Shown: positions 1-64,000 of the stretch, one piece after another | How the letters are laid out: the number at the start of each line of letters is the position of its first letter | Position numbering within the stretch: position 1 is the stretch's first letter | Assembly: GCF_001429065.1 (NCBI RefSeq) | Contig: NZ_LMIB01000001.1 | Span: 1,001,933-1,065,932 of the forward strand | Direction of reading: 5' to 3' | DNA length: 64,000 bases | From: Sphingomonas sp. Root710 | GTDB taxonomy: Bacteria > Pseudomonadota > Alphaproteobacteria > Sphingomonadales > Sphingomonadaceae | The notes under the pieces: model-generated | Databases searched by the model: none | Told to the model about the DNA's origin: nothing | What the model saw: the letters and a program-made list of their open reading frames with translations, nothing else | Made by a program: the position numbers and the translations under genes

Positions 1-1295
1 GCGCCGGCGCGATAGAAGGCGCGGATATCCGCGACCACCTGGGCGGGTTCGCCGTGGCGCAGCGTGCGGACCGTTCCGCCGACCTGATCGAAGGCGAGCG
101 AGTGACAGGCACCGCAGGCGGTTTCCATCTTCACCGCGGCGAAGCTGTTCCCCGTGGCGTCGCGGGTGTGGCAGTTTGCGCAGTCGAGCGGCGCTCCATA
201 GCCTTCGCCCTTACCCAGCGTCTTCGCCATCTGCGCGACGCCATTGGTCGCCGACAGGTGGATGTCGTGCGGGAATTTCAACCCGTTGTCTTCCTTAGGG
301 TTCGCATCGAGCGAGACCCGGCGGAACATCGGCGCGCCGTCCGCTCCGGCGAAACGGATCGTCGGTGCGAACTGCGGGTGCTTTTCGCCAAAGTCCGCGG
401 TGTCCTTGAGCGCGGTATCGATCCGCTTGCTCATGTCGTTATGGCAATTGGTGCAGAAGCGCTCGTCGGTGACGGGCATCGCGGTCGTGCCCTGATGCTC
501 GGTATGGCACTCGACGCAGCGGCCCGGCTGGATGCCGAAGAGCCCGCCGACAAACTGCTTGGTGCCGCCGACGATGCCCAGCGACCCTCGCGCCTCGGCG
601 AGCTTCTTGGGGTCGGCATGGTCGTGGACCTTGGTGTGGCACGCGGCGCAGGCGGTGTCGCGGACCGCCTCGCCAGCCTTCACATGGCAGGCCTGGCAAT
701 TATTCTCGAGGCTCTTGTGAACCTGCGACAGCTTTCCCGAGGTCCACATTTCATCCGCGTGGAAGGCGACCTTGCGGGTCGCGTCGGTCGGCTGGGTATG
801 GATCGAGACCAGCGGCCAGATCAGGAAAATGGCGAGGATGATCAGCGCGAGCGCCCATGCAAGCGGGCGTTTGCCGGGCAAGGTGCTTGCAAGCGAGAAG
901 ACGCGCGCCTCCTCCTTGTCCTCGGAGGCGTTGGAGATCGCACCGACGCGGGCGACGGTGATGACGACCTTGCCCTTTTCATCGCCCTCGCCGGGCTCGA
1001 AGGACAGGGCGTGGCTGCCGATGCGGACGTCGGCGCCCTGCGCCGCGCTGAAGCGTTCATGTTCGGATTGCTTGCCGTCGACCACGAAGGGCATGCCGGC
1101 GGTGGCGACCAGCTCGACATAGCCGCCCGGCGCGGTGCGGACGACGGCATGATTGAGCGCCGCCGCGAGGTCGGGAAGGTGAATGTCGCTCGACGGACTG
1201 CGGCCGATGCTAAGTTCGGCCTTGTCGAAGCTCTTGGGGCGGACGATGTCGCGCCCGTCGGCGGTGCGCGCTACCGTGCGAACGATGAAGCTCAT
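1..1295 (-). CDS. FHA-domain, membrane-anchored multiheme cytochrome c (C-terminus beyond left edge)
   Basis: I translated this frame directly: 431 codons are open to the left edge, so the C-terminus is missing. Residues 1-110 form a forkhead-associated (FHA) fold with the GRSPSSDIHL strand-loop. One transmembrane helix follows at about 144-165. Then come six CxxCH heme-c motifs, with first cysteines near 200, 216, 260, 281, 372 and 394. The expected topology is cytoplasmic FHA and periplasmic hemes. In canonical FHA domains an SRxHA motif contacts phosphothreonine; here it reads ALNHA, so phosphate binding may be weakened although Arg32 of GRS is kept. The gene starts 10 nt after the stop of the b-type membrane protein, so it is the third gene of that operon. 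Role inferred: terminal periplasmic electron carrier. I know no named homologue. Confidence 0.85.
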   Translation of the reverse strand, partial: MSFIVRTVARTADGRDIVRPKSFDKAELSIGRSPSSDIHLPDLAAALNHAVVRTAPGGYVELVATAGMPFVVDGKQSEHERFSAAQGADVRIGSHALSFEPGEGDEKGKVVITVARVGAISNASEDKEEARVFSLASTLPGKRPLAWALALIILAIFLIWPLVSIHTQPTDATRKVAFHADEMWTSGKLSQVHKSLENNCQACHVKAGEAVRDTACAACHTKVHDHADPKKLAEARGSLGIVGGTKQFVGGLFGIQPGRCVECHTEHQGTTAMPVTDERFCTNCHNDMSKRIDTALKDTADFGEKHPQFAPTIRFAGADGAPMFRRVSLDANPKEDNGLKFPHDIHLSATNGVAQMAKTLGKGEGYGAPLDCANCHTRDATGNSFAAVKMETACGACHSLAFDQVGGTVRTLRHGEPAQVVADIRAFYRAG

Positions 1296-1305
1296 GTGCG
1301 CGTTC

Positions 1306-2184
1306 TCACCAGTAATAGAAGACGGCGACGATGTGGACGAACAGCGCCGCGATCAGCGCGAAGGTCAGCGGCACATGGATGTACAGCCAAACCTCGAGCA
1401 GCGCTTTGAGGCGCAGATGCTTGCGTATCCGCGACAGCGACGAACGCTTGCGCTCCAGCAGCACTTCGACATGATCGAGCGGATCGGCCTGTGCTTCGCC
1501 GCGCGACGGATGCGCGCGGACCGCGGCGAGCGCCGCGCGCGTGCCGCATTTGCCATAGCGGCCGGTCAGCCGTGCGATGATGCCGCCGCCGAACGGATCG
1601 TCGTGCAACGCCATCTGGACGATCGCGGCGCCCTCGGCGTCGAGCGGCTGCGCCGCCTCGTTGAGCTGACGGTCGAGCATCCGCAGATTGTCGAGCATCT
1701 GCAGCTGGGTGGTCTCACCCCGGTTGGCCGACAGCGCCTGGGGCAGCGAGGCATAGGCCGCGATCCCGAAAATGCCCGATGCAATCACAAGCATCATAAG
1801 GACATAGGCCAGGGTGTGAACATTCCATCCGAGGTCGAAACCCGTATGGAGGGTGGCGATCACGATCAGCGACAGGCCCAGATAGACATGCGCCGACGTC
1901 CAGCTCTTGAGCGACCAGCGGCCCGGCGTGATCTGGCGCTTGCGCACGCCCAGCATCGTCAGCCACAGGATCAGGCCCACCCCGATGGTGCCCGTGACAT
2001 AGCCGTAGATGCTGCCGCCATTGGGCTTGGGCTGGACGTCGTTGAACGCGTAGATCAGCAGCGCAATGCCCGAGATGATCAGCGCGATCTTGAGCCATTT
2101 ATAGCCCTGATAGCGCAGGAAACCTTCATGCTCGGAGGCACGCTCGCGACCGGTGGTCGCCTGGCGTAGCGATTTACTGGCCAT
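1306..2184 (-). CDS. b-type cytochrome-like integral membrane protein
   Basis: The 292-residue protein has about five hydrophobic helices (roughly 31-48, 58-80, 98-115, 122-147 and 263-291) and a soluble cytoplasmic-type loop at 150-255. Histidines 99, 113, 123, 270 and 284 sit in or beside helices, as expected of heme-b ligands in cytochrome b561 or ferric-reductase-like proteins. The start codon overlaps the stop of the upstream FAD/Fe-S gene by one base (TGATG), which indicates translational coupling. Position between a cytosolic Fe-S oxidoreductase and a periplasmic multiheme cytochrome suggests it carries electrons across the membrane. The heme assignment is inference from His placement; family membership is uncertain. 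Confidence 0.8.
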   Translation of the reverse strand: MASKSLRQATTGRERASEHEGFLRYQGYKWLKIALIISGIALLIYAFNDVQPKPNGGSIYGYVTGTIGVGLILWLTMLGVRKRQITPGRWSLKSWTSAHVYLGLSLIVIATLHTGFDLGWNVHTLAYVLMMLVIASGIFGIAAYASLPQALSANRGETTQLQMLDNLRMLDRQLNEAAQPLDAEGAAIVQMALHDDPFGGGIIARLTGRYGKCGTRAALAAVRAHPSRGEAQADPLDHVEVLLERKRSSLSRIRKHLRLKALLEVWLYIHVPLTFALIAALFVHIVAVFYYW

Positions 2185-4634
2185 CAGGCGTCGTCCCGCT
2201 GCAACCGGGCGACCGTCAGGAACTCTTCAGGCGCGACACGGATCGCCGCCCCCGTCGGACAGGCGCGCACGCAGCTCGGGCCGCCCTCGATACCCGAGCA
2301 CATGTCGCATTTCACCGCGCGCTTCGCCTTCTCGACCCCGCCCGAATTGGCATAGGCCCATTCATGGCTCGGCTCGCCCGGTCCCGGCCCTTGTCCGAAC
2401 AGGAACCACTTCCACAAGCTCGGCTTCTTCGGCGGCTCCTTTTCCATCCGGATCACCCCATAGGGACAGTTCCGCTGGCAATTGCCGCAACCGATGCAGG
2501 TGTTGTCGATATAGACCTCGCCATCCTGACCGCGGTGGATCGCGGTCGGCGGGCAATCGGCCATGCAGTGCGGATGCTCGCAATGCCGGCAGCTGGTCGG
2601 GACATGGAGATGCGCGAAGGTGCGTCCCGCCTCGCGGTCGAGCCGCGAGATACCGTCATGGCTGTCGGCGCAGGCCTTCTCGCAATTGTCGCAGCCGACG
2701 CAGAGATTCTCGTCGATCAGCAGCACGTCGGTGGCCTCGCCGACGCCATTGTCGACCAGGAAGTTGGCGACCGACGAATACATGTCGACGACGCTGGCGA
2801 AACTGTCCTTCTTGGCCTCGATGAACGAGGCGAGATCCTCGCGCTCGCCGATAGCGACCTTCGCCTTGGCAAAGAATTGCGGCTTGGCCTCCAGCAACCG
2901 CCGGAACGCCTCGCCCTCAAGCTTGATCACCTCGGACTTGACCGCGGCGCGCACCGTCTGCTTGCGGATGCCGTTGTCGAACAGTTCGAGCTCGCCGACA
3001 TAATTGCCGGCGGGGATGTAGGAGAGGAACACCGGCTTGCCGCCGATCGACTTCTCGACGACCACCGATCCCGAGCGGATCACATAGACGTCCTTGCCTT
3101 CCTCGCCCTCGCGGAAGATCACCTCGCCCGCGCGGACGGCCTTGATCTCGGCGCTCTCGATCACCTCTGCCAGATCGGCGGGCTGGAGGCCCGACTGCCA
3201 CATCTGGAGCAGCTGACGCTCGGTCGAGATGCGAGTCACCGCGCGCTTCACGCCCGGCACAGACGCCATCAGCTTCAGGATCGCGTTGCGCGGGATCTCG
3301 ACCACGACGGTCTCGGCGATCGAGCGGATCGTTGAGCCGCGGCGGCGGCCCGAGACGAGGCCGACCTCACCGAAGATCGAGCCTTCGGGAATGACGATGC
3401 CCGTCGAGCGGCCATCGGGCAGCGGAATGTCCACCGAGCCCTGCGCGATGCAGAACAGCGACGATCCCGGCGCGTTCTTCTCGAAGATGATGTCGTTCTT
3501 GCCATAGAAGCGCACGTCCGAGTCGAGCATGAACTCGCGCATCTGCAGTGGCGACAGATCGTTGAGGATCGTGACGTTGGTGCGGATGAACTCGAGCCAT
3601 TCGTCGACCGATTTGCGGATGGGCAGGTTGACGAACTTGCCCTCGAGGATCGGTTCGTCGGCGGGTTTCAGGGCGAGATTGCCGTTGATGAACTCGACGA
3701 TGTCATAGCCCTGGTTCATGCAGTGCTTGATCAGCGGATAGCCCGCGAGCGCGCCGATGACATAAATGCCGGGGTTGGTCGTCTCGAACTGCGGCGACAG
3801 CTTGGGGAAAGCCTCACGGTCGGCGCTGGTGAACTCGATCCCGCATTCCTCGATGAACTTGCGCGGGGCGGCGGAGCCCATGCGGGCGATGATCCGGTCG
3901 CAGCGGATGCGCGCCTCGCCATCGCGGGTGTCGAGGACGAGGTGGCCCGCTTCGATCCGGTTCGGCGTCGCGTCGGTGATGACGTTCATCCGCCCTTCGT
4001 CGCGCGCCTGCATCAGCAGCTTCACGTTCGCGCCCTTGGCGCGGCTGAAGTCCGCGGTGCGGTTGATGATCGAGACGATGTTGCCCTGCGCCAGATCGGC
4101 GGCGAGGCCCAGCGCATTCTCGATACCCGCGTCGCCCGCCCCGATCACGGTGATATGTTCATCGACATATTCGCCGGGGTCGTCGAGCTGATATTGCAGC
4201 TGAAGGTGGTTCTGGTCGGCGCCGGGGCAGCGCAGCAGGTTCGGGTTGCCCTGGGTGCCGATCGCCAGGATGATGTTCTCGGCCTTGATCTCGGTCTTGT
4301 CTGTCAGGGTCAGGGTGAAGTCGCCCTTGGCGCCGGTGATCGTCTTCACCTCGCTCTTGAGCCGGACATTCACCTTGGCGGCGGCGGTCTGCTCGTCCCA
4401 GATGCCGAGAATCTTCTCGCGCTTGCCCGCGTCGAACTCGATGTCCGAGCGCAGCACCAGCTGACTCGGCGTCGCCATGACGTGCTTGCCCTTCTGATAT
4501 TTGAAGATCGTATCAGAAAGATGGTCGGTCTTTTCGAGCAGGATATGCGACAGGCCGAGCTTCGCCGCGTGCGCCGCCGCGCTAAGCCCCGCCGGCCCTG
4601 AGCCAACGATGGCAATACGGTAGGTATCCGCCAC
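2184..4634 (-). CDS. FAD/NAD(P) oxidoreductase fused to two cNMP-binding domains and a four-cluster 4Fe-4S module
   Basis: The GTG at 4634 is preferred because GGGGGA precedes it by a short spacer and the Rossmann motif IAIVGSGPAG begins eight residues later; a frame upstream to 4700 lacks such a site. The 816-residue product has a thioredoxin-reductase-like FAD/NAD(P) region at about 1-330 (GSGPAG, GAGDAG, IGALAG) without a CxxC active disulfide. Two cyclic-nucleotide-binding folds follow at about 365-475 and 500-610; both keep the Gly-Glu and Arg of the phosphate cassette (FGEVGL..RRRGST and VGELEL..RKQT). The C-terminal 160 residues are DmsB/NrfC-like, with four cysteine clusters (CVGCDNC, CRHCEHPHC, CIGCGNC, CDMC..CVRAC). 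Inferred role: cytosolic NAD(P)H entry point of the relay, gated by cAMP or cGMP. Confidence 0.9.
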   Translation of the reverse strand: MADTYRIAIVGSGPAGLSAAAHAAKLGLSHILLEKTDHLSDTIFKYQKGKHVMATPSQLVLRSDIEFDAGKREKILGIWDEQTAAAKVNVRLKSEVKTITGAKGDFTLTLTDKTEIKAENIILAIGTQGNPNLLRCPGADQNHLQLQYQLDDPGEYVDEHITVIGAGDAGIENALGLAADLAQGNIVSIINRTADFSRAKGANVKLLMQARDEGRMNVITDATPNRIEAGHLVLDTRDGEARIRCDRIIARMGSAAPRKFIEECGIEFTSADREAFPKLSPQFETTNPGIYVIGALAGYPLIKHCMNQGYDIVEFINGNLALKPADEPILEGKFVNLPIRKSVDEWLEFIRTNVTILNDLSPLQMREFMLDSDVRFYGKNDIIFEKNAPGSSLFCIAQGSVDIPLPDGRSTGIVIPEGSIFGEVGLVSGRRRGSTIRSIAETVVVEIPRNAILKLMASVPGVKRAVTRISTERQLLQMWQSGLQPADLAEVIESAEIKAVRAGEVIFREGEEGKDVYVIRSGSVVVEKSIGGKPVFLSYIPAGNYVGELELFDNGIRKQTVRAAVKSEVIKLEGEAFRRLLEAKPQFFAKAKVAIGEREDLASFIEAKKDSFASVVDMYSSVANFLVDNGVGEATDVLLIDENLCVGCDNCEKACADSHDGISRLDREAGRTFAHLHVPTSCRHCEHPHCMADCPPTAIHRGQDGEVYIDNTCIGCGNCQRNCPYGVIRMEKEPPKKPSLWKWFLFGQGPGPGEPSHEWAYANSGGVEKAKRAVKCDMCSGIEGGPSCVRACPTGAAIRVAPEEFLTVARLQRDDA

Positions 4635-4827
4635 TGATTCCCCCTGCCCCGTTCTGCGCCGCTGCACCAGCGACCGACATAGCGGCACAGAATATTCCAA
4701 CGGGCCCTGTGACCGTCGAAATTTCCCTGTTGTGCCCCGGCCCTACTCTATCAGCTTCGACGCGTTCCGCTAGACTTTCGTTACATTTGGAGATCAAAGC
4801 CTATTACGCTCGAATCCGGAGAGAAAT

Positions 4828-5790
4828 GTGACGAAGGACAGTGCCGCAAATAAGGGGTTTTCGCTGCCGTTCGCGCGTGTCGCGCTGATCCTCGCGGCCC
4901 TGATCGCGCTCGCCGCCGTGGCAATCGCGACGATGCGATCGGGCAGCAGCAGCAGCGAATCTCCTTCGCCGGAGGCGATGCCCGCGGCCGGCGACCTTTC
5001 CGCTGCGATCTCCGGCCTTGAGAAGAAGCTGGCCGCGAATCCCGACAACGCCGAAAACTGGAACCTGCTCGGCCTCGGCTATTATAATGTCGGCCGCTAC
5101 GCCGACGCCGTGAAAGCCTATGCCAGGGCCACCAGCATCGATCCGAACAATGCGGTATACTGGTCGGCGCTCGGCGAGGTGCAGGTGCTCACCGGTCCGG
5201 GCGGAGTGATCCCGCAAGCGGAAGCCTCGTTCAAAAAGGCGCTGGCGATCGACCCCAAGGATTTCCGGGCCCGCTATTTCCTGGCGGTCAAGCGGAACGA
5301 GGGCGGTGACAGCAAGGGCGCGGTGGACCAGCTGATCAGCCTGCTCAACGACAGCCCGGCGGGGGCGTCGTGGGAACAACCGGTCCGCGACCTGATCGCG
5401 AAGATATCCACTGACAACAAGATCGACATCACGGGCCGCCTTCGTCCGCCTTCGGTCGCGCAGAGCCCCACGCCCGCGCCGGTTGACAACGTCGCGACGG
5501 GCGGCATTCCCGGGCCGACTGCCGCCGACCTTAAGGCCGCGACCGGCATGACGCCGTCGGAGCAGGACGATATGGCACGCGGCATGGTTGCGCGCCTCGC
5601 CGCCCGCCTGGAGGCCAATCCGCGCGACGCCGATCGCTGGATCATGCTGATTCGCTCGCGGATGCAGCTCAACGATCCGGCCGGCGCGCGCAGCGCGGTG
5701 AACGGCGCGAAAGCGGCGTTCAAGGACGATCCCCGGCAACAGGCCCGCTTCGATCAGGCCGCGCAGATGCTGGGCGTGCCGGGGAAGTAG
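4828..5790 (+). CDS. TPR protein, CcmI/CycH-like, membrane anchored
   Basis: A GTG start at 4828 follows a GGAGAG ribosome-binding site; ATG in the other frame nearby is closed at once. The 320-residue protein has one N-terminal transmembrane helix (about 17-36), a Ser-rich linker, three TPR-like repeats at about 60-165 and a second helical repeat region at 235-310. This layout resembles the C-terminal TPR part of cytochrome c maturation factor CcmI/CycH. It is divergent from the multiheme cytochrome operon, which would fit a role in presenting apocytochrome, but TPR proteins are generic and the link is inference. It ends convergently to clpX with a shared terminator. Confidence 0.8.
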   Translation: MTKDSAANKGFSLPFARVALILAALIALAAVAIATMRSGSSSSESPSPEAMPAAGDLSAAISGLEKKLAANPDNAENWNLLGLGYYNVGRYADAVKAYARATSIDPNNAVYWSALGEVQVLTGPGGVIPQAEASFKKALAIDPKDFRARYFLAVKRNEGGDSKGAVDQLISLLNDSPAGASWEQPVRDLIAKISTDNKIDITGRLRPPSVAQSPTPAPVDNVATGGIPGPTAADLKAATGMTPSEQDDMARGMVARLAARLEANPRDADRWIMLIRSRMQLNDPAGARSAVNGAKAAFKDDPRQQARFDQAAQMLGVPGK

Positions 5791-5799
5791 CCTGTGCCG

Positions 5800-5823
5800 C
5801 GTCATCCCCGCGCAGGGATGACG
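5800..5823. repeat. Short palindromic REP-like element (GTCATCCC family)
   Basis: CGTCATCCC and GGGATGACG form a 9-bp inverted repeat around a six-base loop, between two convergent genes. The same GTCATCCC/GGGATGAC ends recur elsewhere in this window (near 38.0, 53.7 and 58.3 kb). Confidence 0.75.
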
Positions 5824-5835
5824 TAGGCCATGAAG

Positions 5836-5872
5836 AAAGGGCCGCCCGGATCGCCGGACGGCCCTTTTCTTT
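5836..5872. terminator. Bidirectional intrinsic terminator between TPR gene and clpX
   Basis: AAAGGGCCG-C-CCGG pairs with CCGG-A-CGGCCCTTT around loop ATCG, one mismatch, followed by TTTTCTTT on the plus strand and a T-rich flank on the minus strand. It can serve both convergent genes. Confidence 0.85.
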
Positions 5873-5890
5873 ACCGGATATCCCGAAGGA

Positions 5891-7162
<1,272 letters not shown>

Positions 7163-7282
7163 AAACTAGATCCTGACTCCACTAGGGGATCGCTAGCATC
7201 CTAAGCATGTCCCCGCCTATCCCACAACCTTCTTAAGAAGCGATGATCGATCCGTGGGTTCCATTCATATGGGGTGCCCATT

Positions 7283-8938
7283 TTATCGCGCAAGCAGCCG
7301 CCTCAGCGGAGCGAGCAGCAGACCGGCCAGCAACAGCAGCAATGCCGCCCTCGAAACCGACAATCCGCGCGACTCGGCAGGAAGCGGCGGCAGGTGCAGC
7401 TCGATTTGGTGGTTTCCGGCGGGAACGGGCACCTCGATCAGTCCCGGCAGCGTCGTCGAACGCGATGCACGCGACCAGCCACCGCCATCGATCCGGAATG
7501 TCCAGCCCGTATAGGCGAACTGCCGCAGCGCGATCAATGCGGGTCCATCGGCGCGGACATCGAGGGTGAGCGAGCGTCCATTCCGGATCAGACTCCCCGC
7601 CTCGACACGGCCCGACACCGCGACCGCATCGTTCGTTCCGAAGCGGCGCGCCAGAGCATCGACGTCGCCCAGCCAATATTCGCGGACCTCGGCGCGATGC
7701 GCGGCGACCGCGGGCGTAGGCCACACGGGACGCCGGGCGACATGCCAGGAGAGCGCCGCCAGAAAAGCCGCATCGATCAGCAGCAGGCCGGGCAGCAGCC
7801 AGGCCAGTATGGTCCGCACCAGCCCCTTCCGCCGCGCCGCGACGGCTTGCCAACCCATCCCCACCAGCCCGGCGAGCAGCAGCGATTGCAGCCCCAGCAG
7901 CCGCCAGGCGAACTGGATCTTCGACCATGGCATGCCCGCTATCCAGATCGGCCGGGCAAGCTCGCTCATTGCCAGCAGGATCAGCGCCGCCGCAGCGATC
8001 AGCAACGCCCTGCCCCACGCTGCGCCACCCGCCAACGCGACGAGCAGCAGCATCGCCATATGGAGCAGGAAGATCGCCGTCGCGGCTATCCTAACGCCCT
8101 GATTGGGCCAAGGCGTCGGTGAGAAGATCAGGTAGTTCGCGGGCTGGTAGACATCGTTGAACAGGATGCGATCGTTGACGAGCCCGACCTGGCTCAACGC
8201 GGGCCAAAGCCATGCCGCCGACAAGGCGATCGCCAGCGCCGCGCTGGACAGGATCGTCACGCCAAGCCGAAGCCAGTCCTTCCGATCGCTCAGCAACACG
8301 GCGTAGAGGCAGGTGAAGGGCGCCCCGAACAACGCTGTCGGCGCGTTGCTCAGCAGCAGCCCGGCGAGCGACAGGGTCAGTCCCGCCCAGCCTAGCATGC
8401 GCCGCTGCTCGACGGCATGCGCGAAGGCGAGCCCCCAGGGCAGCGCCGCCATCGCCACCAGCTCGGCGAACGCCCCGCGCTGATAGAGGTTGAGATAGGC
8501 GTGATAAGGCAGCAGCAGCCAGGTGAGCGCGCCAATCAGCGCCGCCGGCCTGCCGAGCCCGAGCCAGCGCAGCCAGAGCAGCGTTCCGAAAGCGCTGAGG
8601 ATCAGGCATCCGGCCAGGACGATATGGAGTCGCAGGCCCGCCGCCTGTGCGCCCGGCAGCAGCGGGACCAGCAGTGCCCCCAGCCATTGCCCGAGCGGCG
8701 GGTAGATGAAGAAGGCGGGGCTGCCGAGGCCTTGGTTCAGATCGGGCAGCCAGCGCGGATAAAGGTCGCCTGCCGCCATCGCTTCGGCGAAATGCGCCTG
8801 CCAGCGGGCATAGACGTAGAAATCGCCGTGGACGATGCCCGCGTCGATCAGGGCGGGCGCCATCAGCAACAGGCTGACCGCCACAATGACGAAGGGCGCG
8901 CCCTTTCCCGAGGAAAGGACGCGCCCCGCGAATGTCAT
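7283..8938 (-). CDS. Polytopic membrane protein, resembles PTPS-related/GT-C type integral membrane proteins
   Basis: The 551-residue protein has roughly 10-12 hydrophobic helices, then a soluble C-terminal beta-rich region (about 410-520) before a last helix. Near the N-terminus there is an acidic/aromatic periplasmic loop with the motif NQGLGSPAFFIYPP. That pattern (GxGxPxFxxYPP) resembles the 6-pyruvoyl-tetrahydropterin-synthase-related membrane family, whose architecture is like GT-C glycosyltransferases or YfhO. The name of that family does not imply pterin chemistry. It lies between clpP and clpX on their strand, 15 nt downstream of clpP, so read-through from clpP is likely. Substrate unknown. 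Confidence 0.75.
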   Translation of the reverse strand: MTFAGRVLSSGKGAPFVIVAVSLLLMAPALIDAGIVHGDFYVYARWQAHFAEAMAAGDLYPRWLPDLNQGLGSPAFFIYPPLGQWLGALLVPLLPGAQAAGLRLHIVLAGCLILSAFGTLLWLRWLGLGRPAALIGALTWLLLPYHAYLNLYQRGAFAELVAMAALPWGLAFAHAVEQRRMLGWAGLTLSLAGLLLSNAPTALFGAPFTCLYAVLLSDRKDWLRLGVTILSSAALAIALSAAWLWPALSQVGLVNDRILFNDVYQPANYLIFSPTPWPNQGVRIAATAIFLLHMAMLLLVALAGGAAWGRALLIAAAALILLAMSELARPIWIAGMPWSKIQFAWRLLGLQSLLLAGLVGMGWQAVAARRKGLVRTILAWLLPGLLLIDAAFLAALSWHVARRPVWPTPAVAAHRAEVREYWLGDVDALARRFGTNDAVAVSGRVEAGSLIRNGRSLTLDVRADGPALIALRQFAYTGWTFRIDGGGWSRASRSTTLPGLIEVPVPAGNHQIELHLPPLPAESRGLSVSRAALLLLLAGLLLAPLRRLLAR

Positions 8939-8953
8939 CCGATAAGGCTGCGC

Positions 8954-9610
8954 TTAGGCCGCGATTGCCTCGTCGGCCGGGGTCGGACGCTTGTCGAACA
9001 CCTCGTCGATCAGGCCGAAGGCCTTGGCTTCGTCCGCCTCGAGAAACTTGTCGCGGTCCATCGCGGTCTCGATCGCCTCGATCGGCTGCTTGGTATATTT
9101 GGCGTAGAGCGAGTTGAGCCGGTGGCGCATGCGCAGGATTTCGCGCGCCTGGATCTCGATATCGGCCGCCATGCCCTGCGCCCCGCCCGAAGGCTGGTGG
9201 ATCATGATCCGGCTGTTTGTGAGCGCGACGCGCATGCCGGGCTCGCCCGCGGCAAGCAGGAAGCTGCCCATAGACGCCGCCTGACCGATGCACACCGTGC
9301 CGACGCGCGGACGGATATATTGCATCGTGTCGTGGATCGCGAGACCCGCCGTCACCACGCCGCCCGGCGAGTTGATGTACATGAAGATGTCCTTCTTCGG
9401 ATTTTCCGATTCCAGGAACAGCAGCTGGGCGGTGATCAGCGAGGCCATGTGATCCTCGACCTGGCCGGTCACGAAGATGATTCGTTCGCGCAGCAGGCGC
9501 GAATAGATGTCGAAGCTGCGCTCGCCGCGGTTCGACTGCTCGATGACGACCGGGACCAGCGCGGCCGTTTCCGGATTGAGGAACTGGCCGGTTTCGAACG
9601 GATTCTGCAT
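8954..9610 (-). CDS. clpP: ATP-dependent Clp protease proteolytic subunit ClpP
   Basis: The 218-residue serine peptidase has the catalytic triad Ser113 (GQAASMGSF), His138 (IMIHQPSGG) and Asp187 (MDRDKF), at the spacing of E. coli ClpP. It forms the tetradecameric cytoplasmic chamber that works with ClpX. A heat-shock-type promoter candidate lies about 40 bp upstream of the start. The gene is divergent from a membrane-protein gene at 9747. Confidence 0.98.
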
Positions 9611-9648
9611 GGAGTGTCTCGGTCCTTGATACTTTGCCTTGAACCGCC

Positions 9649-9678
9649 AACATCGGCCTTTGCCGCGGGGGTTTCAAG
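9649..9678 (-). promoter_or_regulatory. Candidate sigma-32 (RpoH) promoter of clpP
   Basis: On the minus strand CTTGAAA (9678-9672) and CCGATGTT (9656-9649) are separated so that CTTG is followed by 18 bases before CCGATGT. This matches the alphaproteobacterial RpoH pattern CTTG-N17/18-CYTATNT except at one position. It sits 39 bp upstream of clpP, a classic heat-shock gene. Confidence 0.5.
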
Positions 9679-9746
9679 AGGGTCCGAAAATCGCTGGCAT
9701 GGGCGGCACCGATCGGCAAGATGGCGCGATGAGGGGGAGCATGCCG

Positions 9747-11084
9747 ATGCTGAAACGGGCCGACATCACGCCGCTGGCGCGCCGCGCGAGCCAAGGCGGG
9801 CTCATCGCGCTTCCGGTCGCCGCGCTGCTGTTCGCAATCTTCGCGCTCGGCAACTGGTACGGCCTCGGCCGCAATCTTCCCGCGGCCGAGGCGAATGTCC
9901 GCGCCGCCTTCGCCGCGGGGGTGCTTCAGGATCAGGACTGGCTGCCCGGCAACACCGGCATCGGCCGGCATCAATATAATGATTGCCTGATCCTCTATAT
10001 GGCGATCGACCAGCAGGCCACTCCCGTCCAGCTGCTCGCGAGCCCGATCAAGCCGATGCAGCGCGGTGATGAATCGATGTGCCACGCGCTGCGTGCCTAT
10101 GCGGGCGGCGACAAGGCGGCGGGGCGGACCGGCGTCTGGTATCATCAATATATCCACGGTCATACGATGCTGGCGCGCTACCTGTTGCCGCATCTGTCGG
10201 TCGATGCGATCCGCAACCTCTATCACGGCATCCAGACATTGCTGGTGCTGGCCGGGCTGATCGTCGCGATGACCACGCTCGCCCGGGGCCGCAGCCAGAC
10301 CGCGGGCCTGTTCTGGCTGATCATCTTTCTCGCCTTCTCCCGCTGGTTCGGACTCGAATCCTACGGCCAGTCGCTGTCGCACGCTCCGTCCGACGCGGTG
10401 ATCATCGCCTATCTGCTCTTCCTGGCGATCGCGGCAGCGCGCGGCGGGCTCGGCCGCTGGTGCTCGATCGGCGCGGCAGCGGTCTTCGGCGCGACGGTGG
10501 CGATCTTCGAATTCCTGACCGGAGGCATCCCACTCGGCCTGGCGATCATCGCCGGGGGCCTGCCCTTCGCGCTGCGCGACCGCGATCCGCGCGAGACGCT
10601 GGCGCGCGTGATCGAGGCGCTCGCGGCCTTCTGCGTCGCGGTCGCGATGTGCTTGGCTCTGAAGATCGGGCTGGCGCTTTGGGTGTTCGGCATCGAATCC
10701 TTCCGTGAAAGCGCCGCGCAGCTCGGCGTGCGGATGGGTATCGGCGCCGGGCCCGCCGACATCGGCCCGCTCCGCATGGCGAAATCCTTGACCAAGGGAC
10801 TCAATTCGCTTGCCGCCGGAATGCATGTCATGGCGGGGGCGATGCTGCTGATCGCGATCTGCGCGGGTATCTGGGGGGCGCGGCAGCTCATCGGGTCGGG
10901 CGACGCGGTCCTGAAATCACGCGCGTTTCATCTGGTCGCGTCGAATGTCGTGATCGTCGGAATGCTGGCGCTGCTCTGGCAACACACGATCATCCACGCC
11001 TGGTTCATGGACCGGGTGTTTGTCTGGACGATCGCCACCGGCTTCGCGCTGTTCGCGCTGGCGGTGCGGGAACGGACCGCCTGA
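9747..11084 (+). CDS. Polytopic membrane protein of unknown function
   Basis: I chose ATG 9747 because AGGGGGAG lies seven bases before it; ATGs at 9729 and 9741 are alternatives. The 445-residue product has about nine transmembrane helices and a soluble loop at roughly 45-120 after the first helix, with WLPGNTGIGRHQYNDC. The layout (first helix, periplasmic domain, then many helices) recalls lipid-linked sugar transferases, but I see no diagnostic motif. It does not resemble its neighbours clpP or tig. No function is assigned. Confidence 0.7.
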   Translation: MLKRADITPLARRASQGGLIALPVAALLFAIFALGNWYGLGRNLPAAEANVRAAFAAGVLQDQDWLPGNTGIGRHQYNDCLILYMAIDQQATPVQLLASPIKPMQRGDESMCHALRAYAGGDKAAGRTGVWYHQYIHGHTMLARYLLPHLSVDAIRNLYHGIQTLLVLAGLIVAMTTLARGRSQTAGLFWLIIFLAFSRWFGLESYGQSLSHAPSDAVIIAYLLFLAIAAARGGLGRWCSIGAAAVFGATVAIFEFLTGGIPLGLAIIAGGLPFALRDRDPRETLARVIEALAAFCVAVAMCLALKIGLALWVFGIESFRESAAQLGVRMGIGAGPADIGPLRMAKSLTKGLNSLAAGMHVMAGAMLLIAICAGIWGARQLIGSGDAVLKSRAFHLVASNVVIVGMLALLWQHTIIHAWFMDRVFVWTIATGFALFALAVRERTA

Positions 11085-11090
11085 ACCAGA

Positions 11091-11118
11091 AAGGGCCGGA
11101 CATCTCTGCCCGGCCCTT
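11091..11118. terminator. Bidirectional intrinsic terminator between convergent genes
   Basis: AAGGGCCGG (11091-11099) pairs with CCGGCCCTT (11110-11118) over a 10-base loop. T-rich flanks on both sides are short (TTCC, and TTTCT on the minus strand). It separates the membrane-protein gene from tig. Confidence 0.75.
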
Positions 11119-11144
11119 CCCAATCTCGTCCGAAGATCGTCCGA

Positions 11145-12740
11145 TTATTCGGCGGTCTTCTTCTTCGCCGGAGCCTTCTTGGCAGGAGCCGGAGCGGCCT
11201 CATCTGCGGCAGCTGCGGCAGCCTTCTTCGGAGCAGCCTTTTTCGGCGCGGGCTTAGCGGCGGCCGGCTCTTCAGCGGCGGGAGCCTCCTCGGCGGGCTT
11301 GGCAGCGGCCTTCTTCGCCGCCGGCTTCTTGGCCGGCTTGGCGTCATGATCATGGTCGTGATCATCATGGCCGCAATCCGGGCCATGGACATGGCCCTTG
11401 CCGATCGTGTCGTCGTCCGCCTCGATCGCGGCTTCGAGCTCTTCACGCGTTACCGTGCGGTCGGTGATCTCGGCCTTCTCGAACAGGAAGTCGACGACCT
11501 TGTCCTCATACAGCGGCGCGCGGAGCTGGGCTGCAGCCATCGGGTCCTGCTGGACATATTGGATGAACCGGTCGCGGTCCTTGGGACCGTACTGCTGCGC
11601 GGCCTGGAGGATCAGCCGCTGCATTTCCTGCTGATTGACCTCGACGCCATTTTGCTGACCGATCTCGGACAGGAGCAGACCCAGGCGGACGCGGCGCTCT
11701 GCGATCGCCTGATAGTCGGCACGGTCCTTCTCCATCTCGGCGCGGGCGGCCTCGGGGTCCTCCTCATGGCTCGCCTCATGCTCGAGCTGCGCCCAGATCT
11801 GCTGGAACTCGGCATCGACCATCGACGGCGGCACCGGGAAGCTGTGGTTCGCGGCCAGCTGGTCGAGCAGCTTGCGCTTCATATGGGTGCGGGTCAGGCC
11901 GTTGAGCTCCTGCTCGATCTGCCCCTTGAGCAGTTCGCGCAGCTGGTCGAGGCCCTGGAGGCCCAGCGACTTGGCGAAATCCTCATCGACCTTGGCTTCG
12001 CGCGGCACGCGAACGTCGGTGACCGTCACCTCGAACACCGCCTTCTTGCCGGCAAGCGACTTCTCGCCATAATCCTTGGGGAAGGTGACGTTGAGCGTGC
12101 GCGCCTCGCCCTTCTTGACGCCCTCGAGCTGCTCCTCGAAGCCGGGGATCAGGCGGCCCGAGCCGAGCTCGACCGACATGCCCTCGCCGGTGCCGCCATC
12201 GAAAGCAACGCCGTCGACGCTGCCGGCATAGTCCATGACGACCAGATCGCCTTCGACCGCAGGATGGCCTTCCATCGCATCGTCATACTGCTTCTGCTGG
12301 CCGGCGATGCGCTTCAGCTGCTCGTCGATCACCTCTTCGGCGGCGGCGACGGTCAGGCGCTCCAGCTTCAGGCCGTCGATCGATGGAGCGGGCACGTCGG
12401 GGAGCACTTCGAGCTCGACCTTCAACGCGACATCCTTGCCCGGCTCATAGCCTTCGTCCAGCTCGACCGAAGGCTGCATCGCCGGGCGCAGCTTCTGCTC
12501 GGCGAGGAGCTGCTGGATGCCGTCCTGCACGGTCTTGTTCAGCACGTCCTGCTCGATCGACGGGCCATGCATCTTCTTGACGAGATTGACGGGCACCTTG
12601 CCGGGGCGGAAGCCGGGCATGCGGATCTGCGGAGCGATCGACTTGATCTCGGCCTCGACGCGCTTGGCGACATCATTCGCCGGAATCGTCACCGCATAGG
12701 CGCGCTTCAGGCCCTCATTGAGCGTTTCGACAGTCTGCAT
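11145..12740 (-). CDS. tig: Trigger factor with long His-rich and Ala/Lys/Pro-rich tail
   Basis: The N-terminal ribosome-binding domain carries the signature FRPGKVP (GFRPGKVP near residue 44). A PPIase domain follows at about 150-240 and the helical chaperone domain to about 430. Trigger factor is usually about 430-450 residues; this one has 531. The extra tail holds a histidine cluster (HGPDCGHDDHDHDHD) and then roughly 70 residues of Ala/Lys/Pro/Glu repeats. The His cluster could bind metal; the tail is low-complexity and likely disordered. tRNA-Leu ends 66 nt upstream on the same strand. It works co-translationally at the ribosome exit, and clpXP is nearby. Confidence 0.96.
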   Translation of the reverse strand: MQTVETLNEGLKRAYAVTIPANDVAKRVEAEIKSIAPQIRMPGFRPGKVPVNLVKKMHGPSIEQDVLNKTVQDGIQQLLAEQKLRPAMQPSVELDEGYEPGKDVALKVELEVLPDVPAPSIDGLKLERLTVAAAEEVIDEQLKRIAGQQKQYDDAMEGHPAVEGDLVVMDYAGSVDGVAFDGGTGEGMSVELGSGRLIPGFEEQLEGVKKGEARTLNVTFPKDYGEKSLAGKKAVFEVTVTDVRVPREAKVDEDFAKSLGLQGLDQLRELLKGQIEQELNGLTRTHMKRKLLDQLAANHSFPVPPSMVDAEFQQIWAQLEHEASHEEDPEAARAEMEKDRADYQAIAERRVRLGLLLSEIGQQNGVEVNQQEMQRLILQAAQQYGPKDRDRFIQYVQQDPMAAAQLRAPLYEDKVVDFLFEKAEITDRTVTREELEAAIEADDDTIGKGHVHGPDCGHDDHDHDHDAKPAKKPAAKKAAAKPAEEAPAAEEPAAAKPAPKKAAPKKAAAAAADEAAPAPAKKAPAKKKTAE

Positions 12741-12783
12741 GGGTCGTCCGAACCTCTATCTCGAGAAATTGCTTTCGGGTCCT

Positions 12784-12806
12784 GCTTCGCTTGCTGAGAG
12801 CGAAGC
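12784..12806 (-). other. Hairpin between tRNA-Leu CCA end and tig
   Basis: GCTTCGC and GCGAAGC form a perfect 7-bp stem with a nine-base loop, directly after the encoded CCA of tRNA-Leu. No T-run follows, so it is unlikely to be a strong terminator; it may be a processing or stability element in a tRNA-tig transcript. Confidence 0.6.
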
Positions 12807-12891
12807 TGGTGCGGGCGAAGGGACTCGAACCCCCACATCTTGCGATACCAGAACCTAAATCTGGCGCGTCTACCAGTTCCGCCACGCCCGC
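12807..12891 (-). tRNA. tRNA-Leu (anticodon UAG), CCA encoded
   Basis: The minus strand folds into a class II tRNA: acceptor GCGGGCG pairs with CGCCCGC, the anticodon stem CCAGA/TCTGG encloses TTTAGGT (anticodon TAG, decoding CUA), a variable arm follows, and the T loop reads GGTTCGAGTCC. The discriminator A and CCA are encoded. Confidence 0.95.
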
Positions 12892-12957
12892 AAACAGGAC
12901 CGCCGGTCGGCGGGCTCTATAACAGTATCGGGTGTGAGTACAACCCGGCGCAAAATC

Positions 12958-13055
12958 TTGCCTCAAACGCCGGCGCGAGCATGCGCTCGCTTGGCTTTCC
13001 TCGCATAAGCTCGGGCGGCCGTTCGGCCTTGCGGGCTCTCGCGAGGCCCGGCTAT
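12958..13055 (+). repeat. Dispersed repeat, half copy of the palindromic element at 23527-23750
   Basis: From about 12960 to 13035 the sequence matches the left arm of the 23.5 kb element closely, including a long identical core around CTCGCATAAGCTCGGGCGGC and the GTTCGGCCTTGCGGG that follows. Only one arm is present here. It lies between tRNA-Leu and the 3' end of the 1045-residue gene. Confidence 0.8.
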
Positions 13056-13061
13056 GTTTTT

Positions 13062-16000
13062 TCAGCTCTGAACCGCTTTGGCAGGGTTGTTCGTCGCCTG
13101 GAGACAGGTGAACCAGCCCGACCCCGCCTGTTCGCCCTTCGCCAGCTCTTCCGCCTTCTTCGTGTCGCGCCAGCCATTGGCGGTCGATTGCGCGGCGATC
13201 AGATCGTCGCCGGTCTGACCAAGCAGGTAGCGGAGCAGCGAGGGACCGGCAATCAGCTGATCCATCGCCTGCCCGTCGCGGCTCACGGTTCCGCGATCGT
13301 CGCGATAGACGTCCCACTTTGCTGTCTTGCCCCATAGCGGTTCGAGCTCTGCGTAGCGGCGCGGCAGCCGCGCCACCTCGCCACCCGCTTTGGCGATATG
13401 ATCGGCGGTCCAGATTCCCACCAGATAGTTGGAGCCGTCGATCGGCGGCAGGTTCGGCGCTTCGTTGATCCGCCCGACGATCCGCTTGCGGTGCATCGCG
13501 ATCAGCCAGTCGAGCACCGCCCGGGCCTTGGGCGATGCGCTGCGCAACGCCGTGTTGAAGCCCAGTTTCTCCCCCGCCGCAAGCGCGCTCAGCCAGTAGC
13601 CGATGCTGAATTCATGCTGGTAGATGCGCCCGTCATCCTTCGCCACCGGGCCGAAATATTGGGCGGCGGCATAGGCCGCGAGGTGCATCTCCACCTTGCC
13701 GTTGGGCATCAGATTGATCGGCGGATTCAGGAAGCCGGGCGTCGCTGCATAATGGCGATCGTGGAACAGTTCGAGGTCGAAGACCGCGAAGTCGAGCACC
13801 TCGGCGCGGCTGTAGAGCCGTTGCGATGCCGCGCTCGCCGTCTTCCACGCCAATGCCGCATGAAGGAAAGCCCAGGCGCCCTCGCGCGACGACCAGAGGT
13901 CGAGCCATGGGTCCGACAGGATGTCGTTCGAATAGAGCCGGTTCTGATCCCAGAAGCGATGGCCGAGAAAGGCGAATTCAGGCGTCCGGAACAACATGCT
14001 GCCCCAGCCCGGAAATTGGTGGCCGTGCAGCTTGTCGACCTGGAACGTCCCGAAATAGGGGGTCGATGGCGTGTCCCCGGCGTAGGGTACCGTGACCTTG
14101 AGCGGCGCGGTCTCGCGCAGCCAGTTCGGCACGCGCCCGCCCTGCTGATACCAGGCCTGCGCCTCCGGAACCGCGCTGTCGCCGGGGCCGTAATAATGGT
14201 TGCGGGCAACGATCGGACGGCGGGCATTCCCCTTGAACAGCGGAATATTCCGCCCCTTTTCGAATGCGTGGACCGGATCGGAGACATAGCCGGTCAGATA
14301 GTCCAGCGCGATCGCCCGCCACGGCAGCCCGTCATGCGGCCGGACGCCATCAGGCAGGTTGATGTGCCAGGCGACCGGCTCGGGGATGATCTGCCGGTCG
14401 TCGCGCATCCCGCCCGAACCGGTGACCGGCGATCGCCCCTGGACGTTGAACGGCGTATATTCCAGCCACAGCGCCGCATTGGCAGCCATCGAGTTCGCCG
14501 AATAAAGCATGCGGCCATAGGGGTCGCGCGTACGCCCGGCGCTGCCGGTCATCTTCCGGTAGTCGCTCTGCTTCCATGGGATGACGCGGATGTTTCCGAA
14601 GCCGTTGGCCTGTCCCTCATTGCCCTGCCCGCCGCTGAAGATGCGCAGATCGAAGCCGTTGACCGAATAGTCGAGGTGGCAGCCGAAAGGGATGCTGAGA
14701 TCGAACAGCGGCACGGTGCGGCGGATGCCCGCCTGATCATGGCTGCCCGGATCGCCGCTGCGCCAGATGACGCCCGAACGGACGGTGCCATGCGGATACC
14801 AGCGATCGGTGGAGCTGATCATCGCGCAGCCGCGCGGATCATGCGGCCCAGAGAAGAGATAGGGTTTGTCGTTACCGTTCAACGGGCCGCCATCGGGGGT
14901 CTCGATCACCGCGATCGGCAGGTCGTCGGTATCGTAGATCCGCCATTTATGCGGAACCATATAACTATGCTTGCCGCTCGGATCGCCGAACGGGTTGGCG
15001 GGCATCGTCGCGGCGTCCCAGTCATAGCCGAACTGGAACTGGACATAGTCGCCGCAGCGTATCGCCTCGCACCGATAGTCGATGCCACCGATGTTCGGCA
15101 CCGGGCCCTGCGGCAGGCACTCGATCCAGGCGGACTGCGCCGCGCCGAGCCAATCATCCTCGAAGCGGCAATTCTGCGCGGCGATACGGGTCATCACCAA
15201 TTCATGTGGATGGGCGACGGGCTTGCCGCTCGACCAGTCTTCGAGGATCGCCTTATAGGCCTGGCCGGGCCGGACATCGATCGGGCCGATCGTCACGTCG
15301 AGCGTCGCGACCGATCCGTCCGCGCCGCGCCAGGCCAGGGTGCGCGCCGGCTGGGGCGCGGTCACCGCACGGGCATCGACCACCAGATCGGGCAGGATCG
15401 CGCCGTCCACCGGCCCGCTCACGACCAGCGGATAGCTGTAATTCGTCACCGGCCGATCGAAGCCGACCCTGATCTCGCGAACCAGCAGCCCATCGATCGC
15501 CTGCCTCATATTGCCCAGCGACGCATTGACCGAGAAATCCATCCCGGCGGCAACGCGTGGCTTGATCTTCGTCCGGAACGGTCCGCCCGCAGGCTTGCCG
15601 TCGATGAAGAAGCTGATCGTGCCGCCTGCACCGGAGCCGTCGCGCCATTCGACTTCGAGCAGCTGCTCGACGCCCGGCCTGCGCATCGCCGTGCTGAAGA
15701 ATCCGCCCTCGGTCTGGTCGCCGCGTCCAATCGTACATTCGAGCTGGTCACTGCCATAGCGGGTCGACAGCATGATGCTGCCGGTTCCCCATCCGGTCAT
15801 CGCAAAGAGAAGCGCGCCATCGACCTTCGCGGGGACAATGCCGCGAAAGGAACAGCGCAGCCGGTGCGGCGTCTGCGTTCGCGCCGGATCGGAGGACGTA
15901 CCGAAATCCACCCCGAGCGGTTTCGACTGGAGATAGGCGCTGCGGTCGAGACGCATCATGCCGCTTTGCGCAACGCCGGGGCCAATGACGGCCAGCGGAA

Positions 16001-16199
16001 CCCGCGCCGGAAGGGCATCGCCGCTGCTCATCACGAAGGCCGAGCCAGCGGCGAAAGACCAGCCAGCTCCAACCGGCTGATGCCCGGGTGTGGCGACCCG
16101 CCGCGCCACAACCAGACCAGGCGGAACCGACAGGACATGATCGCCCCGCCCCGGCGGGATGTTCAGCGGAATGACGGTGCCCGGATCGCCATAGATCAT
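13062..16199 (-). CDS. Large orphan protein, function unrecognised
   Basis: The 1045-residue open frame has normal high-GC codon use. I do not recognise its family. No convincing signal peptide or membrane helix is visible from this start (ATG 16199, weak ribosome-binding site), so an upstream non-ATG start cannot be excluded. Residues about 100-270 look beta-rich, like a concanavalin/LamG-type sandwich (e.g. GTISFFIDGKPAGGPF). The middle is rich in Trp, Tyr, Asp and Gly, as in carbohydrate-active enzymes. The C-terminal third (about 700-1000) is helical with many aromatic residues and could be an alpha-barrel. A polysaccharide-binding or -degrading role is only a guess. It stands alone between a repeat and the ferredoxin gene. 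Confidence 0.75.
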   Translation of the reverse strand: MIYGDPGTVIPLNIPPGRGDHVLSVPPGLVVARRVATPGHQPVGAGWSFAAGSAFVMSSGDALPARVPLAVIGPGVAQSGMMRLDRSAYLQSKPLGVDFGTSSDPARTQTPHRLRCSFRGIVPAKVDGALLFAMTGWGTGSIMLSTRYGSDQLECTIGRGDQTEGGFFSTAMRRPGVEQLLEVEWRDGSGAGGTISFFIDGKPAGGPFRTKIKPRVAAGMDFSVNASLGNMRQAIDGLLVREIRVGFDRPVTNYSYPLVVSGPVDGAILPDLVVDARAVTAPQPARTLAWRGADGSVATLDVTIGPIDVRPGQAYKAILEDWSSGKPVAHPHELVMTRIAAQNCRFEDDWLGAAQSAWIECLPQGPVPNIGGIDYRCEAIRCGDYVQFQFGYDWDAATMPANPFGDPSGKHSYMVPHKWRIYDTDDLPIAVIETPDGGPLNGNDKPYLFSGPHDPRGCAMISSTDRWYPHGTVRSGVIWRSGDPGSHDQAGIRRTVPLFDLSIPFGCHLDYSVNGFDLRIFSGGQGNEGQANGFGNIRVIPWKQSDYRKMTGSAGRTRDPYGRMLYSANSMAANAALWLEYTPFNVQGRSPVTGSGGMRDDRQIIPEPVAWHINLPDGVRPHDGLPWRAIALDYLTGYVSDPVHAFEKGRNIPLFKGNARRPIVARNHYYGPGDSAVPEAQAWYQQGGRVPNWLRETAPLKVTVPYAGDTPSTPYFGTFQVDKLHGHQFPGWGSMLFRTPEFAFLGHRFWDQNRLYSNDILSDPWLDLWSSREGAWAFLHAALAWKTASAASQRLYSRAEVLDFAVFDLELFHDRHYAATPGFLNPPINLMPNGKVEMHLAAYAAAQYFGPVAKDDGRIYQHEFSIGYWLSALAAGEKLGFNTALRSASPKARAVLDWLIAMHRKRIVGRINEAPNLPPIDGSNYLVGIWTADHIAKAGGEVARLPRRYAELEPLWGKTAKWDVYRDDRGTVSRDGQAMDQLIAGPSLLRYLLGQTGDDLIAAQSTANGWRDTKKAEELAKGEQAGSGWFTCLQATNNPAKAVQS

Positions 16200-16223
16200 G
16201 ATCGCAGGGTAGCCGCGACCCGC

Positions 16224-16338
16224 CCGGTCATTCCAGCAAAACCGAAGGGCACCGGGTCAAGACTCCCGCCGCGGCACTCTACGACCCACTGTCGCACTTG
16301 GTTTGCGAATCCACGCCGCGCCTCCGCGGGGATGACGA
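16224..16338. repeat. Degenerate REP-like intergenic repeat
   Basis: The right end (CGCCTCCGCGGGGATGACGA) matches one arm of the GTCATCCCCGCGGAGGCG element at 53.7 kb, while the left end (CGGTCATTCCAGC) is diverged. It looks like a decayed copy. Nothing else is seen between the genes here. Confidence 0.5.
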
Positions 16339-16354
16339 TAGCGAAGGAGCCGAA

Positions 16355-16690
16355 CTACCGCCCCTGCATGTTCCGCGCCGCGCCCGGCATCCGCACCGTC
16401 AGACTGTCGAGCCCTTCCTCCAGGTGGATCTGGCAGGCCAATCGCGAGGTGCGAGAGACATGGCTGGCGAGATCGAGCAGATCCTCCTCCATTTCCGACG
16501 CGCGCGGCAGCTTGGCGAAGTCCGCCGCGTCGACGATGACATGACAGGTCGAACATGCCATCTGGCCCTCGCACGTCCCTTCGAGCGGCTGGCCGTCGGC
16601 CTGCGCCACCTCCAGCAATCTCTGTCCCGGCGCGGCGTCCACTTCACTGCGGTCCTCGCCATTGGCCGAGACGAATATCACCCGCGTCAT
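16355..16690 (-). CDS. fdx: 2Fe-2S ferredoxin, adrenodoxin/Isc type
   Basis: The 111-residue protein has Cys40, Cys46, Cys49 and Cys86 in the pattern CEGQMACSTC...CQIH, typical of the vertebrate-type ferredoxins of the ISC system. These donate electrons for Fe-S cluster or P450 reactions in the cytoplasm. The start overlaps the stop of the upstream cysteine desulfurase by four bases (ATGA), so it is co-translated with two desulfurases. That context supports a role in cluster assembly. Confidence 0.92.
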   Translation of the reverse strand: MTRVIFVSANGEDRSEVDAAPGQRLLEVAQADGQPLEGTCEGQMACSTCHVIVDAADFAKLPRASEMEEDLLDLASHVSRTSRLACQIHLEEGLDSLTVRMPGAARNMQGR

Positions 16691-17781
16691 ACCGCCCACA
16701 TCAACTGCCGCTCCGCCGCTTCGAGGATCATCCCCGCCGCCTTCTCGATATCCTCTTCGCTCGTATAGCGGCCAAAGCCAAGCCGGATGCTCGATCGCGC
16801 CTCGGCGTCGCTGAGGCCGATCGCCTTGAGAACATGGCTGGGCCGCCCCGATCCGCTCGCACAGGCCGAACCCGCGGAAAAGGCCAGGCCCCGCAGGTCG
16901 GAAATCAGCCGCGCCGCGTCCACCCCGTCGCAATGGAGATTGAGATTGCCATGATAGCGGTGCGCGAAGGAGCCGTTGATCGTCCATTCGGGGCCGAGCC
17001 GCTGGGTTGCAATCTGCCATAGCCGGTCGAGATGCGCGGCATCTTCCTCGGCGCGCTCGTGCATCAGCTCGGCGGCCGCGCCGAAACCGGCGCACAGCAT
17101 TGGCGCGAGGGTGCCCGAGCGGCCCGCCGCTTCCTGCCCGCCGCCATGGAGCAGCGGTTCGATCGTCACGCCGTCGCGCACCCACAGCGCACCGATCCCC
17201 TTGGGGCCATGGATCTTGTGCGCGGCGATGGCGACCAGATCCACATTGTCCGGGATCGGCAGGCGGCCATAGCCCTGCACCGCATCGCACAGGAACAGTG
17301 CTCCTGCCGCGTGCGCCAGATCGGCGAGTTCCTTGACCGGCTGGATCACGCCGATCTCGTTGTTGACCAGCATCGCCGCCACAAGCCCCACGCCCGGCGT
17401 GATCGCGGCGCGCGCGGCATCGAGATCGACCAGCCCGTCGCTTCCCACCGGCAATATCCGTACGTCGCGGCCCGTCCGTCCGGCGGCGCGCGCACTGTCG
17501 AGGACCGCCGCATGCTCGGTCGCGATCGTCACGATCCCGCCCTTACTGCCCTTGATCGCCCAGTTGAGCGCCTCGGTAGCGCTGCCGGTGAAGGCCAGGC
17601 TACCGCCCTTGGGGCACAGCGCGGCGACCTGCTCGCGCGCCACCTCCACCGCCGCCGCCGCCTCGCGGCCCATGCGGTGCGGCGAGTGCGGGTTGCCGAA
17701 ACGCTCGTCGAGATAGGGCAGCATCGCGGCGCGAACCTCCGGCGCGACCGGCGTCGTCGCCTGATAGTCGAGATAGATCAT
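16687..17781 (-). CDS. Cysteine desulfurase (NifS/IscS-like), second of tandem pair
   Basis: I start at ATG 17781, which has GGGAGAAGG upstream and overlaps the previous stop (ATGA); a longer frame to 17820 is unlikely. The 364-residue fold-type I PLP enzyme has Lys189 (AAHKIHGPKG) for the cofactor and Cys307 in the mobile loop (SAGSACASG). The arginine loop reads RSGTLAP, where most homologues have RSGTEN or RGGTEN, a possible divergence. It should release sulfur from L-cysteine as an enzyme persulfide. The next gene encodes ferredoxin. Confidence 0.92.
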   Translation of the reverse strand: MIYLDYQATTPVAPEVRAAMLPYLDERFGNPHSPHRMGREAAAAVEVAREQVAALCPKGGSLAFTGSATEALNWAIKGSKGGIVTIATEHAAVLDSARAAGRTGRDVRILPVGSDGLVDLDAARAAITPGVGLVAAMLVNNEIGVIQPVKELADLAHAAGALFLCDAVQGYGRLPIPDNVDLVAIAAHKIHGPKGIGALWVRDGVTIEPLLHGGGQEAAGRSGTLAPMLCAGFGAAAELMHERAEEDAAHLDRLWQIATQRLGPEWTINGSFAHRYHGNLNLHCDGVDAARLISDLRGLAFSAGSACASGSGRPSHVLKAIGLSDAEARSSIRLGFGRYTSEEDIEKAAGMILEAAERQLMWAV

Positions 17782-18854
17782 GCTGCCTTCTCCCGCGCTG
17801 TGGCGGCTATCGACCGCCATGTTGACACCACCCGATCGATATCGGTCTCCTGCGTATCTGGTCCGAAGCTGATCCGGATCACCTCGCGCGCCGCGTCCTC
17901 GCTCCAGCCCATCGCCGCCAGCACATGGCTCGGCTTCAGGCTCCCCGATGAACAGGCGCTGCCCGCCGACACCGCGATACCCGCCATGTCGAAGCGGATC
18001 AGCTGGGTCGTCGCAGCGACGCGGGGCATATGATAGCTAGCGATGGTCGGCAGCCGCTCGGCGCCATCGGCGACGATCGCACCGCCGCTTTCGCGGACCG
18101 CGGCGTCGAGCCGGGCGCGCAGGATGCGGACGCGGGCCAGCCATTCGGTCCCGGCTTCCAGCGCGGCGGCAAAGCCCAGCACCGCCGGCAGATTCTCGGT
18201 GCCGCCGCGATAGCCCTGCTCCTGCCCGCCGCTCGGCACGAGCGTCGCGAGATCGCGCACCAGCAGCGCGCCGATCCCGGGCGGCCCGCCCAGCTTGTGC
18301 GCGGAAATCGAGATGAAGTCGGCGTCAGGCAGCGGCAATTTCCCTGCCGACTGCGCGCAATCGGCGAGCAGCAAGCCGCCCGCGCCGCGGATCGCAGCTA
18401 GATGTTCACCGAGCGGCTGGATCACGCCGGTCTCGTTGTTCACGGCCTGGATCGCGACGAGCGGGACGGGCCCTTCGATCACCATGGGTAAACGGACGAT
18501 GCCGTCCGCCGAAACGTGTAAAATCGAACCATCGGGCGCAGCCCGGCGGACCGCATCATGCTCGACAGCCGCAATCAGGCGGACAGCGGCCTTGGCACGA
18601 CCGAGAGCGATGCCGATCGCCTCGGTCGCGCCGCTGGTGAAGATGACCGTCCCGTCATAGCCCAGCGCCTTGGCGATCCGGCCCCGCGCCTCTTCCAGCG
18701 CGGCGCGCGCGGCACGCCCTTCGGCATGCGGCGACGATGGATTCGCCCAGCGCTCCAGCGCATCCATCATCGCCGCCCGCGCCGCCGGCAACACCGGCGT
18801 CGTCGCGGCATGATCGAGGTAGAGACGGTCTGTCACCAAGGCTTCATGATCCAT
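17778..18854 (-). CDS. Cysteine desulfurase (NifS/IscS-like), first of tandem pair
   Basis: This 358-residue paralogue has PLP Lys187 (SAHKLGGPPG) and active-site Cys301 in the canonical SAGSACSSG loop, and it keeps RGGTEN. The start at 18854 has only a weak GGA; GTG at 18836 is an alternative that removes six residues. The stop overlaps the next gene by four bases. Two active-looking desulfurases in one operon suggest split sulfur delivery, e.g. Fe-S assembly versus tRNA thiolation, which is inference. Confidence 0.92.
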   Translation of the reverse strand: MDHEALVTDRLYLDHAATTPVLPAARAAMMDALERWANPSSPHAEGRAARAALEEARGRIAKALGYDGTVIFTSGATEAIGIALGRAKAAVRLIAAVEHDAVRRAAPDGSILHVSADGIVRLPMVIEGPVPLVAIQAVNNETGVIQPLGEHLAAIRGAGGLLLADCAQSAGKLPLPDADFISISAHKLGGPPGIGALLVRDLATLVPSGGQEQGYRGGTENLPAVLGFAAALEAGTEWLARVRILRARLDAAVRESGGAIVADGAERLPTIASYHMPRVAATTQLIRFDMAGIAVSAGSACSSGSLKPSHVLAAMGWSEDAAREVIRISFGPDTQETDIDRVVSTWRSIAATAREKAA

Positions 18855-18946
18855 TTGATTGCGCGCGAAGCGTGCCTCCTTATATAGGCTTTCGTTTCGT
18901 CGCGCGCCACCGGCGCGGCAGTGCTAGCCTGTTCCGAAGGATATCG

Positions 18947-19594
18947 ATGCCCGAAGTCATTTTCCCTGGCCCCGAAGGCCGACTCGAAGGCCGTTTCAAC
19001 CCCGGTCCGCGCCCCCGCGCGCCCGTGGCGATGATCCTCCACCCGCACCCGCAGGGCGGCGGCACGATGAACAACCGCATCGTCCAGGCGCTCTATCAGA
19101 CTTTCGTGCGCCGCGGCTTCGCGACGCTGCGCTTCAACTTCCGCGGCGTGGGCAAGAGCCAGGGCACCTTCGACAATGGCATCGGCGAACTCAGCGACGC
19201 CGCCTCGGCGCTCGACTGGGTCCAGTCGATCCATCCCGAGGCGCAGACCACGTGGATCGCCGGCTTCAGCTTCGGCGCGTGGATCGGCATGCAGCTGCTG
19301 ATGCGGCGGCCGGAGATCAAGGGCTTCATCTCGATCGCTCCGCCCGCCAACATGTACGACTTCACCTTCCTGGCGCCCTGCCCGTCATCGGGCATCATCA
19401 TTCAGGGCGACAGCGACGAGGTCGTGACCCCGGGCGCGGTCCAGAAGCTGGTCGACAAGCTGCGGACCCAGCGGCACATCACCATCCACCACGACATCAT
19501 CCCCGGCGCGAATCATTTCTTCGCCGACGAGATGCCCGAGCTGATGACCTCGGTGGACAATTATCTCGACATGCGGCTGACCGGCGACCGCTAG
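18947..19594 (+). CDS. Alpha/beta hydrolase (COG2945-like)
   Basis: The start at 18947 follows GAAGGA. The 215-residue protein has the nucleophile elbow GFSFGAW (Ser near 100), an oxyanion-side HPHPQGGGTMNN motif, an acidic residue after the GDSDEVV strand and catalytic His in GANHFF. This is a small dienelactone-hydrolase-like esterase; the substrate is unknown. It is divergent from the cysteine desulfurase operon with about 90 bp between the starts, a frequent alphaproteobacterial arrangement as far as I recall. Confidence 0.88.
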   Translation: MPEVIFPGPEGRLEGRFNPGPRPRAPVAMILHPHPQGGGTMNNRIVQALYQTFVRRGFATLRFNFRGVGKSQGTFDNGIGELSDAASALDWVQSIHPEAQTTWIAGFSFGAWIGMQLLMRRPEIKGFISIAPPANMYDFTFLAPCPSSGIIIQGDSDEVVTPGAVQKLVDKLRTQRHITIHHDIIPGANHFFADEMPELMTSVDNYLDMRLTGDR

Positions 19595-19603
19595 TTCCCA
19601 CAG

Positions 19604-19630
19604 ATCCTCCCTGGCCAAACCAGGGAGGAT
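19604..19630. terminator. Bidirectional intrinsic terminator
   Basis: ATCCTCCCTGG pairs perfectly with CCAGGGAGGAT around the loop CCAAA. It ends one base before the stop codon of the convergent small gene. T-tracts are short. Confidence 0.75.
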
Positions 19631-19810
19631 TTAACCGCCCAGCGGCAATGTCCATATCGCGACATTACCGAACATAACCAGCCCGGCGGCCAGCATCAGC
19701 AGGCCGCGCTTGCGGTCGCGCCGCCGGACGAGCAGCGTGATCCCGCCGCCGCTGAGCAGCACGCCGCCCAGCATCAGCAACGATAAGGTCAAGGCTGCGG
19801 GCCCCGTCAT
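19631..19810 (-). CDS. Small two-helix membrane protein
   Basis: ATG 19810 is chosen because AGGAGG lies seven bases upstream. The 59-residue protein has two hydrophobic helices separated by a basic turn (VRRRDRKRG). I do not recognise it. It overlaps no confirmed gene, and the divergent kinase gene begins about 100 bp away. Length and the good ribosome-binding site favour a real gene. Confidence 0.65.
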   Translation of the reverse strand: MTGPAALTLSLLMLGGVLLSGGGITLLVRRRDRKRGLLMLAAGLVMFGNVAIWTLPLGG

Positions 19811-19906
19811 CCGTCCTACCTCCTGAAGCGGGCGGTACATCCTCCGGCAAGCCGGGATTTGCAACCCTCGCACGCGCTCGACCATTATTACCGCGTCGGA
19901 GAAGCC

Positions 19907-20728
19907 ATGCACCGCCTCGAGCTATATTCGCTGATCGCCAGCGGCATGAGCGCCGACGTCATCCGGTTGGGCCCGGGCAAGGTGCTCAAGCTGTTCCGCG
20001 ATGGCGTCGCCGACGGCATCATGACCCGCGAGATCGACGGGGCGACCTGGGCCAACGAGGAAGGCCTGCTCGTTCCCCGGCCGATCGGCCGTCGCACGGT
20101 CGAGGGCCGGCAAGGCATCGTTTTCGAGGCGCTGGAGGGCGCCCCGCTTCTCGGCCCGCGATCGGGCTGGCGGATCGTCCGAGCCCGTGCCGCGCTGCGC
20201 AAGCTCGCCGAATATCATGCGCGGATTCACCGGTGCAGCGCGGCGGGACTGGTGCATCACCAGCACGACATATTATGGGTGCGCATCCTGTCCGCCGACA
20301 TCGATGAGGATACGCGCCGCGCCGCCTTGGCCCGCATCCAGGCGATGCCGCGCGGCAACACGCTGTGCCATGGCGACTTCCATCCCGGCAACGCGGTCGA
20401 GACGGCACAAGGGATCGCGGCGGTCGACTGGTCCAGCGCCAGCGCGGGCGATCCCGCCGCCGATGTCGCACGAACCGAAATGCTCCTGCGCTACGGCCTC
20501 TATGGCAAGATGCTACGGCGGTCGCGCATCGCGCGCTGGTTCCGCCATCGCGCGGCCGACTTCTATCTCCGTCACTATCGTCGGATCACCGGCATGGCCG
20601 ACGAGACGATCGCCTATTGGCGCCTGCCGGTCGCCGTGTCGGGCCTGGGCGCCGGAAGCAAGATGCACCGCCCCGGCCTGCTCGCCGCAATCACCCGTTA
20701 CCGCAAGAATATGCCTCTGAATCCCTAG
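19907..20728 (+). CDS. APH-family phosphotransferase (aminoglycoside/choline kinase-like)
   Basis: ATG 19907 follows GGAGAAG; the frame is open upstream but lacks a good start. The 273-residue protein has the kinase-like lysine strand (KVLKLFRDG), a catalytic loop HGDFHPGN near residue 160 and the metal-binding DWSSASAGDPAAD. These are hallmarks of the APH fold used by aminoglycoside, homoserine, choline and fructosamine kinases. The substrate cannot be told from motifs; a resistance role is not implied. Confidence 0.85.
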   Translation: MHRLELYSLIASGMSADVIRLGPGKVLKLFRDGVADGIMTREIDGATWANEEGLLVPRPIGRRTVEGRQGIVFEALEGAPLLGPRSGWRIVRARAALRKLAEYHARIHRCSAAGLVHHQHDILWVRILSADIDEDTRRAALARIQAMPRGNTLCHGDFHPGNAVETAQGIAAVDWSSASAGDPAADVARTEMLLRYGLYGKMLRRSRIARWFRHRAADFYLRHYRRITGMADETIAYWRLPVAVSGLGAGSKMHRPGLLAAITRYRKNMPLNP

Positions 20729-20866
20729 CGTTATTTTCTGCCGATCACACGACAGCGCGGAAAAAGTTACGGTCTCGGTTCGGTGTGCAAGGCAACTTAA
20801 TCCACATCATATTCACCAAGCGATCACTCGGGTTACTGCCTCCGCTCAGGGCAATGAGGGGTGGTC

Positions 20867-21133
20867 ATGAAGTTCAAGCTTGGCGACATGATATCAACCG
20901 AGCGCCCCACGCGGTTCAGCGCTGAACTCGATGGAGCGCCGGCGGTTGTCGAACTCGACAGCAGCGCCGTGATCAAACTGCTGGACAAGTCCCAGACCAC
21001 GGCTCTTACCTCGGCGCTGGAAAAGCGGCGCGATCGGATCGAAGCTGCAGCGCTCAGGCTCGTGCGAGACGGTTTCGTCACCACCGGCGACGACGGGACG
21101 CTGATTGCGGTCTCCGCGCTCGATCTGGATTAA
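20867..21133 (+). CDS. Small conserved-type hypothetical protein (possibly DUF1488-like)
   Basis: ATG 20867 has GAGGGG six bases upstream. The 88-residue protein is predicted soluble and mixed alpha/beta. The stretch RFSAELDGAPAVVELDSSAV faintly resembles DUF1488 proteins, but the match is weak. It lies just upstream of a Crp/Fnr regulator on the same strand. Confidence 0.6.
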   Translation: MKFKLGDMISTERPTRFSAELDGAPAVVELDSSAVIKLLDKSQTTALTSALEKRRDRIEAAALRLVRDGFVTTGDDGTLIAVSALDLD

Positions 21134-21184
21134 CCGGTTCCGCCGCCGCTCCATGACGCGCAAGTTTCAGAAATATCAGCGAAT

Positions 21185-21928
21185 ATGATCCGGCTTCCGG
21201 TGGCTCGTTACAACGAGTTCATAGAACTGTCGCCGGCCGACCTGGCCGCGCTCGGCGAAGCGGGAGGGCCCGAGCTGCGCTATCCGCGCAACCAGCGCAT
21301 CCGCACCCAGGGTGATCGCGTGACATGCGTCTATCTGCTCGTCGATGGCTGGGTTGCTAGCAGCATCGATCTCGCCAATGGCCACCGGCAGATCGTCAAG
21401 ATCCACCTCCCCGGCGATCTGATGGGCGTGCCCAGCATCACCCTCTCGCGCGCCGCGGAGACGCTCACCCCCTTTACCTTGTCGGTCGTCCGACCGGTGC
21501 CCCTGGCGGCGATGGGCTCGATCCTGCTGAGCCGTCCCCGGCTGACCGCCGCCCTGTTCCTGAGCGCGCAGCAGGAGCGGATCATCCTGATGGATCGGAT
21601 CACATCGCTGGGCCGGACCAATTCGGCGCAGCGGCTCGCCACCTTCCTGCTCCACATCTACGATAGGCTGCGGTTTCTCGAACCTGACTTGGGCACCACC
21701 TTCGCGATGCCGATCACGCAGGAACAGATCGCCGATGTAATCGGGCTCACCCCGATTCATGTGAATCGCGTGTTTCGCCGCCTCGAGGCCGCCGGGCTGA
21801 TCATTCGGCAGGGCCGCGACATCACCCTGACCGATCCCGATGCATTGCGCGAAATGTCCGGCATGCCCGAGCGGCGCTGGTTGCGGCAGCCCGAATGGCT
21901 GGCCGGCGACGGCACATCGGCCAGCTGA
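21185..21928 (+). CDS. Crp/Fnr-family transcription regulator
   Basis: The 247-residue protein has an N-terminal cNMP-type beta-barrel (about 15-130), the long dimer helix (about 130-155) and a Crp-type winged helix-turn-helix (PITQEQIADVIGLTPIHVNRVFRRLEAAGLI near 175-205; key residues Thr-Pro-Ile-His-Val-Asn-Arg). It lacks the N-terminal cysteine set of oxygen-sensing Fnr, and the Glu/Arg cAMP contacts of Crp are not obvious, so the signal is unknown. Sphingomonads carry many such regulators. The tRNA-Val gene follows convergently. Confidence 0.9.
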   Translation: MIRLPVARYNEFIELSPADLAALGEAGGPELRYPRNQRIRTQGDRVTCVYLLVDGWVASSIDLANGHRQIVKIHLPGDLMGVPSITLSRAAETLTPFTLSVVRPVPLAAMGSILLSRPRLTAALFLSAQQERIILMDRITSLGRTNSAQRLATFLLHIYDRLRFLEPDLGTTFAMPITQEQIADVIGLTPIHVNRVFRRLEAAGLIIRQGRDITLTDPDALREMSGMPERRWLRQPEWLAGDGTSAS

Positions 21929-21989
21929 ACCGCCGCCCAGGGACGACGAGACGGGCAGCAAGCCTTTTGGTTTCCGGAAAGGTTCAGAG

Positions 21990-22064
21990 TGGTGGGCGCA
22001 GCAGGGATTGAACCTGCGACCCCACCCGTGTGAAGGGTGTGCTCTACCGCTGAGCTATGCGCCC
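21990..22064 (-). tRNA. tRNA-Val (anticodon CAC), CCA encoded
   Basis: Acceptor GGGCGCA pairs with TGCGCCC; the D arm reads GCTCAGCGGTAGAGC; stem CACCC/GGGTG encloses TTCACAC, giving anticodon CAC (codon GUG); T loop GGTTCAATCC. Discriminator A and CCA are encoded at 21990-21993. Confidence 0.95.
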
Positions 22065-22217
22065 ACTCTGATCGAAACGCGGGTGATATCCGCGACGGAG
22101 GTGAGCGGATAGGGCGGGACACCCGCGCTGTCCAGCCCAAAAGCGAAGGCCGCGGCGCCCGGCGGCGTCGCGGTCTCGTTGGTCATCGTCCGGCGCCTTG
22201 ACCGGACGACGACAGGA

Positions 22218-22490
22218 TCAGTTGACGGCGTCCTTCAGCCCCTTGCCGGGCTTGAACTTGGGCTGGCTCGACGCGGCGATCTTCATCGGCTCGCCGGTCC
22301 GGGGATTGCGGCCGGTCGAAGCCTTGCGCTTGCTGACCGAGAAAGTGCCGAATCCGACGAGGCGGACCTCGTCACCCTTTTTAAGCTGGCCGGTAATCGA
22401 ATCGAACACCGCTTCGACCGCCTTCGACGCGTCATTCTTGGTCATGCCGGTCGTCTCGGCGACGGTGCCGATAAGCTCCTGTTTATTCAT
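22218..22490 (-). CDS. hup: DNA-binding protein HU
   Basis: The 90-residue protein starts at ATG 22490 after GGGGATGAAGG. It carries the bacterial histone-like signature GFGTFSVSKRKASTGRNP and ends in the usual basic arm and KPGKGLKDAVN. HU bends and compacts DNA as a dimer. Divergent to nothing nearby; ppk2 lies upstream on the same strand. Confidence 0.96.
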   Translation of the reverse strand: MNKQELIGTVAETTGMTKNDASKAVEAVFDSITGQLKKGDEVRLVGFGTFSVSKRKASTGRNPRTGEPMKIAASSQPKFKPGKGLKDAVN

Positions 22491-22636
22491 GCCTTCATCC
22501 CCTACCCAAATTCTGTGTCTCTTCACGGCACGGCCGGCGTTGCGGCAATGGCGGCCCGCGTTGTGGCCGCGGGCGCGATGCTGCAACAAAGGAGTCATAT
22601 CCGCAAGGGGCGTCGATGGGGCGATCGCCCCCGGGT

Positions 22637-23449
22637 TCAGCCCTTTTTGGGCAGGCCCAGCTGCGCGCGGGCGTAGCGCTCGAATTCGGGGTCCAGCGCG
22701 GGCGGCTCGACCGGCATCGTCCGTTCCAGCATGTCGGCGACATGCGTCAACGCCGCGACCCGCGCGGCCTTCTTGTCATTGCCGTCGACGACCTTCCACG
22801 GCGCCCAGCGCGTGTCGGTTTCGCGGAACATGTCCTTCATCGCGTCAAGATAGTCGGCGCGGCGTGCGCGGTTGCGGAAATCCTCCGGGGTCACCTTCCA
22901 GCGTTTCCACGGATGGTCGAGCCGCTCGGCCAGGCGTTTGTCCTGCTCTTCCTGGGTCACGTGGAGGAACAGCTTTACGATGTTGACGCCATCGGCCTGC
23001 TGCTGCGCTTCGAACTCGTTGATCTCGTCATAGGCCCGGCGCCACAGCCGCTCGCCGGCATAGGCCTCGACCCGTTCGACCAGGACGCGGCCATACCAGC
23101 TACGGTCGAAGATCGCGATGTGCCCAGCGCCGGGCAGCTTCTGCCAGAAGCGCCACAGGAAATGGCGATTGCGCTCCTCCTCGGTCGGCGCGCCGATCGG
23201 CCAGACATGGAAGTGGCGCGGATCCCAGCCCATCGTCAGCCGCTGGATCGCCCCGCCCTTGCCGGCGGCATCCCAGCCCTCGAACAGGATCATGCTGCGC
23301 TGCTTGCAGACCATATGCGCGACCTGCAGCCGCGACAGCCGCTTCTGAACGTCGGCGAGCGCAGCGTCGTAATCGCCGTCGAAGTTCTTGCCTCGCTCAA
23401 AATCTGACAGATCGATGGCCAACGAACGCAACTCCAATACCCGGATCAT
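22637..23449 (-). CDS. ppk2: Polyphosphate kinase 2 (PPK2)
   Basis: The 270-residue protein matches single-domain PPK2 length. Walker A is GWDAAGKGG at 58-66 and Walker B is FDRSWYGR at 114-121; both are diagnostic. PPK2 enzymes use polyphosphate to phosphorylate nucleotides (GDP, ADP or AMP depending on class). The class cannot be settled by eye. Two more polyphosphate genes (ppx and ppk1) lie 6-10 kb away, so this region concentrates polyphosphate metabolism. Confidence 0.95.
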   Translation of the reverse strand: MIRVLELRSLAIDLSDFERGKNFDGDYDAALADVQKRLSRLQVAHMVCKQRSMILFEGWDAAGKGGAIQRLTMGWDPRHFHVWPIGAPTEEERNRHFLWRFWQKLPGAGHIAIFDRSWYGRVLVERVEAYAGERLWRRAYDEINEFEAQQQADGVNIVKLFLHVTQEEQDKRLAERLDHPWKRWKVTPEDFRNRARRADYLDAMKDMFRETDTRWAPWKVVDGNDKKAARVAALTHVADMLERTMPVEPPALDPEFERYARAQLGLPKKG

Positions 23450-23526
23450 TTCCCATAATTATCCGGGAGCGCCATTTTAAGCGCAGGAGATGCTTAATAG
23501 TTTCGGGGGCGTCCAGCTATGGGACA

Positions 23527-23750
23527 TTTTTGGTTAGCCTCAGGCGCCGGCGCGGGCATCCGCCCACTTGGCTATCCTCGCATAAGCTCGGGCGGCCGTT
23601 CGGCCTTGCGGGGCCCTGCCGGGCTCCGACGACGAGATCGGCGTCGGGATGGGCCAGCATCCCGCAAGGCCGAACGGCCGCCGCGCCTTATTGGCGCGAA
23701 GCCAAGCAGGGCGGATGCCCTGCGCCCGGCGTCTGAGGGCTAAAACAAAA
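23527..23750. repeat. 224-bp long-palindrome element (MITE-like)
   Basis: The two halves are inverted copies: outer ends TTTTGGTTAGCCTCAG and CTGAGGGCTAAAACAAAA, then GGCGCC..GGGCATCCGCCC and its complement, then GGGCGGCCGTTCGGCCTTGC and GCAAGGCCGAACGGCCGCC. No reading frame looks real. One arm recurs at 12958-13055. It fills most of the 319-nt gap between ppk2 and aspS. Confidence 0.85.
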
Positions 23751-23768
23751 GGCTCAGGATAGTGGAAC

Positions 23769-25547
23769 CTAGCTTTTGCTAGGTTCGACGATCCTGATGT
23801 TCAATTCGCGAAGCTGCTTGAGCGACACCGGCGACGGCGCGTTCATCATCAGGTCTTCGGCCTTCTGGTTCATCGGGAACAGCACGACCTCGCGGATATT
23901 CGGCTCGTCGGCCAGCAGCATGACGATGCGGTCGATGCCCGGTGCGGAGCCGCCATGCGGCGGCGCGCCATATTTGAACGCGTTGATCATGCCGGTGAAA
24001 TTTTCGTCCACCTGCTCCTTGGTGTAGCCGGCGATCTCGAACGCCTTGTACATAACGTCGAGCTTGTGGTTCCGGATCGCGCCCGACGACAGCTCGACGC
24101 CGTTGCAGACGATGTCATACTGATAGGCGAGGATATCGAGCGGGTCCTTGGTCTCCAGCGCCTCCATCTCGCCCTGCGGCATCGAAAAGGGATTGTGGCT
24201 GAAGTCGATCTTCTTGGCGTCCTCGTCATATTCGTACATCGGGAAGTCGACGACCCAGCAGAATTTGAACACGCCCTGCTCGATCAGGCCCAGTTCCTCG
24301 CCGACGCGGGTCCGCGCCGCGCCTGCCAGCTTGGCGGTCGGCAACTCCTTGCCGGCCGCGAAGAAGACGCCGTCGTCGGGGCCGAGGCCCAACGCGGCGA
24401 TCAGCTTGGCGGTCGCCTCCTCTCCATGATTCTTGGCGATCGGGCCGCCGGCCTCGCCGCCCTTGATGTTGATATAGCCGAGACCGGCATGGCCCTGGGC
24501 GCGCGCCCAGTCGTTCATGTCGTCGAAGAATTTGCGGCTCTTGGCCCCTGCCCCCGGCGCCGGGATCGCGCGGACCACGCCGCCCCCCTCGACGATGCGG
24601 GCGAACAGGCCGAACCCCGATCCCACGAAATGCTCGGTGACGTCGGTGATCTCCAGCGGGTTACGCAGGTCGGGCTTGTCCGAGCCATAGCGCAGCATGG
24701 CGTCGCGATAGGCGATGCGCGGGAATGGTGCGGGCGTGACCGAGCGGCCGTTCGAGAACTCCTCGAACACCCCGTGCAGCACCGGCTCGATTGCCGCGAA
24801 CACATCTTCCTGGGTGACGAAGCTCATCTCGAAGTCGAGCTGATAGAACTCGCCCGGGCTACGGTCGGCGCGGGCGTCCTCATCGCGGAAGCACGGTGCG
24901 ATCTGGAAATAGCGATCGAATCCCGCGACCATCAGCAGCTGCTTGAACATCTGCGGCGCCTGCGGCAGCGCGTAGAACTTGCCCGGATGGACGCGGCTGG
25001 GGACCAGATAGTCACGCGCGCCTTCAGGCGACGACGCCGTCAGGATCGGGGTCTGATATTCGGTGAAGCCCTGCGCGATCATCCGCTGGCGGATCGAGGC
25101 GATCACATTCGAGCGCAGCACGATGTTGGCATGGATGCGGTCGCGGCGCAGATCGAGGAAGCGGTAGCGCAGGCGGATATCCTCGGGATAATCGGCCTCG
25201 CCCGCGACGGGCAGCGGCAGCTCCTGCGCGGCTGACTGGACGCTCACTTCGCGCGCGCGCACTTCGATCGCGCCGGTGGATAGATTGGGGTTCACAGCTT
25301 CGTCGGCGCGCGCGACGACGTCGCCGGTGATCGTCACCACCGATTCGACGCGCAGCCGCTCGAGCTGCTTGAAGGCTTCCGATTCAATGTCGGTGACGAT
25401 CTGCGTCAGGCCGTGATGATCGCGCAGATCGACGAACAGCAGATTGCCATGGTCGCGCTTGCGGTGCACCCAACCCGACAGCCGGACCTTCGATCCGACG
25501 TCCTGGGCGCGGAGCTGGCCGCAATGATGGGTGCGATAGGCATGCAT
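23769..25547 (-). CDS. aspS: Aspartyl-tRNA synthetase
   Basis: I start at ATG 25547 ([13 protein letters not shown]); the frame continues upstream but that part is the divergent promoter region. The 592-residue class II synthetase has the OB-fold anticodon domain ([17 protein letters not shown]), motif 2 ([19 protein letters not shown]; key Arg-Asp-Glu) and motif 3 ([13 protein letters not shown]) plus the bacterial GAD insertion. It charges tRNA-Asp, possibly tRNA-Asn too in organisms using AdT. It is divergent from rnd. Confidence 0.97.
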
Positions 25548-25641
25548 GTTATGATCAACTTTCAGGTGAATTTGCGAGCGGAGCGCTTCGCGCGGGCGCG
25601 CAGTGCTTGTCAAGCGTTGTGACCCCGCTATGCAGTCTGCC

Positions 25642-26811
25642 ATGCATATTCACCCCCTGATTACAGACAGCGCGACGCTCGCCAATCTCTGTGCCCGGCT
25701 TTCCAATGCGGCCTTCGTCACGGTCGACACCGAATTCATGCGCGAGAGCACCTATTGGCCCGATCTCTGCCTGATCCAGATCGCGGATAGCGAGGAAGCT
25801 GCCGCGATCGACCCCAAGGCCAAGGATCTCGATCTCACGCCACTGCTCGACCTGCTCGTCGAGAATGACGAGGTGCTCAAGGTCTTCCACGCCGGCGGCC
25901 AGGATCTCGAAATCGTCCACAATCTGACGGGCAAGACCCCGTATCCGCTGTTCGACACCCAGGTCGCGGCGATGGCGATGGGGCTCGGCGAACAGATCGG
26001 CTATTCGAACCTGGTCGAGACGCTGCTCGGCGTGAAACTCGACAAGGGCGCGCGCTTCACCGATTGGGCGCGCCGCCCGCTCGACAAGCGCCAGATCGAC
26101 TATGCGATCGGCGACGTCACCTATCTCGCGCAGCTTTTTCCCCGGATGATCGAGAAGCTGCGCAAGACGGGGCGCGGCAGCTGGCTCGACAATGAGATGG
26201 AGCGGCTCGGCGATCCCGCCAGCTACGCGAACCTCCCCGAACTCGCCTGGACGCGCATCCGCCTGCCCAGCCGCAAGCCCGAGGTGCTGGGCCGCCTCAA
26301 GGCGATCGCCGCATGGCGCGAGCGCGAGGCGCGCTCGAAGAACCTGCCGCGCGGCCGCATCGCCAAGGACGAGACGATCGCCGACATGGCCTCGCACCCG
26401 CCACGCGAGCAGAGCGACCTCGCCCGCGTGCGCGGCCTGTCGCCCAGCTGGGCGCAGAACGACATCGGCGCGCGGCTGATGGCGGCCATCGCCGACGCGC
26501 AGCCGCTCAGCGAGGCTGAAATGCCGCCGCGCGAGGACCGCAAGCCTGGCTTGGGCAAGGAAGGCGCGTTGATCGCCGACCTGCTCAAGCTGCTGCTCAA
26601 GGTCCGCTCGCGCGACGCCGACGTCGCCCCGCGCCTGATCGCCCGCGCCGACGACCTCGAACTGCTCGCCGCGGGGGTGCGAGACCTGCCGCTGCTTCAG
26701 GGCTGGCGGAACGACATCTTTGGCAAGGACGCCCTTGCCCTCGTCGAAGGCCGCCTCGCTTTCAGCGTCCGCAACGGCAAGATGGTGATGTCCGCCCTCG
26801 ACGGGGAGTAA
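25642..26811 (+). CDS. rnd: Ribonuclease D
   Basis: ATG 25642 is chosen; ATG 25630 is also possible, and neither has a strong ribosome-binding site. The 389-residue protein has DEDD-exonuclease residues in VDTEFMRE (near 28-35), [10 protein letters not shown] and YAIGDVTYL, followed by an HRDC domain around 210-285. RNase D trims tRNA 3' ends. The divergent aspS neighbour is conserved in many alphaproteobacteria. Confidence 0.95.
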
Positions 26812-26827
26812 TGTCTCTTAATTTCAA

Positions 26828-26961
26828 CGTCATGCTGAACTTGTTTCAGCATCCACTCTTCCGCGGGCGTGAACTCAGAGGCCCTTGCGGCGGGCGGGCA
26901 GTGCAACCTCTCAGTTCGTCTCCGGCCTCGTGGTGGATGCTGAAACAAGTTCAGCATGACG
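26828..26961. repeat. Composite inverted-repeat element (GTCATGCTGAAC family)
   Basis: Left arm CGTCATGCTGAACTTGTTTC.. (26828-26855) and right arm ..GAAACAAGTTCAGCATGACG (26933-26961) are inverted copies flanking about 77 bp. The right arm also occurs at 50985-51013. It lies between convergent genes. Confidence 0.85.
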
Positions 26962-26980
26962 GCTCTTATATGATTGATTT

Positions 26981-28876
26981 TTAAACCCTCGCGCCCGCCA
27001 GCAGATAGCGCGCACCTGCAATGCTCAGATGGGCATGGTCGAAATAGAGCACTCCCGCTCCCGGCAGATAGGCCGGGCACAGCCGCGCGCCGCATAGCCG
27101 CTGCGCGGGCACGATCCGCGCCGCGCCGGTTTCCTGCGCGATCCGGTCGAGCCGCGCCGACACCAGCGCATCGCCGCGATCGAAGTCGGCGCGCGACTGT
27201 CCGAATCCCGCAGGATCGCCGCCGCGCAGCCGCTCCATCGCCAGCGCGGTTGGCGCGACGAAAGGCATGCGCGGGATGGTGTAGACCAGCGTCACCTCCT
27301 TCCCCGCCGCGTGCAGCGCCAGCGCCGACCGCTCTACCCCGTCGAGCAGCGCAGCCTGGCGCGCGGGCGAGTCGTTCATGAAGCCCAGATAATTGACGAC
27401 CAGCACGATCTCCCGAATGCGCGGATCGCCGCGCAGCTCGCGGAGCCGCTCGTCATTATAGGTCGAACAGGCCGGGCGATGCGGCGCGGCATAGCCGAGC
27501 GAGGGCGGGCAGCCCGACGCGGTAATCTGAAGCACCGATCGCCGCTCGGACGCCAGTTTCTCGCCCATCGCGACGACCAGCTCCGCACCGAAGCTGTCGC
27601 CCCACACCGCCACGCTCGGGGTCGCCCGCCGGTCGCCAAAGGCGCACAGCCGGTCATAGGCGATGACGTCATGCTCTTCCGAATGGCACGCACCGCGATA
27701 GCCGCTATTGTCGCGCGCCGCCGCCACCAGCGTCCGGCCGAGCGGATCGAGCCGTTGCGGCAGGCCATTGCCCAGCACTACGATCGCGGCCGCGGCGGCG
27801 AAAACGGCCATCGTCGCCGCGCCGCCGATCAACACCGGGCGATGCGGCAGCCGCCATTGCAGCACCGGCCGCTCGACATAGCGCCAGGACGCCCAGGCGA
27901 GTGCGAAGGCGACCAGCACCGCCGCCGTCGCCTCGGGCGCGGTCAGCGGGCGAAGTGCGATGTAGCGCCCGAACACCAGCGCGGGCCAATGCCACAGATA
28001 GAGCGAGTAGGAGAGCGACCCGATCAGCACCAGCGGCGCGAAGCCCAGCATGCGCCCGGCCAATGCCTCCTCCTCCTCGCCTGTTGCGATGACCAGCGCC
28101 GCGCCGATGCACGGCGCGAGCGCCGCCAGCCCCGGAAAGGGCCGGTCTTCGGACAGCAACATCAGCGATGCGCCGATCAGCGCCAGTCCTAGCAACGAGA
28201 GCCCGTCGCGGACCTGACCGCTGCCAATCTTCGGATGCGCCCCGACCGCGACGATCGCGCCGATCAGCAGCTCGAAGGCGCGCGGCCAGGGATAATAGAA
28301 GGCGCGCGACGGATCGACGCCCAGTTCGCGGACGCTCCATGCCAGCGACAGGCCTGCCGCGATCCACAGCAGCGCGGACAACCAGGCTGGCCGCCAGCGC
28401 CATATCGCCAGCAGCGCGAGCGGAAAGACCAGATAGAACTGTTCCTCCACCGCCAGCGACCAGGTGTGGAGCAGCGGCTTGAGCTCGGACTGCCCGTCGA
28501 AATAGCCCGACAGATTGTAGAAGAGGAAATTGGCGAAGAAGCCGATCGTGGCGAGACAGGTCCGCGCCAGCTCGCGCAGTTCGGCGGGCGGCAGCATGAT
28601 CAGTCCGATCAGCATCGACGCCGCGAGCATCAGATAGAGCGCGGGAAACAGCCGCTTGATCCGGCGGACATAAAAACTGGCGACGCTGAACCGGCCCTCC
28701 TGCAATTCCTGATGGAGGATGCGGGTGATCAGATAGCCCGAGATGACGAAGAAGATGTCGACCCCGACGAAACCGCCGGGCAGCGACTCAGGGAAGGCGT
28801 GGAAGAGAACGACGGGGAGCACGGCGAGCGCGCGCAAACCCTGAATGTCGCGCCGGAAACGGTGCGCGTCGGCCAT
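26981..28876 (-). CDS. Acyltransferase 3/SGNH two-domain O-acyltransferase (OafA-like)
   Basis: The 631-residue protein begins with the acyltransferase-3 signature: IQGLRALAVLPVVLFH (His26) and GGFVGVDIFFVISGYLI. About 10-11 membrane helices follow to roughly residue 375. The C-terminal domain is SGNH-hydrolase-like, with GDSFGAE near 425 and a DHAHLS (Asp-x-x-His) near 612. Such proteins O-acetylate polysaccharides or lipids: the membrane part moves acyl groups and the SGNH part transfers them in the periplasm. It interrupts an otherwise conserved rnd-ppx-ppk1 block and may be a lineage-specific insertion. Confidence 0.93.
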   Translation of the reverse strand: MADAHRFRRDIQGLRALAVLPVVLFHAFPESLPGGFVGVDIFFVISGYLITRILHQELQEGRFSVASFYVRRIKRLFPALYLMLAASMLIGLIMLPPAELRELARTCLATIGFFANFLFYNLSGYFDGQSELKPLLHTWSLAVEEQFYLVFPLALLAIWRWRPAWLSALLWIAAGLSLAWSVRELGVDPSRAFYYPWPRAFELLIGAIVAVGAHPKIGSGQVRDGLSLLGLALIGASLMLLSEDRPFPGLAALAPCIGAALVIATGEEEEALAGRMLGFAPLVLIGSLSYSLYLWHWPALVFGRYIALRPLTAPEATAAVLVAFALAWASWRYVERPVLQWRLPHRPVLIGGAATMAVFAAAAAIVVLGNGLPQRLDPLGRTLVAAARDNSGYRGACHSEEHDVIAYDRLCAFGDRRATPSVAVWGDSFGAELVVAMGEKLASERRSVLQITASGCPPSLGYAAPHRPACSTYNDERLRELRGDPRIREIVLVVNYLGFMNDSPARQAALLDGVERSALALHAAGKEVTLVYTIPRMPFVAPTALAMERLRGGDPAGFGQSRADFDRGDALVSARLDRIAQETGAARIVPAQRLCGARLCPAYLPGAGVLYFDHAHLSIAGARYLLAGARV

Positions 28877-28977
28877 AGCTACTCCGGTAGCGGGGCCCCC
28901 TTGTCGTTACAGGGTCACAGCGCCGGGCCCGGCTCAAGCCGCTGTCGGCAGACCGCCGGAAAAACGCGGGAAACGGA

Positions 28978-30477
28978 TCAGCCGACGGTAAACCGCGGCT
29001 CGATGCCAAAAGCCGAGGCCAGCGTCTTGTGCCGCCGCTCGACCGACTCTCCGTACAGGATGGCGTTGTCGGGCTCGCAATGCAGCTCCAGCGCGTCCTT
29101 GCCGAGCGCCAGGCGGCTGCCGACCAGCGCATCGGCGACACCGCCCGAGAAGCGCTGCCCGAGCCGCAGCGCGTAGCCCCAGCGTTCGGCGGTCACGATT
29201 TCCTGCGGCGAGCAGATGCTGCTGATCACCGGCACCATTCCCTGCCCGCCGAAGCTGGTCCACAGCGCATGCGCCATCATGCCGCGCCCGCGCGAATCGA
29301 TGCCGACCCAATTGCCGTGGAGCGCCGTCTCGACGCCGCGTTCAGCGCGGAATTCGGGATGGGCGCGCCAGCCGACATCGGCGAGCAGGCAGGTGGCGTG
29401 GCGGATACGGGCATCGGTCGCGCTCTCGCTGGCGAACAGCGGCGCGATCCAGCGTTCTAGAAGGTCGCCATGCTCGGGGAAGCGGCCTTGCCGCGCCCCT
29501 TCCTCGCGGGTCGAGGCGATCAGCGGGTCCTGCGCGCGCTGATATTCGGACAGCTCGTCATAGAGCAGCCCTTCGCGCAGCCCATAGGCCGAGACGATCA
29601 GCTCGCTCGACCCGAGGTTGCGGACGACATGGCTGAGCAGCGACGCGGCGCTGGCCAGCGTCGGGATGCGCGATCCCGACAGGCCGACCACTTCGCGCAG
29701 CCGCTTGCGATCGAGATGCGCGAGCACGCGGACCAGATGCTGCGCATTTTCGGGCGGCATCCAATAATGATGGACGATCGGCAGCGGATAGCCGGTCAGG
29801 TGCATGTCGAGCCGCGCCAGCGAGCGCCACGATCCGCCGACCATGTAGAAGGGCAGACCCGCGCCCTTCCCTGCCCAGCCGCTTTTCTCGATCGTCTTGG
29901 CGACGAGTGCGCCCAGCGCGCGCGGCCCCTTGGCCTTGACCGCACCGATCCGCAGCACGCCCAGCGGAAAGGAACTGGTCTCGCGCACTTCGCCATCGAC
30001 GACGCGGGCAAGTTCGAGGCTGCCGCCGCCAAGGTCGCCGACGATGCCATTGGCCTGCGGGATCGAGGCGATGACGCCAAGGCCCGCCAGCCGTCCTTCG
30101 TCATCGCCCGACAGCAGCTCGACCGCGAGGCCCAGTTCAAGCACCCGGTCGATGAACAGCCGGCCATTGGCGGCGTCGCGGACGGCGGCGGTGGCGACGG
30201 TGCGCGGATGCGGCACCCCCATCTGCTCGGATAGCCGCTGGAAACGCGCGAGCGTGGCGATCGCGCGGTCCATCGCCTCGGGATCGAGCGCGCCGTCGCG
30301 CGACACGCCCTTGCCGAGGCCCGCCATCACCTTCTCGTTGAACAGCGCGGCAGGCACGCGCGCGGGCCCGTCATAGATGACAAGACGGATCGAATTGGAG
30401 CCGATATCGATTATTCCCACGCGGGTATGGCCGGGCGCCGGGCTCTTGGCGCGGCGGAACATCGAGATCGCTGGCAT
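28978..30477 (-). CDS. ppx: Ppx/GppA-family exopolyphosphatase or pppGpp phosphatase
   Basis: The 499-residue protein has the ASKHA ATP/phosphate loops GIIDIGSNSIRLVIYDG (residues 21-37) and GDLGGGSLELAR (near 155), plus an HD-like C-terminal region. PPX and GppA cannot be separated by motif alone. Neighbouring ppk1 favours exopolyphosphatase. ATG 30477 is used; MFRRAK at 30462 is a possible alternative. Divergent PAP2 gene follows. Confidence 0.92.
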   Translation of the reverse strand: MPAISMFRRAKSPAPGHTRVGIIDIGSNSIRLVIYDGPARVPAALFNEKVMAGLGKGVSRDGALDPEAMDRAIATLARFQRLSEQMGVPHPRTVATAAVRDAANGRLFIDRVLELGLAVELLSGDDEGRLAGLGVIASIPQANGIVGDLGGGSLELARVVDGEVRETSSFPLGVLRIGAVKAKGPRALGALVAKTIEKSGWAGKGAGLPFYMVGGSWRSLARLDMHLTGYPLPIVHHYWMPPENAQHLVRVLAHLDRKRLREVVGLSGSRIPTLASAASLLSHVVRNLGSSELIVSAYGLREGLLYDELSEYQRAQDPLIASTREEGARQGRFPEHGDLLERWIAPLFASESATDARIRHATCLLADVGWRAHPEFRAERGVETALHGNWVGIDSRGRGMMAHALWTSFGGQGMVPVISSICSPQEIVTAERWGYALRLGQRFSGGVADALVGSRLALGKDALELHCEPDNAILYGESVERRHKTLASAFGIEPRFTVG

Positions 30478-30610
30478 GATGCTCCCGCTGTAGCCGATTT
30501 CGGTGCCGGATCAAACGTGGCGGCGGACAAATGGTGCCTCGCCGCGCTTCGCCTCGTCCGATGGAAACAGGCCTCTTGCCGCACGGGACGCCTTCGTGCG
30601 AGGTCGGGGC

Positions 30611-31210
30611 ATGGCCCGACGCGACATCGTGGCGACGACGCTGTTCCTGGCCGGGCTGCTGCTGATCGCCACCGGCCTGGCGCTTTGGCTCGTCTTTCCC
30701 CAGGCCGATCTGCGGCTGCTCGATGCCGCGCGCCTGACCAGCGGGGGGCGGGTGATCGCCTTCACCCGGCTCGGCGGCTTCTGGATATTGGCGCCGTTCG
30801 GCCTGGCGATGAGCTGCCTGCTCCTTATCCGCGGGCGGGCGATGGCGGCGATATGGTATTTCACGACAGTCGCATCCGGCCGGTTGGCGGTCGAGATCAT
30901 CAAGCTGTTCTGCCTGCGCGATCGTCCGCCGGTGCGCGGCCAGCTCGACCTGGTGACGTCGTGGAGTTTTCCCAGCGCCCATGCGGCGAACACGACGCTC
31001 ACCCTGCTGGCGCTCGCGCTTCTGCTCCCACGGCGACGGCTGGCCCTTCCCCTCGCCATCCTCATCGCCGTCGCAATGGCATGGTCACGGATCGCTCTCG
31101 GCGTCCACTGGCCTGGCGACGTGATGGCGGGCCTCGGCTTCGGCATGCTCTGGATCGGCATAGCCGCTCAGTGGCTGCCGGAGGAACGGCAGCACGCTTC
31201 CAGCCCTTGA
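30611..31210 (+). CDS. PAP2-family membrane phosphatase
   Basis: The start at ATG 30611 follows GAGGTCGGGG. The 199-residue protein has about five helices and the three PAP2 motifs: K-x6-RP as KLFCLRDRPPVRG, PSAH as SFPSAHA, and SRIALGVHWPGDV. It may dephosphorylate phosphatidate or undecaprenyl diphosphate at the outer face of the inner membrane. It ends eight bases before the ppk1 stop. Confidence 0.9.
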   Translation: MARRDIVATTLFLAGLLLIATGLALWLVFPQADLRLLDAARLTSGGRVIAFTRLGGFWILAPFGLAMSCLLLIRGRAMAAIWYFTTVASGRLAVEIIKLFCLRDRPPVRGQLDLVTSWSFPSAHAANTTLTLLALALLLPRRRLALPLAILIAVAMAWSRIALGVHWPGDVMAGLGFGMLWIGIAAQWLPEERQHASSP

Positions 31211-31218
31211 AACCCGTT

Positions 31219-33393
31219 CTAACTGTCCCGGCGCAATGACAGTTTCGGCACCTGCCCGCTCTTCCGCAACGCGGCGCCGCGTCCCGACAATGACGGATTG
31301 GTCATGAAATAGCGGTGGAGGTTGAACGGGCGCTTGCCGGGCTTGATCCGCTCATATTCGCCGTTGGGCAGCAGCCGCCAGCTCTGCTCGTCGTCGATCA
31401 AATTGGCGACCATCACCTGATCGAGGATCTGGGCATGCACCGTCGGATTCTCGATCGGCAGCAGATATTCGACGCGGCGGTCGAAGTTTCGCGGCATCCA
31501 GTCGGCCGAGCTGATCAGCACCTTGGCGTTGCGGTTCGGCAGGTCCGCGCCGTTGCCGAAGCACATCACCCGGCTATGCTCCAGGAACCGCCCGACGACA
31601 GATTTCACCCGGATATTCTCCGACAGGCCCGGCACGCCCGGCCGCAGGCAGCATATGCCACGGATGATCAGGTCGATCTCCACCCCCGCCGCGCTCGCGC
31701 GGTAGAGCTTCTCGATGATCGCCGGATCGACCAGCGAGTTCATCTTCGCCCAGATCGCGGCATCGCGCCCGGCGAGGGCATGGTCGATCTCGGCGTCGAT
31801 CAGCCGGCTCAGCTCCTCGCGCATGCCATGCGGCGAGATGGTGAGCTTCTGCAGGTCGGTCGGCTCGACATAGCCGGTGATATAGTTGAACAGCTGCGCC
31901 GCATCACGCCCCAGCCGGGGATCGGCGGTGAAGAAGCTCAGGTCGGTATAGATCCGCGCGGTGATCGGGTGATAATTGCCCGTGCCGAAGTGACAATAGG
32001 TGCGGTGTCCCTCGGCCTCGCGCCGCACCACCATCGACACCTTGGCGTGGGTCTTCCAGTCGATGAATCCGTAGACCACCTGAACCCCGGCGCGCTCGAG
32101 CTGCGAGGCCCACATCAGATTCTGTTCTTCGTCGAAGCGCGCCTTGAGCTCGACCACGGCGGTCACCGACTTGCCCGCCTCGGCCGCGTCGACCAGCGCG
32201 CGGATCACCGCCGACTGCTTGCCGGCGCGATAGAGCGTCTGCTTGATCGCGATGACGTCTGGGTCCTGCGCGGCCTGGCGCAGGAAGGCGAGGACGACGT
32301 CGAAGGTCTCATAGGGATGATGGACGATGATGTCCTTCGACCGGATCGCCGCGAAGCAATCGCCGCCATGTTCGCGGATGCGCTCAGGAAAGCGTGGTGC
32401 GAAGGGGGTGAATTTCAGGTCGGGGCGATCCTCGTCGACGAGTTGCTCGAGGTCGGCGATGCCCAGGAAATTACCCGATTCGGTGATGAACGCGTCGGCC
32501 CCGCTGATCTTGTCCTTCCACAGCGGCTCGAAGGATGAGGACATGCCGCCTTCCAGTTCGAGCCGGATCACCCGGCCGCGGCGCCGCCGCTTGATCGCGG
32601 TACGGTAGTAGAGGACCAGATCCTCGGCCTCTTCCTCGACCTCGATGTCGCTGTCGCGGATGATGCGCAGAGCGCCCTGCCCGCGCACGACATAGCCGGG
32701 AAAAAGAAGATTGGTGAAGCGGCGCACCAGCGTCTCGATCGCGACATAGCGCGCGCCGTCGCCCGGCAGGCGCACAAAGCGCGGCAGCGTCGACGGCACC
32801 ATCAGCAGTTCGAATATCTGCTCGCCATCCGATTGGCGGGTCAGATCGAACAACAGGCTGAAGCCCTTGTTCGGGATGAACGGAAAGGGATGCGCGGGAT
32901 CGAGCGCCTGTGGGGTCAGAACCGCGAAGATATGGTCGCGGAAATAGGTTTCGAGCCACGCGGCGTCGCTGCCCTCGATCTCGCCTTCTTCGAGCACGAC
33001 GATCCCGGCGGTGGCGAGTTCGTCGTGCAGCCGGTCCCAAACCAGTTGCTGGTCGGCCATCAGCTGATCGGCGCGGCGGGTCGCGCCCTCCACTTGTTGT
33101 GCGACCGTCAGCCCATCGGACGACAGCGCCTCCACCCCTTCGAGCAGCTGACCCTTGAGGCCGGCAAGGCGGACCATGAAAAATTCGTCGAGATTATTGC
33201 CCGATATCGACAGGAAGCGGAGGCGTTCGAGCAGCGGATGCGCCTGGTTGCAGGCCTCGTCGAGCACGCGCTGGTTGAAGGCCAGCCAGCTCAGCTCCCG
33301 GTTGAAATAGCGGTCGCGCAGGCCGATCGGATCATGCGGTCCGACGTCGCCAACCATTTCTTCATCGCGCGCCGTCTGTTCGATCGAGTCCAT
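31219..33393 (-). CDS. ppk1: Polyphosphate kinase 1
   Basis: The start is ATG 33393 after AGGCGG; an upstream extension is excluded by overlap with hdaA. The 724-residue protein has the four PPK1 domains: N-terminal helical, head with RYFNRELSWLAFN, and two PLD-like catalytic domains. The autophosphorylated His lies in CHFGTGNYH. It makes polyphosphate from ATP, reversibly. ppx lies 740 bp downstream on the same strand with the PAP2 gene between on the other strand. Confidence 0.97.
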   Translation of the reverse strand: MDSIEQTARDEEMVGDVGPHDPIGLRDRYFNRELSWLAFNQRVLDEACNQAHPLLERLRFLSISGNNLDEFFMVRLAGLKGQLLEGVEALSSDGLTVAQQVEGATRRADQLMADQQLVWDRLHDELATAGIVVLEEGEIEGSDAAWLETYFRDHIFAVLTPQALDPAHPFPFIPNKGFSLLFDLTRQSDGEQIFELLMVPSTLPRFVRLPGDGARYVAIETLVRRFTNLLFPGYVVRGQGALRIIRDSDIEVEEEAEDLVLYYRTAIKRRRRGRVIRLELEGGMSSSFEPLWKDKISGADAFITESGNFLGIADLEQLVDEDRPDLKFTPFAPRFPERIREHGGDCFAAIRSKDIIVHHPYETFDVVLAFLRQAAQDPDVIAIKQTLYRAGKQSAVIRALVDAAEAGKSVTAVVELKARFDEEQNLMWASQLERAGVQVVYGFIDWKTHAKVSMVVRREAEGHRTYCHFGTGNYHPITARIYTDLSFFTADPRLGRDAAQLFNYITGYVEPTDLQKLTISPHGMREELSRLIDAEIDHALAGRDAAIWAKMNSLVDPAIIEKLYRASAAGVEIDLIIRGICCLRPGVPGLSENIRVKSVVGRFLEHSRVMCFGNGADLPNRNAKVLISSADWMPRNFDRRVEYLLPIENPTVHAQILDQVMVANLIDDEQSWRLLPNGEYERIKPGKRPFNLHRYFMTNPSLSGRGAALRKSGQVPKLSLRRDS

Positions 33394-33403
33394 GAGCCGC
33401 CTG

Positions 33404-34027
33404 CTATAACAGCTTATAGTTATCGTCCGTGACGCCCATTGTCGCAAGGGCCTCGCGCGCGACCTTCATGCCGATCGCCCGCCGCCTTGCCAGCGCCGCC
33501 TCGTCCATAGCGTCGACGATGCGCCCGATTCCGATATAGCTGCGCTCGATACGCGGCACGACATAGCGGATCACCTCGGGCGGCGCGGCCAGCCCGCGTG
33601 CGTTCAGTAGCTTCTCCACCAGCCCCGCCATCAGCTGCATGTCGGGCTGCTCGATCGCCACATGCGGGCTCGCCAGCAGCCGCGATTTCAGGTCAGGCAG
33701 CTTGATCCGCCATTTGGCGGGGGGCAGGTCAGCCGCCATCAGCAGCGGCTTGCGGTCGGCCTGCGCCGCGTTCCAGGCATGGAACAGCTTCTCTTCGTCC
33801 TGGGCATCGGCATTGTCGACGAAGCGGCCGCCGCTTTTCGCCGCGAAGATGCGGCCGAGCAGGCTGCGTCCCGACTTGCGCGGGCCCGTGAGCACCGTCG
33901 CCATCACCGGCCACAGCGACCAATGTTCGAGATGCTTCACCGCGAGCCGGTTGGCATCACTGATAATGAAGTCGCGCTCGCTTTCCTCGGCTGGCCACTG
34001 GAAAGGCAGCGCGATCTGATCGGTCAT
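33404..34027 (-). CDS. hdaA: DnaA-related replication regulator HdaA
   Basis: The 207-residue protein has a beta-clamp-binding motif QIALPF at residues 4-9, like QLxLPF in Hda, and an AAA+ core with GPRKSGRS where the Walker A lysine is Arg, a feature also present in E. coli Hda. With the clamp it stimulates DnaA-ATP hydrolysis and limits re-initiation. It overlaps the DUF2066 gene by four bases (ATGA) and precedes ppk1 by 10 nt. Confidence 0.88.
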   Translation of the reverse strand: MTDQIALPFQWPAEESERDFIISDANRLAVKHLEHWSLWPVMATVLTGPRKSGRSLLGRIFAAKSGGRFVDNADAQDEEKLFHAWNAAQADRKPLLMAADLPPAKWRIKLPDLKSRLLASPHVAIEQPDMQLMAGLVEKLLNARGLAAPPEVIRYVVPRIERSYIGIGRIVDAMDEAALARRRAIGMKVAREALATMGVTDDNYKLL

Positions 34028-35238
34028 GGGCGCGCTGGTTGACTGCCGCGCCGGATGCGGACGCCGCCCGCGACATCGTCGACCTGCCAGCCGCGCGAGA
34101 CCAGCGCATCGCGGAAGGCGGTCGGCGGGCCCGAAAAGCTGACCCGGAAGATCGATGTGCCGCCCAGCGCCAGGCTGCCCGTCTGGACGCCGGTCACCCC
34201 CGTCATGCCGCGCAGCGCAAGCTCGTTGGCACGCAGCGCCACCGCGTCGGGGGTGTCCGCCTGAACCATGATCGTCGAGGTCGCGGCCACCGCCAGCTGG
34301 TTGAGCACATCCTCGATCGGCACTTCCTCGACCGGGGTTTCGATCACCAGCGACTTATCGGCCTTGAACGCGCCTTCCTGCAGTGCACGGACATAGGCGG
34401 CGTCGATCCGCTCGATGCCGCGGTCGAGCATCGCGGGCAGGCCGTCGCCGCTGTCGGCTTTCAGGGTGAATTGGTCGATCACCGCCGCGTCGGGGCCGTG
34501 GCGCGCGGTGAAGCGCCCTATCACCGGCCCGCCCGGCCATTGCCGGAACAGCACGACTTCGGGCACGACGATATCCGCCGCGCCATATTGATCGAGCAGC
34601 ATCCGCCACCAGCCGCGCCCGGGTCGCCGTGTCTGCGCGGCGTTGAGCAGCACCGGATCGGCGCCGGTGCCCGACACGCGGACATAATCTATCGCGCTGT
34701 TGTTCGACCGGAAGCGCGCCCAGGCCTTCTGCCATTCGCTGCGCGATTCGAAGCTGACCGGGGTGCCGCCGCTCCACTGGACCGGGATCACCAGCATCGG
34801 CGCGGAGCGGCGCATCGCCCCCTTCACGCCCAGCAGCTCACCCGCACGGGCACGGTCGAACAGCACGCCCAGGCTGGCGATATAACGATTGGGGCCGATC
34901 TGCTCCTGTTCGACGACGATGCCGCCGCTGATCGAATCGAGCGTCGAATCGGGCAGGCCGGGCGCATTCTCGACCGGCTTGCCGTTGACCCGCGCCCACA
35001 GCATCTTCCAGCCCTTGCGCTGCGCCTCGCGCCAGCCGCCGGTGCGCGCCTGGTCGGCGGTGCGCGCCGCGACATCGACCTTTACCCCCGACACCTCATA
35101 GCTGCCCGACCCATCGATCGGTGCCACGCCGCGCTCGTCGGCCCGCTCCAGCTGGGCGAAGGCCAGTGCGCCCGCGAACAGCGTCGCGCAGAAGATCGAC
35201 AACGGTACGGGACGGAAAAGACGGTCTGCGAAGGTCAC
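34024..35238 (-). CDS. DUF2066 exported protein
   Basis: GTG 35238 is preferred: AAAGG lies seven bases upstream and the product then starts with a signal peptide (VPLSIFCATLFAGALAFA). The frame is open to 35319 but that would bury the signal sequence and overlap the divergent purM start. The 404-residue mature-type sequence is compatible with DUF2066, a periplasmic family often next to hdaA and purM. The function is unknown. Confidence 0.85.
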   Translation of the reverse strand: MTFADRLFRPVPLSIFCATLFAGALAFAQLERADERGVAPIDGSGSYEVSGVKVDVAARTADQARTGGWREAQRKGWKMLWARVNGKPVENAPGLPDSTLDSISGGIVVEQEQIGPNRYIASLGVLFDRARAGELLGVKGAMRRSAPMLVIPVQWSGGTPVSFESRSEWQKAWARFRSNNSAIDYVRVSGTGADPVLLNAAQTRRPGRGWWRMLLDQYGAADIVVPEVVLFRQWPGGPVIGRFTARHGPDAAVIDQFTLKADSGDGLPAMLDRGIERIDAAYVRALQEGAFKADKSLVIETPVEEVPIEDVLNQLAVAATSTIMVQADTPDAVALRANELALRGMTGVTGVQTGSLALGGTSIFRVSFSGPPTAFRDALVSRGWQVDDVAGGVRIRRGSQPARP

Positions 35239-35299
35239 GATGTGCCTTTTGGCGACTTGGCCGTGGAAATCCAAGTAGGATATGGTTAGGCGCTTCCGA

Positions 35300-36406
35300 A
35301 TGAGCGACAGCACCGACAAACCCGAATCCTACACCTACGCCAAGGCCGGCGTCTCCATCGCCGCGGGCAATGCCCTCGTCAAGGCGATCGGTCCGCTCGC
35401 CAAGTCGACCCGCCGCCCGGGCGCGGACGCCGATCTCGGCGGCTTCGGCGGCTTCTTCGATCTGAAGGCGGCGGGCTATAAGGATCCGCTGCTCGTCGCC
35501 GCCAATGACGGCGTCGGCACCAAGCTGAAGCTGGCGATCGACAGCGGGCGGCATGACGGCGTCGGCATCGATCTCGTCGCGATGTGCGCCAACGACCTGA
35601 TCGTCCAGGGCGCCGAACCGCTGTTCTTCCTCGACTATTTCGCCACCGGCAAGCTCGACAACGGCGTCGCCGAGCGGGTGATCGCGGGCATCGCCGAGGG
35701 CTGCAAGCTCGCGGGCTGCGCACTGATCGGCGGCGAGACCGCCGAAATGCCCGGCATGTATGCCGATGGCGACTATGACCTCGCCGGTTTCTGCGTCGGC
35801 GCGGTCGAGCGCGAGGAAGCGCTGACCGGCAACCGCGTATCGGCGGGCGACGTCATCCTCGGCCTCGCCTCGTCGGGGGTCCACTCGAACGGCTTCTCGC
35901 TGGTCCGCCGCCTCGCTGCCGACAAGGGCTGGAAGCTCGATCGCCCTGCCCTGTTCGATCAGGACGTACTACTGATCGAGGCGTTGATGGCCCCGACCCG
36001 GATCTATGTGAAGTCGCTGCTGCCGCAGGTCCGCTCGGGCAAGGTGCGCGCGATGGCGCACATCACCGGCGGCGGCCTGCTCGAAAATATCCCGCGCGTC
36101 CTTCCCGAAGGCCTCCATGCTTATGTCGACGCCGATGGCTGGGCCCAGCCGCGGCTGATGGCCTTCCTCCAGGCGCAGGGGAATATCGAGCCCGAGGAGA
36201 TGGCGCGCACCTTCAACTGCGGCATCGGCATGGCGCTGATCGTCGCCGAGGGCGATGTCGCGGCGGTCACCAGCGCGCTCGAGGCGGCGGGTGAAACCGT
36301 GCTGCGCGTCGGCCATATCGCGGCGGGCGAAAAGGGCTGCACGGTCACGGGATCGGCCGAGACGTGGAGCGCGCGGGCGGACTGGTCGGCGACCCATCTG
36401 GGGTAG
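35300..36406 (+). CDS. purM: Phosphoribosylformylglycinamidine cyclo-ligase (AIR synthetase)
   Basis: The 368-residue protein starts at ATG 35300. It shows [15 protein letters not shown], the GVGTKL loop, [23 protein letters not shown] and [11 protein letters not shown] of PurM. It converts FGAM to AIR in purine synthesis. purN follows after four bases, so they form an operon. Confidence 0.97.
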
Positions 36407-36410
36407 ACCC

Positions 36411-36983
36411 ATGAAAGCCCCCCTCGGCATCCTGATCTCCGGACGCGGCAGCAACATGGCCGCGCTGATCGAAGCATCTCGCGCCGAAGACTGCCCCTAT
36501 GAGGTCGTCCTCGTCGCCTCGAACGACCCGCAAGCCGGCGGCCTCGCTATCGCCCGCGACGCCGGAATCGCCACTTTCGCGCACAGCCACAAGGGTCTGC
36601 CGCGCGCCGCGTTCGACGCGATCATCGACAAGGCGCTGCGCGACGCCGGCGTCCGCTACATCGCGCTGGCGGGCTATATGCGGATTTTGAGCGACGCCTT
36701 CGTCCAGGGCTGGGCGGGTCATATGCTCAACATCCACCCCTCGCTGCTGCCGCTCTACAAGGGGCTCGACACCCATGGCCGCGCGATCGCGGCAGGCGAT
36801 GCGGAGGGCGGCTGCTCGGTCCACCTCGTCACCCCCGAACTCGACGATGGCGAGGTCATCGCCCGGGCGCGAGTACCGATCCTCCCCGGCGACACGCCGG
36901 ACAGCCTCGCCGCTCGCGTGCTGATCGAAGAACACCGGCTTTATCCTGCGGCGCTGGCCGCCTATATCCGGGCGCATGGCTGA
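36411..36983 (+). CDS. purN: Phosphoribosylglycinamide formyltransferase (GAR transformylase)
   Basis: The 190-residue protein has ISGRGSNM, the folate/GAR site MLNIHPSLLPLYKGLDTH with catalytic Asn-His, and the conserved Asp in TPELDDGEVIA. It transfers a formyl group from 10-formyl-THF to GAR. It overlaps the next gene by eight bases. Confidence 0.97.
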   Translation: MKAPLGILISGRGSNMAALIEASRAEDCPYEVVLVASNDPQAGGLAIARDAGIATFAHSHKGLPRAAFDAIIDKALRDAGVRYIALAGYMRILSDAFVQGWAGHMLNIHPSLLPLYKGLDTHGRAIAAGDAEGGCSVHLVTPELDDGEVIARARVPILPGDTPDSLAARVLIEEHRLYPAALAAYIRAHG

Positions 36984-37605
36984 AGACACATCCGAAGGCG
37001 CGATGCGCCGGCGCTGGATACGATGGCTGACCCTGGCGGAGATATTGGGCGTCGCCGCACTGCTCATCTCCGCGCTCACTCTTTGGAACAACTATAGCGA
37101 GCGCCGCGCCATCGAGGCGAGCCGCAGCGCGGAGGACCGCAAGGCCGATAGTCGTGCCCGCACGCTGGTTCTGAAGGCGGTGCGCGAAAAGGATGGCGAC
37201 CGGCTGACTCTCAGCGCCGCCGCGGCCGACCAGATCATCCAGGGCCAGACCATCGCTTTCCCAAAGGCGCTCGGCGTCGATCCGGTCGACAGTACCGATC
37301 CGCGCATTGAGGCGCGCTGGTTCGCCGACGGGCTCAAACAGGCCCGCCACGACGCGGGCGAGAACGAACGCGTGCGCGGTGACGCGCGCCTGCCGGTGGC
37401 GATCACCACCCGCTTCACCGTCAACGGCGAACTGGCCGAGGACGTCACCCTGTACGACATCGGCTACACAACCCAGAGCGGCGGCCTGCTCGGCGGGGTC
37501 GATATCAAGCTGCGTGGCCTGTCACTGATCGGGCGCAGCACCGCCAAGGCCGCGCCGGCAAGGATCGACGCGCTGTGGAAGGCCCGCCACAAGGGCAAGG
37601 CCTGA
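36976..37605 (+). CDS. Single-span membrane protein, unknown
   Basis: The 209-residue protein has one transmembrane helix at about 20-38 (LAEILGVAALLISALTLW), a basic cytoplasmic start and a soluble C-terminal domain. No known motif is seen. It overlaps purN by eight bases and the YjbR gene by one, so it is co-transcribed with purine genes; this may be only positional. Confidence 0.75.
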   Translation: MAEDTSEGAMRRRWIRWLTLAEILGVAALLISALTLWNNYSERRAIEASRSAEDRKADSRARTLVLKAVREKDGDRLTLSAAAADQIIQGQTIAFPKALGVDPVDSTDPRIEARWFADGLKQARHDAGENERVRGDARLPVAITTRFTVNGELAEDVTLYDIGYTTQSGGLLGGVDIKLRGLSLIGRSTAKAAPARIDALWKARHKGKA

Positions 37606-37985
37606 TGGCCTCGGCCGATCCGAAGGCGGTCCACACCCGGGTGGCCACGCTGGCGATGGCATTGCCGCAGGTCGAGGAAAAGGTGTCGCACGGATCGCCC
37701 TGCTGGCGCGTCGCCGACAAGCGTATGTTCGCCTATTTCTGGCACAATCATCATGGTGACGACCGCACCGCGGTGCTCGTCAAGACGACCGGGATCGAGG
37801 AGCAGGAGATGCTCATCGATCTGGACCCGGATGTCTATTTCAAGCCGCCCTATCTCGGCCCCTCGGGCTGGGTCGGCATCAGGCTGGACCAGCCGGACAG
37901 CGACTGGGACCTCGTCGAGCACCGCCTGCGCAAAAGCTGGCGGTTGAACGCACCGCCGAAACTGGCGGCGATGCTGGAGTTTTGA
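37605..37985 (+). CDS. MmcQ/YjbR-family protein
   Basis: The 126-residue protein has the YjbR double-wing pattern: ALPQVEEKVSHGSPCWRVADKRMFAYF near the start (key Gly-Pro-Trp, Lys) and YLGPSGWVGIRLD later. The family binds DNA-like surfaces by structure but has no settled role. The start codon shares one base with the previous stop (TGATG). Confidence 0.85.
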   Translation: MASADPKAVHTRVATLAMALPQVEEKVSHGSPCWRVADKRMFAYFWHNHHGDDRTAVLVKTTGIEEQEMLIDLDPDVYFKPPYLGPSGWVGIRLDQPDSDWDLVEHRLRKSWRLNAPPKLAAMLEF

Positions 37986-38000
37986 CTCCTATCTCTCTCC

Positions 38001-38084
38001 GTCATCCCGGACTTGATCCGGGATCCAGCTAATCTTCTCCAGCGATTAAGAAAAAGCGGGATCCCGGATCAAGTCCGGGATGAC
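38001..38084. repeat. Composite inverted-repeat element (GTCATCCCGG family)
   Basis: Arms GTCATCCCGGACTTGATCCG.. (38001-38026) and ..CGGATCAAGTCCGGGATGAC (38058-38084) are inverted copies. Each arm contains its own CCCGGA/TCCGGG pairing. It lies between convergent genes and could act as a bidirectional terminator. Confidence 0.85.
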
Positions 38085-38099
38085 AAGTAGGAGCAGCCC

Positions 38100-38621
38100 C
38101 TACAAATCCATCCCGACGATCAGGTCGTCGAACAGTGTCTCGCCGACCTGGAACTGCCGCGTGCCGATCTGTTCACAGCCCATCCGCCGGTAAAAGCCGA
38201 TCGCGCTATCATTGTCGCCGGCGACGCCGATCAGGAACCGGCGCTTGCCCGCCGCGCGGGCATGCCCGATCGCCGTCTCGATCAGCCGTCGGCCAAGGCC
38301 GCCGCCCTGCCACTTCGACAGGATATAGATACGCCGCAGCTCGATATCGCCGTCCCGCGTCTCGATCGGCAGATCCGGCTCGGTGAGCAGCGCATAGCCG
38401 ACCGGCACCGCCGTTGCGGGCAGCGCGGCGATCCAGATCGCATTGTCGGGGTCCTGCGCGAAACCGCGCCAGGCATCGACGCTATTCTTGGCGCCGACAT
38501 GCGCCACGATGTCGGCCACGCCGATCATATGCGCAAAGGATTCGAGGAAGGTCGCCGCGCCGATCATGCTCAGCGCGGCGGCGTCATCCGGCCCCGCCCG
38601 TCTAATGACGGGACCGCTCAT
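38100..38621 (-). CDS. GNAT-family N-acetyltransferase
   Basis: The 173-residue protein shows the GNAT fold: ELRRIYILSKWQGGGLGRRLIE (acetyl-CoA Q/R-x-x-G-x-G/A at QGGGLG) and the later GFYRRMGCEQIG. Substrate unknown. It starts three bases after the ndk stop, so they share a transcript. Confidence 0.88.
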   Translation of the reverse strand: MSGPVIRRAGPDDAAALSMIGAATFLESFAHMIGVADIVAHVGAKNSVDAWRGFAQDPDNAIWIAALPATAVPVGYALLTEPDLPIETRDGDIELRRIYILSKWQGGGLGRRLIETAIGHARAAGKRRFLIGVAGDNDSAIGFYRRMGCEQIGTRQFQVGETLFDDLIVGMDL

Positions 38622-38623
38622 TA

Positions 38624-39046
38624 TCAGCCAACGATTTCTTCGGGCTTGAAGAAGAAGTCGATCTCGATCTTGGCATTTTCCAGGCTGTCCGAGCCATGGA
38701 CCGAGTTCGCCTCGATCGATTCGGCGAAGGTCTTGCGGATCGTGCCCTCGTCGGCGTTGGCCGGGTTGGTCGCGCCCATCACTTCGCGGTTCTTGGCAAC
38801 GGCGTTCTCGCCTTCGAGGACCTGGACCACGACCGGGCCCGAGATCATGAAGCTGACCAGCTCCCCGAAGAAGGGGCGCTCCTTGTGGACGGCATAGAAG
38901 CCCTCGGCCTGCTCCTTGGTCATGTGAATGCGCTTGGAAGCGACGACGCGCAGGCCGGCCTCCTCGAGCTTCGCGGTGACTGCACCGGTCAGGTTGCGAC
39001 GCGTGGCGTCGGGCTTGATGATCGAGAAAGTACGTTCGGTCGCCAT
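38624..39046 (-). CDS. ndk: Nucleoside diphosphate kinase
   Basis: The 140-residue length is typical. The phosphohistidine is in [11 protein letters not shown] and the N-terminal signature is [14 protein letters not shown]. It equilibrates NTP pools. With ppk1 and PPK2 nearby it may share nucleotide/polyphosphate chemistry, although that is only proximity. Confidence 0.97.
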
Positions 39047-39226
39047 GGCCGAGCGGCTCCATTTTTTGAGGGTCGTTGGAAGATGGGCGCGCCTTTAGAG
39101 GGTGCGCCGCAATAAGGCAAGGCGCGGCGCCCCCTTCCAGGTGCCGTTATGCTGCGGTTCAGCTGCATGGGCTCATTCTATAGTCTGGTCGCGCCATGTC
39201 CGGGCCGGCCGGGTAAGGAGTCTGAC

Positions 39227-39592
39227 ATGCGTAACATCTTCAAGGGACTGGCGGCCACGCTGGTCGCCACCAGCATGATGGCGGCGGCGGTTCCCGCCGA
39301 AGCGCGTGACGGCCGCCATGGCTGGCGCGGCGACCGTCACGGCTGGAGCGGCGATCGTGGCTGGCGCGGCGATCGCTACAATCGCTATGACCGCGGCTAT
39401 CGTGGATATGGCGGCTATTACGGGTCACGCGGCTATTACGGCCCGCGCGGCTATTATGCGCCGCGCTACTATGGCTACGGCTATGACTATCCACGTTACC
39501 GCTATCGTCATTATCATAATGACGACGCGCTGATTGCCGGTATCGCTGGCCTCGCCATCGGCGCGGCAATAGCATCGGGCAACGACTACTGA
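39227..39592 (+). CDS. Secreted Gly/Tyr/Arg-rich protein
   Basis: ATG 39227 has AAGGAG seven bases upstream. The 121-residue product starts with a signal peptide cleaved near VPAEA-RDG. The middle is low-complexity with repeats of RGYxG, GYYGxRGYYG and RYRYRHY. The end is a short hydrophobic segment (DALIAGIAGLAIGAAIA), as in small outer-envelope Gly-zipper proteins. Common in sphingomonads and rhizobia; no function known. Confidence 0.8.
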   Translation: MRNIFKGLAATLVATSMMAAAVPAEARDGRHGWRGDRHGWSGDRGWRGDRYNRYDRGYRGYGGYYGSRGYYGPRGYYAPRYYGYGYDYPRYRYRHYHNDDALIAGIAGLAIGAAIASGNDY

Positions 39593-39845
39593 CGACGAAA
39601 GACCGGCGATGCATCCAGCCTTGGCCTGCGCCATGGCATCGCCGGCAACTATATCGACTTTCTGCTTTTCGATGCTCTTCGAGAGAGCGCCACCCTTCCG
39701 CAGCGCGGCGTCGCCCGCCCTGACCGATGACGGGCATGTCGGCGGCACGAAGGACTTGCTCGCCGTCTTGAGCTGAAACATACCACCTCTATACCGTAAT
39801 GCTGACCAGTTCGGCCTGACGTCTTCTTTTTCAGAGGCTTATTCC

Positions 39846-40682
39846 ATGACTTCTCCCAGCCCGTGGCAGCATCACCGCAAGGCAGGCGTCGCCGACGACA
39901 TCGACTTCGAGATCAAGGGCCAGGAGCTTCAGTTCGTCGAAATAGAACTCGACCCCGGTGAAAGCGCGGTCGCCGAGGCGGGTGCTCTGGTGTGGAAGGA
40001 CGGCGCGGTCGGCATGACCACCGTTTTCGGCGACGGCAGCGGCGGCAGCGATGGCGGTTTCATGGGCAAGCTGCTCGGCGCGGGCAAGCGGCTGATCACC
40101 GGTGAAAGCCTGTTCACCACGGTTTTCACCCATCATGGCCAGGGCAAGGCGCGGGTCGCCTTCGCCTCCCCAACGCCGGGCGCGATCCTGCCGCTGCGGC
40201 TGGCCGATTATGGCGGCACGATCATCTGCCAGAAGGACAGCTTCCTCGCCGCCGCCAAGGGCGTGTCGATCGGCGTCCATTTCCAGCGCCGCATCATGAC
40301 CGGGCTGTTCGGCGGCGAAGGCTTCATCATGCAGCGGCTCGACGGCGACGGCTGGGTGTTCGTGCAGATGGGCGGCACCGTGGTCGAGCGCGAACTGGCG
40401 GCGGGCGAGGAGCTTCATGTCGATACCGGCTGTCTCGCCGCCTACACGCCCAGCGTCGATTTCGATCTCGTCACCGCGGGCGGGGTGAAGAGCGTTTTCT
40501 TCGGCGGCGAAGGCCTGTTCTTCGCGCGGCTCACCGGCCCCGGAAAGGTCTGGATCCAGTCGCTCCCCTTCTCGCGTCTCGCTGGCCGGATGCTCGCCGC
40601 GGCGGGCAGCCGCGGCGGCCAGAACCGTGGCGAAGGCTCGGTACTCGGCGGTCTTGGCGATCTCATAGGCGGCAACGACTAG
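39846..40682 (+). CDS. AIM24/TIGR00266-family protein
   Basis: The 278-residue protein is rich in beta strands, with the family pattern VEIELDPGESAVAEAGALVWKDG and repeated Gly-Gly turns such as GFMGKLLGAGKRLITGESLF. It ends with a Gly-rich tail. Members are single-stranded-right-handed-beta-helix-like proteins of unclear role. It follows the secreted Gly/Tyr-rich gene on the same strand. Confidence 0.85.
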   Translation: MTSPSPWQHHRKAGVADDIDFEIKGQELQFVEIELDPGESAVAEAGALVWKDGAVGMTTVFGDGSGGSDGGFMGKLLGAGKRLITGESLFTTVFTHHGQGKARVAFASPTPGAILPLRLADYGGTIICQKDSFLAAAKGVSIGVHFQRRIMTGLFGGEGFIMQRLDGDGWVFVQMGGTVVERELAAGEELHVDTGCLAAYTPSVDFDLVTAGGVKSVFFGGEGLFFARLTGPGKVWIQSLPFSRLAGRMLAAAGSRGGQNRGEGSVLGGLGDLIGGND

Positions 40683-40765
40683 GTCCAAACCAGCTCACCC
40701 GATTGGACTATTGCGCCACTCGTCGGTCTGGCGGATGATCGCTCCAGTTTGGAGAGGAATGCGCC

Positions 40766-41089
40766 ATGGACGCCACCGAAAACCGCAAACTTCGTGAATC
40801 GGTCGACCTGCTGGGTCTGCGCGCCCAAGTGACCGCCGTCGGCTTCGTTCAGCTCGCGATAGAACTCAAGAGCGCCGGCGTGCTCGACGATGCGGCGCTT
40901 GGCCGTATCAAGGATGCGATTTGCGGAGACATCATGCTCTCGAAGCCCGCAGCGCTCGAACGTGATGAGTATGAACGATCGATCCGCCGCCGGCTCGACG
41001 CGCTGTTCCAAGGTCGCGAAACCGTCGGCCCGGTGACGCCGCTTCCCGCAGGAGGAACCCCTTCGACTAAGCAAATGCAACATGGATAG
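40766..41089 (+). CDS. Hypothetical helical protein
   Basis: The 107-residue protein is mostly helical and soluble, with GAGGAA just before ATG 40766 as a ribosome-binding site. I do not recognise it. It ends at the border of the AT-rich gap. Confidence 0.7.
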   Translation: MDATENRKLRESVDLLGLRAQVTAVGFVQLAIELKSAGVLDDAALGRIKDAICGDIMLSKPAALERDEYERSIRRRLDALFQGRETVGPVTPLPAGGTPSTKQMQHG

Positions 41090-41482
41090 ACGGCCCGGAA
41101 ACACTTAACCGGGTGAAAAGAAGCATCGCACGAGTTGCAAACGACGACGCGGCGATTGCAAGTTAAGCAACTAATCTTTAATTTATAGCCTGTCGTAACG
41201 CATGCGATGCGATAAACAGTATCAAATCATCGTTGCATGATCATTTGGCCGGTTGTTATTAACATGTGGTTCATTTCCTCCGCAAAATAAACCCATATTA
41301 GTTAAAATTACCAATAAACCATATCGTTTCCGCAGCGGTGTACGGAACCATTACAAGGATGGATGGTTTTATATTGCGGTCGATGTCTCCCCCGTCATCG
41401 GCCTTGTAACAGGGGACCCATCGGCCAAATGCCCCCCAGGTCGATGGGTCCTTGCTTATCGTGTTGCATTGCAGGGTTACCT
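41090..41482. other. AT-rich intergenic region without a convincing gene
   Basis: Roughly 393 nt, clearly lower in GC than its surroundings, with runs such as TTTAATTTATAG, TTAGTTAAAATTACC and TGCGATGCGATAAACAG. Open frames here lack ribosome-binding sites and normal codon use. A strong hairpin occupies 41414-41451. It may hold promoters, a leader or a small RNA for the downstream gene. Confidence 0.7.
41414..41451 (+). promoter_or_regulatory. Strong hairpin upstream of antitoxin-like gene (leader or sRNA end)
   Basis: GGACCCATCGGCC pairs with GGTCGATGGGTCC over a 12-base loop, with one mismatch. TTGCTTATCG follows, a weak U-tract. It ends 31 nt before ATG 41483. It may be a terminator of an RNA from the AT-rich region, an attenuator or an operator. 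Confidence 0.6.
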
Positions 41483-41728
41483 ATGAACGATTGGTTCGCG
41501 CGACGAATTGCCGCCCGCGATCCCCAGGATGGGGAAATGGCGCGGCGTAGCGTGGTGGTGCGCGCGGCGCTCGATCGGTTTCGGTGCCGCGACCGCGCAA
41601 TGCGCTTCCTCAATCAGCCCTGCGCGCTTAACGGTGATATCCGGCCGATCGATCTGGCTGCGCGGGATGAGCAGGGGTTGAACCTCGTCATCGAGCGGAT
41701 GCAATCGACGCCGTTGCCCGACGCCTGA
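41483..41728 (+). CDS. Orphan MbcA/ParS/Xre-type antitoxin C-terminal domain protein
   Basis: The 81-residue protein ends in RAMRFLNQPCALNGDIRPID and then LAARDEQGLNLVIERMQ. This matches the DUF2384-type pattern A-x-x-WL-x-x-P-x-x-x-L-x-G-x-x-P-x-D-L-x-x-T-x-x-G that closes MbcA/ParS antitoxins. These pair with RES-domain toxins. The N-terminal DNA-binding helices are very short, and no RES gene lies beside it, so it may be an orphan or have another role. Recognition is by eye and should be treated as moderate. Confidence 0.6.
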   Translation: MNDWFARRIAARDPQDGEMARRSVVVRAALDRFRCRDRAMRFLNQPCALNGDIRPIDLAARDEQGLNLVIERMQSTPLPDA

Positions 41729-41742
41729 TCGGAACGCCGCGC

Positions 41743-42807
41743 TCAGATTTTGCCGGATGCCACGCGCAATATCCGCCGGGCGCGGCCCAGCCGCTCGCCC
41801 CATGTCATCTTACCCTCGATGAATTGCGCTCGCGCCGCCTGATCGGCATGGCGATGCGTCCTCAGCCTACGCGCATCCGCGACGACGGCCAGCGCCGCCA
41901 ACGGCAAGCGCAGGCTAGGGAAGCGGTATTGCAGCATCCAGCGGCGATAGAGCCACCGCGCATGCCGGCCTGCCCGCCATGGCGACACGCGATCGCCCAG
42001 CAACCGCTCGACCGACAGCAGTATCGCATCGAGCGCTGACCGCACCAGTGCCGTGCCGCACGCGTGGTAAAGCCACGCCCAGTCCGCTACGGACAAGCCC
42101 GGCGCCAGCGCGGCGACATCGATCAGGTGGCGGAGGTCGAAGCCACCCCGCCAATAGCCGCCGTCGTGAAACTGGTCGTGGAGCAACAGGTACAGGATCT
42201 GGCTGGCTGCATCGGGCACTGCGGCAGCATGTCCGTCGAGCACGATCGTCCGACGGCGGGGCGCGAATCCAGCGCCATCGCTCAACCCCGGCGGCCCCGG
42301 CGCGCGCTGGTGCAGGTCGATGAAGCCCGGATCCTGCGGCCGCCCAAGTTCGGCGACGACGTGGACTGCCGCTCCCGGATAGCGCGCGGCGATGCCGAAG
42401 CCCGCCGCGGTCAAAGCCGCCAGCGCCGCCTCCACCTCGCCCGGTGCGACCAGCAGATCGATATCACTGAGCAGCCGGTCGAACGGCGCATCGGCAGCAA
42501 GACTGGCGCGGAGCGCAGCGCCTTTAAGAAGCACAGGCACGATCCCGGCCTTCGACAGCGCCGCAACCGCATCGTGGAGCAGCCGCCAGAGCCGCCGGTT
42601 GCGTTCGGCATTGCGGGCGCGGACATCATCGAGAAACGCGGCTACGCGGTCGGGCAGCGTCTTGCCATGCCCATCGAGGTTCGCCGCGAGCTGTGGTGTC
42701 ACCAGGCTCTGATTGGCCAGCGCCAGCATCGCGTCCCAGTCGCAATCCGATAGCGGTGTTCCGCGCAGCGCACACATCAGGTCGTCCAGCGCCGTCAGCC
42801 TATCCAT
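41743..42807 (-). CDS. Nucleotidyltransferase-fold family protein (DUF4429/PF14907-like)
   Basis: ATG 42807 lies inside the 3' end of the previous gene (13-nt overlap) and follows GGAAAAGG. The 354-residue protein has an NTase-type LLKGAAL (93-99) and RLLSDIDLLV (111-120, Asp115 and Asp117), the usual metal-binding pattern. These proteins occur with HPr-kinase-like enzymes in modified-peptide and exopolysaccharide loci. Here it is the last gene of a four-gene operon. The donor and acceptor are unknown. Confidence 0.8.
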   Translation of the reverse strand: MDRLTALDDLMCALRGTPLSDCDWDAMLALANQSLVTPQLAANLDGHGKTLPDRVAAFLDDVRARNAERNRRLWRLLHDAVAALSKAGIVPVLLKGAALRASLAADAPFDRLLSDIDLLVAPGEVEAALAALTAAGFGIAARYPGAAVHVVAELGRPQDPGFIDLHQRAPGPPGLSDGAGFAPRRRTIVLDGHAAAVPDAASQILYLLLHDQFHDGGYWRGGFDLRHLIDVAALAPGLSVADWAWLYHACGTALVRSALDAILLSVERLLGDRVSPWRAGRHARWLYRRWMLQYRFPSLRLPLAALAVVADARRLRTHRHADQAARAQFIEGKMTWGERLGRARRILRVASGKI

Positions 42808-43976
42808 GCAACCTTTTCCCGCAGCAGCTCCAGCGCGGCCCCGAGGTCCGAATAGATCAGCCGCTGGCAATGCGTCTCCGACAGGCGCTCGACCAGCGCG
42901 CGCAGCGCGTCGGCCTTAAGATGATGCCGGGCGGAAAAGGCGCTGCGCAGCAATTCGCTCAGAAAAGCCAGCGGCTCAACGGGTTCGAGCATCGCGTCGG
43001 CCCCCTCGCGCCGCGCCAGCAGGAGCCCCCACGCCATCCGCTCGACCTTCGCCCGCGCCCAGCCTTCGACCGGCAGGTAACGGACCCGTTGACCATCCCG
43101 CCGGATGTGGACCGGCAGCTGGGGCAGTTGCGGCACATAAGGGTGCAACAGCTTCCATGCGCCCGATTTCGACGCCGGGCTGAACCCGATCCCCTCGAAA
43201 CCGCGCCGGGGCGACACCCGGACGATATCGTCCGCACCATAGTCCCATCCCTCGGCAGCGAGCGCGACCGACAGCGTCGTCTTGCCCGCTCCCGGCTGTC
43301 CGGACAGCAGCATTCCCTGCCCGTCACGCGCCAGCAGCGCGGCATGGATCAGGAAACTGCCGCCATCGGTCGCCTTAGCCAGCCGGTCGGTCAGCAGCGC
43401 CTTGACCTCGGCGACGATGTGATCGCGGGGGAACAGGCCGATCACCTCATCTTCGAACAGCAGAAAGTAGCCGCCACCCCCGGCCATTACCGCGATCACC
43501 GGTGCGCGCACCGTCTGGCCGACCAGGAACTGTGCGAGGATCGGCCGGATCAGTGCGATCAGCGGGTCCGATGGACCGGTGTGAATATCGACTCGGCATT
43601 CGAAGCTGCCGATGCGCAGCGACACGCTCGCGTCGGGGGTGGCGCGCGACGCCGCGATCAACCCGTCCGGGATCAGCAGGCCGGCGGCGATCCATCCGCC
43701 GGTCGCGTCGCGCACATAGTTGGCGGCATCGGCATGGGCGATGCCGCCGCGGACGAGACTCGCCTCCACCGCTTCGACCGTGTCGCCAGCCGCCAGCGCG
43801 TCCCAGATAGCCGCCGCGCTGTCGTTGAGCTCGAACAGTTGTTGCAGCCGCTCGCTGAACAGCACCGACCGGCCGGCGATCGAAAAGCAGCGCACGTCGG
43901 CTGCCGGCGCCATCCGCTGCTGCTGCCATCCGCCAGGGAGGTAATCGGGGGCCGGTATATAGGCCGCTGCGATCAT
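42795..43976 (-). CDS. PqqD-like domain fused to HPr-kinase-like kinase
   Basis: ATG 43976 overlaps the previous stop by four bases. The 393-residue protein has a PqqD-like winged domain at about 28-105 (FELNDSAAAIWDALAAG, typical of peptide-binding PqqD). A HPrK/P-like domain follows, with Walker A GQPGAGKT at 226-233 preceded by IHAALLARDGQG and followed by the GADD metal acids (248-250). HPrK-like enzymes phosphorylate a Ser, including on ribosomal peptides. The PqqD fusion suggests that a peptide is bound and then phosphorylated. A substrate is not identified. Confidence 0.85.
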   Translation of the reverse strand: MIAAAYIPAPDYLPGGWQQQRMAPAADVRCFSIAGRSVLFSERLQQLFELNDSAAAIWDALAAGDTVEAVEASLVRGGIAHADAANYVRDATGGWIAAGLLIPDGLIAASRATPDASVSLRIGSFECRVDIHTGPSDPLIALIRPILAQFLVGQTVRAPVIAVMAGGGGYFLLFEDEVIGLFPRDHIVAEVKALLTDRLAKATDGGSFLIHAALLARDGQGMLLSGQPGAGKTTLSVALAAEGWDYGADDIVRVSPRRGFEGIGFSPASKSGAWKLLHPYVPQLPQLPVHIRRDGQRVRYLPVEGWARAKVERMAWGLLLARREGADAMLEPVEPLAFLSELLRSAFSARHHLKADALRALVERLSETHCQRLIYSDLGAALELLREKVAWIG

Positions 43977-45586
43977 GTCGCGCCCATCGCCGCCAGCAAG
44001 GCCGGATCGCGCCCATAGACGTCGGGATAGAAGACGATGCCATCGCCGGTCGGCGCGGCGGTCAGATAGGCGATGTACACCGGCGTCGGGTGCGGAAGAT
44101 CGACATGGCGATCGGGCGCAGCGCGATTGGCCGCGCCGATGCCATGCCCCAGCAGCCACGACGCCACTTTATCCGCATCCTGGAGCCGCACGCAGCCCGC
44201 GCTCACCCAGCGTCGCGCTTGGCCGAACAGCGCCCGGTGGGGGCTGTCGTGCAGATAGATGCCGAGCTCGTTGGGCAGCATGAACTTGACCCGGCCCATC
44301 TCGTTGCCGCCGCCCGGTCGCTGGCGAACCCGTAGATCGATGCGGCCTTGAGCGACGGCGCGCCAATCGATCGCACGCGGATCGAGGCGGTGCGCGCCAT
44401 CGACCCAGTCCGAAAGCGCTTCGAACCCTCTTTGCTCGAAATAGGACGGCCCTTGGCGCAGCACCTGCGGCGCGAGCCGGTCGCGCACCAGATCGACGGG
44501 CACATTCCAATAGGGATCGAATACCGCATAGCGTATCTCGCCCGCCATCGCCGGGGTCGGCATCGCCGGGCTTCCGGCGACGACCCGCATCGTTTCACGG
44601 ACCTCGCCCTGTTCGATCAGCGACAGTTGCGCTGCGGCAACGTTGACGAACAGCAAGCGGCCATCGAACGAGGTCGGGAAAGCCTGCGCCCGATCGAGAT
44701 TGGCGCGGATGAGCCGCTCATAAGAGGCCGCACCCCGGTTCAGCGCGGCGATCGTCGCCCGGTCGGCGTGCCCGGTGGCGGGCAGCCCATGGACGTTTTG
44801 GAAGCGTCGCACCGCCGATGCGAGCGGCGCGTCGAACGGCGCCTCGCCCGCGTCGGCCAGGCCCAGCCGGTGCCGCAACGCCTTCACCCGCGGGCCGGTC
44901 GCCCCGGCCGCCAGCGCCGGCCCATCCGCGACCGGATTTTGCGGCAGACGCGACCAGTCCGCCCGATACTCCGCGAGCCCGCGGCGAAGCGCATCGTACA
45001 TCGGGTTCACCCGCTCGATCAGGTCGAGATAGCGGCGGCGCGACGGCGCGCGCGCGACCTCCTCAAGCACTCCGGCGGTATCCCGCGGCGGAGCCAGCGC
45101 GGGGTCGAGCCAGGCCAATCGCGCCGGCGCGACGCTGTCGTGGAGGCTGCGGCGGTAATCGCCGAACGCGCGCGACAGGACCAGTTCGGCTTGCGCGACA
45201 TGTTCGACATCGCCACCGCGCGCAGCCCGGACCGCGGCGGAGACGTCACGTCGCTTTGGCATCGCCTCGGTGATGCGCGTAGCGAGCAGTTCGGCCTCGG
45301 GTATCAGCCGCGCTCGCCGGAACGGCCAGAAGCCCGAAGGCTCGGACCAGAGTGGCTCGTAACCCCGTCGCCGGTAGAAATCCTCGACGGGCGCAGGCAC
45401 GTCCCGCGCGGCCTCGGCCAGCGCGGACCGCAGCGGCAGGCTCTGCCAATCGGGCCGCACGAGCCACATCGCGAACAGCGCCAGCGCAGCCACGGCGAAG
45501 GCGACCAGCCCAACGCGCGCGCGCGCGCGCGGCGATCGACGGCGCGCAAACGCTATCGACGGATTCGACACCGTCGCGACATTCAT
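43973..45586 (-). CDS. L,D-transpeptidase (YcbB/LdtD-like)
   Basis: The 537-residue protein has an N-terminal signal anchor (about 25-43), a peptidoglycan-binding-1-like domain near 225-285 (GPRVKALRHRLGL) and a YkuD catalytic domain. The site reads HDSPHRALFGQ..SAGCVRL with His446, His450 and Cys465. It should form meso-DAP to meso-DAP crosslinks in the periplasm. The operon context with a PqqD-kinase fusion is unusual. Confidence 0.92.
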   Translation of the reverse strand: MNVATVSNPSIAFARRRSPRARARVGLVAFAVAALALFAMWLVRPDWQSLPLRSALAEAARDVPAPVEDFYRRRGYEPLWSEPSGFWPFRRARLIPEAELLATRITEAMPKRRDVSAAVRAARGGDVEHVAQAELVLSRAFGDYRRSLHDSVAPARLAWLDPALAPPRDTAGVLEEVARAPSRRRYLDLIERVNPMYDALRRGLAEYRADWSRLPQNPVADGPALAAGATGPRVKALRHRLGLADAGEAPFDAPLASAVRRFQNVHGLPATGHADRATIAALNRGAASYERLIRANLDRAQAFPTSFDGRLLFVNVAAAQLSLIEQGEVRETMRVVAGSPAMPTPAMAGEIRYAVFDPYWNVPVDLVRDRLAPQVLRQGPSYFEQRGFEALSDWVDGAHRLDPRAIDWRAVAQGRIDLRVRQRPGGGNEMGRVKFMLPNELGIYLHDSPHRALFGQARRWVSAGCVRLQDADKVASWLLGHGIGAANRAAPDRHVDLPHPTPVYIAYLTAAPTGDGIVFYPDVYGRDPALLAAMGAT

Positions 45587-45590
45587 GAGG

Positions 45591-46007
45591 TCAGCCGCGC
45601 TCGCCGGCTATGGCGATGCGACGCGCCCGCGTCTTGGGTGCCGCGATATCGCGTGACGATGCTCCGCCCCCGCCCAATGCGGGCGCGGCGGTGGCCGTGG
45701 GAACCCCACCGCCGCCGACCGGGGCAATGCTCGACGGCGGACCTGCGCTAGCGACCGGCGTGTTGAAATAGGGGTAGTTGATGTCGGGCGACGATGGGCC
45801 GCCGCCGCCGCCGATTCCACCGCCGCCGCCACCGGGTCCCGGATAGCTATCGGTCGGACCGCCGCCACCACCCACGGGCTGCGTCACGGTGCCGCCCGAC
45901 GCCGCGATGGCGGGTGACGCGAGGCTGGTGGAGAGCAGCATCACCATCGCCGGCGGCACAGCTATTCCCTTTGACAGAAATGCGCGACGATCCGTCGCTG
46001 CAAACAT
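45591..46007 (-). CDS. Tat-signal glycine-rich exported protein
   Basis: ATG 46007 follows AGGGG. The 138-residue product begins with a twin-arginine-like signal (TDRRAFLSKG then a hydrophobic helix, VMLLSTSLASPAIA). The mature part has long Gly/Pro tracts (GGGGGGIGGGGGP and similar) and a basic end. It stops four bases before the L,D-transpeptidase start, so it heads that operon. It could be a structural cell-wall protein or a modification substrate of the kinase module; this is inference. Confidence 0.75.
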   Translation of the reverse strand: MFAATDRRAFLSKGIAVPPAMVMLLSTSLASPAIAASGGTVTQPVGGGGGPTDSYPGPGGGGGGIGGGGGPSSPDINYPYFNTPVASAGPPSSIAPVGGGGVPTATAAPALGGGGASSRDIAAPKTRARRIAIAGERG

Positions 46008-46258
46008 GCAACCCCTGTTGTCAGTCATATTATCCGCCGCTGCTAGGCGAGCCGCGCCAAGGAACGACGCTCCCAAATCAAAAGGTTAACAATTCAATCC
46101 GATCGCGGTTCCATTTCCGGCGATCAACTCATCGCAAAAAACGTTGCGATTCCGGTACTTTCCAACGAATTCCTCCAGGGAGTTCACGGTCTTGCGATCG
46201 CTCGCAAAGTGGTTATCCCCGATAGCATGACGGCCCGTCGCGGGCCCGCACCTATCGG
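46008..46258. other. Divergent promoter region of about 250 nt
   Basis: No convincing gene. A frame on the minus strand (46086-46298) overlaps the M28 peptidase start and lacks a ribosome-binding site. The stretch should hold the promoters of the divergent peptidase and the glycine-rich operon. Confidence 0.6.
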
Positions 46259-47908
46259 ATGAATCATATGCGCCACCTTTCCATTCTCCTCGCCGCAACC
46301 GCCCTGTTCACCCCCGCCCTGTCGCCCGCCGCGCCGCCGAAATTCGACACCGCGCGTGTGAGCCAGGACGTGAAGACCCTGTCGAGCGATGCCTTCGAGG
46401 GCCGCGCCCCCGCCACCCCCGCCGAGGCGAAGACGGTCGACTTCATCAGCCGCCAGATGAAGGCGGCCGGGCTGCAGCCTGGCGGCCCCGGCGGCACATG
46501 GACGCAGGATGTTCCGTTGCTCAAATCCGACATCGTCGGCGCGCCCGCCCTGTCGATGACGATCGGCGGGGCCCCCCGCACACTGTCACAGGGCGATGAG
46601 ATCGCCGTCCGCGCCGCGCTGACCGGGCAGGACCGGGTCGACCTGAAGGGGGCGCAATTGGTCTTCGCCGGCTATGGGGTCAAAGCGCCCGAGCGCGGCT
46701 GGGACGATTTCAAGGGCACCGACCTCAAGGGCAAGGTCCTGGTCGTCCTCGTCAATGATCCCGATTTCGAAGGCGGAGAAGGCGATTTCGGCGGCAAGAC
46801 GATGACCTATTATGGCCGCTGGACCTACAAATATGAGGAAGGCGCACGGCAGGGCGCGGCGGGCGTCCTCGTCATCCACGAATATGCGCCCGCCTCCTAT
46901 GGCTGGGCGACGGTCAAGAACTCGAACACCAACACCATGTTCGACATCGTCCGCGCCGATCCCAAGGCCGAGCATGTGCCGGTCGAAGGCTGGATCCAAC
47001 GCGATCTCGCCGCCGTCCTGTTCAAGGCCGCCGGGCTCGATTTCGACGCGATGAAAGCAGCGGCGCGCAAGAAGGACTTCAAGCCGGTCCCGCTCAACGC
47101 CACGCTCGACGCGTCTTACGCGGTGAAGGCGGAAACGATCGTGTCGAAGAACGTCCTCGGCCGCCTGCCCGGCAAAAAACACCCGAACGAGACCGTGGTC
47201 TATTCGGCGCATTGGGACCATCTCGGCGTCGGCCTGCCCGATGCGAAGGGTGACCGCATCTATAACGGCGCGAAGGACAATGCCTCGGGCGTCGCCGCAT
47301 TGCTCGAACTCGGCCGCGCCTTCGCGAAGGCGCCGCGCACCGACCGCTCGATCGTCTTCCTGGCCGTCACCGCCGAGGAAAAGGGCCTGCTCGGCTCGGA
47401 ATATTATGCCGCCAACCCGGTCTATCCGCTGGCGACCACCGCAGGCGTGATCAACATGGACAGCATCTTCGGCGAAGGCGCGGCGAAGGACTACACGATT
47501 TCGGGCGTCGCCAAGCTCGGGCTGCTCGACTTGCTGATCGCCGAGGGAACCAAGCTCGGCCGCAGCTACACGCCCGACCCGCGCACCGAGACCGGCGGCT
47601 TCTATCGCTCGGACCATTTCACCCTCGCCAAGCAGGGCGTGCCGGCGATCTCTTTCAAGCCGGGCCGCGATCTCGCCAATGGCGGCGTCGAACGCGGCGC
47701 GGCGCTTGCCGACGCCTACACCAGGGACCGCTATCACCAGCCCGCCGACGAATGGAGCGCGGACTGGGACCTGTCGGCGCTCGGGCCCGATCTCACCCTG
47801 CTCTATAACACCGGCCGCGCGCTGGCCGACAGCCGTAGCTGGCCCGAATGGAGCGCCGATTCCGAGTTCAAGGCGAAGCGCGACGAGACCGCAAGCCAGC
47901 GGAAATAG
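46259..47908 (+). CDS. Zinc M28-family peptidase, exported
   Basis: The 549-residue protein begins with a signal peptide (HLSILLAATALFTPALSPA) and has a PA-like inserted domain near 130-260. The M28 zinc residues appear in SAHWDHLGVG, GAKDNASGVAALLE, TAEEKGLLGSE and NMDS, with a late YHQPADEW His. M28 members cleave N-terminal residues of peptides. The gene stops inside a palindromic terminator shared with the next convergent gene. Confidence 0.93.
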   Translation: MNHMRHLSILLAATALFTPALSPAAPPKFDTARVSQDVKTLSSDAFEGRAPATPAEAKTVDFISRQMKAAGLQPGGPGGTWTQDVPLLKSDIVGAPALSMTIGGAPRTLSQGDEIAVRAALTGQDRVDLKGAQLVFAGYGVKAPERGWDDFKGTDLKGKVLVVLVNDPDFEGGEGDFGGKTMTYYGRWTYKYEEGARQGAAGVLVIHEYAPASYGWATVKNSNTNTMFDIVRADPKAEHVPVEGWIQRDLAAVLFKAAGLDFDAMKAAARKKDFKPVPLNATLDASYAVKAETIVSKNVLGRLPGKKHPNETVVYSAHWDHLGVGLPDAKGDRIYNGAKDNASGVAALLELGRAFAKAPRTDRSIVFLAVTAEEKGLLGSEYYAANPVYPLATTAGVINMDSIFGEGAAKDYTISGVAKLGLLDLLIAEGTKLGRSYTPDPRTETGGFYRSDHFTLAKQGVPAISFKPGRDLANGGVERGAALADAYTRDRYHQPADEWSADWDLSALGPDLTLLYNTGRALADSRSWPEWSADSEFKAKRDETASQRK

Positions 47909-47925
47909 GGCCGCCGGCCCTATTT
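47903..47925. terminator. Terminator overlapping both convergent stop codons
   Basis: AAATAGGGCC pairs perfectly with GGCCCTATTT around loop GCC. Both stop codons (peptidase TAG 47906-47908, DUF2383 TAG 47922-47920) are inside the stem. A-T rich flanks act as U-tracts in both directions. Confidence 0.85.
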
Positions 47926-48393
47926 ATAAAGTCGGAACGAGCCCGCCGCGAAGCCTGTACCGGCATGCTGATGCATGCCGGTCAGGTCGAGCAAGGACCG
48001 GCTGATATTGGCACGGATCAGGCGGACGGTCTCATAGATGGGGGGCGGCAACCCGTCATGCTCGAGCACGGCGTCGGCCCGCGCGGCGAGATAGGTCTCG
48101 CCCCTGATGAGTTCTTCCAGCGCGGTGACGATTCCCGAGTCGAACGCCACGCGCAGGTCGAGATAAAGCCGGTGGGCGGAGCCGAGAATGGTGCCGTGCG
48201 CCGGGGCACCGTGACCAAGTTCCTTCATGCCGTGGCGCAAGTCACGGGTAAGCTCCCGACGTTCTATCGCGTAATGCTCACAATAGGAATAGAAGTCAAA
48301 ACGGTGCGAATTTTCCGCAACATGATCGAATCCTGTTAGACTATCGTCCAATATCTCCAAGAGACGTTCGGCGCTTTTTACCCAGTTTCCCAT
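47920..48393 (-). CDS. DUF2383/PA2169-like four-helix-bundle protein
   Basis: The 157-residue protein starts at ATG 48393 with no strong ribosome-binding site; a longer in-frame reading runs to 49092 but crosses the DUF350 gene and is rejected. The C-terminal half matches the PA2169 pattern LYLDLRVAFDSGIVTALEEL and GETYLAARADAVLEHDGLP. This ferritin-like bundle has an unknown role. Confidence 0.8.
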   Translation of the reverse strand: MGNWVKSAERLLEILDDSLTGFDHVAENSHRFDFYSYCEHYAIERRELTRDLRHGMKELGHGAPAHGTILGSAHRLYLDLRVAFDSGIVTALEELIRGETYLAARADAVLEHDGLPPPIYETVRLIRANISRSLLDLTGMHQHAGTGFAAGSFRLYK

Positions 48394-48504
48394 GTTTGAT
48401 GTTGAACCAATACATCCGGAAAAAAACAATTCCGTAATAATGCTGTATTCCTGCCGGGTCCTGCCTGTCCGATCATTGAGAAGATCCGGGCAGGGGAACA
48501 AATC

Positions 48505-48927
48505 TTGGGAAATCTTACCGCTATCCTTGCGAGTCTGGAGATGGGTCTTCCGGTCCTTCTTGGCCAGCTGCTGCTGACGATCACCATCTGGCTCGTCACG
48601 CTGCTGATCAGCTTCTGGATTACGCCCTATCATGAGCTTCGCGAAATCCGCGCGGGGAATGTCTCGGTCGCCATAAGTGCGGGCGGCGCCGCGCTCGGCG
48701 CCGCGATCCCGCTCGCCTTCTGCCTGGCGGGCGCGGTGAACGGCTGGGACATCGTCATATGGGCTATCCCGGTGATGCTGATCCAGCTCTCCGCCTTCTG
48801 GCTGACACAGCTGCTGATACCGGATCTCAGCAAGCGGCTCGATGCAGGCGATCTGGCGGCGGCGATCTTCTTGCTCCTGTTCCGGATCGGCTTCGGCTGC
48901 ATCAACGCCGCGGCGATCGCCGCCTGA
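48505..48927 (+). CDS. DUF350-family membrane protein
   Basis: A TTG start at 48505 is supported by AGGGGAA eight bases upstream; ATG 48541 is the alternative. The 140-residue protein has four membrane helices and the DUF350 pattern FWITPYHELREIRAGNVSVA and GAALGAAIPLA. Its stop shares a base with the protease start (TGATG), so they form a pair. Confidence 0.85.
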   Translation: MGNLTAILASLEMGLPVLLGQLLLTITIWLVTLLISFWITPYHELREIRAGNVSVAISAGGAALGAAIPLAFCLAGAVNGWDIVIWAIPVMLIQLSAFWLTQLLIPDLSKRLDAGDLAAAIFLLLFRIGFGCINAAAIAA

Positions 48928-49772
48928 TGCCGGGGCTCGCCGCCCCTGTTTGCCTGCTGGCTGCATCGATCGGCATGGCCGTAATGTTCGCATCGCGGCC
49001 CGCCCCCGCCCCGGGGGCGGACGGGTTTCATGAGACCGGCCGGATCGTCGCCAGCGTGGGCTCGCCCCGCCGCCCGCCGCCGGCAAGCGCACTTCCCGTC
49101 TATTATGAACGGCCGGCGGAACTCGATCTGTCGCGCCAGGGTACGGGCTTCGTGATCGCGCCGCAGGGTGTCTGGGCCACGGCCGCGCACGTTACCGACC
49201 GATGCGGGACGATCCGCTTCCTGGTCGATCAGCGCACGACCCCGCCGGTCGCTACGCCTGCCGTTCCGCTCGGCCAGGATATCTCGCTGATCACCGGCGG
49301 CATCCGTTCGCCGATGGCGCTGTCGCTCAGCGGGGACGCCCCGCGGGCCGGCGCCGTCGGCTATCATATGGGCTTCCCGATGGGGACGCCCGGGCTGATA
49401 GGATCGCGGCTGCTGGGGCGGACTTCGGCGGTGCGCCATGGCGGACAGACCGACGCCGTCCTCGCCTGGGTGGAGGACGGCAGCGCCAAGAACGGCATAA
49501 CCGAGCTCGATGGCCTTAGCGGCGGCCCGGTGCTCGACGATCGCGGCCAGGTGGTGGGGATCGTGTCGATGGCCAGCGAGCGCCGCGGCCGCATCCTCAC
49601 CGCGATGCCCGCCCCCGTGCGCCGCTGGCTGGCCGCCCAGCCCGCCCAGCCCGACGCGCACTTCACCGGTCCGATCGCCAACCGGTCCGCCGCGCTCTCC
49701 TTCTTTCAGTTCCTCATCAACAACGGCTTCATCCGCCAGCTCTATTGCGACGTCGCGCCGCGCTACGGCTAA
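48927..49772 (+). CDS. Trypsin-like serine protease, exported
   Basis: The 281-residue protein has a signal/anchor (about 5-25) and a chymotrypsin-fold region with His in ATAAHVTDR, a likely Asp in GQDISLI and Ser in DGLSGGPVLDD. HtrA-like, but no PDZ domain is visible. Co-translation with DUF350 suggests a membrane-linked unit. It ends one base before queA stop. Confidence 0.87.
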   Translation: MPGLAAPVCLLAASIGMAVMFASRPAPAPGADGFHETGRIVASVGSPRRPPPASALPVYYERPAELDLSRQGTGFVIAPQGVWATAAHVTDRCGTIRFLVDQRTTPPVATPAVPLGQDISLITGGIRSPMALSLSGDAPRAGAVGYHMGFPMGTPGLIGSRLLGRTSAVRHGGQTDAVLAWVEDGSAKNGITELDGLSGGPVLDDRGQVVGIVSMASERRGRILTAMPAPVRRWLAAQPAQPDAHFTGPIANRSAALSFFQFLINNGFIRQLYCDVAPRYG

Positions 49773-49773
49773 G

Positions 49774-50805
49774 CTATGTCGGAAGCAGCAGCGACGAATC
49801 CCCGTAGCTGTAGAAGCGATAGCCAGTCGCGATCGCATGGGCATAGGCCGATTGCATCCGTTCCCGACCCATCAGCGCCGAGACCAGCATGAACAGGGTC
49901 GACTTGGGCAGGTGAAAATTGGTCATCAGCCCGTCGATGCCGCGAAAGCGATAGCCGGGGGTAATGAAGATCGCGGTGTCGCCGTCGAACGGACGGATCA
50001 CGCCGTCCTCCCCCGCTGCGCTCTCGATCAGCCGCAGGCTGGTCGTGCCGACCGCGATCACCCGCCCGCCGCCGCTGCGCACCGCGTTGAGCCGATCGGC
50101 GGTGGCAGCGTCGATGCGGCCCCATTCGGCGTGCATCCTGTGGTCGTCGGTGTCGTCGGCCTTGACCGGCAGGAAGGTGCCCGCGCCGACATGGAGGGTC
50201 AGCGTCTCGCTGCCGATCCCCGCCTCGGCCAGCGCCGCCATCAGCCCCGGCGTGAAGTGCAGCGCGGCGGTGGGGGCGGCGACCGCGCCTTTCTCGCGCG
50301 CGAACATCGTCTGATAGTCTTCCAGGTCGCGCTCGTCCGTCGGGCGCTTGCCCGCGATATAGGGCGGCAGCGGCATCCGCCCTGCCCGCTCCAGCAGCAG
50401 TTCGACCGGCTCGTCGCCTTCGAAATCGAGCAGGATCGAACCATCCTCGCCGCGATCGGCGGCGATCGCCGACACGCCCGCGCCGAAATCGATCCGGTCG
50501 CCGGTCCGCACCCGCTTGGCATTGCGGACGAAGGCGCGCCATTGCCGCAGCCCTTCACGCTTGTGGAGCGTCGCCCCGATCCGCGCCTCGCCGCGCACGC
50601 CTTCGAGTTGGGCCGGGATCACCCGGGTATCGTTGAAGACCAGGCAGTCGCCCGCGCGCAACAGCTTCGGCAGGTCGGTGACGACATGGTCGGCGAAGTC
50701 CCCCTCGCCCTCGACCAGCAACATGCGCGCGCTGTCGCGCGGACTGGCCGGGCGCAGCGCAATATTCTCAGGCGGAAGCTCGAAATCGAAGAGGTCGACA
50801 CGCAT
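49774..50805 (-). CDS. queA: S-adenosylmethionine:tRNA ribosyltransferase-isomerase
   Basis: The 343-residue protein starts [19 protein letters not shown], and has [21 protein letters not shown]-like and [17 protein letters not shown], all typical of QueA. It adds the ribosyl part of SAM to preQ1-tRNA in queuosine synthesis. Confidence 0.97.
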
Positions 50806-50883
50806 GGCTGCCGCTTAGGCGGCATTGGGCAGGGCCGCAACCGGACCAGGCGGCTCTTGCCCCAAAACGCTTTACCAAAAGCC

Positions 50884-51013
50884 GTCATCCTGAACTGGGT
50901 TCAGGATCCACCGGGAAGCGGGAGCGATCCAGGAGGCCCCTGCTTCAACCGCTCAAGACACGCTTGCTTCGTCCAGTTGGCGGAGTGGATGCTGAAACAA
51001 GTTCAGCATGACG
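50884..51013. repeat. Composite repeat sharing an arm with the 26.8 kb element
   Basis: Left arm GTCATCCTGAACTGGGTTCAGGATCC and right arm GTGGATGCTGAAACAAGTTC..AGCATGAC. The right arm is the same sequence as at 26933-26961. It lies between queA and the cyclophilin gene. Confidence 0.8.
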
Positions 51014-51036
51014 ACCCAAATCAACCGGCACGCCAA

Positions 51037-51870
51037 TCACTTCGGCGTGGCGATCGCCTCTTCGCTCGCCACATCCTTCACCGCCGCAGCCGTTGCGGGC
51101 TCGCCCGAAACTTCGCGGACGGCGGCGTCGGTGCCCGCCGTGGCGGGCGCGGCTTCGGCTTGCGGCGCGGGTTCCGGAGCAGGCGCCGGCGCAGGCGCGG
51201 AGGGCTTCGCCGCCTCCTGCTTCGCCTTCTTCTCCTTCTTCACCTTCTTGCCCGTGGCGACCGGAGCCGGGGCGGCAGCCGGAGCCGGCGGCACGAAGGC
51301 GGCCGGGGCGATACCCTGCTCATCGGATTCGATCGAGGCGCGGATGATCTTCGACGGATTTTCGGGCGGCTCGCCCTTGGCCAGCGCATCGACATATTCC
51401 ATGCCTGCGGTCACCCGGCCGATCGCGGTATAATTGCCGTCGAGCGAGAGGTTGGGCTGGAGCATGATGAAGAACTGGCTGTTGGCGGTGTCGAGGCCTT
51501 CGGCGCGCGCCAGCGCCATCGTCCCGCGCACATGCGGCAGATCGTTGAACTCGGCCTTCAGGTCGGGCAGGTCCGACCCGCCCTCGCCAGTGCCCTTGGG
51601 GTCGCCGCCCTGGGCCATGAAGCCCTCGATCACGCGGTGGAAGGTGAGCCCGTCATAAAAATGGCGGCGCGTCAGCACCTTGATCCGCTCGACCGAATAG
51701 GGCGCCTTGTCGGGGCGCAGCAGCACCTTGACGCGCCCCCCGGTCGACAGGTCAAGATTCAGGATATTCTGAGGATCGGCGGGGGGAGCGGCCACGGGCG
51801 CGGTCTGCGCGAACGCCACACCGGCCATGAACAGGCCTGACAGGGCCGCAACAACGAACTTCGATCGCAT
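51037..51870 (-). CDS. Periplasmic cyclophilin-type peptidyl-prolyl isomerase with PA-rich tail
   Basis: ATG 51870 follows GGAGATG. The 277-residue protein has a signal peptide (AALSGLFMAGVAFA) and a cyclophilin domain: FYDGLTFHRVIEGFMAQGGDP, GTMALARAEGLDTANSQFFI and NLSLDGNYTAIGRVTAGM. From residue 180 it has an Ala/Pro/Lys-rich tail of about 95 residues. It likely helps fold periplasmic proteins. coaD is upstream. Confidence 0.93.
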   Translation of the reverse strand: MRSKFVVAALSGLFMAGVAFAQTAPVAAPPADPQNILNLDLSTGGRVKVLLRPDKAPYSVERIKVLTRRHFYDGLTFHRVIEGFMAQGGDPKGTGEGGSDLPDLKAEFNDLPHVRGTMALARAEGLDTANSQFFIMLQPNLSLDGNYTAIGRVTAGMEYVDALAKGEPPENPSKIIRASIESDEQGIAPAAFVPPAPAAAPAPVATGKKVKKEKKAKQEAAKPSAPAPAPAPEPAPQAEAAPATAGTDAAVREVSGEPATAAAVKDVASEEAIATPK

Positions 51871-51956
51871 CAGATCACATCTCCTACCGCGAAAATCGCG
51901 CGGGGCCCACATCAGCGGTCCCATTAACCCTGTCCGGCTTGCCGCTGGCTGAACCG

Positions 51957-52463
51957 TCAGCTGCCCTTCTTACCGATCTTTTCGACGCGCGCGACGACTT
52001 CGTGCACGACGCGCTCCGGAACGAAGCGATCGATCGCGCCGCCATAGAGCGCGATCTCCTTGACGAGGCGCGACGCGATCGGCTGCAACGCTACATCGGC
52101 CATCAGGAAGACGGTCTCGACGCGGTTGTTCAGCTGCTGGTTCATCCCCGCCATCTGATATTCATATTCGAAGTCGGCGACGGCGCGCAGCCCGCGCACG
52201 ATGATCGACGCGCCCATCTTCTCGGCAAAATCCATCAACAGCGAATCGAATGCGACGATCTCGATCTTGTCGCCGAGGTCCGCAGTCTCCCGGCGGACCA
52301 TCGCCAGCCGCTCCTCGAGGGTGAACATCGGCGACTTGGACGGATTGGTGGTGACGCCGACGACGAGCTTGTCGACCAGCTTCGCGCCGCGCCGGATGAT
52401 GTCCATATGGCCCAGCGTGATCGGATCGAAGGTGCCGGGATAGACGCCGGTGCGCATGTTCAT
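51957..52463 (-). CDS. coaD: Phosphopantetheine adenylyltransferase
   Basis: The 168-residue protein has the TxGH-type site YPGTFDPITLGHMDI and RGLRAVADFEYEYQMAGMN, with IASRLVKE near the end (the family has I-S-S/A-x-x-V-R). It makes dephospho-CoA from phosphopantetheine and ATP. It starts just downstream of ispA. Confidence 0.97.
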   Translation of the reverse strand: MNMRTGVYPGTFDPITLGHMDIIRRGAKLVDKLVVGVTTNPSKSPMFTLEERLAMVRRETADLGDKIEIVAFDSLLMDFAEKMGASIIVRGLRAVADFEYEYQMAGMNQQLNNRVETVFLMADVALQPIASRLVKEIALYGGAIDRFVPERVVHEVVARVEKIGKKGS

Positions 52464-52478
52464 TCCCCCTGTTCGCGC

Positions 52479-53369
52479 TTAGCGGTCGCGATCGACCGCA
52501 TAGGCGGCGATCTCGCGTAGCAGATCGGCTTCGCGCCCGAAATTGGCAAGATGCGCCGCCGCCTGTTCGGACAGCAGCCGTGCCTGGGCACGGGCGCGAT
52601 CGATGCCGAGCAGGCCGACGAAGGTCGCCTTGCCCGCTGAATCATCCTTGCCCGCCGCCTTGCCCATCGCCGCCGGATCGCCCTCGGCGTCGAGCAGGTC
52701 GTCGGCGATCTGGAAGGCGAGGCCGAGGTCATGGGCATAGCCGCGCAACTTCGTGCGTCCCTCCGGCGGCACCCGGCCCAATATCGCCCCCGCCTCGACC
52801 GAGAAGGCGATCAGCGCGCCGGTCTTGAGCTGCTGGAGCCGGGTGACATTGGCCAGGTCCTGCATCGTCACCGCAGCCGCCATGTCCATCGCCTGCCCGC
52901 CGACCATGCCGCCCGGCCCCGCCGCCGCCGCCAGCGCACCGACCAGTTCGGCGCGGACGAAGGGGTCGGCATGGGTCGCCTCCGCGGCGAGTATCTCGAA
53001 GGCCAGCGCCTGAAAGGCGTCGCCCGCCAGGATCGCCGTCGCCTCGTCATAGGCCTTGTGGACGGTCGGTCTGCCGCGCCGCATGTCGTCGTCGTCCATC
53101 GACGGCAGATCGTCGTGGATCAGGCTGTAGACGTGGATCGCCTCCACCGCGAGGCCTGCGCGCAGCGCGCATTCCGGGTCGACCGCGAACAGCCGCGCCG
53201 CCGCGCATACGAGCAGCGGGCGCAGCCGCTTGCCGCCGCCGATCGCCGCATGGCGCATCGCCTCGTATAGGCGCTTGCGGCTGTCGTCGGGGGGCGTCAG
53301 CAGCGCATCGAACCGGCTGTCGATCTCGCGCGCGATGCGCTCAAGCTCGGATGGGAGCAGGTCCGCCAT
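52479..53369 (-). CDS. ispA: Farnesyl/geranyl diphosphate synthase (IspA-type)
   Basis: The 296-residue protein has the prenyltransferase motif SLIHDDLPSMDDDDMRRGRPT (first Asp-rich site) and IADDLLDAEGD (second). The start follows the xseB stop by two bases; the order xseB-ispA is common. It makes C15 diphosphate from DMAPP and IPP, feeding quinones, carotenoids and undecaprenyl lipids. Sphingomonads are carotenoid producers. Confidence 0.96.
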   Translation of the reverse strand: MADLLPSELERIAREIDSRFDALLTPPDDSRKRLYEAMRHAAIGGGKRLRPLLVCAAARLFAVDPECALRAGLAVEAIHVYSLIHDDLPSMDDDDMRRGRPTVHKAYDEATAILAGDAFQALAFEILAAEATHADPFVRAELVGALAAAAGPGGMVGGQAMDMAAAVTMQDLANVTRLQQLKTGALIAFSVEAGAILGRVPPEGRTKLRGYAHDLGLAFQIADDLLDAEGDPAAMGKAAGKDDSAGKATFVGLLGIDRARAQARLLSEQAAAHLANFGREADLLREIAAYAVDRDR

Positions 53370-53371
53370 GC

Positions 53372-53617
53372 TCAGCCCGCGGTGAAGGGCTCGGTTCCCT
53401 TGGGCGCGCCGTCGCCGCCGATGCTGATCTTCTCGATCCGCGCCTGCGCCGCTTTCAGCCGGTCCTCGCACTGCCGCTTCAGCGCATCGCCCTTGGCATA
53501 GAGTGAGATCGATTCATCGAGCGGGACGTCGCCTGATTCGAGCTGCCGCACGATCGCCTCGAGCTGCTTGAGGGCATCCTCGAAGGACAGGTCGGCAAAG
53601 GTGGCGGTGTCGGTCAT
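53372..53617 (-). CDS. xseB: Exodeoxyribonuclease VII small subunit
   Basis: The 81-residue protein has the XseB pattern FEDALKQLEAIVRQLESGD and LDESISLYAKGDALKRQCED. With XseA it degrades ssDNA. It is followed after two bases by ispA. Confidence 0.95.
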   Translation of the reverse strand: MTDTATFADLSFEDALKQLEAIVRQLESGDVPLDESISLYAKGDALKRQCEDRLKAAQARIEKISIGGDGAPKGTEPFTAG

Positions 53618-53682
53618 GACAGGCTTTTGGATGGCGGAAGCCAGTGGGTCAAGGATCGCATTGGACCCAACCACCCCCATAT

Positions 53683-53817
53683 CGTCATCCCAACGAAAGC
53701 TGCGATCGCATCCATCCCCAAAATCGTCATCCCCGCGGAGGCGGGGATCCATAACCTCCGAACCACAAGAGGTTCGAGCTTCAGAGAATATGGATTCCCG
53801 CTTTCGCGGGAATGACA
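53683..53817. repeat. Composite REP-like element (GTCATCCC/GGAATGAC family)
   Basis: It contains CGTCATCCCCGCGGAGGCG..GGATCCAT (53725-53752) and ATGGATTCCCGCTTTCGC.. GGGAATGACA (53790-53817), inverted with diverged arms. A first GTCATCCC begins near 53685. It fills the xseB-trcR gap (53618-53841). Confidence 0.75.
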
Positions 53818-53841
53818 GAAAAAGTGGAGGGGCTACCCCTC

Positions 53842-54525
53842 TTACTTCTTGAACGGATCCTTGAACGCCGGGCCGCCAAACAGTGCGGCTTCCTCTTCCG
53901 CATGGGTCATCTCGGCGGTCTTGCCGGCGGCGTCGCGCTCGGCGCGGAGCTGCTCGATCAGCGCCTCGCGGTCGCCTTCCAGGCGGGTGTCGGTGGGCGC
54001 CTCGATGCCGGCGGCCTTCGCCGCCTTCGCGACGACCGCATCGAGCTCGCGCTGCGAGCACAGGCCCAGCGTCACCGGGTCCTTGGGCACAATATTGGCG
54101 ATGTTCCAATGGGTCCGGTCGCGGATCGCCGCGATCGTGGTGCGGGTCGTGCCGATCAGCTTGGAAATCTGGCCGTCGGAAACCTCGGGATGGTTGCGGA
54201 TGATCCAGGCGATGCCATCGGGCTTGTCCTGGCGCTTCGAGACCGGGGTGTAGCGCGGGCCCTTGGTGCGGCGCTGCTGATCGGGGCCCTTCTGCATCAC
54301 CAGGCGGTAATTAGGGTCCTTCTGGCCCTTCTCGATCTCGGCCATGGTGAGTTCGCCCGCACGGACCGGATCGCGGCCGGTCAGCTTGGTCGCGGCCATA
54401 TCGTCAGCGATCGCCTGGATCTCGAGGATGTGCAGCCCGCAGAACTCGGCGATCTGCGGAAAGCTGAGCGCGGTATTGTCGACCAGCCACGAAGCGGTGG
54501 CATGGGGCATGAGCGGCTGGGCCAT
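53842..54525 (-). CDS. trcR: DUF1013 cell-cycle transcription regulator TrcR
   Basis: The 227-residue protein starts at ATG 54525 after GGAGACC. Features are ALSFPQIAEFCGLHILEIQAIAD and GISKLIGTTRTTIAAIRDR-like helix-turn-helix parts (ISKLIGTTRTTIAAI), and a DUF1013 core. TrcR homologues in Caulobacter bind RNA polymerase and help cell-cycle transcription. An intrinsic terminator-like hairpin ends right before its ribosome-binding site. Confidence 0.85.
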   Translation of the reverse strand: MAQPLMPHATASWLVDNTALSFPQIAEFCGLHILEIQAIADDMAATKLTGRDPVRAGELTMAEIEKGQKDPNYRLVMQKGPDQQRRTKGPRYTPVSKRQDKPDGIAWIIRNHPEVSDGQISKLIGTTRTTIAAIRDRTHWNIANIVPKDPVTLGLCSQRELDAVVAKAAKAAGIEAPTDTRLEGDREALIEQLRAERDAAGKTAEMTHAEEEAALFGGPAFKDPFKK

Positions 54526-54535
54526 GGCGGTCTCC

Positions 54536-54570
54536 AAAAAATAAAAGGGCCGCCCCGTCACGGAGCGGCC
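54536..54570 (-). terminator. Intrinsic terminator-like hairpin abutting trcR RBS
   Basis: On the minus strand GGCCGC-T-CCG, loop TGA, CGG-G-GCGGCC forms a nearly perfect stem, followed by CTTTTATTTTTT and then directly GGAGACC, the trcR ribosome-binding site. The strongest U-tract in the window. It may be an attenuator in the trcR leader. Confidence 0.8.
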
Positions 54571-54584
54571 GAAGCATGGCCGAT

Positions 54585-54613
54585 CCTGTAGAGAAAGCAG
54601 GGGCGAAGGGCAA
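54585..54613 (-). promoter_or_regulatory. Candidate sigma-70 promoter of trcR upstream of the hairpin
   Basis: TTGCCC (54613-54608) and TACAGG (54590-54585) lie 17 bases apart on the minus strand. Transcription from here would cross the hairpin at 54536-54570. It is a consensus guess. Confidence 0.35.
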
Positions 54614-54630
54614 GGCGTCTTAGCCTTCTT

Positions 54631-54756
54631 AACCCTCTCCCGCTTTCGCGGGAGAGGGTTGGGTGAGGGTCTTCTTCTTTTTCGATCCCCGGCCCAACGA
54701 CAAGAAAGAAGAAGGCCCTCATCCCGGCCTTCTCCCGCGAAAGCGGGAAAAGGGGA
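54631..54756. repeat. Inverted repeat with perfect hairpin
   Basis: AACCCTCTCCCGC TTTC GCGGGAGAGGGTT is a perfect 13-bp hairpin at 54631-54660; an inverted partner TCCCGCGAAAGCGGGA lies near 54735-54750. It separates trcR from the glycosyltransferase gene and may also terminate it. Confidence 0.8.
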
Positions 54757-54762
54757 AATATT

Positions 54763-55788
54763 TCACGCCGCCAGCCGCGCCACATCCTCCAGTGGTACCA
54801 GCGCCGACAGGAACTGCTCCGCACTGCGCCGCCAGCCGAAGCTCGCGCCATAGGCCGCGGCATCGGCACGATCGCAACGCAGTGCCCGGCCGATCGCCTC
54901 AGCGAGATCGGCGTCCATCGCCCCGCTCTCGGGGGTCAGGATATCGACCGGCCCGGTCACCGGATAAGCGGCGACCGGCGTGCCGCACGCCAGCGCCTCG
55001 ATCATGACGAGCCCGAAGGTGTCGGTGCGGCTGGGGAAGACGAAGACATCGGCCCCGGCATAGGCCTCCGCCAGCGCGTCGCCGTGCAGAGCACCCAGGA
55101 AACGCGCTTTCGGATAGCCGCGCGCCAATCCCGCCCGCGCCGGGCCGTCACCGACGATCACCTTGGTCCCGGGCGTATCACAGGCCAGGAAAGCCTCGAT
55201 GTTCTTCTCGACCGCGACCCGCCCGACATAGAGCTGGATCGGGCGCGGCAGGTCCGCAAAGGCGGGATGCGCGGGCCGGCCGGGCCGGAACAGGTTCAAG
55301 TCCACGCCCCTGCCCCAGCGCCTCACCGGACCGACGCCGCGGCGCTCCAGGATCGCCTCGACCGAGGGGGTCGATGCCAGCACCGCCGCCGATGGCCCAT
55401 GGAACCAGCGGATATAGCGCCAGAACCAGTCGGCGGGCATACCGGTCCGCTCGGCGACATAATCGGGAAACTGGGTGTGATAGGCGGTGGTGAAGGCGAA
55501 GCCGTGGTTCAGGCAATGGCGCCGCGCGGCCAGCCCGATCGGCCCTTCGGTCGCGATGTGGATCGCCTCCGCGCCGAACGCGCCGATCCGGCGGCCGACG
55601 CCGAACCGGGTGGTCATCGCCAGCCTTATCTCGGGATAGCTCGGGCAAGGCAGGGTCGGGAACTGGTCGGGCGCGATGACGCACACTTCGTGCCCCATCG
55701 CGCCCAGTTCGGCGCTGACCGCCTGGAGGGTGCGGACGACGCCGTTTACCTGCGGGCCCCATGCATCGGTGGCGATGGCGATGCGCAT
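54763..55788 (-). CDS. GT4-family glycosyltransferase
   Basis: The 341-residue protein has the GT-B acceptor loop GPQVNGVVRTLQ (11-22), donor-side YVGRVAVEKNIEAF and the FVFPSRTDTFGLVMIEALACGTPVAA motif (Glu-x7-Glu site as DTFGLVMIEAL). It resembles diacylglycerol or mannosyl-type GT4 enzymes. It starts one base after the metallophosphoesterase stop, so they are paired. Lipid or cell-envelope sugar transfer is inferred. Confidence 0.92.
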   Translation of the reverse strand: MRIAIATDAWGPQVNGVVRTLQAVSAELGAMGHEVCVIAPDQFPTLPCPSYPEIRLAMTTRFGVGRRIGAFGAEAIHIATEGPIGLAARRHCLNHGFAFTTAYHTQFPDYVAERTGMPADWFWRYIRWFHGPSAAVLASTPSVEAILERRGVGPVRRWGRGVDLNLFRPGRPAHPAFADLPRPIQLYVGRVAVEKNIEAFLACDTPGTKVIVGDGPARAGLARGYPKARFLGALHGDALAEAYAGADVFVFPSRTDTFGLVMIEALACGTPVAAYPVTGPVDILTPESGAMDADLAEAIGRALRCDRADAAAYGASFGWRRSAEQFLSALVPLEDVARLAA

Positions 55789-55789
55789 C

Positions 55790-56644
55790 CTAAGCGGCCA
55801 TCGCGGTGGTCGTCTGCCGCCGCGACTTGATCTCGTCGGCCCAGTGGATCACCTCCATCCGCCCGTCGAAATGCTCGACCAGCGCGGTGCAGCCTTCGAC
55901 CCAATCGCCGTCATTATAATAGACCACGTCGCCGAACTGCCGGATCTCGGCGGTGTGAATATGACCGCAGACGACGCCGTCGACGCCGCGCTCGCCCGCT
56001 TCGTGCGCCACGGCCTCCTCGAAGCGCGAGATGAACTCAACCGCGTTCTTCACCTTCTGCTTGGCATGCTTCGACAGCGACCAATAGGGCAGATCGAGCT
56101 TCTGGCGGACCCAGTTGATCACCACGTTCAGCCGCATCAGCATCTCGTAGGCGGCGTCCCCTGCAAAGGCGAGCCAGCGGTGGCACATCACCACCGTGTC
56201 GAACTCGTCGCCATGGGTCACCATCAGACGGCGGCCATCGGCGGTCTCGTGGATCGCGTTGCGGCGGATCTCGATCCCGCCGAAGGTCAGCCCCGCGAAC
56301 TGTCGGAACATCTCGTCATGATTGCCGGGGATGAACACCACGCGGGTGCCGCGCTTGGCGCGCTTCATCACTCGCCAGACGATGTCGTTGTGCGTCGCGG
56401 GCCAGTACCAGCTCCGCTTGAGCCGCCAGCCATCGATGATGTCGCCGACCAGATACATCGTCTCGCTGTCGGTCGAATCGAGGAAGTCGATCAGCATCTG
56501 CGCGTTGCAGCCGCGCGTGCCGAGGTGGATGTCCGACACCCATATCGTCCGGTAACGGCGGCGCTGGCGGCGCGCCTCGGGAAAGGCGGGCCCGCTGTGG
56601 TTGGCCGCGTCCTGATAGGCGGCGATCCGGGTGATGGCATTCAT
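55790..56644 (-). CDS. Metallophosphoesterase, UDP-2,3-diacylglucosamine diphosphatase-like
   Basis: The 284-residue protein has all calcineurin-type motifs: VSDIHLG, GDIIDG, GNHDE, THGDEFDT and GHIHTAE. It is LpxH-like (COG2908) but sits beside a GT4 gene rather than lpx genes. It likely cleaves a nucleotide-sugar or lipid diphosphate. Sphingomonads replace LPS by glycosphingolipids, so the substrate needs testing. Confidence 0.9.
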   Translation of the reverse strand: MNAITRIAAYQDAANHSGPAFPEARRQRRRYRTIWVSDIHLGTRGCNAQMLIDFLDSTDSETMYLVGDIIDGWRLKRSWYWPATHNDIVWRVMKRAKRGTRVVFIPGNHDEMFRQFAGLTFGGIEIRRNAIHETADGRRLMVTHGDEFDTVVMCHRWLAFAGDAAYEMLMRLNVVINWVRQKLDLPYWSLSKHAKQKVKNAVEFISRFEEAVAHEAGERGVDGVVCGHIHTAEIRQFGDVVYYNDGDWVEGCTALVEHFDGRMEVIHWADEIKSRRQTTTAMAA

Positions 56645-56986
56645 CGCTCGTCTCCTGTGTGGATGACGAGCCGACCCTATGGTTTACCATTGTTACAGCC
56701 GCTTCGCCGAAAGCTTACGGCTTTGTGACAAAGGTCTCGCTTTATCGCCTCGCGCTCATCTCCCCGTCATTTCGTCAAAGCCCTTCCGTCGCCCCGGGCT
56801 TGACCCGGGGCCCAGCTTCTTCAGGCCCTGCGCAAAGAAAGCGGGACCCCGGGTCAAGCCCGGGGTGACGATATTCGGGGAACGGTCGCCAAAGACTATA
56901 AGCCGCCTTTATCAATCGCCCCACGATGTTTGTTTCGCCACCCCGGCAAAGCCGGATAGGAACCGACAAACCACAGGGGGGACTTC
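56645..56986. other. Divergent intergenic region holding a composite repeat
   Basis: Between the metallophosphoesterase and GST starts. The only clear structure is the inverted repeat at 56786-56870; no gene is seen. Promoters for both genes should lie here. Confidence 0.7.
56786..56870. repeat. Composite inverted repeat (GCCCCGGGCTTGACCCGGGG)
   Basis: CCGTCGCCCCGGGCTTGACC.. and ..GGTCAAGCCCGGGGTGACG are inverted copies; each arm also folds on itself. Related in layout to the 38.0 kb element (GTCATCCCGGACTTGATCCG). Confidence 0.8.
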
Positions 56987-57571
56987 ATGCACATCTACGG
57001 CGATTCGATCTCGGGCAACTGTCTCAAGGTGAAATGGACCGCCGATCTCCTCGGCATTCGCTATGAATGGATCGAGACCAGCGTGCTCAAGGGCGACACG
57101 CGCACCCCCGACTTCCTGGCGATGAACCCCGCCGGCCAGGTGCCGCTGATCCGCTACGCCGACGGCGGCACGCTCGCCCAGTCGAACGCGATCATCCTGA
57201 CACTGGCCGAGGGGTCGCGGCTCATCCCCGCCGATGCGCGCGCCCGCGCCCGGATGCTCGAATGGCTGTTCTGGGAGCAATATAGCCACGAGCCCTATGT
57301 CGCGGTGGCGCGCTTCCAGCTCCATTATCTCGGCAAGTCGCCCACCGAACTCGATCCTAAGATCGTCGAGCGCGGCAAGGGCGCTCTCAAGCTGCTCGAT
57401 GAGACGCTGAGCGGCGTCGATTATCTGGCTGGCGACGCGCTGACTCTCGCCGACATCGCGCTCGTCGCCTATACGAGGGTCGCGCATGAAGGCGGGTTCG
57501 ACCTGGCCGATTATCCCGCCGTCCAGCGCTGGGTGGCGCGGGTCGAGGTTGCCGCCAATATCCGCGATTGA
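56987..57571 (+). CDS. Glutathione S-transferase family protein
   Basis: The 194-residue protein has a thioredoxin-fold start (MHIYGDSISGNCLKVKWTAD), the cis-Pro MNPAGQVPLI and an all-helical C-terminal domain with LADIALVAYTRVAHEGGF. AGGGGGG precedes ATG 56987. It may conjugate or reduce electrophiles with glutathione. The next gene is a PEP-mutase-family enzyme, 12 bases away. Confidence 0.9.
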   Translation: MHIYGDSISGNCLKVKWTADLLGIRYEWIETSVLKGDTRTPDFLAMNPAGQVPLIRYADGGTLAQSNAIILTLAEGSRLIPADARARARMLEWLFWEQYSHEPYVAVARFQLHYLGKSPTELDPKIVERGKGALKLLDETLSGVDYLAGDALTLADIALVAYTRVAHEGGFDLADYPAVQRWVARVEVAANIRD

Positions 57572-57582
57572 GAGGAGCGATG

Positions 57583-58332
57583 ATGCCGACGATCAGCGAA
57601 AAGCGCGCCACCTTCCGCACGCTGCACGACAGCGGCTTCTTCCTCGTCCCCAACGCCTGGGATGTGGGCAGCGCGGTCCGGCTGACCCGGCTCGGCTTCA
57701 AGGCGATCGCTTCGACCAGCGCGGGCGCGGCCTGGGCGCTCGGCAAGGAGGATGGCGAACTCAGCCTCGGCGAGGTGCTTGCCCATCTGCGCCAGCTGGT
57801 CGCTGCGACCGATCTGCCGGTCAACGCCGATTTCGAGAACGCCTTCGCCGACACGCCCGAGGCGGTCGCGGCGAACGTCTCGCTGGCGCTCGACACCGGC
57901 ATCGCCGGGGTTTCGGTGGAGGATTGGTCGGGCAGCGCGATCTACGACAGCGCGCTCGCCGCCGATCGGATCGCCGCCGCCCGCGCCGCGATCGACGCAG
58001 CCGACCCGGCCGCGATGCTGATCGGACGGCACGAGAAATTCCGCGTTCCCGACACCAACGCCGCAAGCGCCATCGCCCGCGCGGTGGCCTATGCCGAAGC
58101 CGGGGCGGACTGCATCTTCGTCCCCGGCCTCGCCGACCACGGCGCGATCGCCGAACTGGTCGCGGCGGTCGCGCCCAAGCCGGTGAACGTGATCGCCCAG
58201 GTCTATGACGAGCGCATAGATCAACTGGCCGTGATCGGCGTGCGCCGCTGCAGCACCGGCGGCAGCCTGGCGAAGATCGCCTATGATGCCTTCGACGTGG
58301 CTGCAGCGACGCTCAGGGCCTATCAGCCCTGA
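57583..58332 (+). CDS. PEP mutase/isocitrate lyase-family enzyme
   Basis: ATG 57583 is the better of two adjacent ATGs because AGGAG is five bases before it. The 249-residue protein has PNAWDVGSAVRL, AIASTSAGAAWALG, VNADFENAF (metal) and GVSVEDWSG, typical of this superfamily. The EDKxxxxKxCHF motif of isocitrate lyase is absent. It may be an oxaloacetate or methylisocitrate-type lyase; substrate unknown. Confidence 0.88.
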   Translation: MPTISEKRATFRTLHDSGFFLVPNAWDVGSAVRLTRLGFKAIASTSAGAAWALGKEDGELSLGEVLAHLRQLVAATDLPVNADFENAFADTPEAVAANVSLALDTGIAGVSVEDWSGSAIYDSALAADRIAAARAAIDAADPAAMLIGRHEKFRVPDTNAASAIARAVAYAEAGADCIFVPGLADHGAIAELVAAVAPKPVNVIAQVYDERIDQLAVIGVRRCSTGGSLAKIAYDAFDVAAATLRAYQP

Positions 58333-58340
58333 CGAAAACC

Positions 58341-58366
58341 GTCATCCCGGCGGAGGCCGGGATGAT
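58341..58366. repeat. REP-like palindrome between convergent genes
   Basis: GTCATCCCGG and CCGGGATGAT flank CGGAGG. It is the same family as 5800-5823 and 53683-53817, and may terminate both convergent genes. Confidence 0.8.
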
Positions 58367-58379
58367 GGCAGGGGAAGGG

Positions 58380-58919
58380 TTATTTGGCCGGATTGCCCTT
58401 CAGCCACTCCAGCACCTTCTCCGGCGAGCTCTCGCCATAGGGGTCGTCGTCCTGGCCGGCGTCGTTGATGCCGGGTTCCTCGAACCAGGCGACGATCTTG
58501 CCGTCGTCGACCACCATTGCATAGCGCCACGAGCGGTCGCCGAAGCCGAGATGATCCTTGTGGATCAGCATGCCCATGCGCCGCGTGAAATCGCCCGAGC
58601 CATCGGGCAGCAGCTTGACCTTGTTCAGGCCGAGATGCTTGCCCCACTGATACATCACGAAGGCGTCGTTGACCGACAGGCAGTAGACGTCGTCGGCGCC
58701 CGCGGCGGTCAGATCGTCATAGCTGCGCTCATAGGCAGGGCATTGTTCGGTGGTGCAGGTCGGGGTGAACGCGCCGGGGAGCGCGAACACGACCGCGCGG
58801 CGGCCAGCGAACAGCTCGCCGGTGTGCACGTCCTGCCAGCGGAAGGGGTTGGGCCCGCCGACGCTCTCGTCGCGCACGCGGGTCTTCAGGGTAACATCGG
58901 GAACGGTACGTCCGAGCAT
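58380..58919 (-). CDS. Peroxiredoxin, Prx5 type
   Basis: The 179-residue protein has the peroxidatic site PGAFTPTCTTEQCPAY and the WGKHLGLNKVKLLPDGSGDF of atypical Prx5/AhpC-TSA proteins. It reduces H2O2 and organic peroxides with thiols. AGAGGA precedes ATG 58919. Divergent from the lyase. Confidence 0.93.
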   Translation of the reverse strand: MLGRTVPDVTLKTRVRDESVGGPNPFRWQDVHTGELFAGRRAVVFALPGAFTPTCTTEQCPAYERSYDDLTAAGADDVYCLSVNDAFVMYQWGKHLGLNKVKLLPDGSGDFTRRMGMLIHKDHLGFGDRSWRYAMVVDDGKIVAWFEEPGINDAGQDDDPYGESSPEKVLEWLKGNPAK

Positions 58920-59021
58920 TGATCGTCCTCTCTGGATGGGATGGCCATCTATTACCGAAGGACGACTGATCGATCCAACGAGAAGAAGCGCTTTCAGTTA
59001 TCGAAAACGTCGAACAAGCTT

Positions 59022-59780
59022 TTACCGGATCGGGCCTTCGGCACGGCCCTGAACGAACTGATCGACATAAGGGTTTCCGCTATCATACAGCCGGTCGCGC
59101 GGCCCCCGCCAGATGATCTTGCCCTGGTAGAGCATCGCCACCCGGTGCGCGATCTTGCGCGCCGATGCCATATCATGCGTGATCGTCAGCGCAGTGACGC
59201 CCAGATCCTCGACCAGTTCGACGATCAGGTCGTTGATCACATCGGCGCGGATCGGATCGAGCCCGGTGGTAGGCTCGTCGAAGAATATGATCTCGGGCCG
59301 GGGCGCGATCGCGCGGGCCAGCGCCACACGCTTCTGCATGCCGCCCGACAATTCGCTCGGGCGCAGGTCGAGCACGTTGCTGCCCAGCCCCACCCGCTCG
59401 AGATTTTCGGTCGCGATCCTGCGCATTTTCGCGGTTTCGCGTTGGCGGCCCTGGGTCAGCGCGAACGTCACGTTGCGCCAGATCGGCAGCGAATCGAACA
59501 GCGCCGAACCCTGGAACAACATGCCGAACTTGGCGCGAACCCGGGCCAGATCGCGCGATCGCATCGACAGCAGGTCTTCGCCATCGACGCGGATCGCCCC
59601 GCTGTCTGGCTTGATCAGGCCCAGGATGCATTTGAGCGTCACCGACTTGCCGCTGCCGGACTGGCCGATGATCGCCATCGATTCGCCGCGCTCGATCTCG
59701 AGGTTGACGCCGTCGAGGACATGGTTGGGCCCGAACGCCTTGCTCACGCCCTCCAGGACGATCTTGTGATTGTCGCTCAT
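59022..59780 (-). CDS. mlaF: MlaF-like ABC transporter ATP-binding protein
   Basis: The 252-residue protein has Walker A GQSGSGKS, signature LSGGMQKRVALARAIAPRP and Walker B IIFFDEPTTGLDP. The ATP-binding subunit of the Mla phospholipid-transport ABC complex. Its start overlaps the mlaE stop by one base. mlaD is not adjacent. Confidence 0.93.
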   Translation of the reverse strand: MSDNHKIVLEGVSKAFGPNHVLDGVNLEIERGESMAIIGQSGSGKSVTLKCILGLIKPDSGAIRVDGEDLLSMRSRDLARVRAKFGMLFQGSALFDSLPIWRNVTFALTQGRQRETAKMRRIATENLERVGLGSNVLDLRPSELSGGMQKRVALARAIAPRPEIIFFDEPTTGLDPIRADVINDLIVELVEDLGVTALTITHDMASARKIAHRVAMLYQGKIIWRGPRDRLYDSGNPYVDQFVQGRAEGPIR

Positions 59781-60574
59781 CAGCCGAACGCCATCAGGGT
59801 GATGATCATGTTCGACAACAGGATCAGGATGAACGCCGACACCACCGCATCGGTGGTCGCACGGCCGACGCCCGCCGCACCGCCCTGCGCATGGAAGCCG
59901 TGATAGCAGCCCATCAGCGCGATGAAGAATCCGAAGAAGGCCGATTTGACGAGCGCCATCTGCAGGTCGGTCGCGGTCAGGTAGAGCCGTGTCGTGTTGA
60001 GATAGCCGACCGCGTTGAAGTCGAGCTTGTAGACCGAGACGAAATAGCCGCCGAAGATGCCAATCGCATTGGCGATCAGTACCATCAGCGGAATCGCGAT
60101 CAGCGCGGCGATCAGCCGCGGCGCGATCAGGTAGCGATAGGGGTCGGTGCGCAGCGTCGACAGCGCGTCGAGCTGCTCGGTCACCCGCATCGTGCCCAGC
60201 TCCGCCGCCATCGCCGAGGACACCCGCCCTGCGACCATCAGCCCGACGAGCACCGGCCCCAGCTCGCGGACGATGCCGAGCACGACGATCGCCGGGACGG
60301 TGGAGGTGGCGTTGAAACGCGATCCGGCGGTGAAGGTCTGCTGCGCCAGCGCCGCGCCCGAGAAGATCGCGGTCATGCCCACCACGGGCAGCGAGAACCA
60401 GCCGATCTGCAACAGCTGCTCGAACAGCCGTGCCGGATAATAAGGCGGGCGCACAGCGCGCGATATGGTCGTCGCGGCGAACTTCGTCACCCGGCCGATC
60501 GCCCCAAGGGCGTTGATCAACAGGCGGCCGACCGAAGCAAGAAAGGCGATAATTGGCTGCAAAATCACTGGCAT
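59780..60574 (-). CDS. mlaE: MlaE-like ABC transporter permease
   Basis: The 264-residue MlaE-family permease has the conserved VVGMTAIFSGAALA, RELGPVLVGLMVAGRVSSAMAAELGTM and YHGFHAQGGAAGVGRATTDA. Moves lipids between membranes with MlaF. It starts one base after the alr stop. Confidence 0.94.
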   Translation of the reverse strand: MPVILQPIIAFLASVGRLLINALGAIGRVTKFAATTISRAVRPPYYPARLFEQLLQIGWFSLPVVGMTAIFSGAALAQQTFTAGSRFNATSTVPAIVVLGIVRELGPVLVGLMVAGRVSSAMAAELGTMRVTEQLDALSTLRTDPYRYLIAPRLIAALIAIPLMVLIANAIGIFGGYFVSVYKLDFNAVGYLNTTRLYLTATDLQMALVKSAFFGFFIALMGCYHGFHAQGGAAGVGRATTDAVVSAFILILLSNMIITLMAFG

Positions 60575-60575
60575 C

Positions 60576-61622
60576 CTAATCCGTCCAAGCCCGCTGATAG
60601 CGGGAGCCTAGCCCGGTCAGCAACTCATATTGCGACAGGCCCGTCGCGGCAGCGGCGGCTTCGAGCGCATAGTCGACCTCCAGCCAGCCGCCCTCCTCCA
60701 CCGGCGCATCGCCGATATCGGCAGCGATCAGGTCCATCGACACGCGCCCCGCCAGCGGCCGCACCTGCCCGCCGGCGCGGACCGTGCCATGCCCGGCAAA
60801 GGCGCGCAGATAGCCATCGGCATAGCCCAGGTTGAGCACCGCGATCCGGGTCGGCGCGGCGGCGGTGAAGGTCGCGCCATAGCCCACCGTCTCACCCGCC
60901 GGCACGTCGCGGATCTGCAATATCTGCGCCTCGATCCGCACCACCGGGGCGATGTGCCCGGCGGCTTCGGGGCGGGGAATGCCGCCATAAAGGCCGATCC
61001 CCGGGCGGACGAGATCGAAGCCATAGTCGGGGCCGAGGCACGCCCCCGCCGAATTGGCGAGGCTGTAACGCCGCGCGGGAATGCGTGCCGCGGCATCGGC
61101 GAAGCGTTCGCGCTGCCGCCCGTTCATGGCGCTGCCGGGCTCGTCGGCGCAGGCGAGATGGCTCATCAGCAGGTCGATCTCCAGCCCGTCGAGCAGGCCC
61201 GACACCGCATCGGCCATCGCCAGCCCCAGCCGGTTGATGCCGGTATCAACCATCACATCGCACGGACGCCCCGGCGCCGCCGCCTTCCAGCGTGCGACCA
61301 TCGCGGGGCTGTTGAGCACCGGCCGGGCGCGCGACGCGAGCGCGGCGGCCATGTCCTCCTCGCGCACACCGTGCAGCACCGACAGCCCCGCCCCGAACGG
61401 CAGCGCGCCGAGCGCGTCGGCCTCGGCCCAGGTCGCGACGAAGAAGTCGCGGCACCCCGCCTCGGCCAGCCGGCGCGACACTTCGCGAGCGCCCAGCCCA
61501 TAGCCGTCGGCCTTCACGGCCGCACCGGCCGGTGCGCCTGCCTTATTCGACAGCCAGCGCCAGTTCGAGACCAGCGCGGCGCCATCCAGAATCAGTCGAA
61601 GGGGAGCGTCATTGGGAACCAC
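60576..61622 (-). CDS. alr: Alanine racemase
   Basis: The GTG at 61622 is used; an ATG three bases earlier is in another frame and closes soon. The 348-residue enzyme has the PLP lysine AVKADGYGLG and the Tyr-type site GYGATF, with DTGINRLG and SMDLIAADI of Alr. It makes D-alanine for peptidoglycan. It is followed by mlaE. Confidence 0.95.
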   Translation of the reverse strand: MVPNDAPLRLILDGAALVSNWRWLSNKAGAPAGAAVKADGYGLGAREVSRRLAEAGCRDFFVATWAEADALGALPFGAGLSVLHGVREEDMAAALASRARPVLNSPAMVARWKAAAPGRPCDVMVDTGINRLGLAMADAVSGLLDGLEIDLLMSHLACADEPGSAMNGRQRERFADAAARIPARRYSLANSAGACLGPDYGFDLVRPGIGLYGGIPRPEAAGHIAPVVRIEAQILQIRDVPAGETVGYGATFTAAAPTRIAVLNLGYADGYLRAFAGHGTVRAGGQVRPLAGRVSMDLIAADIGDAPVEEGGWLEVDYALEAAAAATGLSQYELLTGLGSRYQRAWTD

Positions 61623-61649
61623 ATGGTCCCGATAGCCGCCCCGCCGCCG

Positions 61650-63236
61650 CTATTCCAGTTCCTTGCCCGATGTTTCGGGCAGCCAGAACAGGCTGACCAC
61701 CAGCGCCAGCGCGACGACCGCGACGGTGTACCACAGCCCCGCGAACGGATCGCCGGTCTTGGCGACGATATATTGGCTGATGAAGGGCATGAAGCCGCCG
61801 AAATAGCCGGTGCCGATATGATAGGGCACCGACATCGACGTATAACGCACCCGCGCCGGGAACAGCTCGACGAGCAGCGCCGCCACCGGCCCATAGGTCA
61901 TCCCCGACAGGAAGCCGATCACGACGATGTAGAAGATCATCTTCGCGGCGTTGCCCGCGGTCGGGATGACCTTGTCGAGATTATAACCGGCGTCGGCCAG
62001 CGCCGTTTCCAGGCTGTCGGCGTCGATCGCGTCGACCGGCCTGCCGCCGATCGTCACCGCGGGAACGGCCCCCGGCGCGCCCTCGACCTTGGTATAGGCG
62101 ATCCCCTTCTTCGACAGCGCGTCGAGCACCTTGCCACACGCGGTTGCCTGCGCCTTGGCGAAGGGGTCATAGCTGCAATCGCTGCCGGTGACGACGACAG
62201 GTGCGCGCTCCATCGCCGCCGACAATTCGGGATTGCCGCTCGCCGCGACGCCATGGAACAGCGGGAAGATCAGCAGCAGGGTCAGCGCATAACCGATCAG
62301 GATCGGCTTGCGGCGGCCGACCTTGTCCGACAGCCAGCCGAACAGGATGAACCAGAACAGGCTGAAGAAGGCCGCCGCGCCGACGATCATCCGCGCCGCA
62401 TTGTCCTCCAGCCGCAGGCCGGTCTGCAGGAAATAGAAGATCTGGAACTGCGCGGTGTACCAGATCACCGTCAGCCCCGCCGCCACGCCGAACAGCGCGA
62501 CGAGGATCATCTTGACCTTCGGCCAACTGTCGAAGCTTTCGCGCAGCGGGTTCTTGGCGATTTCGCCCGCCTCCTTCATCGCCTTGAAGACCGGGCTCTC
62601 CTTCAGCTTGAGCCGGATCCACAGCGAGATGGCGAGCAGTACCAGCGAGAAAAGGAAGGGAATCCGCCAGCCCCACGCGGCGAACGCGTCCTTGTCGACG
62701 AACAGGTTCGACACCACCACCACGATCACGCTGAGCAGGAAGCCGCCGATCACCCCCGACTGGATGAAGCTGGTATAGAAGCCGCGCCGGTTCGACGGCG
62801 CATGTTCGGCGACATAGATCGCCGCGCCGCCATATTCGCCGCCCAGCGCCAGCCCCTGCAACACCCGGCAGATCACCAGCAGGATCGGCGCGGTGACGCC
62901 GACCGCCTCATAGGTCGGCAGAATCCCCACCGCAGCAGTCGCCCCGCCCATCAGCGCGATCGTGACGAGGAAGGTATATTTGCGGCCCAGCCGGTCGCCA
63001 AGCACCCCGAACAGCACCGCACCGACCGGCCGCATGCCGAAGCCGACGCCGAAGCTGGCGAGGAAGATCAGCAGGCTGACGGCGGGATTATCCGACGGAA
63101 AGAAATGCCCCGCTACGATGCTCGCAAGCGTGCCGTAGACGAAGAAATCATACCATTCGAAGACGGTGCCCAGCGTCGATGCGATGATGACCAGCCGGTC
63201 CCGCTTGGGATCGATCTCAACTTCCACCGCCGCCAT
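61650..63236 (-). CDS. MHS-family MFS transporter with an extracytoplasmic insert
   Basis: The 528-residue protein has the MHS pattern FEWYDFFVYGTLA, DRLGRKYTF and RVLQGLALGGEYGGA. Most MHS carriers are about 430-450 residues; this one has an extra segment of about 85 residues at roughly 340-430 with two cysteines (GSDCSYDP and ATACGKV) between helices 7 and 8. Probably a dicarboxylate, osmolyte or shikimate-type H+ symporter; substrate unknown. Confidence 0.92.
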   Translation of the reverse strand: MAAVEVEIDPKRDRLVIIASTLGTVFEWYDFFVYGTLASIVAGHFFPSDNPAVSLLIFLASFGVGFGMRPVGAVLFGVLGDRLGRKYTFLVTIALMGGATAAVGILPTYEAVGVTAPILLVICRVLQGLALGGEYGGAAIYVAEHAPSNRRGFYTSFIQSGVIGGFLLSVIVVVVSNLFVDKDAFAAWGWRIPFLFSLVLLAISLWIRLKLKESPVFKAMKEAGEIAKNPLRESFDSWPKVKMILVALFGVAAGLTVIWYTAQFQIFYFLQTGLRLEDNAARMIVGAAAFFSLFWFILFGWLSDKVGRRKPILIGYALTLLLIFPLFHGVAASGNPELSAAMERAPVVVTGSDCSYDPFAKAQATACGKVLDALSKKGIAYTKVEGAPGAVPAVTIGGRPVDAIDADSLETALADAGYNLDKVIPTAGNAAKMIFYIVVIGFLSGMTYGPVAALLVELFPARVRYTSMSVPYHIGTGYFGGFMPFISQYIVAKTGDPFAGLWYTVAVVALALVVSLFWLPETSGKELE

Positions 63237-63375
63237 GCAATCGTCCCCTGCCCGGATTGTCGTTGAGACAAACGCCTATGGCAGAGACCGGCGTGAGACA
63301 AGGGTGACGCGCGCGCATCCGATGCCGCTGGGATATCGCCCGCTAAATCACCCTCCTGGAAGGGGGGGGTTAGCG

Positions 63376-63642
63376 TCAATCCCCATCCTTCTTGACGATC
63401 GCATAGGTGTTCGCATCGAGTTGCAGATCATAGGTCTTGCCGTTCAGCGCACGGGCATCGTCGACCTTCCACTTCGGGCCATCGGGATCATATTCGATCT
63501 TGTTCCAGCTCTTGAACCCGGCGGCGGCCAGGGTGGCGGTGATCGCCGTTGCCTCCGGCTGGGTCGGCCCGCGATCGGCGAGGGCCGGAGCAGCGGCGAG
63601 CGTGGTAAGCGCCAGCGCGGCCAGCGAAATACGTTTCATCAT
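63376..63642 (-). CDS. Exported PepSY-like small protein
   Basis: The 88-residue protein has a signal peptide cleaved near PALA-DR and one PepSY-type region (KIEYDPDGPKWKVDDARALNGK then YDLQLDANT). Likely periplasmic; function unknown. xerD is 12 bases upstream. Confidence 0.85.
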   Translation of the reverse strand: MMKRISLAALALTTLAAAPALADRGPTQPEATAITATLAAAGFKSWNKIEYDPDGPKWKVDDARALNGKTYDLQLDANTYAIVKKDGD

Positions 63643-63653
63643 CTTCTCCTTTT

Positions 63654-64000
63654 TCAGGAGGGATCAACCGCCTGGCGTCTCCCCGGTTCCGCGGCCGCCC
63701 TGCGCTGCGCGTCCATCAGCGGGTGCCGGGCATTGACCAGTTCGACCAGATGCGCGCTGTTCACATGGGTATAGATCTGCGTCGTCGCGATATCGGCGTG
63801 GCCCAGCATCGTCTGCAACGCGCGGAGGTCCGCCCCGCCTTCGAGCAGATGGGTCGCGAAGGCATGGCGCAGCACATGCGGACTGATCCGCTGCGGCGGA
63901 ATCCCCGCCTCGGCGGCGAGTTCGCGCAAGAGCTGGAACAGCCGGACCCGGCTCAGATGGCCATGCCCCGAGGGAAAGAGGAAGGGCTGATCGCTCGCGG
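63654..64000 (-). CDS. xerD: Tyrosine recombinase XerD, C-terminal part (start beyond right edge)
   Basis: The frame is open to the right edge. Residues seen include [17 protein letters not shown], the catalytic [21 protein letters not shown]-type helix (His-x-x-Arg) and [14 protein letters not shown] (His and nucleophile Tyr). SPHVLRH is closer to XerD than XerC. With XerC it resolves chromosome dimers at dif. It is a housekeeping recombinase, not evidence of a phage. Confidence 0.93.

Follow-up and report, generated by a model that had tools for sequence, protein, structure and literature searches.

Three genes at the start of the stretch analysed here (the window: 64,000 nucleotides of Sphingomonas sp. 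Root710, contig NZ_LMIB01000001.1) raise the question of where electrons would go when a flavin and Fe-S protein carrying two cNMP-binding domains is encoded beside a membrane cytochrome and a multihaem cytochrome c. The answer that we favour, with a probability of roughly 0.55, is a cNMP-controlled, trans-envelope conduit that takes electrons from NAD(P)H out to the cell surface, and of which the three products, P0001-P0003, would form the inner-membrane half. The features are as follows.

2184..4634, minus strand: P0001, 816 amino acids; FAD/NAD(P), two cNMP-binding and four [4Fe-4S] parts; GTG start at 4634, stop at 2184-2186
3708..4622, minus strand: FAD/NAD(P) domain of P0001, YpdA-like (residues 5-309; Pfam Pyr_redox_2)
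3270..3527, minus strand: first cNMP-binding domain of P0001 (Pfam; limits approximate, hand-set; phosphate-binding cassette at residues 421-435)
2886..3143, minus strand: second cNMP-binding domain of P0001 (residues 498-583; Pfam; cassette at residues 546-560)
2259..2702, minus strand: four-cluster ferredoxin part of P0001 (residues 645-792, 16 Cys; Fer4 families including PF13247)
1306..2184, minus strand: P0002, 292 amino acids; predicted membrane protein of the diheme cytochrome b type (five hydrophobic stretches)
3..1295, minus strand: P0003, first 431 of 607 amino acids; FHA fold, one transmembrane helix (145-163), decaheme c
978..1229, minus strand: FHA domain of P0003 (residues 23-106; Ala46 in place of the Ser that would contact phosphothreonine)
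102..698, minus strand: the six of ten P0003 CxxCH haem c sites that lie in the window
4828..5790, plus strand: divergent neighbour, a TPR protein of the CcmH/CycH type, for cytochrome c maturation (PF23914, 4.7e-23)

P0001, P0002 and P0003 form one tight block on the minus strand, as an earlier note on this DNA had described: the start of P0002 overlaps the stop of P0001 by a single base (2184), and P0003 starts at 1295, 10 bases past P0002. The start assigned to P0001 is supported by homologues, which begin at the same position. P0003 leaves the window at base 3, and the whole gene was taken from the genome (locus L004, 9405-11228); it encodes 607 amino acids with 10 CxxCH motifs and one hydrophobic stretch, at 145-163. 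A phosphodiesterase gene (P0004), missed by the earlier note, lies 127 bases downstream of P0003, outside the window. It matches the Metallophos superfamily and stays below the NCBIfam cut-offs for SpdA (147.8 against 400 bits) and 3',5'-cAMP phosphodiesterase (73.3 against 225); given these scores, and since SpdA is named in NCBIfam for 2',3'-cyclic nucleotides, P0004 need not act on the cNMP signal.

The domain composition first read for P0001 is upheld by Pfam, which returns Pyr_redox_3 (2.4e-31), cNMP_binding over two stretches (3.8e-35) and several Fer4 models, PF13247 among the matches at 4.4e-11. Conservation was assessed in an alignment of 74 rows, one duplicate of the window protein being excluded. 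In the alignment columns both GxGxx[GA] motifs of the flavin domain are present, the dinucleotide motifs are kept in 72-74 of the 74 rows, and Arg192 and Lys200 are each conserved in 73, making up what we take to resemble an NADPH-type site; no CxxC occurs in residues 1-330. This domain aligns with the YpdA/Bdr family (TIGR04018) across residues 7-297, but with 125.5 bits it lies under the cut-off of 339.9 and, unlike that family, is fused to cNMP and Fe-S domains. The Gly, Glu and Arg of the first cNMP cassette are each invariant (74/74), as are Gly and Arg of the second, where Glu is kept in 73 of 74 rows; Glu and Arg presumably have phosphate-binding roles. A pattern scan of 75 rows gave two cassettes in 50, one in 24 and none in 1, the alignment columns being the better count. 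All 16 cysteines of the ferredoxin part are invariant (74/74).

P0002 is indeed a multi-His membrane protein, with five hydrophobic stretches and with His 99, 113, 270 and 284 invariant in 12 of 12 relatives. These residues belong to the motifs W95-X3-H99-X13-H113 and W266-X3-H270-X13-H284, between which stands S136-G137-X2-G140. The histidine pairs are spaced by 14 and fall in two predicted helices, within or next to hydrophobic stretches three and five, the arrangement by which a diheme cytochrome b is recognised, and from them P0002 is predicted to bind haem b. Two WX3HX13H motifs and [ST]GXXG are found in 60 of 63 rows of the P0002 family (a set counting the window protein twice), the remaining three having one motif. 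In loci L054 and L056, P0001 and P0002 are naturally fused in a single ORF. Searched by itself against solved structures, P0002 had no match; sensory rhodopsins, matched by its profile only at chance level (best E 0.096), were rejected as relatives.

The proposed make-up of P0003, an FHA domain, a membrane helix and a multihaem cytochrome c, likewise withstood inspection. In the protein alone the FHA match is weak (Pfam E 0.024), while the family profile matches two FHA proteins, GarA at 2.1e-8 and oxoglutarate dehydrogenase inhibitor at 4.8e-7. The phosphopeptide control suggested for this domain is not supported and was dropped: of the two columns that we assume to be phosphate-contact positions, Arg is present in 24 of 24 rows and Ser in only 3, Ala taking its place in P0003. 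The NAD(P)H-type flavin domain, Fe-S part, diheme b and multihaem c support the transmembrane redox relay that the earlier note envisaged.

Linkage was assessed in 80 loci picked on P0001 alone. That of P0001, P0002 and P0003 is far above chance, homologues of P0003 (P3) occurring in 74 loci and of P0002 (P2) in 71, and the conservation in relatives on which the original proposal had been staked is thereby found. Eight of the nine loci without P2 are cut by the stretch edge within the block; in L121 both P2 and P3 are absent beside P0001. The P0001-P0003 block is only half of the system. The outer set consists of a lipoprotein with HbpS-like domains (LIPO, 33 loci), a beta-barrel-like protein (BARREL, 44) and a decaheme/LVIVD protein (DECA, 46) with ten CxxCH and a C-terminal LVIVD-repeat part; in 18 loci the order P1-P2-P3-LIPO-BARREL-DECA runs in a single direction. 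Also present are the phosphodiesterase (31), CcmH (29), a tetraheme c554-like protein with four CxxCH (TETRA, 14), a cyclase (12) and gdhA (9), and clustering of called ORFs revealed no additional family in at least 8 of the 80 loci. Family rows are limited to loci whose ORF had been called and had entered the clustering (P1 71 of 80, P2 60, P3 63, DECA 40). In the window's genome the second cluster lies about 265 kb from P0001-P0003; the outer-membrane set was beyond the earlier note's window.

Among 24 searched genomes lacking DECA in the stretch, 14 have it elsewhere, and it was not found in the other ten (Gallionella, Methylotenera, Sulfuritalea and others), all of which are metagenome-assembled and perhaps partly incomplete. 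In at least six of these ten the locus, betaproteobacterial or similar, has only P1-P2(-P3), and the outer part is therefore probably optional. BARREL is weakly predicted to be a beta-barrel from its OMP-like C-terminus, its gene company and weak family matches (Alginate_exp in 2 of 26, best 1.9e-5; an NCBIfam porin model at 0.0022 in one); the families listed with E values up to 1 for these 26 barrels do not include MtrB_PioB. As to solved structures, the BARREL profile gave six chance-level matches (E 0.36 or more), which were rejected, and the DECA profile found no relative at E up to 0.1.

The two halves also co-occur. In a draw of 59 genomes from the family, P2 and DECA are both present in 20 and both absent in 38, the sole discordant genome, with DECA only, being 67% complete (G319; Fisher 7.5e-15). 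On a ClpX tree of 56 genomes, from which G319 and the carrier G310 are missing, P2 changes 17 times and the supported independent pairs agree with DECA in 8 of 8. A CHASE2 cyclase (E up to 1e-60) is found in 18 of 20 carriers against 2 of 39 non-carriers, or 15 against 1 at 47% identity or more; G127 and G327 are the carriers without it, and the matches in G300, G310 and G344 are merely 30-39% identical. An NADP-glutamate dehydrogenase (GDH) at 77% identity or more is present in 20 of 20 carriers and 1 of 39 others, a link that is looser outside the family (class draw, E up to 1e-80: 10 of 21 strong P2 carriers against 21 of 219 others). The NirB control showed no association (8/20 carriers, 16/39 others), and on these counts a role for the system as a substitute for assimilatory nitrite reductase was dropped. 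Many carrier groups are, we presume, aerobic heterotrophs, those named being Sphingomonas, Novosphingobium, Erythrobacter and Lysobacterales.

In the conduit that we favour, NAD(P)H, probably NADPH, would reduce the FAD of P0001, whence electrons would pass through four [4Fe-4S] clusters to P0002, whose two b haems would take them over the inner membrane, and on to the ten c haems of P0003. Probably by way of the tetraheme c554-like protein, they would then reach an outer-membrane complex of beta-barrel, HbpS-like lipoprotein and decaheme/LVIVD protein, which would reduce an extracellular acceptor. This flow may be opened or closed when cAMP or cGMP binds the two cNMP domains, which are set between the flavin and Fe-S parts; the CHASE2 cyclase would produce the signal and the adjacent phosphodiesterase would clear it. 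Such control, already suggested in the earlier note, is made likelier by the intact cassettes, the phosphodiesterase and the co-occurring cyclase. A fuller version, which we hold tentatively as possible rather than probable, is an undescribed, allosterically gated exporter of aerobic heterotrophs, in which NADPH supplied partly by a dedicated GDH would feed some 24 c haems leading outside, the cNMP switch being direct and not transcriptional.

The fused flavin/NAD(P) domain and the full Fe-S wire favour pyridine nucleotide over quinone, many carriers come from aerobic heterotroph groups, and neither of the two Gallionella genomes searched yielded the LVIVD decaheme; all three points argue against an inward flow, in which an extracellular donor such as Fe(II) or Mn(II) would feed quinone or NAD(P)+ through the conduit. 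This we consider unlikely, although it has on its side the PCC3/PCC4 inner-membrane motif in P0002, the presence of P1-P2 (L147, where the contig ends) and P1-P2-P3 (L166) in Gallionella, a known Fe(II) oxidiser, and the model in the text of He et al. for PCC3 and PCC4, from such a donor to quinone (PMC5566968).

We are similarly doubtful of a reading in which DECA, at the surface or in the periplasm, would reduce one specific compound (perhaps an oxyanion of nitrogen or of a chalcogen) and GDH would consume the resulting ammonium, making the system a route of assimilation and not a general conduit. Unlike a passive wire, DECA keeps 61-77% identity between the first row and each of the 17 others, spanning proteobacterial classes, with many invariant non-haem residues; c554-type domains are present, GDH is linked and co-occurs, and the best NCBIfam match of DECA is ExtM, from the selenite/tellurite cluster of Geobacter. 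That match is weak, however (66.8 bits, cut-off 800), a check of five of the 18 DECA rows showed no CxxCK haem, NirB is as frequent in carriers as in others, and GDH may instead supply NADPH. Quite improbable, in our estimation, is the earlier note's scheme of an inner-membrane relay to a periplasmic acceptor under cNMP and phosphopeptide control: the FHA fold is present and DECA is missing from ten of the genomes searched, but the contact Ser is rare and the outer-membrane set is linked and co-occurring. A periplasmic acceptor is too narrow a view, since the genetic tie with LIPO, BARREL and DECA, a set that some genomes lack, implies that the acceptor probably lies not just in the periplasm.

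Two-membrane conduits have been studied chiefly in metal reducers and iron oxidisers. The present gene set occurs in common aerobic soil and water bacteria not known for conduits, and the conduit that we favour seems tied to NAD(P)H, not quinone, has a second-messenger sensor within the electron path itself, in P0001, and is accompanied by a nucleotidyl cyclase, a phosphodiesterase and GDH. For a relative of the PCC3/PCC4 inner-membrane proteins, which are uncharacterised, it supplies a concrete set of partners, and it turns direct cAMP/cGMP switching of electron export into a question that can be tested on P0001.

The closest known kind, in view of the motifs of P0002, is the proposed PCC4 conduit, a putative porin-cytochrome c complex put forward in 2017. 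The text of He et al. (PMC5566968) gives the PCC3/PCC4 inner-membrane protein five transmembrane segments, SGXXG and two WX3HX13H; for PCC4 it describes, in Subgroup II, an Fe-S (PF13247) gene immediately before that of the inner-membrane protein, the two annotated as a single gene in one species, a porin, and periplasmic cytochromes of 4, 5 and 10 haems. P0002 has all three of these traits, P0001 with its PF13247 match is encoded upstream, P0001-P0002 fusions exist, and decaheme and tetraheme cytochromes are present. The haem numbers differ, being 4, 10 and 10 here, and no 5-haem family is found among neighbours in at least 8 of the 80 loci. The FAD/NAD(P), FHA, HbpS-lipoprotein and LVIVD-decaheme parts are further differences, the text of PMC5566968 on PCC4 making no mention of cNMP, FAD, FHA, LVIVD or HbpS. 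Of four PCC4-looking loci, all (L058, L060, L061, L062) share the P2 profile, all but L061 P1 and P3, and all but L062 TETRA; no flavin family matches the P1 homologue of L060, and the homologues in L058 and L062 are equally short (572-600 amino acids), while BARREL, LIPO and DECA profiles gave no match in these four stretches, some of which are cut. Some metagenome clusters have been likened to PCC4 in the text of PMC13264449. The earlier remark that no named pathway was known with this domain set is qualified by this relation: PCC4 shares the inner-membrane motif and the Fe-S gene upstream, and as a kind the system is therefore not wholly new. Of the gene set itself no description was found in the open-access papers searched, nor were papers found among them on LVIVD with multihaem proteins or on cNMP domains with multihaem EET.

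PCC3 shares the inner-membrane motif, but its cytochromes usually have many more haems (medians 34 and 21) and low-complexity repeats (text of PMC5566968), and the texts on PCC3 and Uet (PMC5566968, PMC10734462) name no flavin/cNMP protein. One locus, L057, looks like a PCC3 inner-membrane protein beside a 24-haem cytochrome. The Geobacter extHIJKLMNOPQS cluster similarly groups porin-like, several multihaem c, cytochrome b and Fe-S proteins; as described in the text of PMC5877670, however, its ExtM has 12 haems with no LVIVD part named, its inner-membrane part is Rieske/bc1-like and no flavin-cNMP protein is named, and DECA falls short of the ExtM cut-off. MtrCAB, MtoAB and PioAB resemble the proposed conduit in their working, from an inner-membrane cytochrome to a multihaem protein and barrel, but no MtrB/PioB-family match is listed for the barrels here, and at the inner membrane a flavin-Fe-S-cytochrome b relay would stand where the text of PMC5566968 has CymA for MtrCAB.

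The spacing and domain content of the three genes bear out the operon described in the earlier note, and it is followed by a phosphodiesterase-like gene (PDE):

Window 4634 to 3, reverse strand: P0001-P0002-P0003 block, consecutive genes with a 1-base overlap and then a 10-base gap
P0001, 816 aa, reverse strand: pyridine-nucleotide/FAD domain, two cNMP-binding domains and four [4Fe-4S] sites
P0002, 292 aa, reverse strand: membrane protein with five computed hydrophobic stretches
P0003, 607 aa, running on beyond the window, reverse strand: FHA fold, a single membrane helix and ten CxxCH
Fourth gene (P0004, PDE), 127 bases past P0003: calcineurin-type phosphoesterase
Upstream of the operon, divergent: CcmH/CycH-type TPR gene, cytochrome c maturation

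The top NCBIfam matches of the PDE, both under cut-off, are to 3',5'-cAMP phosphodiesterase and to SpdA, the latter a model named for 2',3'-cyclic nucleotides. On the Sphingobium herbicidovorans plasmid pMSHV the corresponding genes are annotated as 'hypothetical protein' or with generic family names. Near the operon, the genes at window 5891-7162, 8954-9610 and 11145-12740 appear to be clpX-, clpP- and tig-like, hence housekeeping genes; the first of them served as tree marker.

Cofactor residues are conserved. Each of 74 aligned rows of P0001 has all 16 Fe-S cysteines, the GxGxx[GA] motif for NAD(P) and, in the first cNMP cassette, the Gly, Glu and Arg residues; the second cassette retains Gly in 74 rows, Glu in 73 and Arg in 74; the FAD motif is present in 72 rows, the other two being gapped. 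A CxxC looked for in the flavin part was absent. Four histidines of P0002 are invariant in 12 aligned relatives, some merely 20-22% identical, and its WX3HX13H pair plus [ST]GXXG occur together in 60/63 rows, with one motif in the remaining three; the two His pairs map within or next to hydrophobic stretches three and five. The same motifs, in the accessible text of He et al. 2017 (PMC5566968), define the inner-membrane proteins of the putative porin-cytochrome conduits PCC3 and PCC4, interpreted there as diheme cytochrome b. The P0003 family (P3) has ten CxxCH in 59 of 66 rows, six of the remainder being cut and the seventh, L166, having nine; the P3 proteins of loci L054 and L056 also have nine. 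Its FHA fold is firm by profile search, yet the serine which we take, following the FHA literature, to contact phosphothreonine is present in only 3 of 24 aligned rows. Phosphopeptide reading by this domain is therefore not expected, and the phosphopeptide control suggested earlier is not supported.

Linkage was assessed in the best 80 of at least 234 P0001 relatives in named genomes, chosen on P0001 alone and comprising Alpha-, Beta- and Gammaproteobacteria together with a few odd labels. Three metagenome-assembled loci that contain genes of the set (L134, L138 and L145) are labelled Bordetella parapertussis, Klebsiella pneumoniae and Thermoflexus hugenholtzii, and these species labels are probably wrong. 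The grouping proposed in the earlier note proved to be conserved: by tblastn, P3 was present in 74 and P2 in 71 of these 80 loci, followed by DECA (decaheme/LVIVD, 46), BARREL (beta-barrel-like, 44), LIPO (HbpS-like lipoprotein, 33), PDE (31), CcmH (29), TETRA (tetraheme c554-like, 14), a cyclase (12) and the NADP-glutamate dehydrogenase (GDH) gene gdhA (9). Clustering of called ORFs in the same loci placed these families and P1, and no further family, in 8 or more.

Eighteen of the 80 loci have P1-P2-P3-LIPO-BARREL-DECA in one direction, and five (L119, L120, L127, L128 and L135) have the first five genes of this order before the contig ends. A second order, P3-LIPO-BARREL-DECA-TETRA-P1, is seen in L124, L130, L134, L143, L149 and L154, with parts or variants of it in L137, L144 and L145. 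The Sphingomonadales layout is P1-P2-P3-PDE, with the other gene set in most cases encoded on the opposite strand or at another site. The nine loci with gdhA within the stretch were placed in Lysobacterales-type gammaproteobacteria, Sphingomonadales and Caulobacterales; in L118 the gene precedes P0001 by about 130 bases. In the window's genome the second cluster is found some 265 kb from the operon:

G000:C1:725654-729751: DECA, then BARREL, LIPO and TETRA on the same strand, to about 735082
G000:C1 740901-742943: CHASE2/guanylate-cyclase gene, after the DECA-TETRA cluster

DECA has 10 CxxCH in 36/41 rows, the remaining five lying at stretch ends, and TETRA has 4 in all 15 rows. BARREL ends in an aromatic residue, as is usual in outer-membrane barrels, and LIPO has a lipobox-like Cys followed by Gly/Ser, as is usual in lipoproteins. 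BARREL matches to Alginate_exp (2/26, best 1.9e-5) and to an outer-membrane porin model (0.0022, one protein tested) were weak, and a profile search against solved structures gave no relative. In several Sphingomonadaceae (L097 4199-9055, L071, L072) TETRA is flanked by genes that appear to be aldehyde dehydrogenase-, thiamine-enzyme- and cysS-like. Among 12 Sphingobium plasmid-collection records, P0001 and DECA are both on large replicons (L109, L110); Sphingopyxis indica pMC4 has the outer-membrane set with gdhA adjoining, and no P0001 among the matches listed (E limit 1e-40).

Co-occurrence extends beyond the three proteins with which the earlier note was concerned. In a family draw of 59 genomes, P0002 occurs in 20 and DECA in these 20 plus the discordant G319, a 67% complete genome (Fisher 7.5e-15). 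On a quick ClpX DNA tree covering 56 of the 59 (G310, G319 and G322 had no ClpX match), with strong support on 10/53 inner branches, P0002 and DECA each change 17 times; they coincide completely there because G322, the carrier G310 and the one discordant genome, G319, are absent. They agree in 8/8 phylogenetically independent pairs on supported branches (sign test 0.0078). NADP-GDH at 77% identity or more is found in 20/20 P0002 carriers against 1/39 others, with weaker homologues (58-64%) in three more non-carriers; mean pair agreement is 7.8/8, or 7.0 with these three counted. The cyclase (E up to 1e-60) occurs in 18/20 carriers against 2/39 others, one being G319, or at 47% identity or more in 15/20 against 1/39; for the cyclase 6.7/8 pairs agree. 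The NirB control gave 8/20 and 16/39.

In a class draw of 240 genomes, P0002 was found in 21 at E <1e-50 and in 28 at 1e-5. GDH, at E up to 1e-80 and identities of 55% or more, was present in 10/21 strong carriers against 21/219 others (P 4e-5), an association that is real, if looser than within the family. In a phylum draw (n=299), a strong DECA was seen in five genomes, and these are exactly the strong P0002 carriers belonging to the window's class; DECA was unmatched in four remoter carriers (G154, whose contig stops after BARREL, G153, G034 and G001). DECA is missing from the stretch in 34 loci, and 24 of the corresponding genomes were searched: 14 have it elsewhere, and the ten without, including Gallionella, Methylotenera and Sulfuritalea, are all metagenome-assembled.

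P0001-P0003 most likely constitute a wire that leads from NAD(P)H through the inner membrane, given their predicted cofactor order, FAD to four Fe-S to two haem b to ten haem c, and the natural fusion of P0001 and P0002 in one ORF (L054 3052-6423; L056 5850-9206). Three class-draw genomes (G452, G421, G429) have long open frames of 868-1154 aa around their P0002 match, which suggest further such fusions; for the P0002 homologues from two genomes of one genus (G399:C37:3567-4400 and G518:C3:69008-69841) a single in-frame TAG is reported in each. LIPO, BARREL, DECA and TETRA would extend the wire to the cell surface. The inner-membrane relay of the earlier note is supported, but its periplasmic endpoint is probably too narrow. 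Outward flow is favoured, since a pyridine-nucleotide flavoprotein is at the donor side and many carrier groups are aerobic heterotrophs. Judging by their position between flavin and Fe-S parts, the two cNMP domains could gate flow directly, and the cyclase and phosphodiesterase partners make a cyclic-nucleotide signal loop plausible. The GDH may either generate NADPH from glutamate or consume ammonium made outside.

DECA is remotely related to ExtM, a cytochrome of the Geobacter selenite/tellurite cluster as covered in the accessible text of PMC5877670 (66.8 bits against a cut-off of 800). Twelve-haem ExtM-like cytochromes were seen in L105 and L106 (232-238 bits, under cut-off), two class genomes with no P0002 match listed. 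In L057 (7194-9891) a 24-haem cytochrome comes after an inner-membrane protein resembling P0002, with genes read as CcmF/CcmG/CcmH-like nearby; this arrangement looks like the inner portion of a PCC3 conduit. P1, P2 and P3 are common to the PCC4-like loci L058, L060 and L062, P2 alone of these three to L061, and TETRA to L058, L060 and L061; the PCC4-like P1 homologues are, however, shorter and without a flavin match where tested. Profile search found no BARREL, LIPO or DECA in these four loci, and haem numbers are 4, 5 and 10 for PCC4 (accessible text of PMC5566968) against 4, 10 and 10 here. On both these grounds we regard the gene set as related to PCC4, itself hypothetical and the closest known kind, but not as a member of it.
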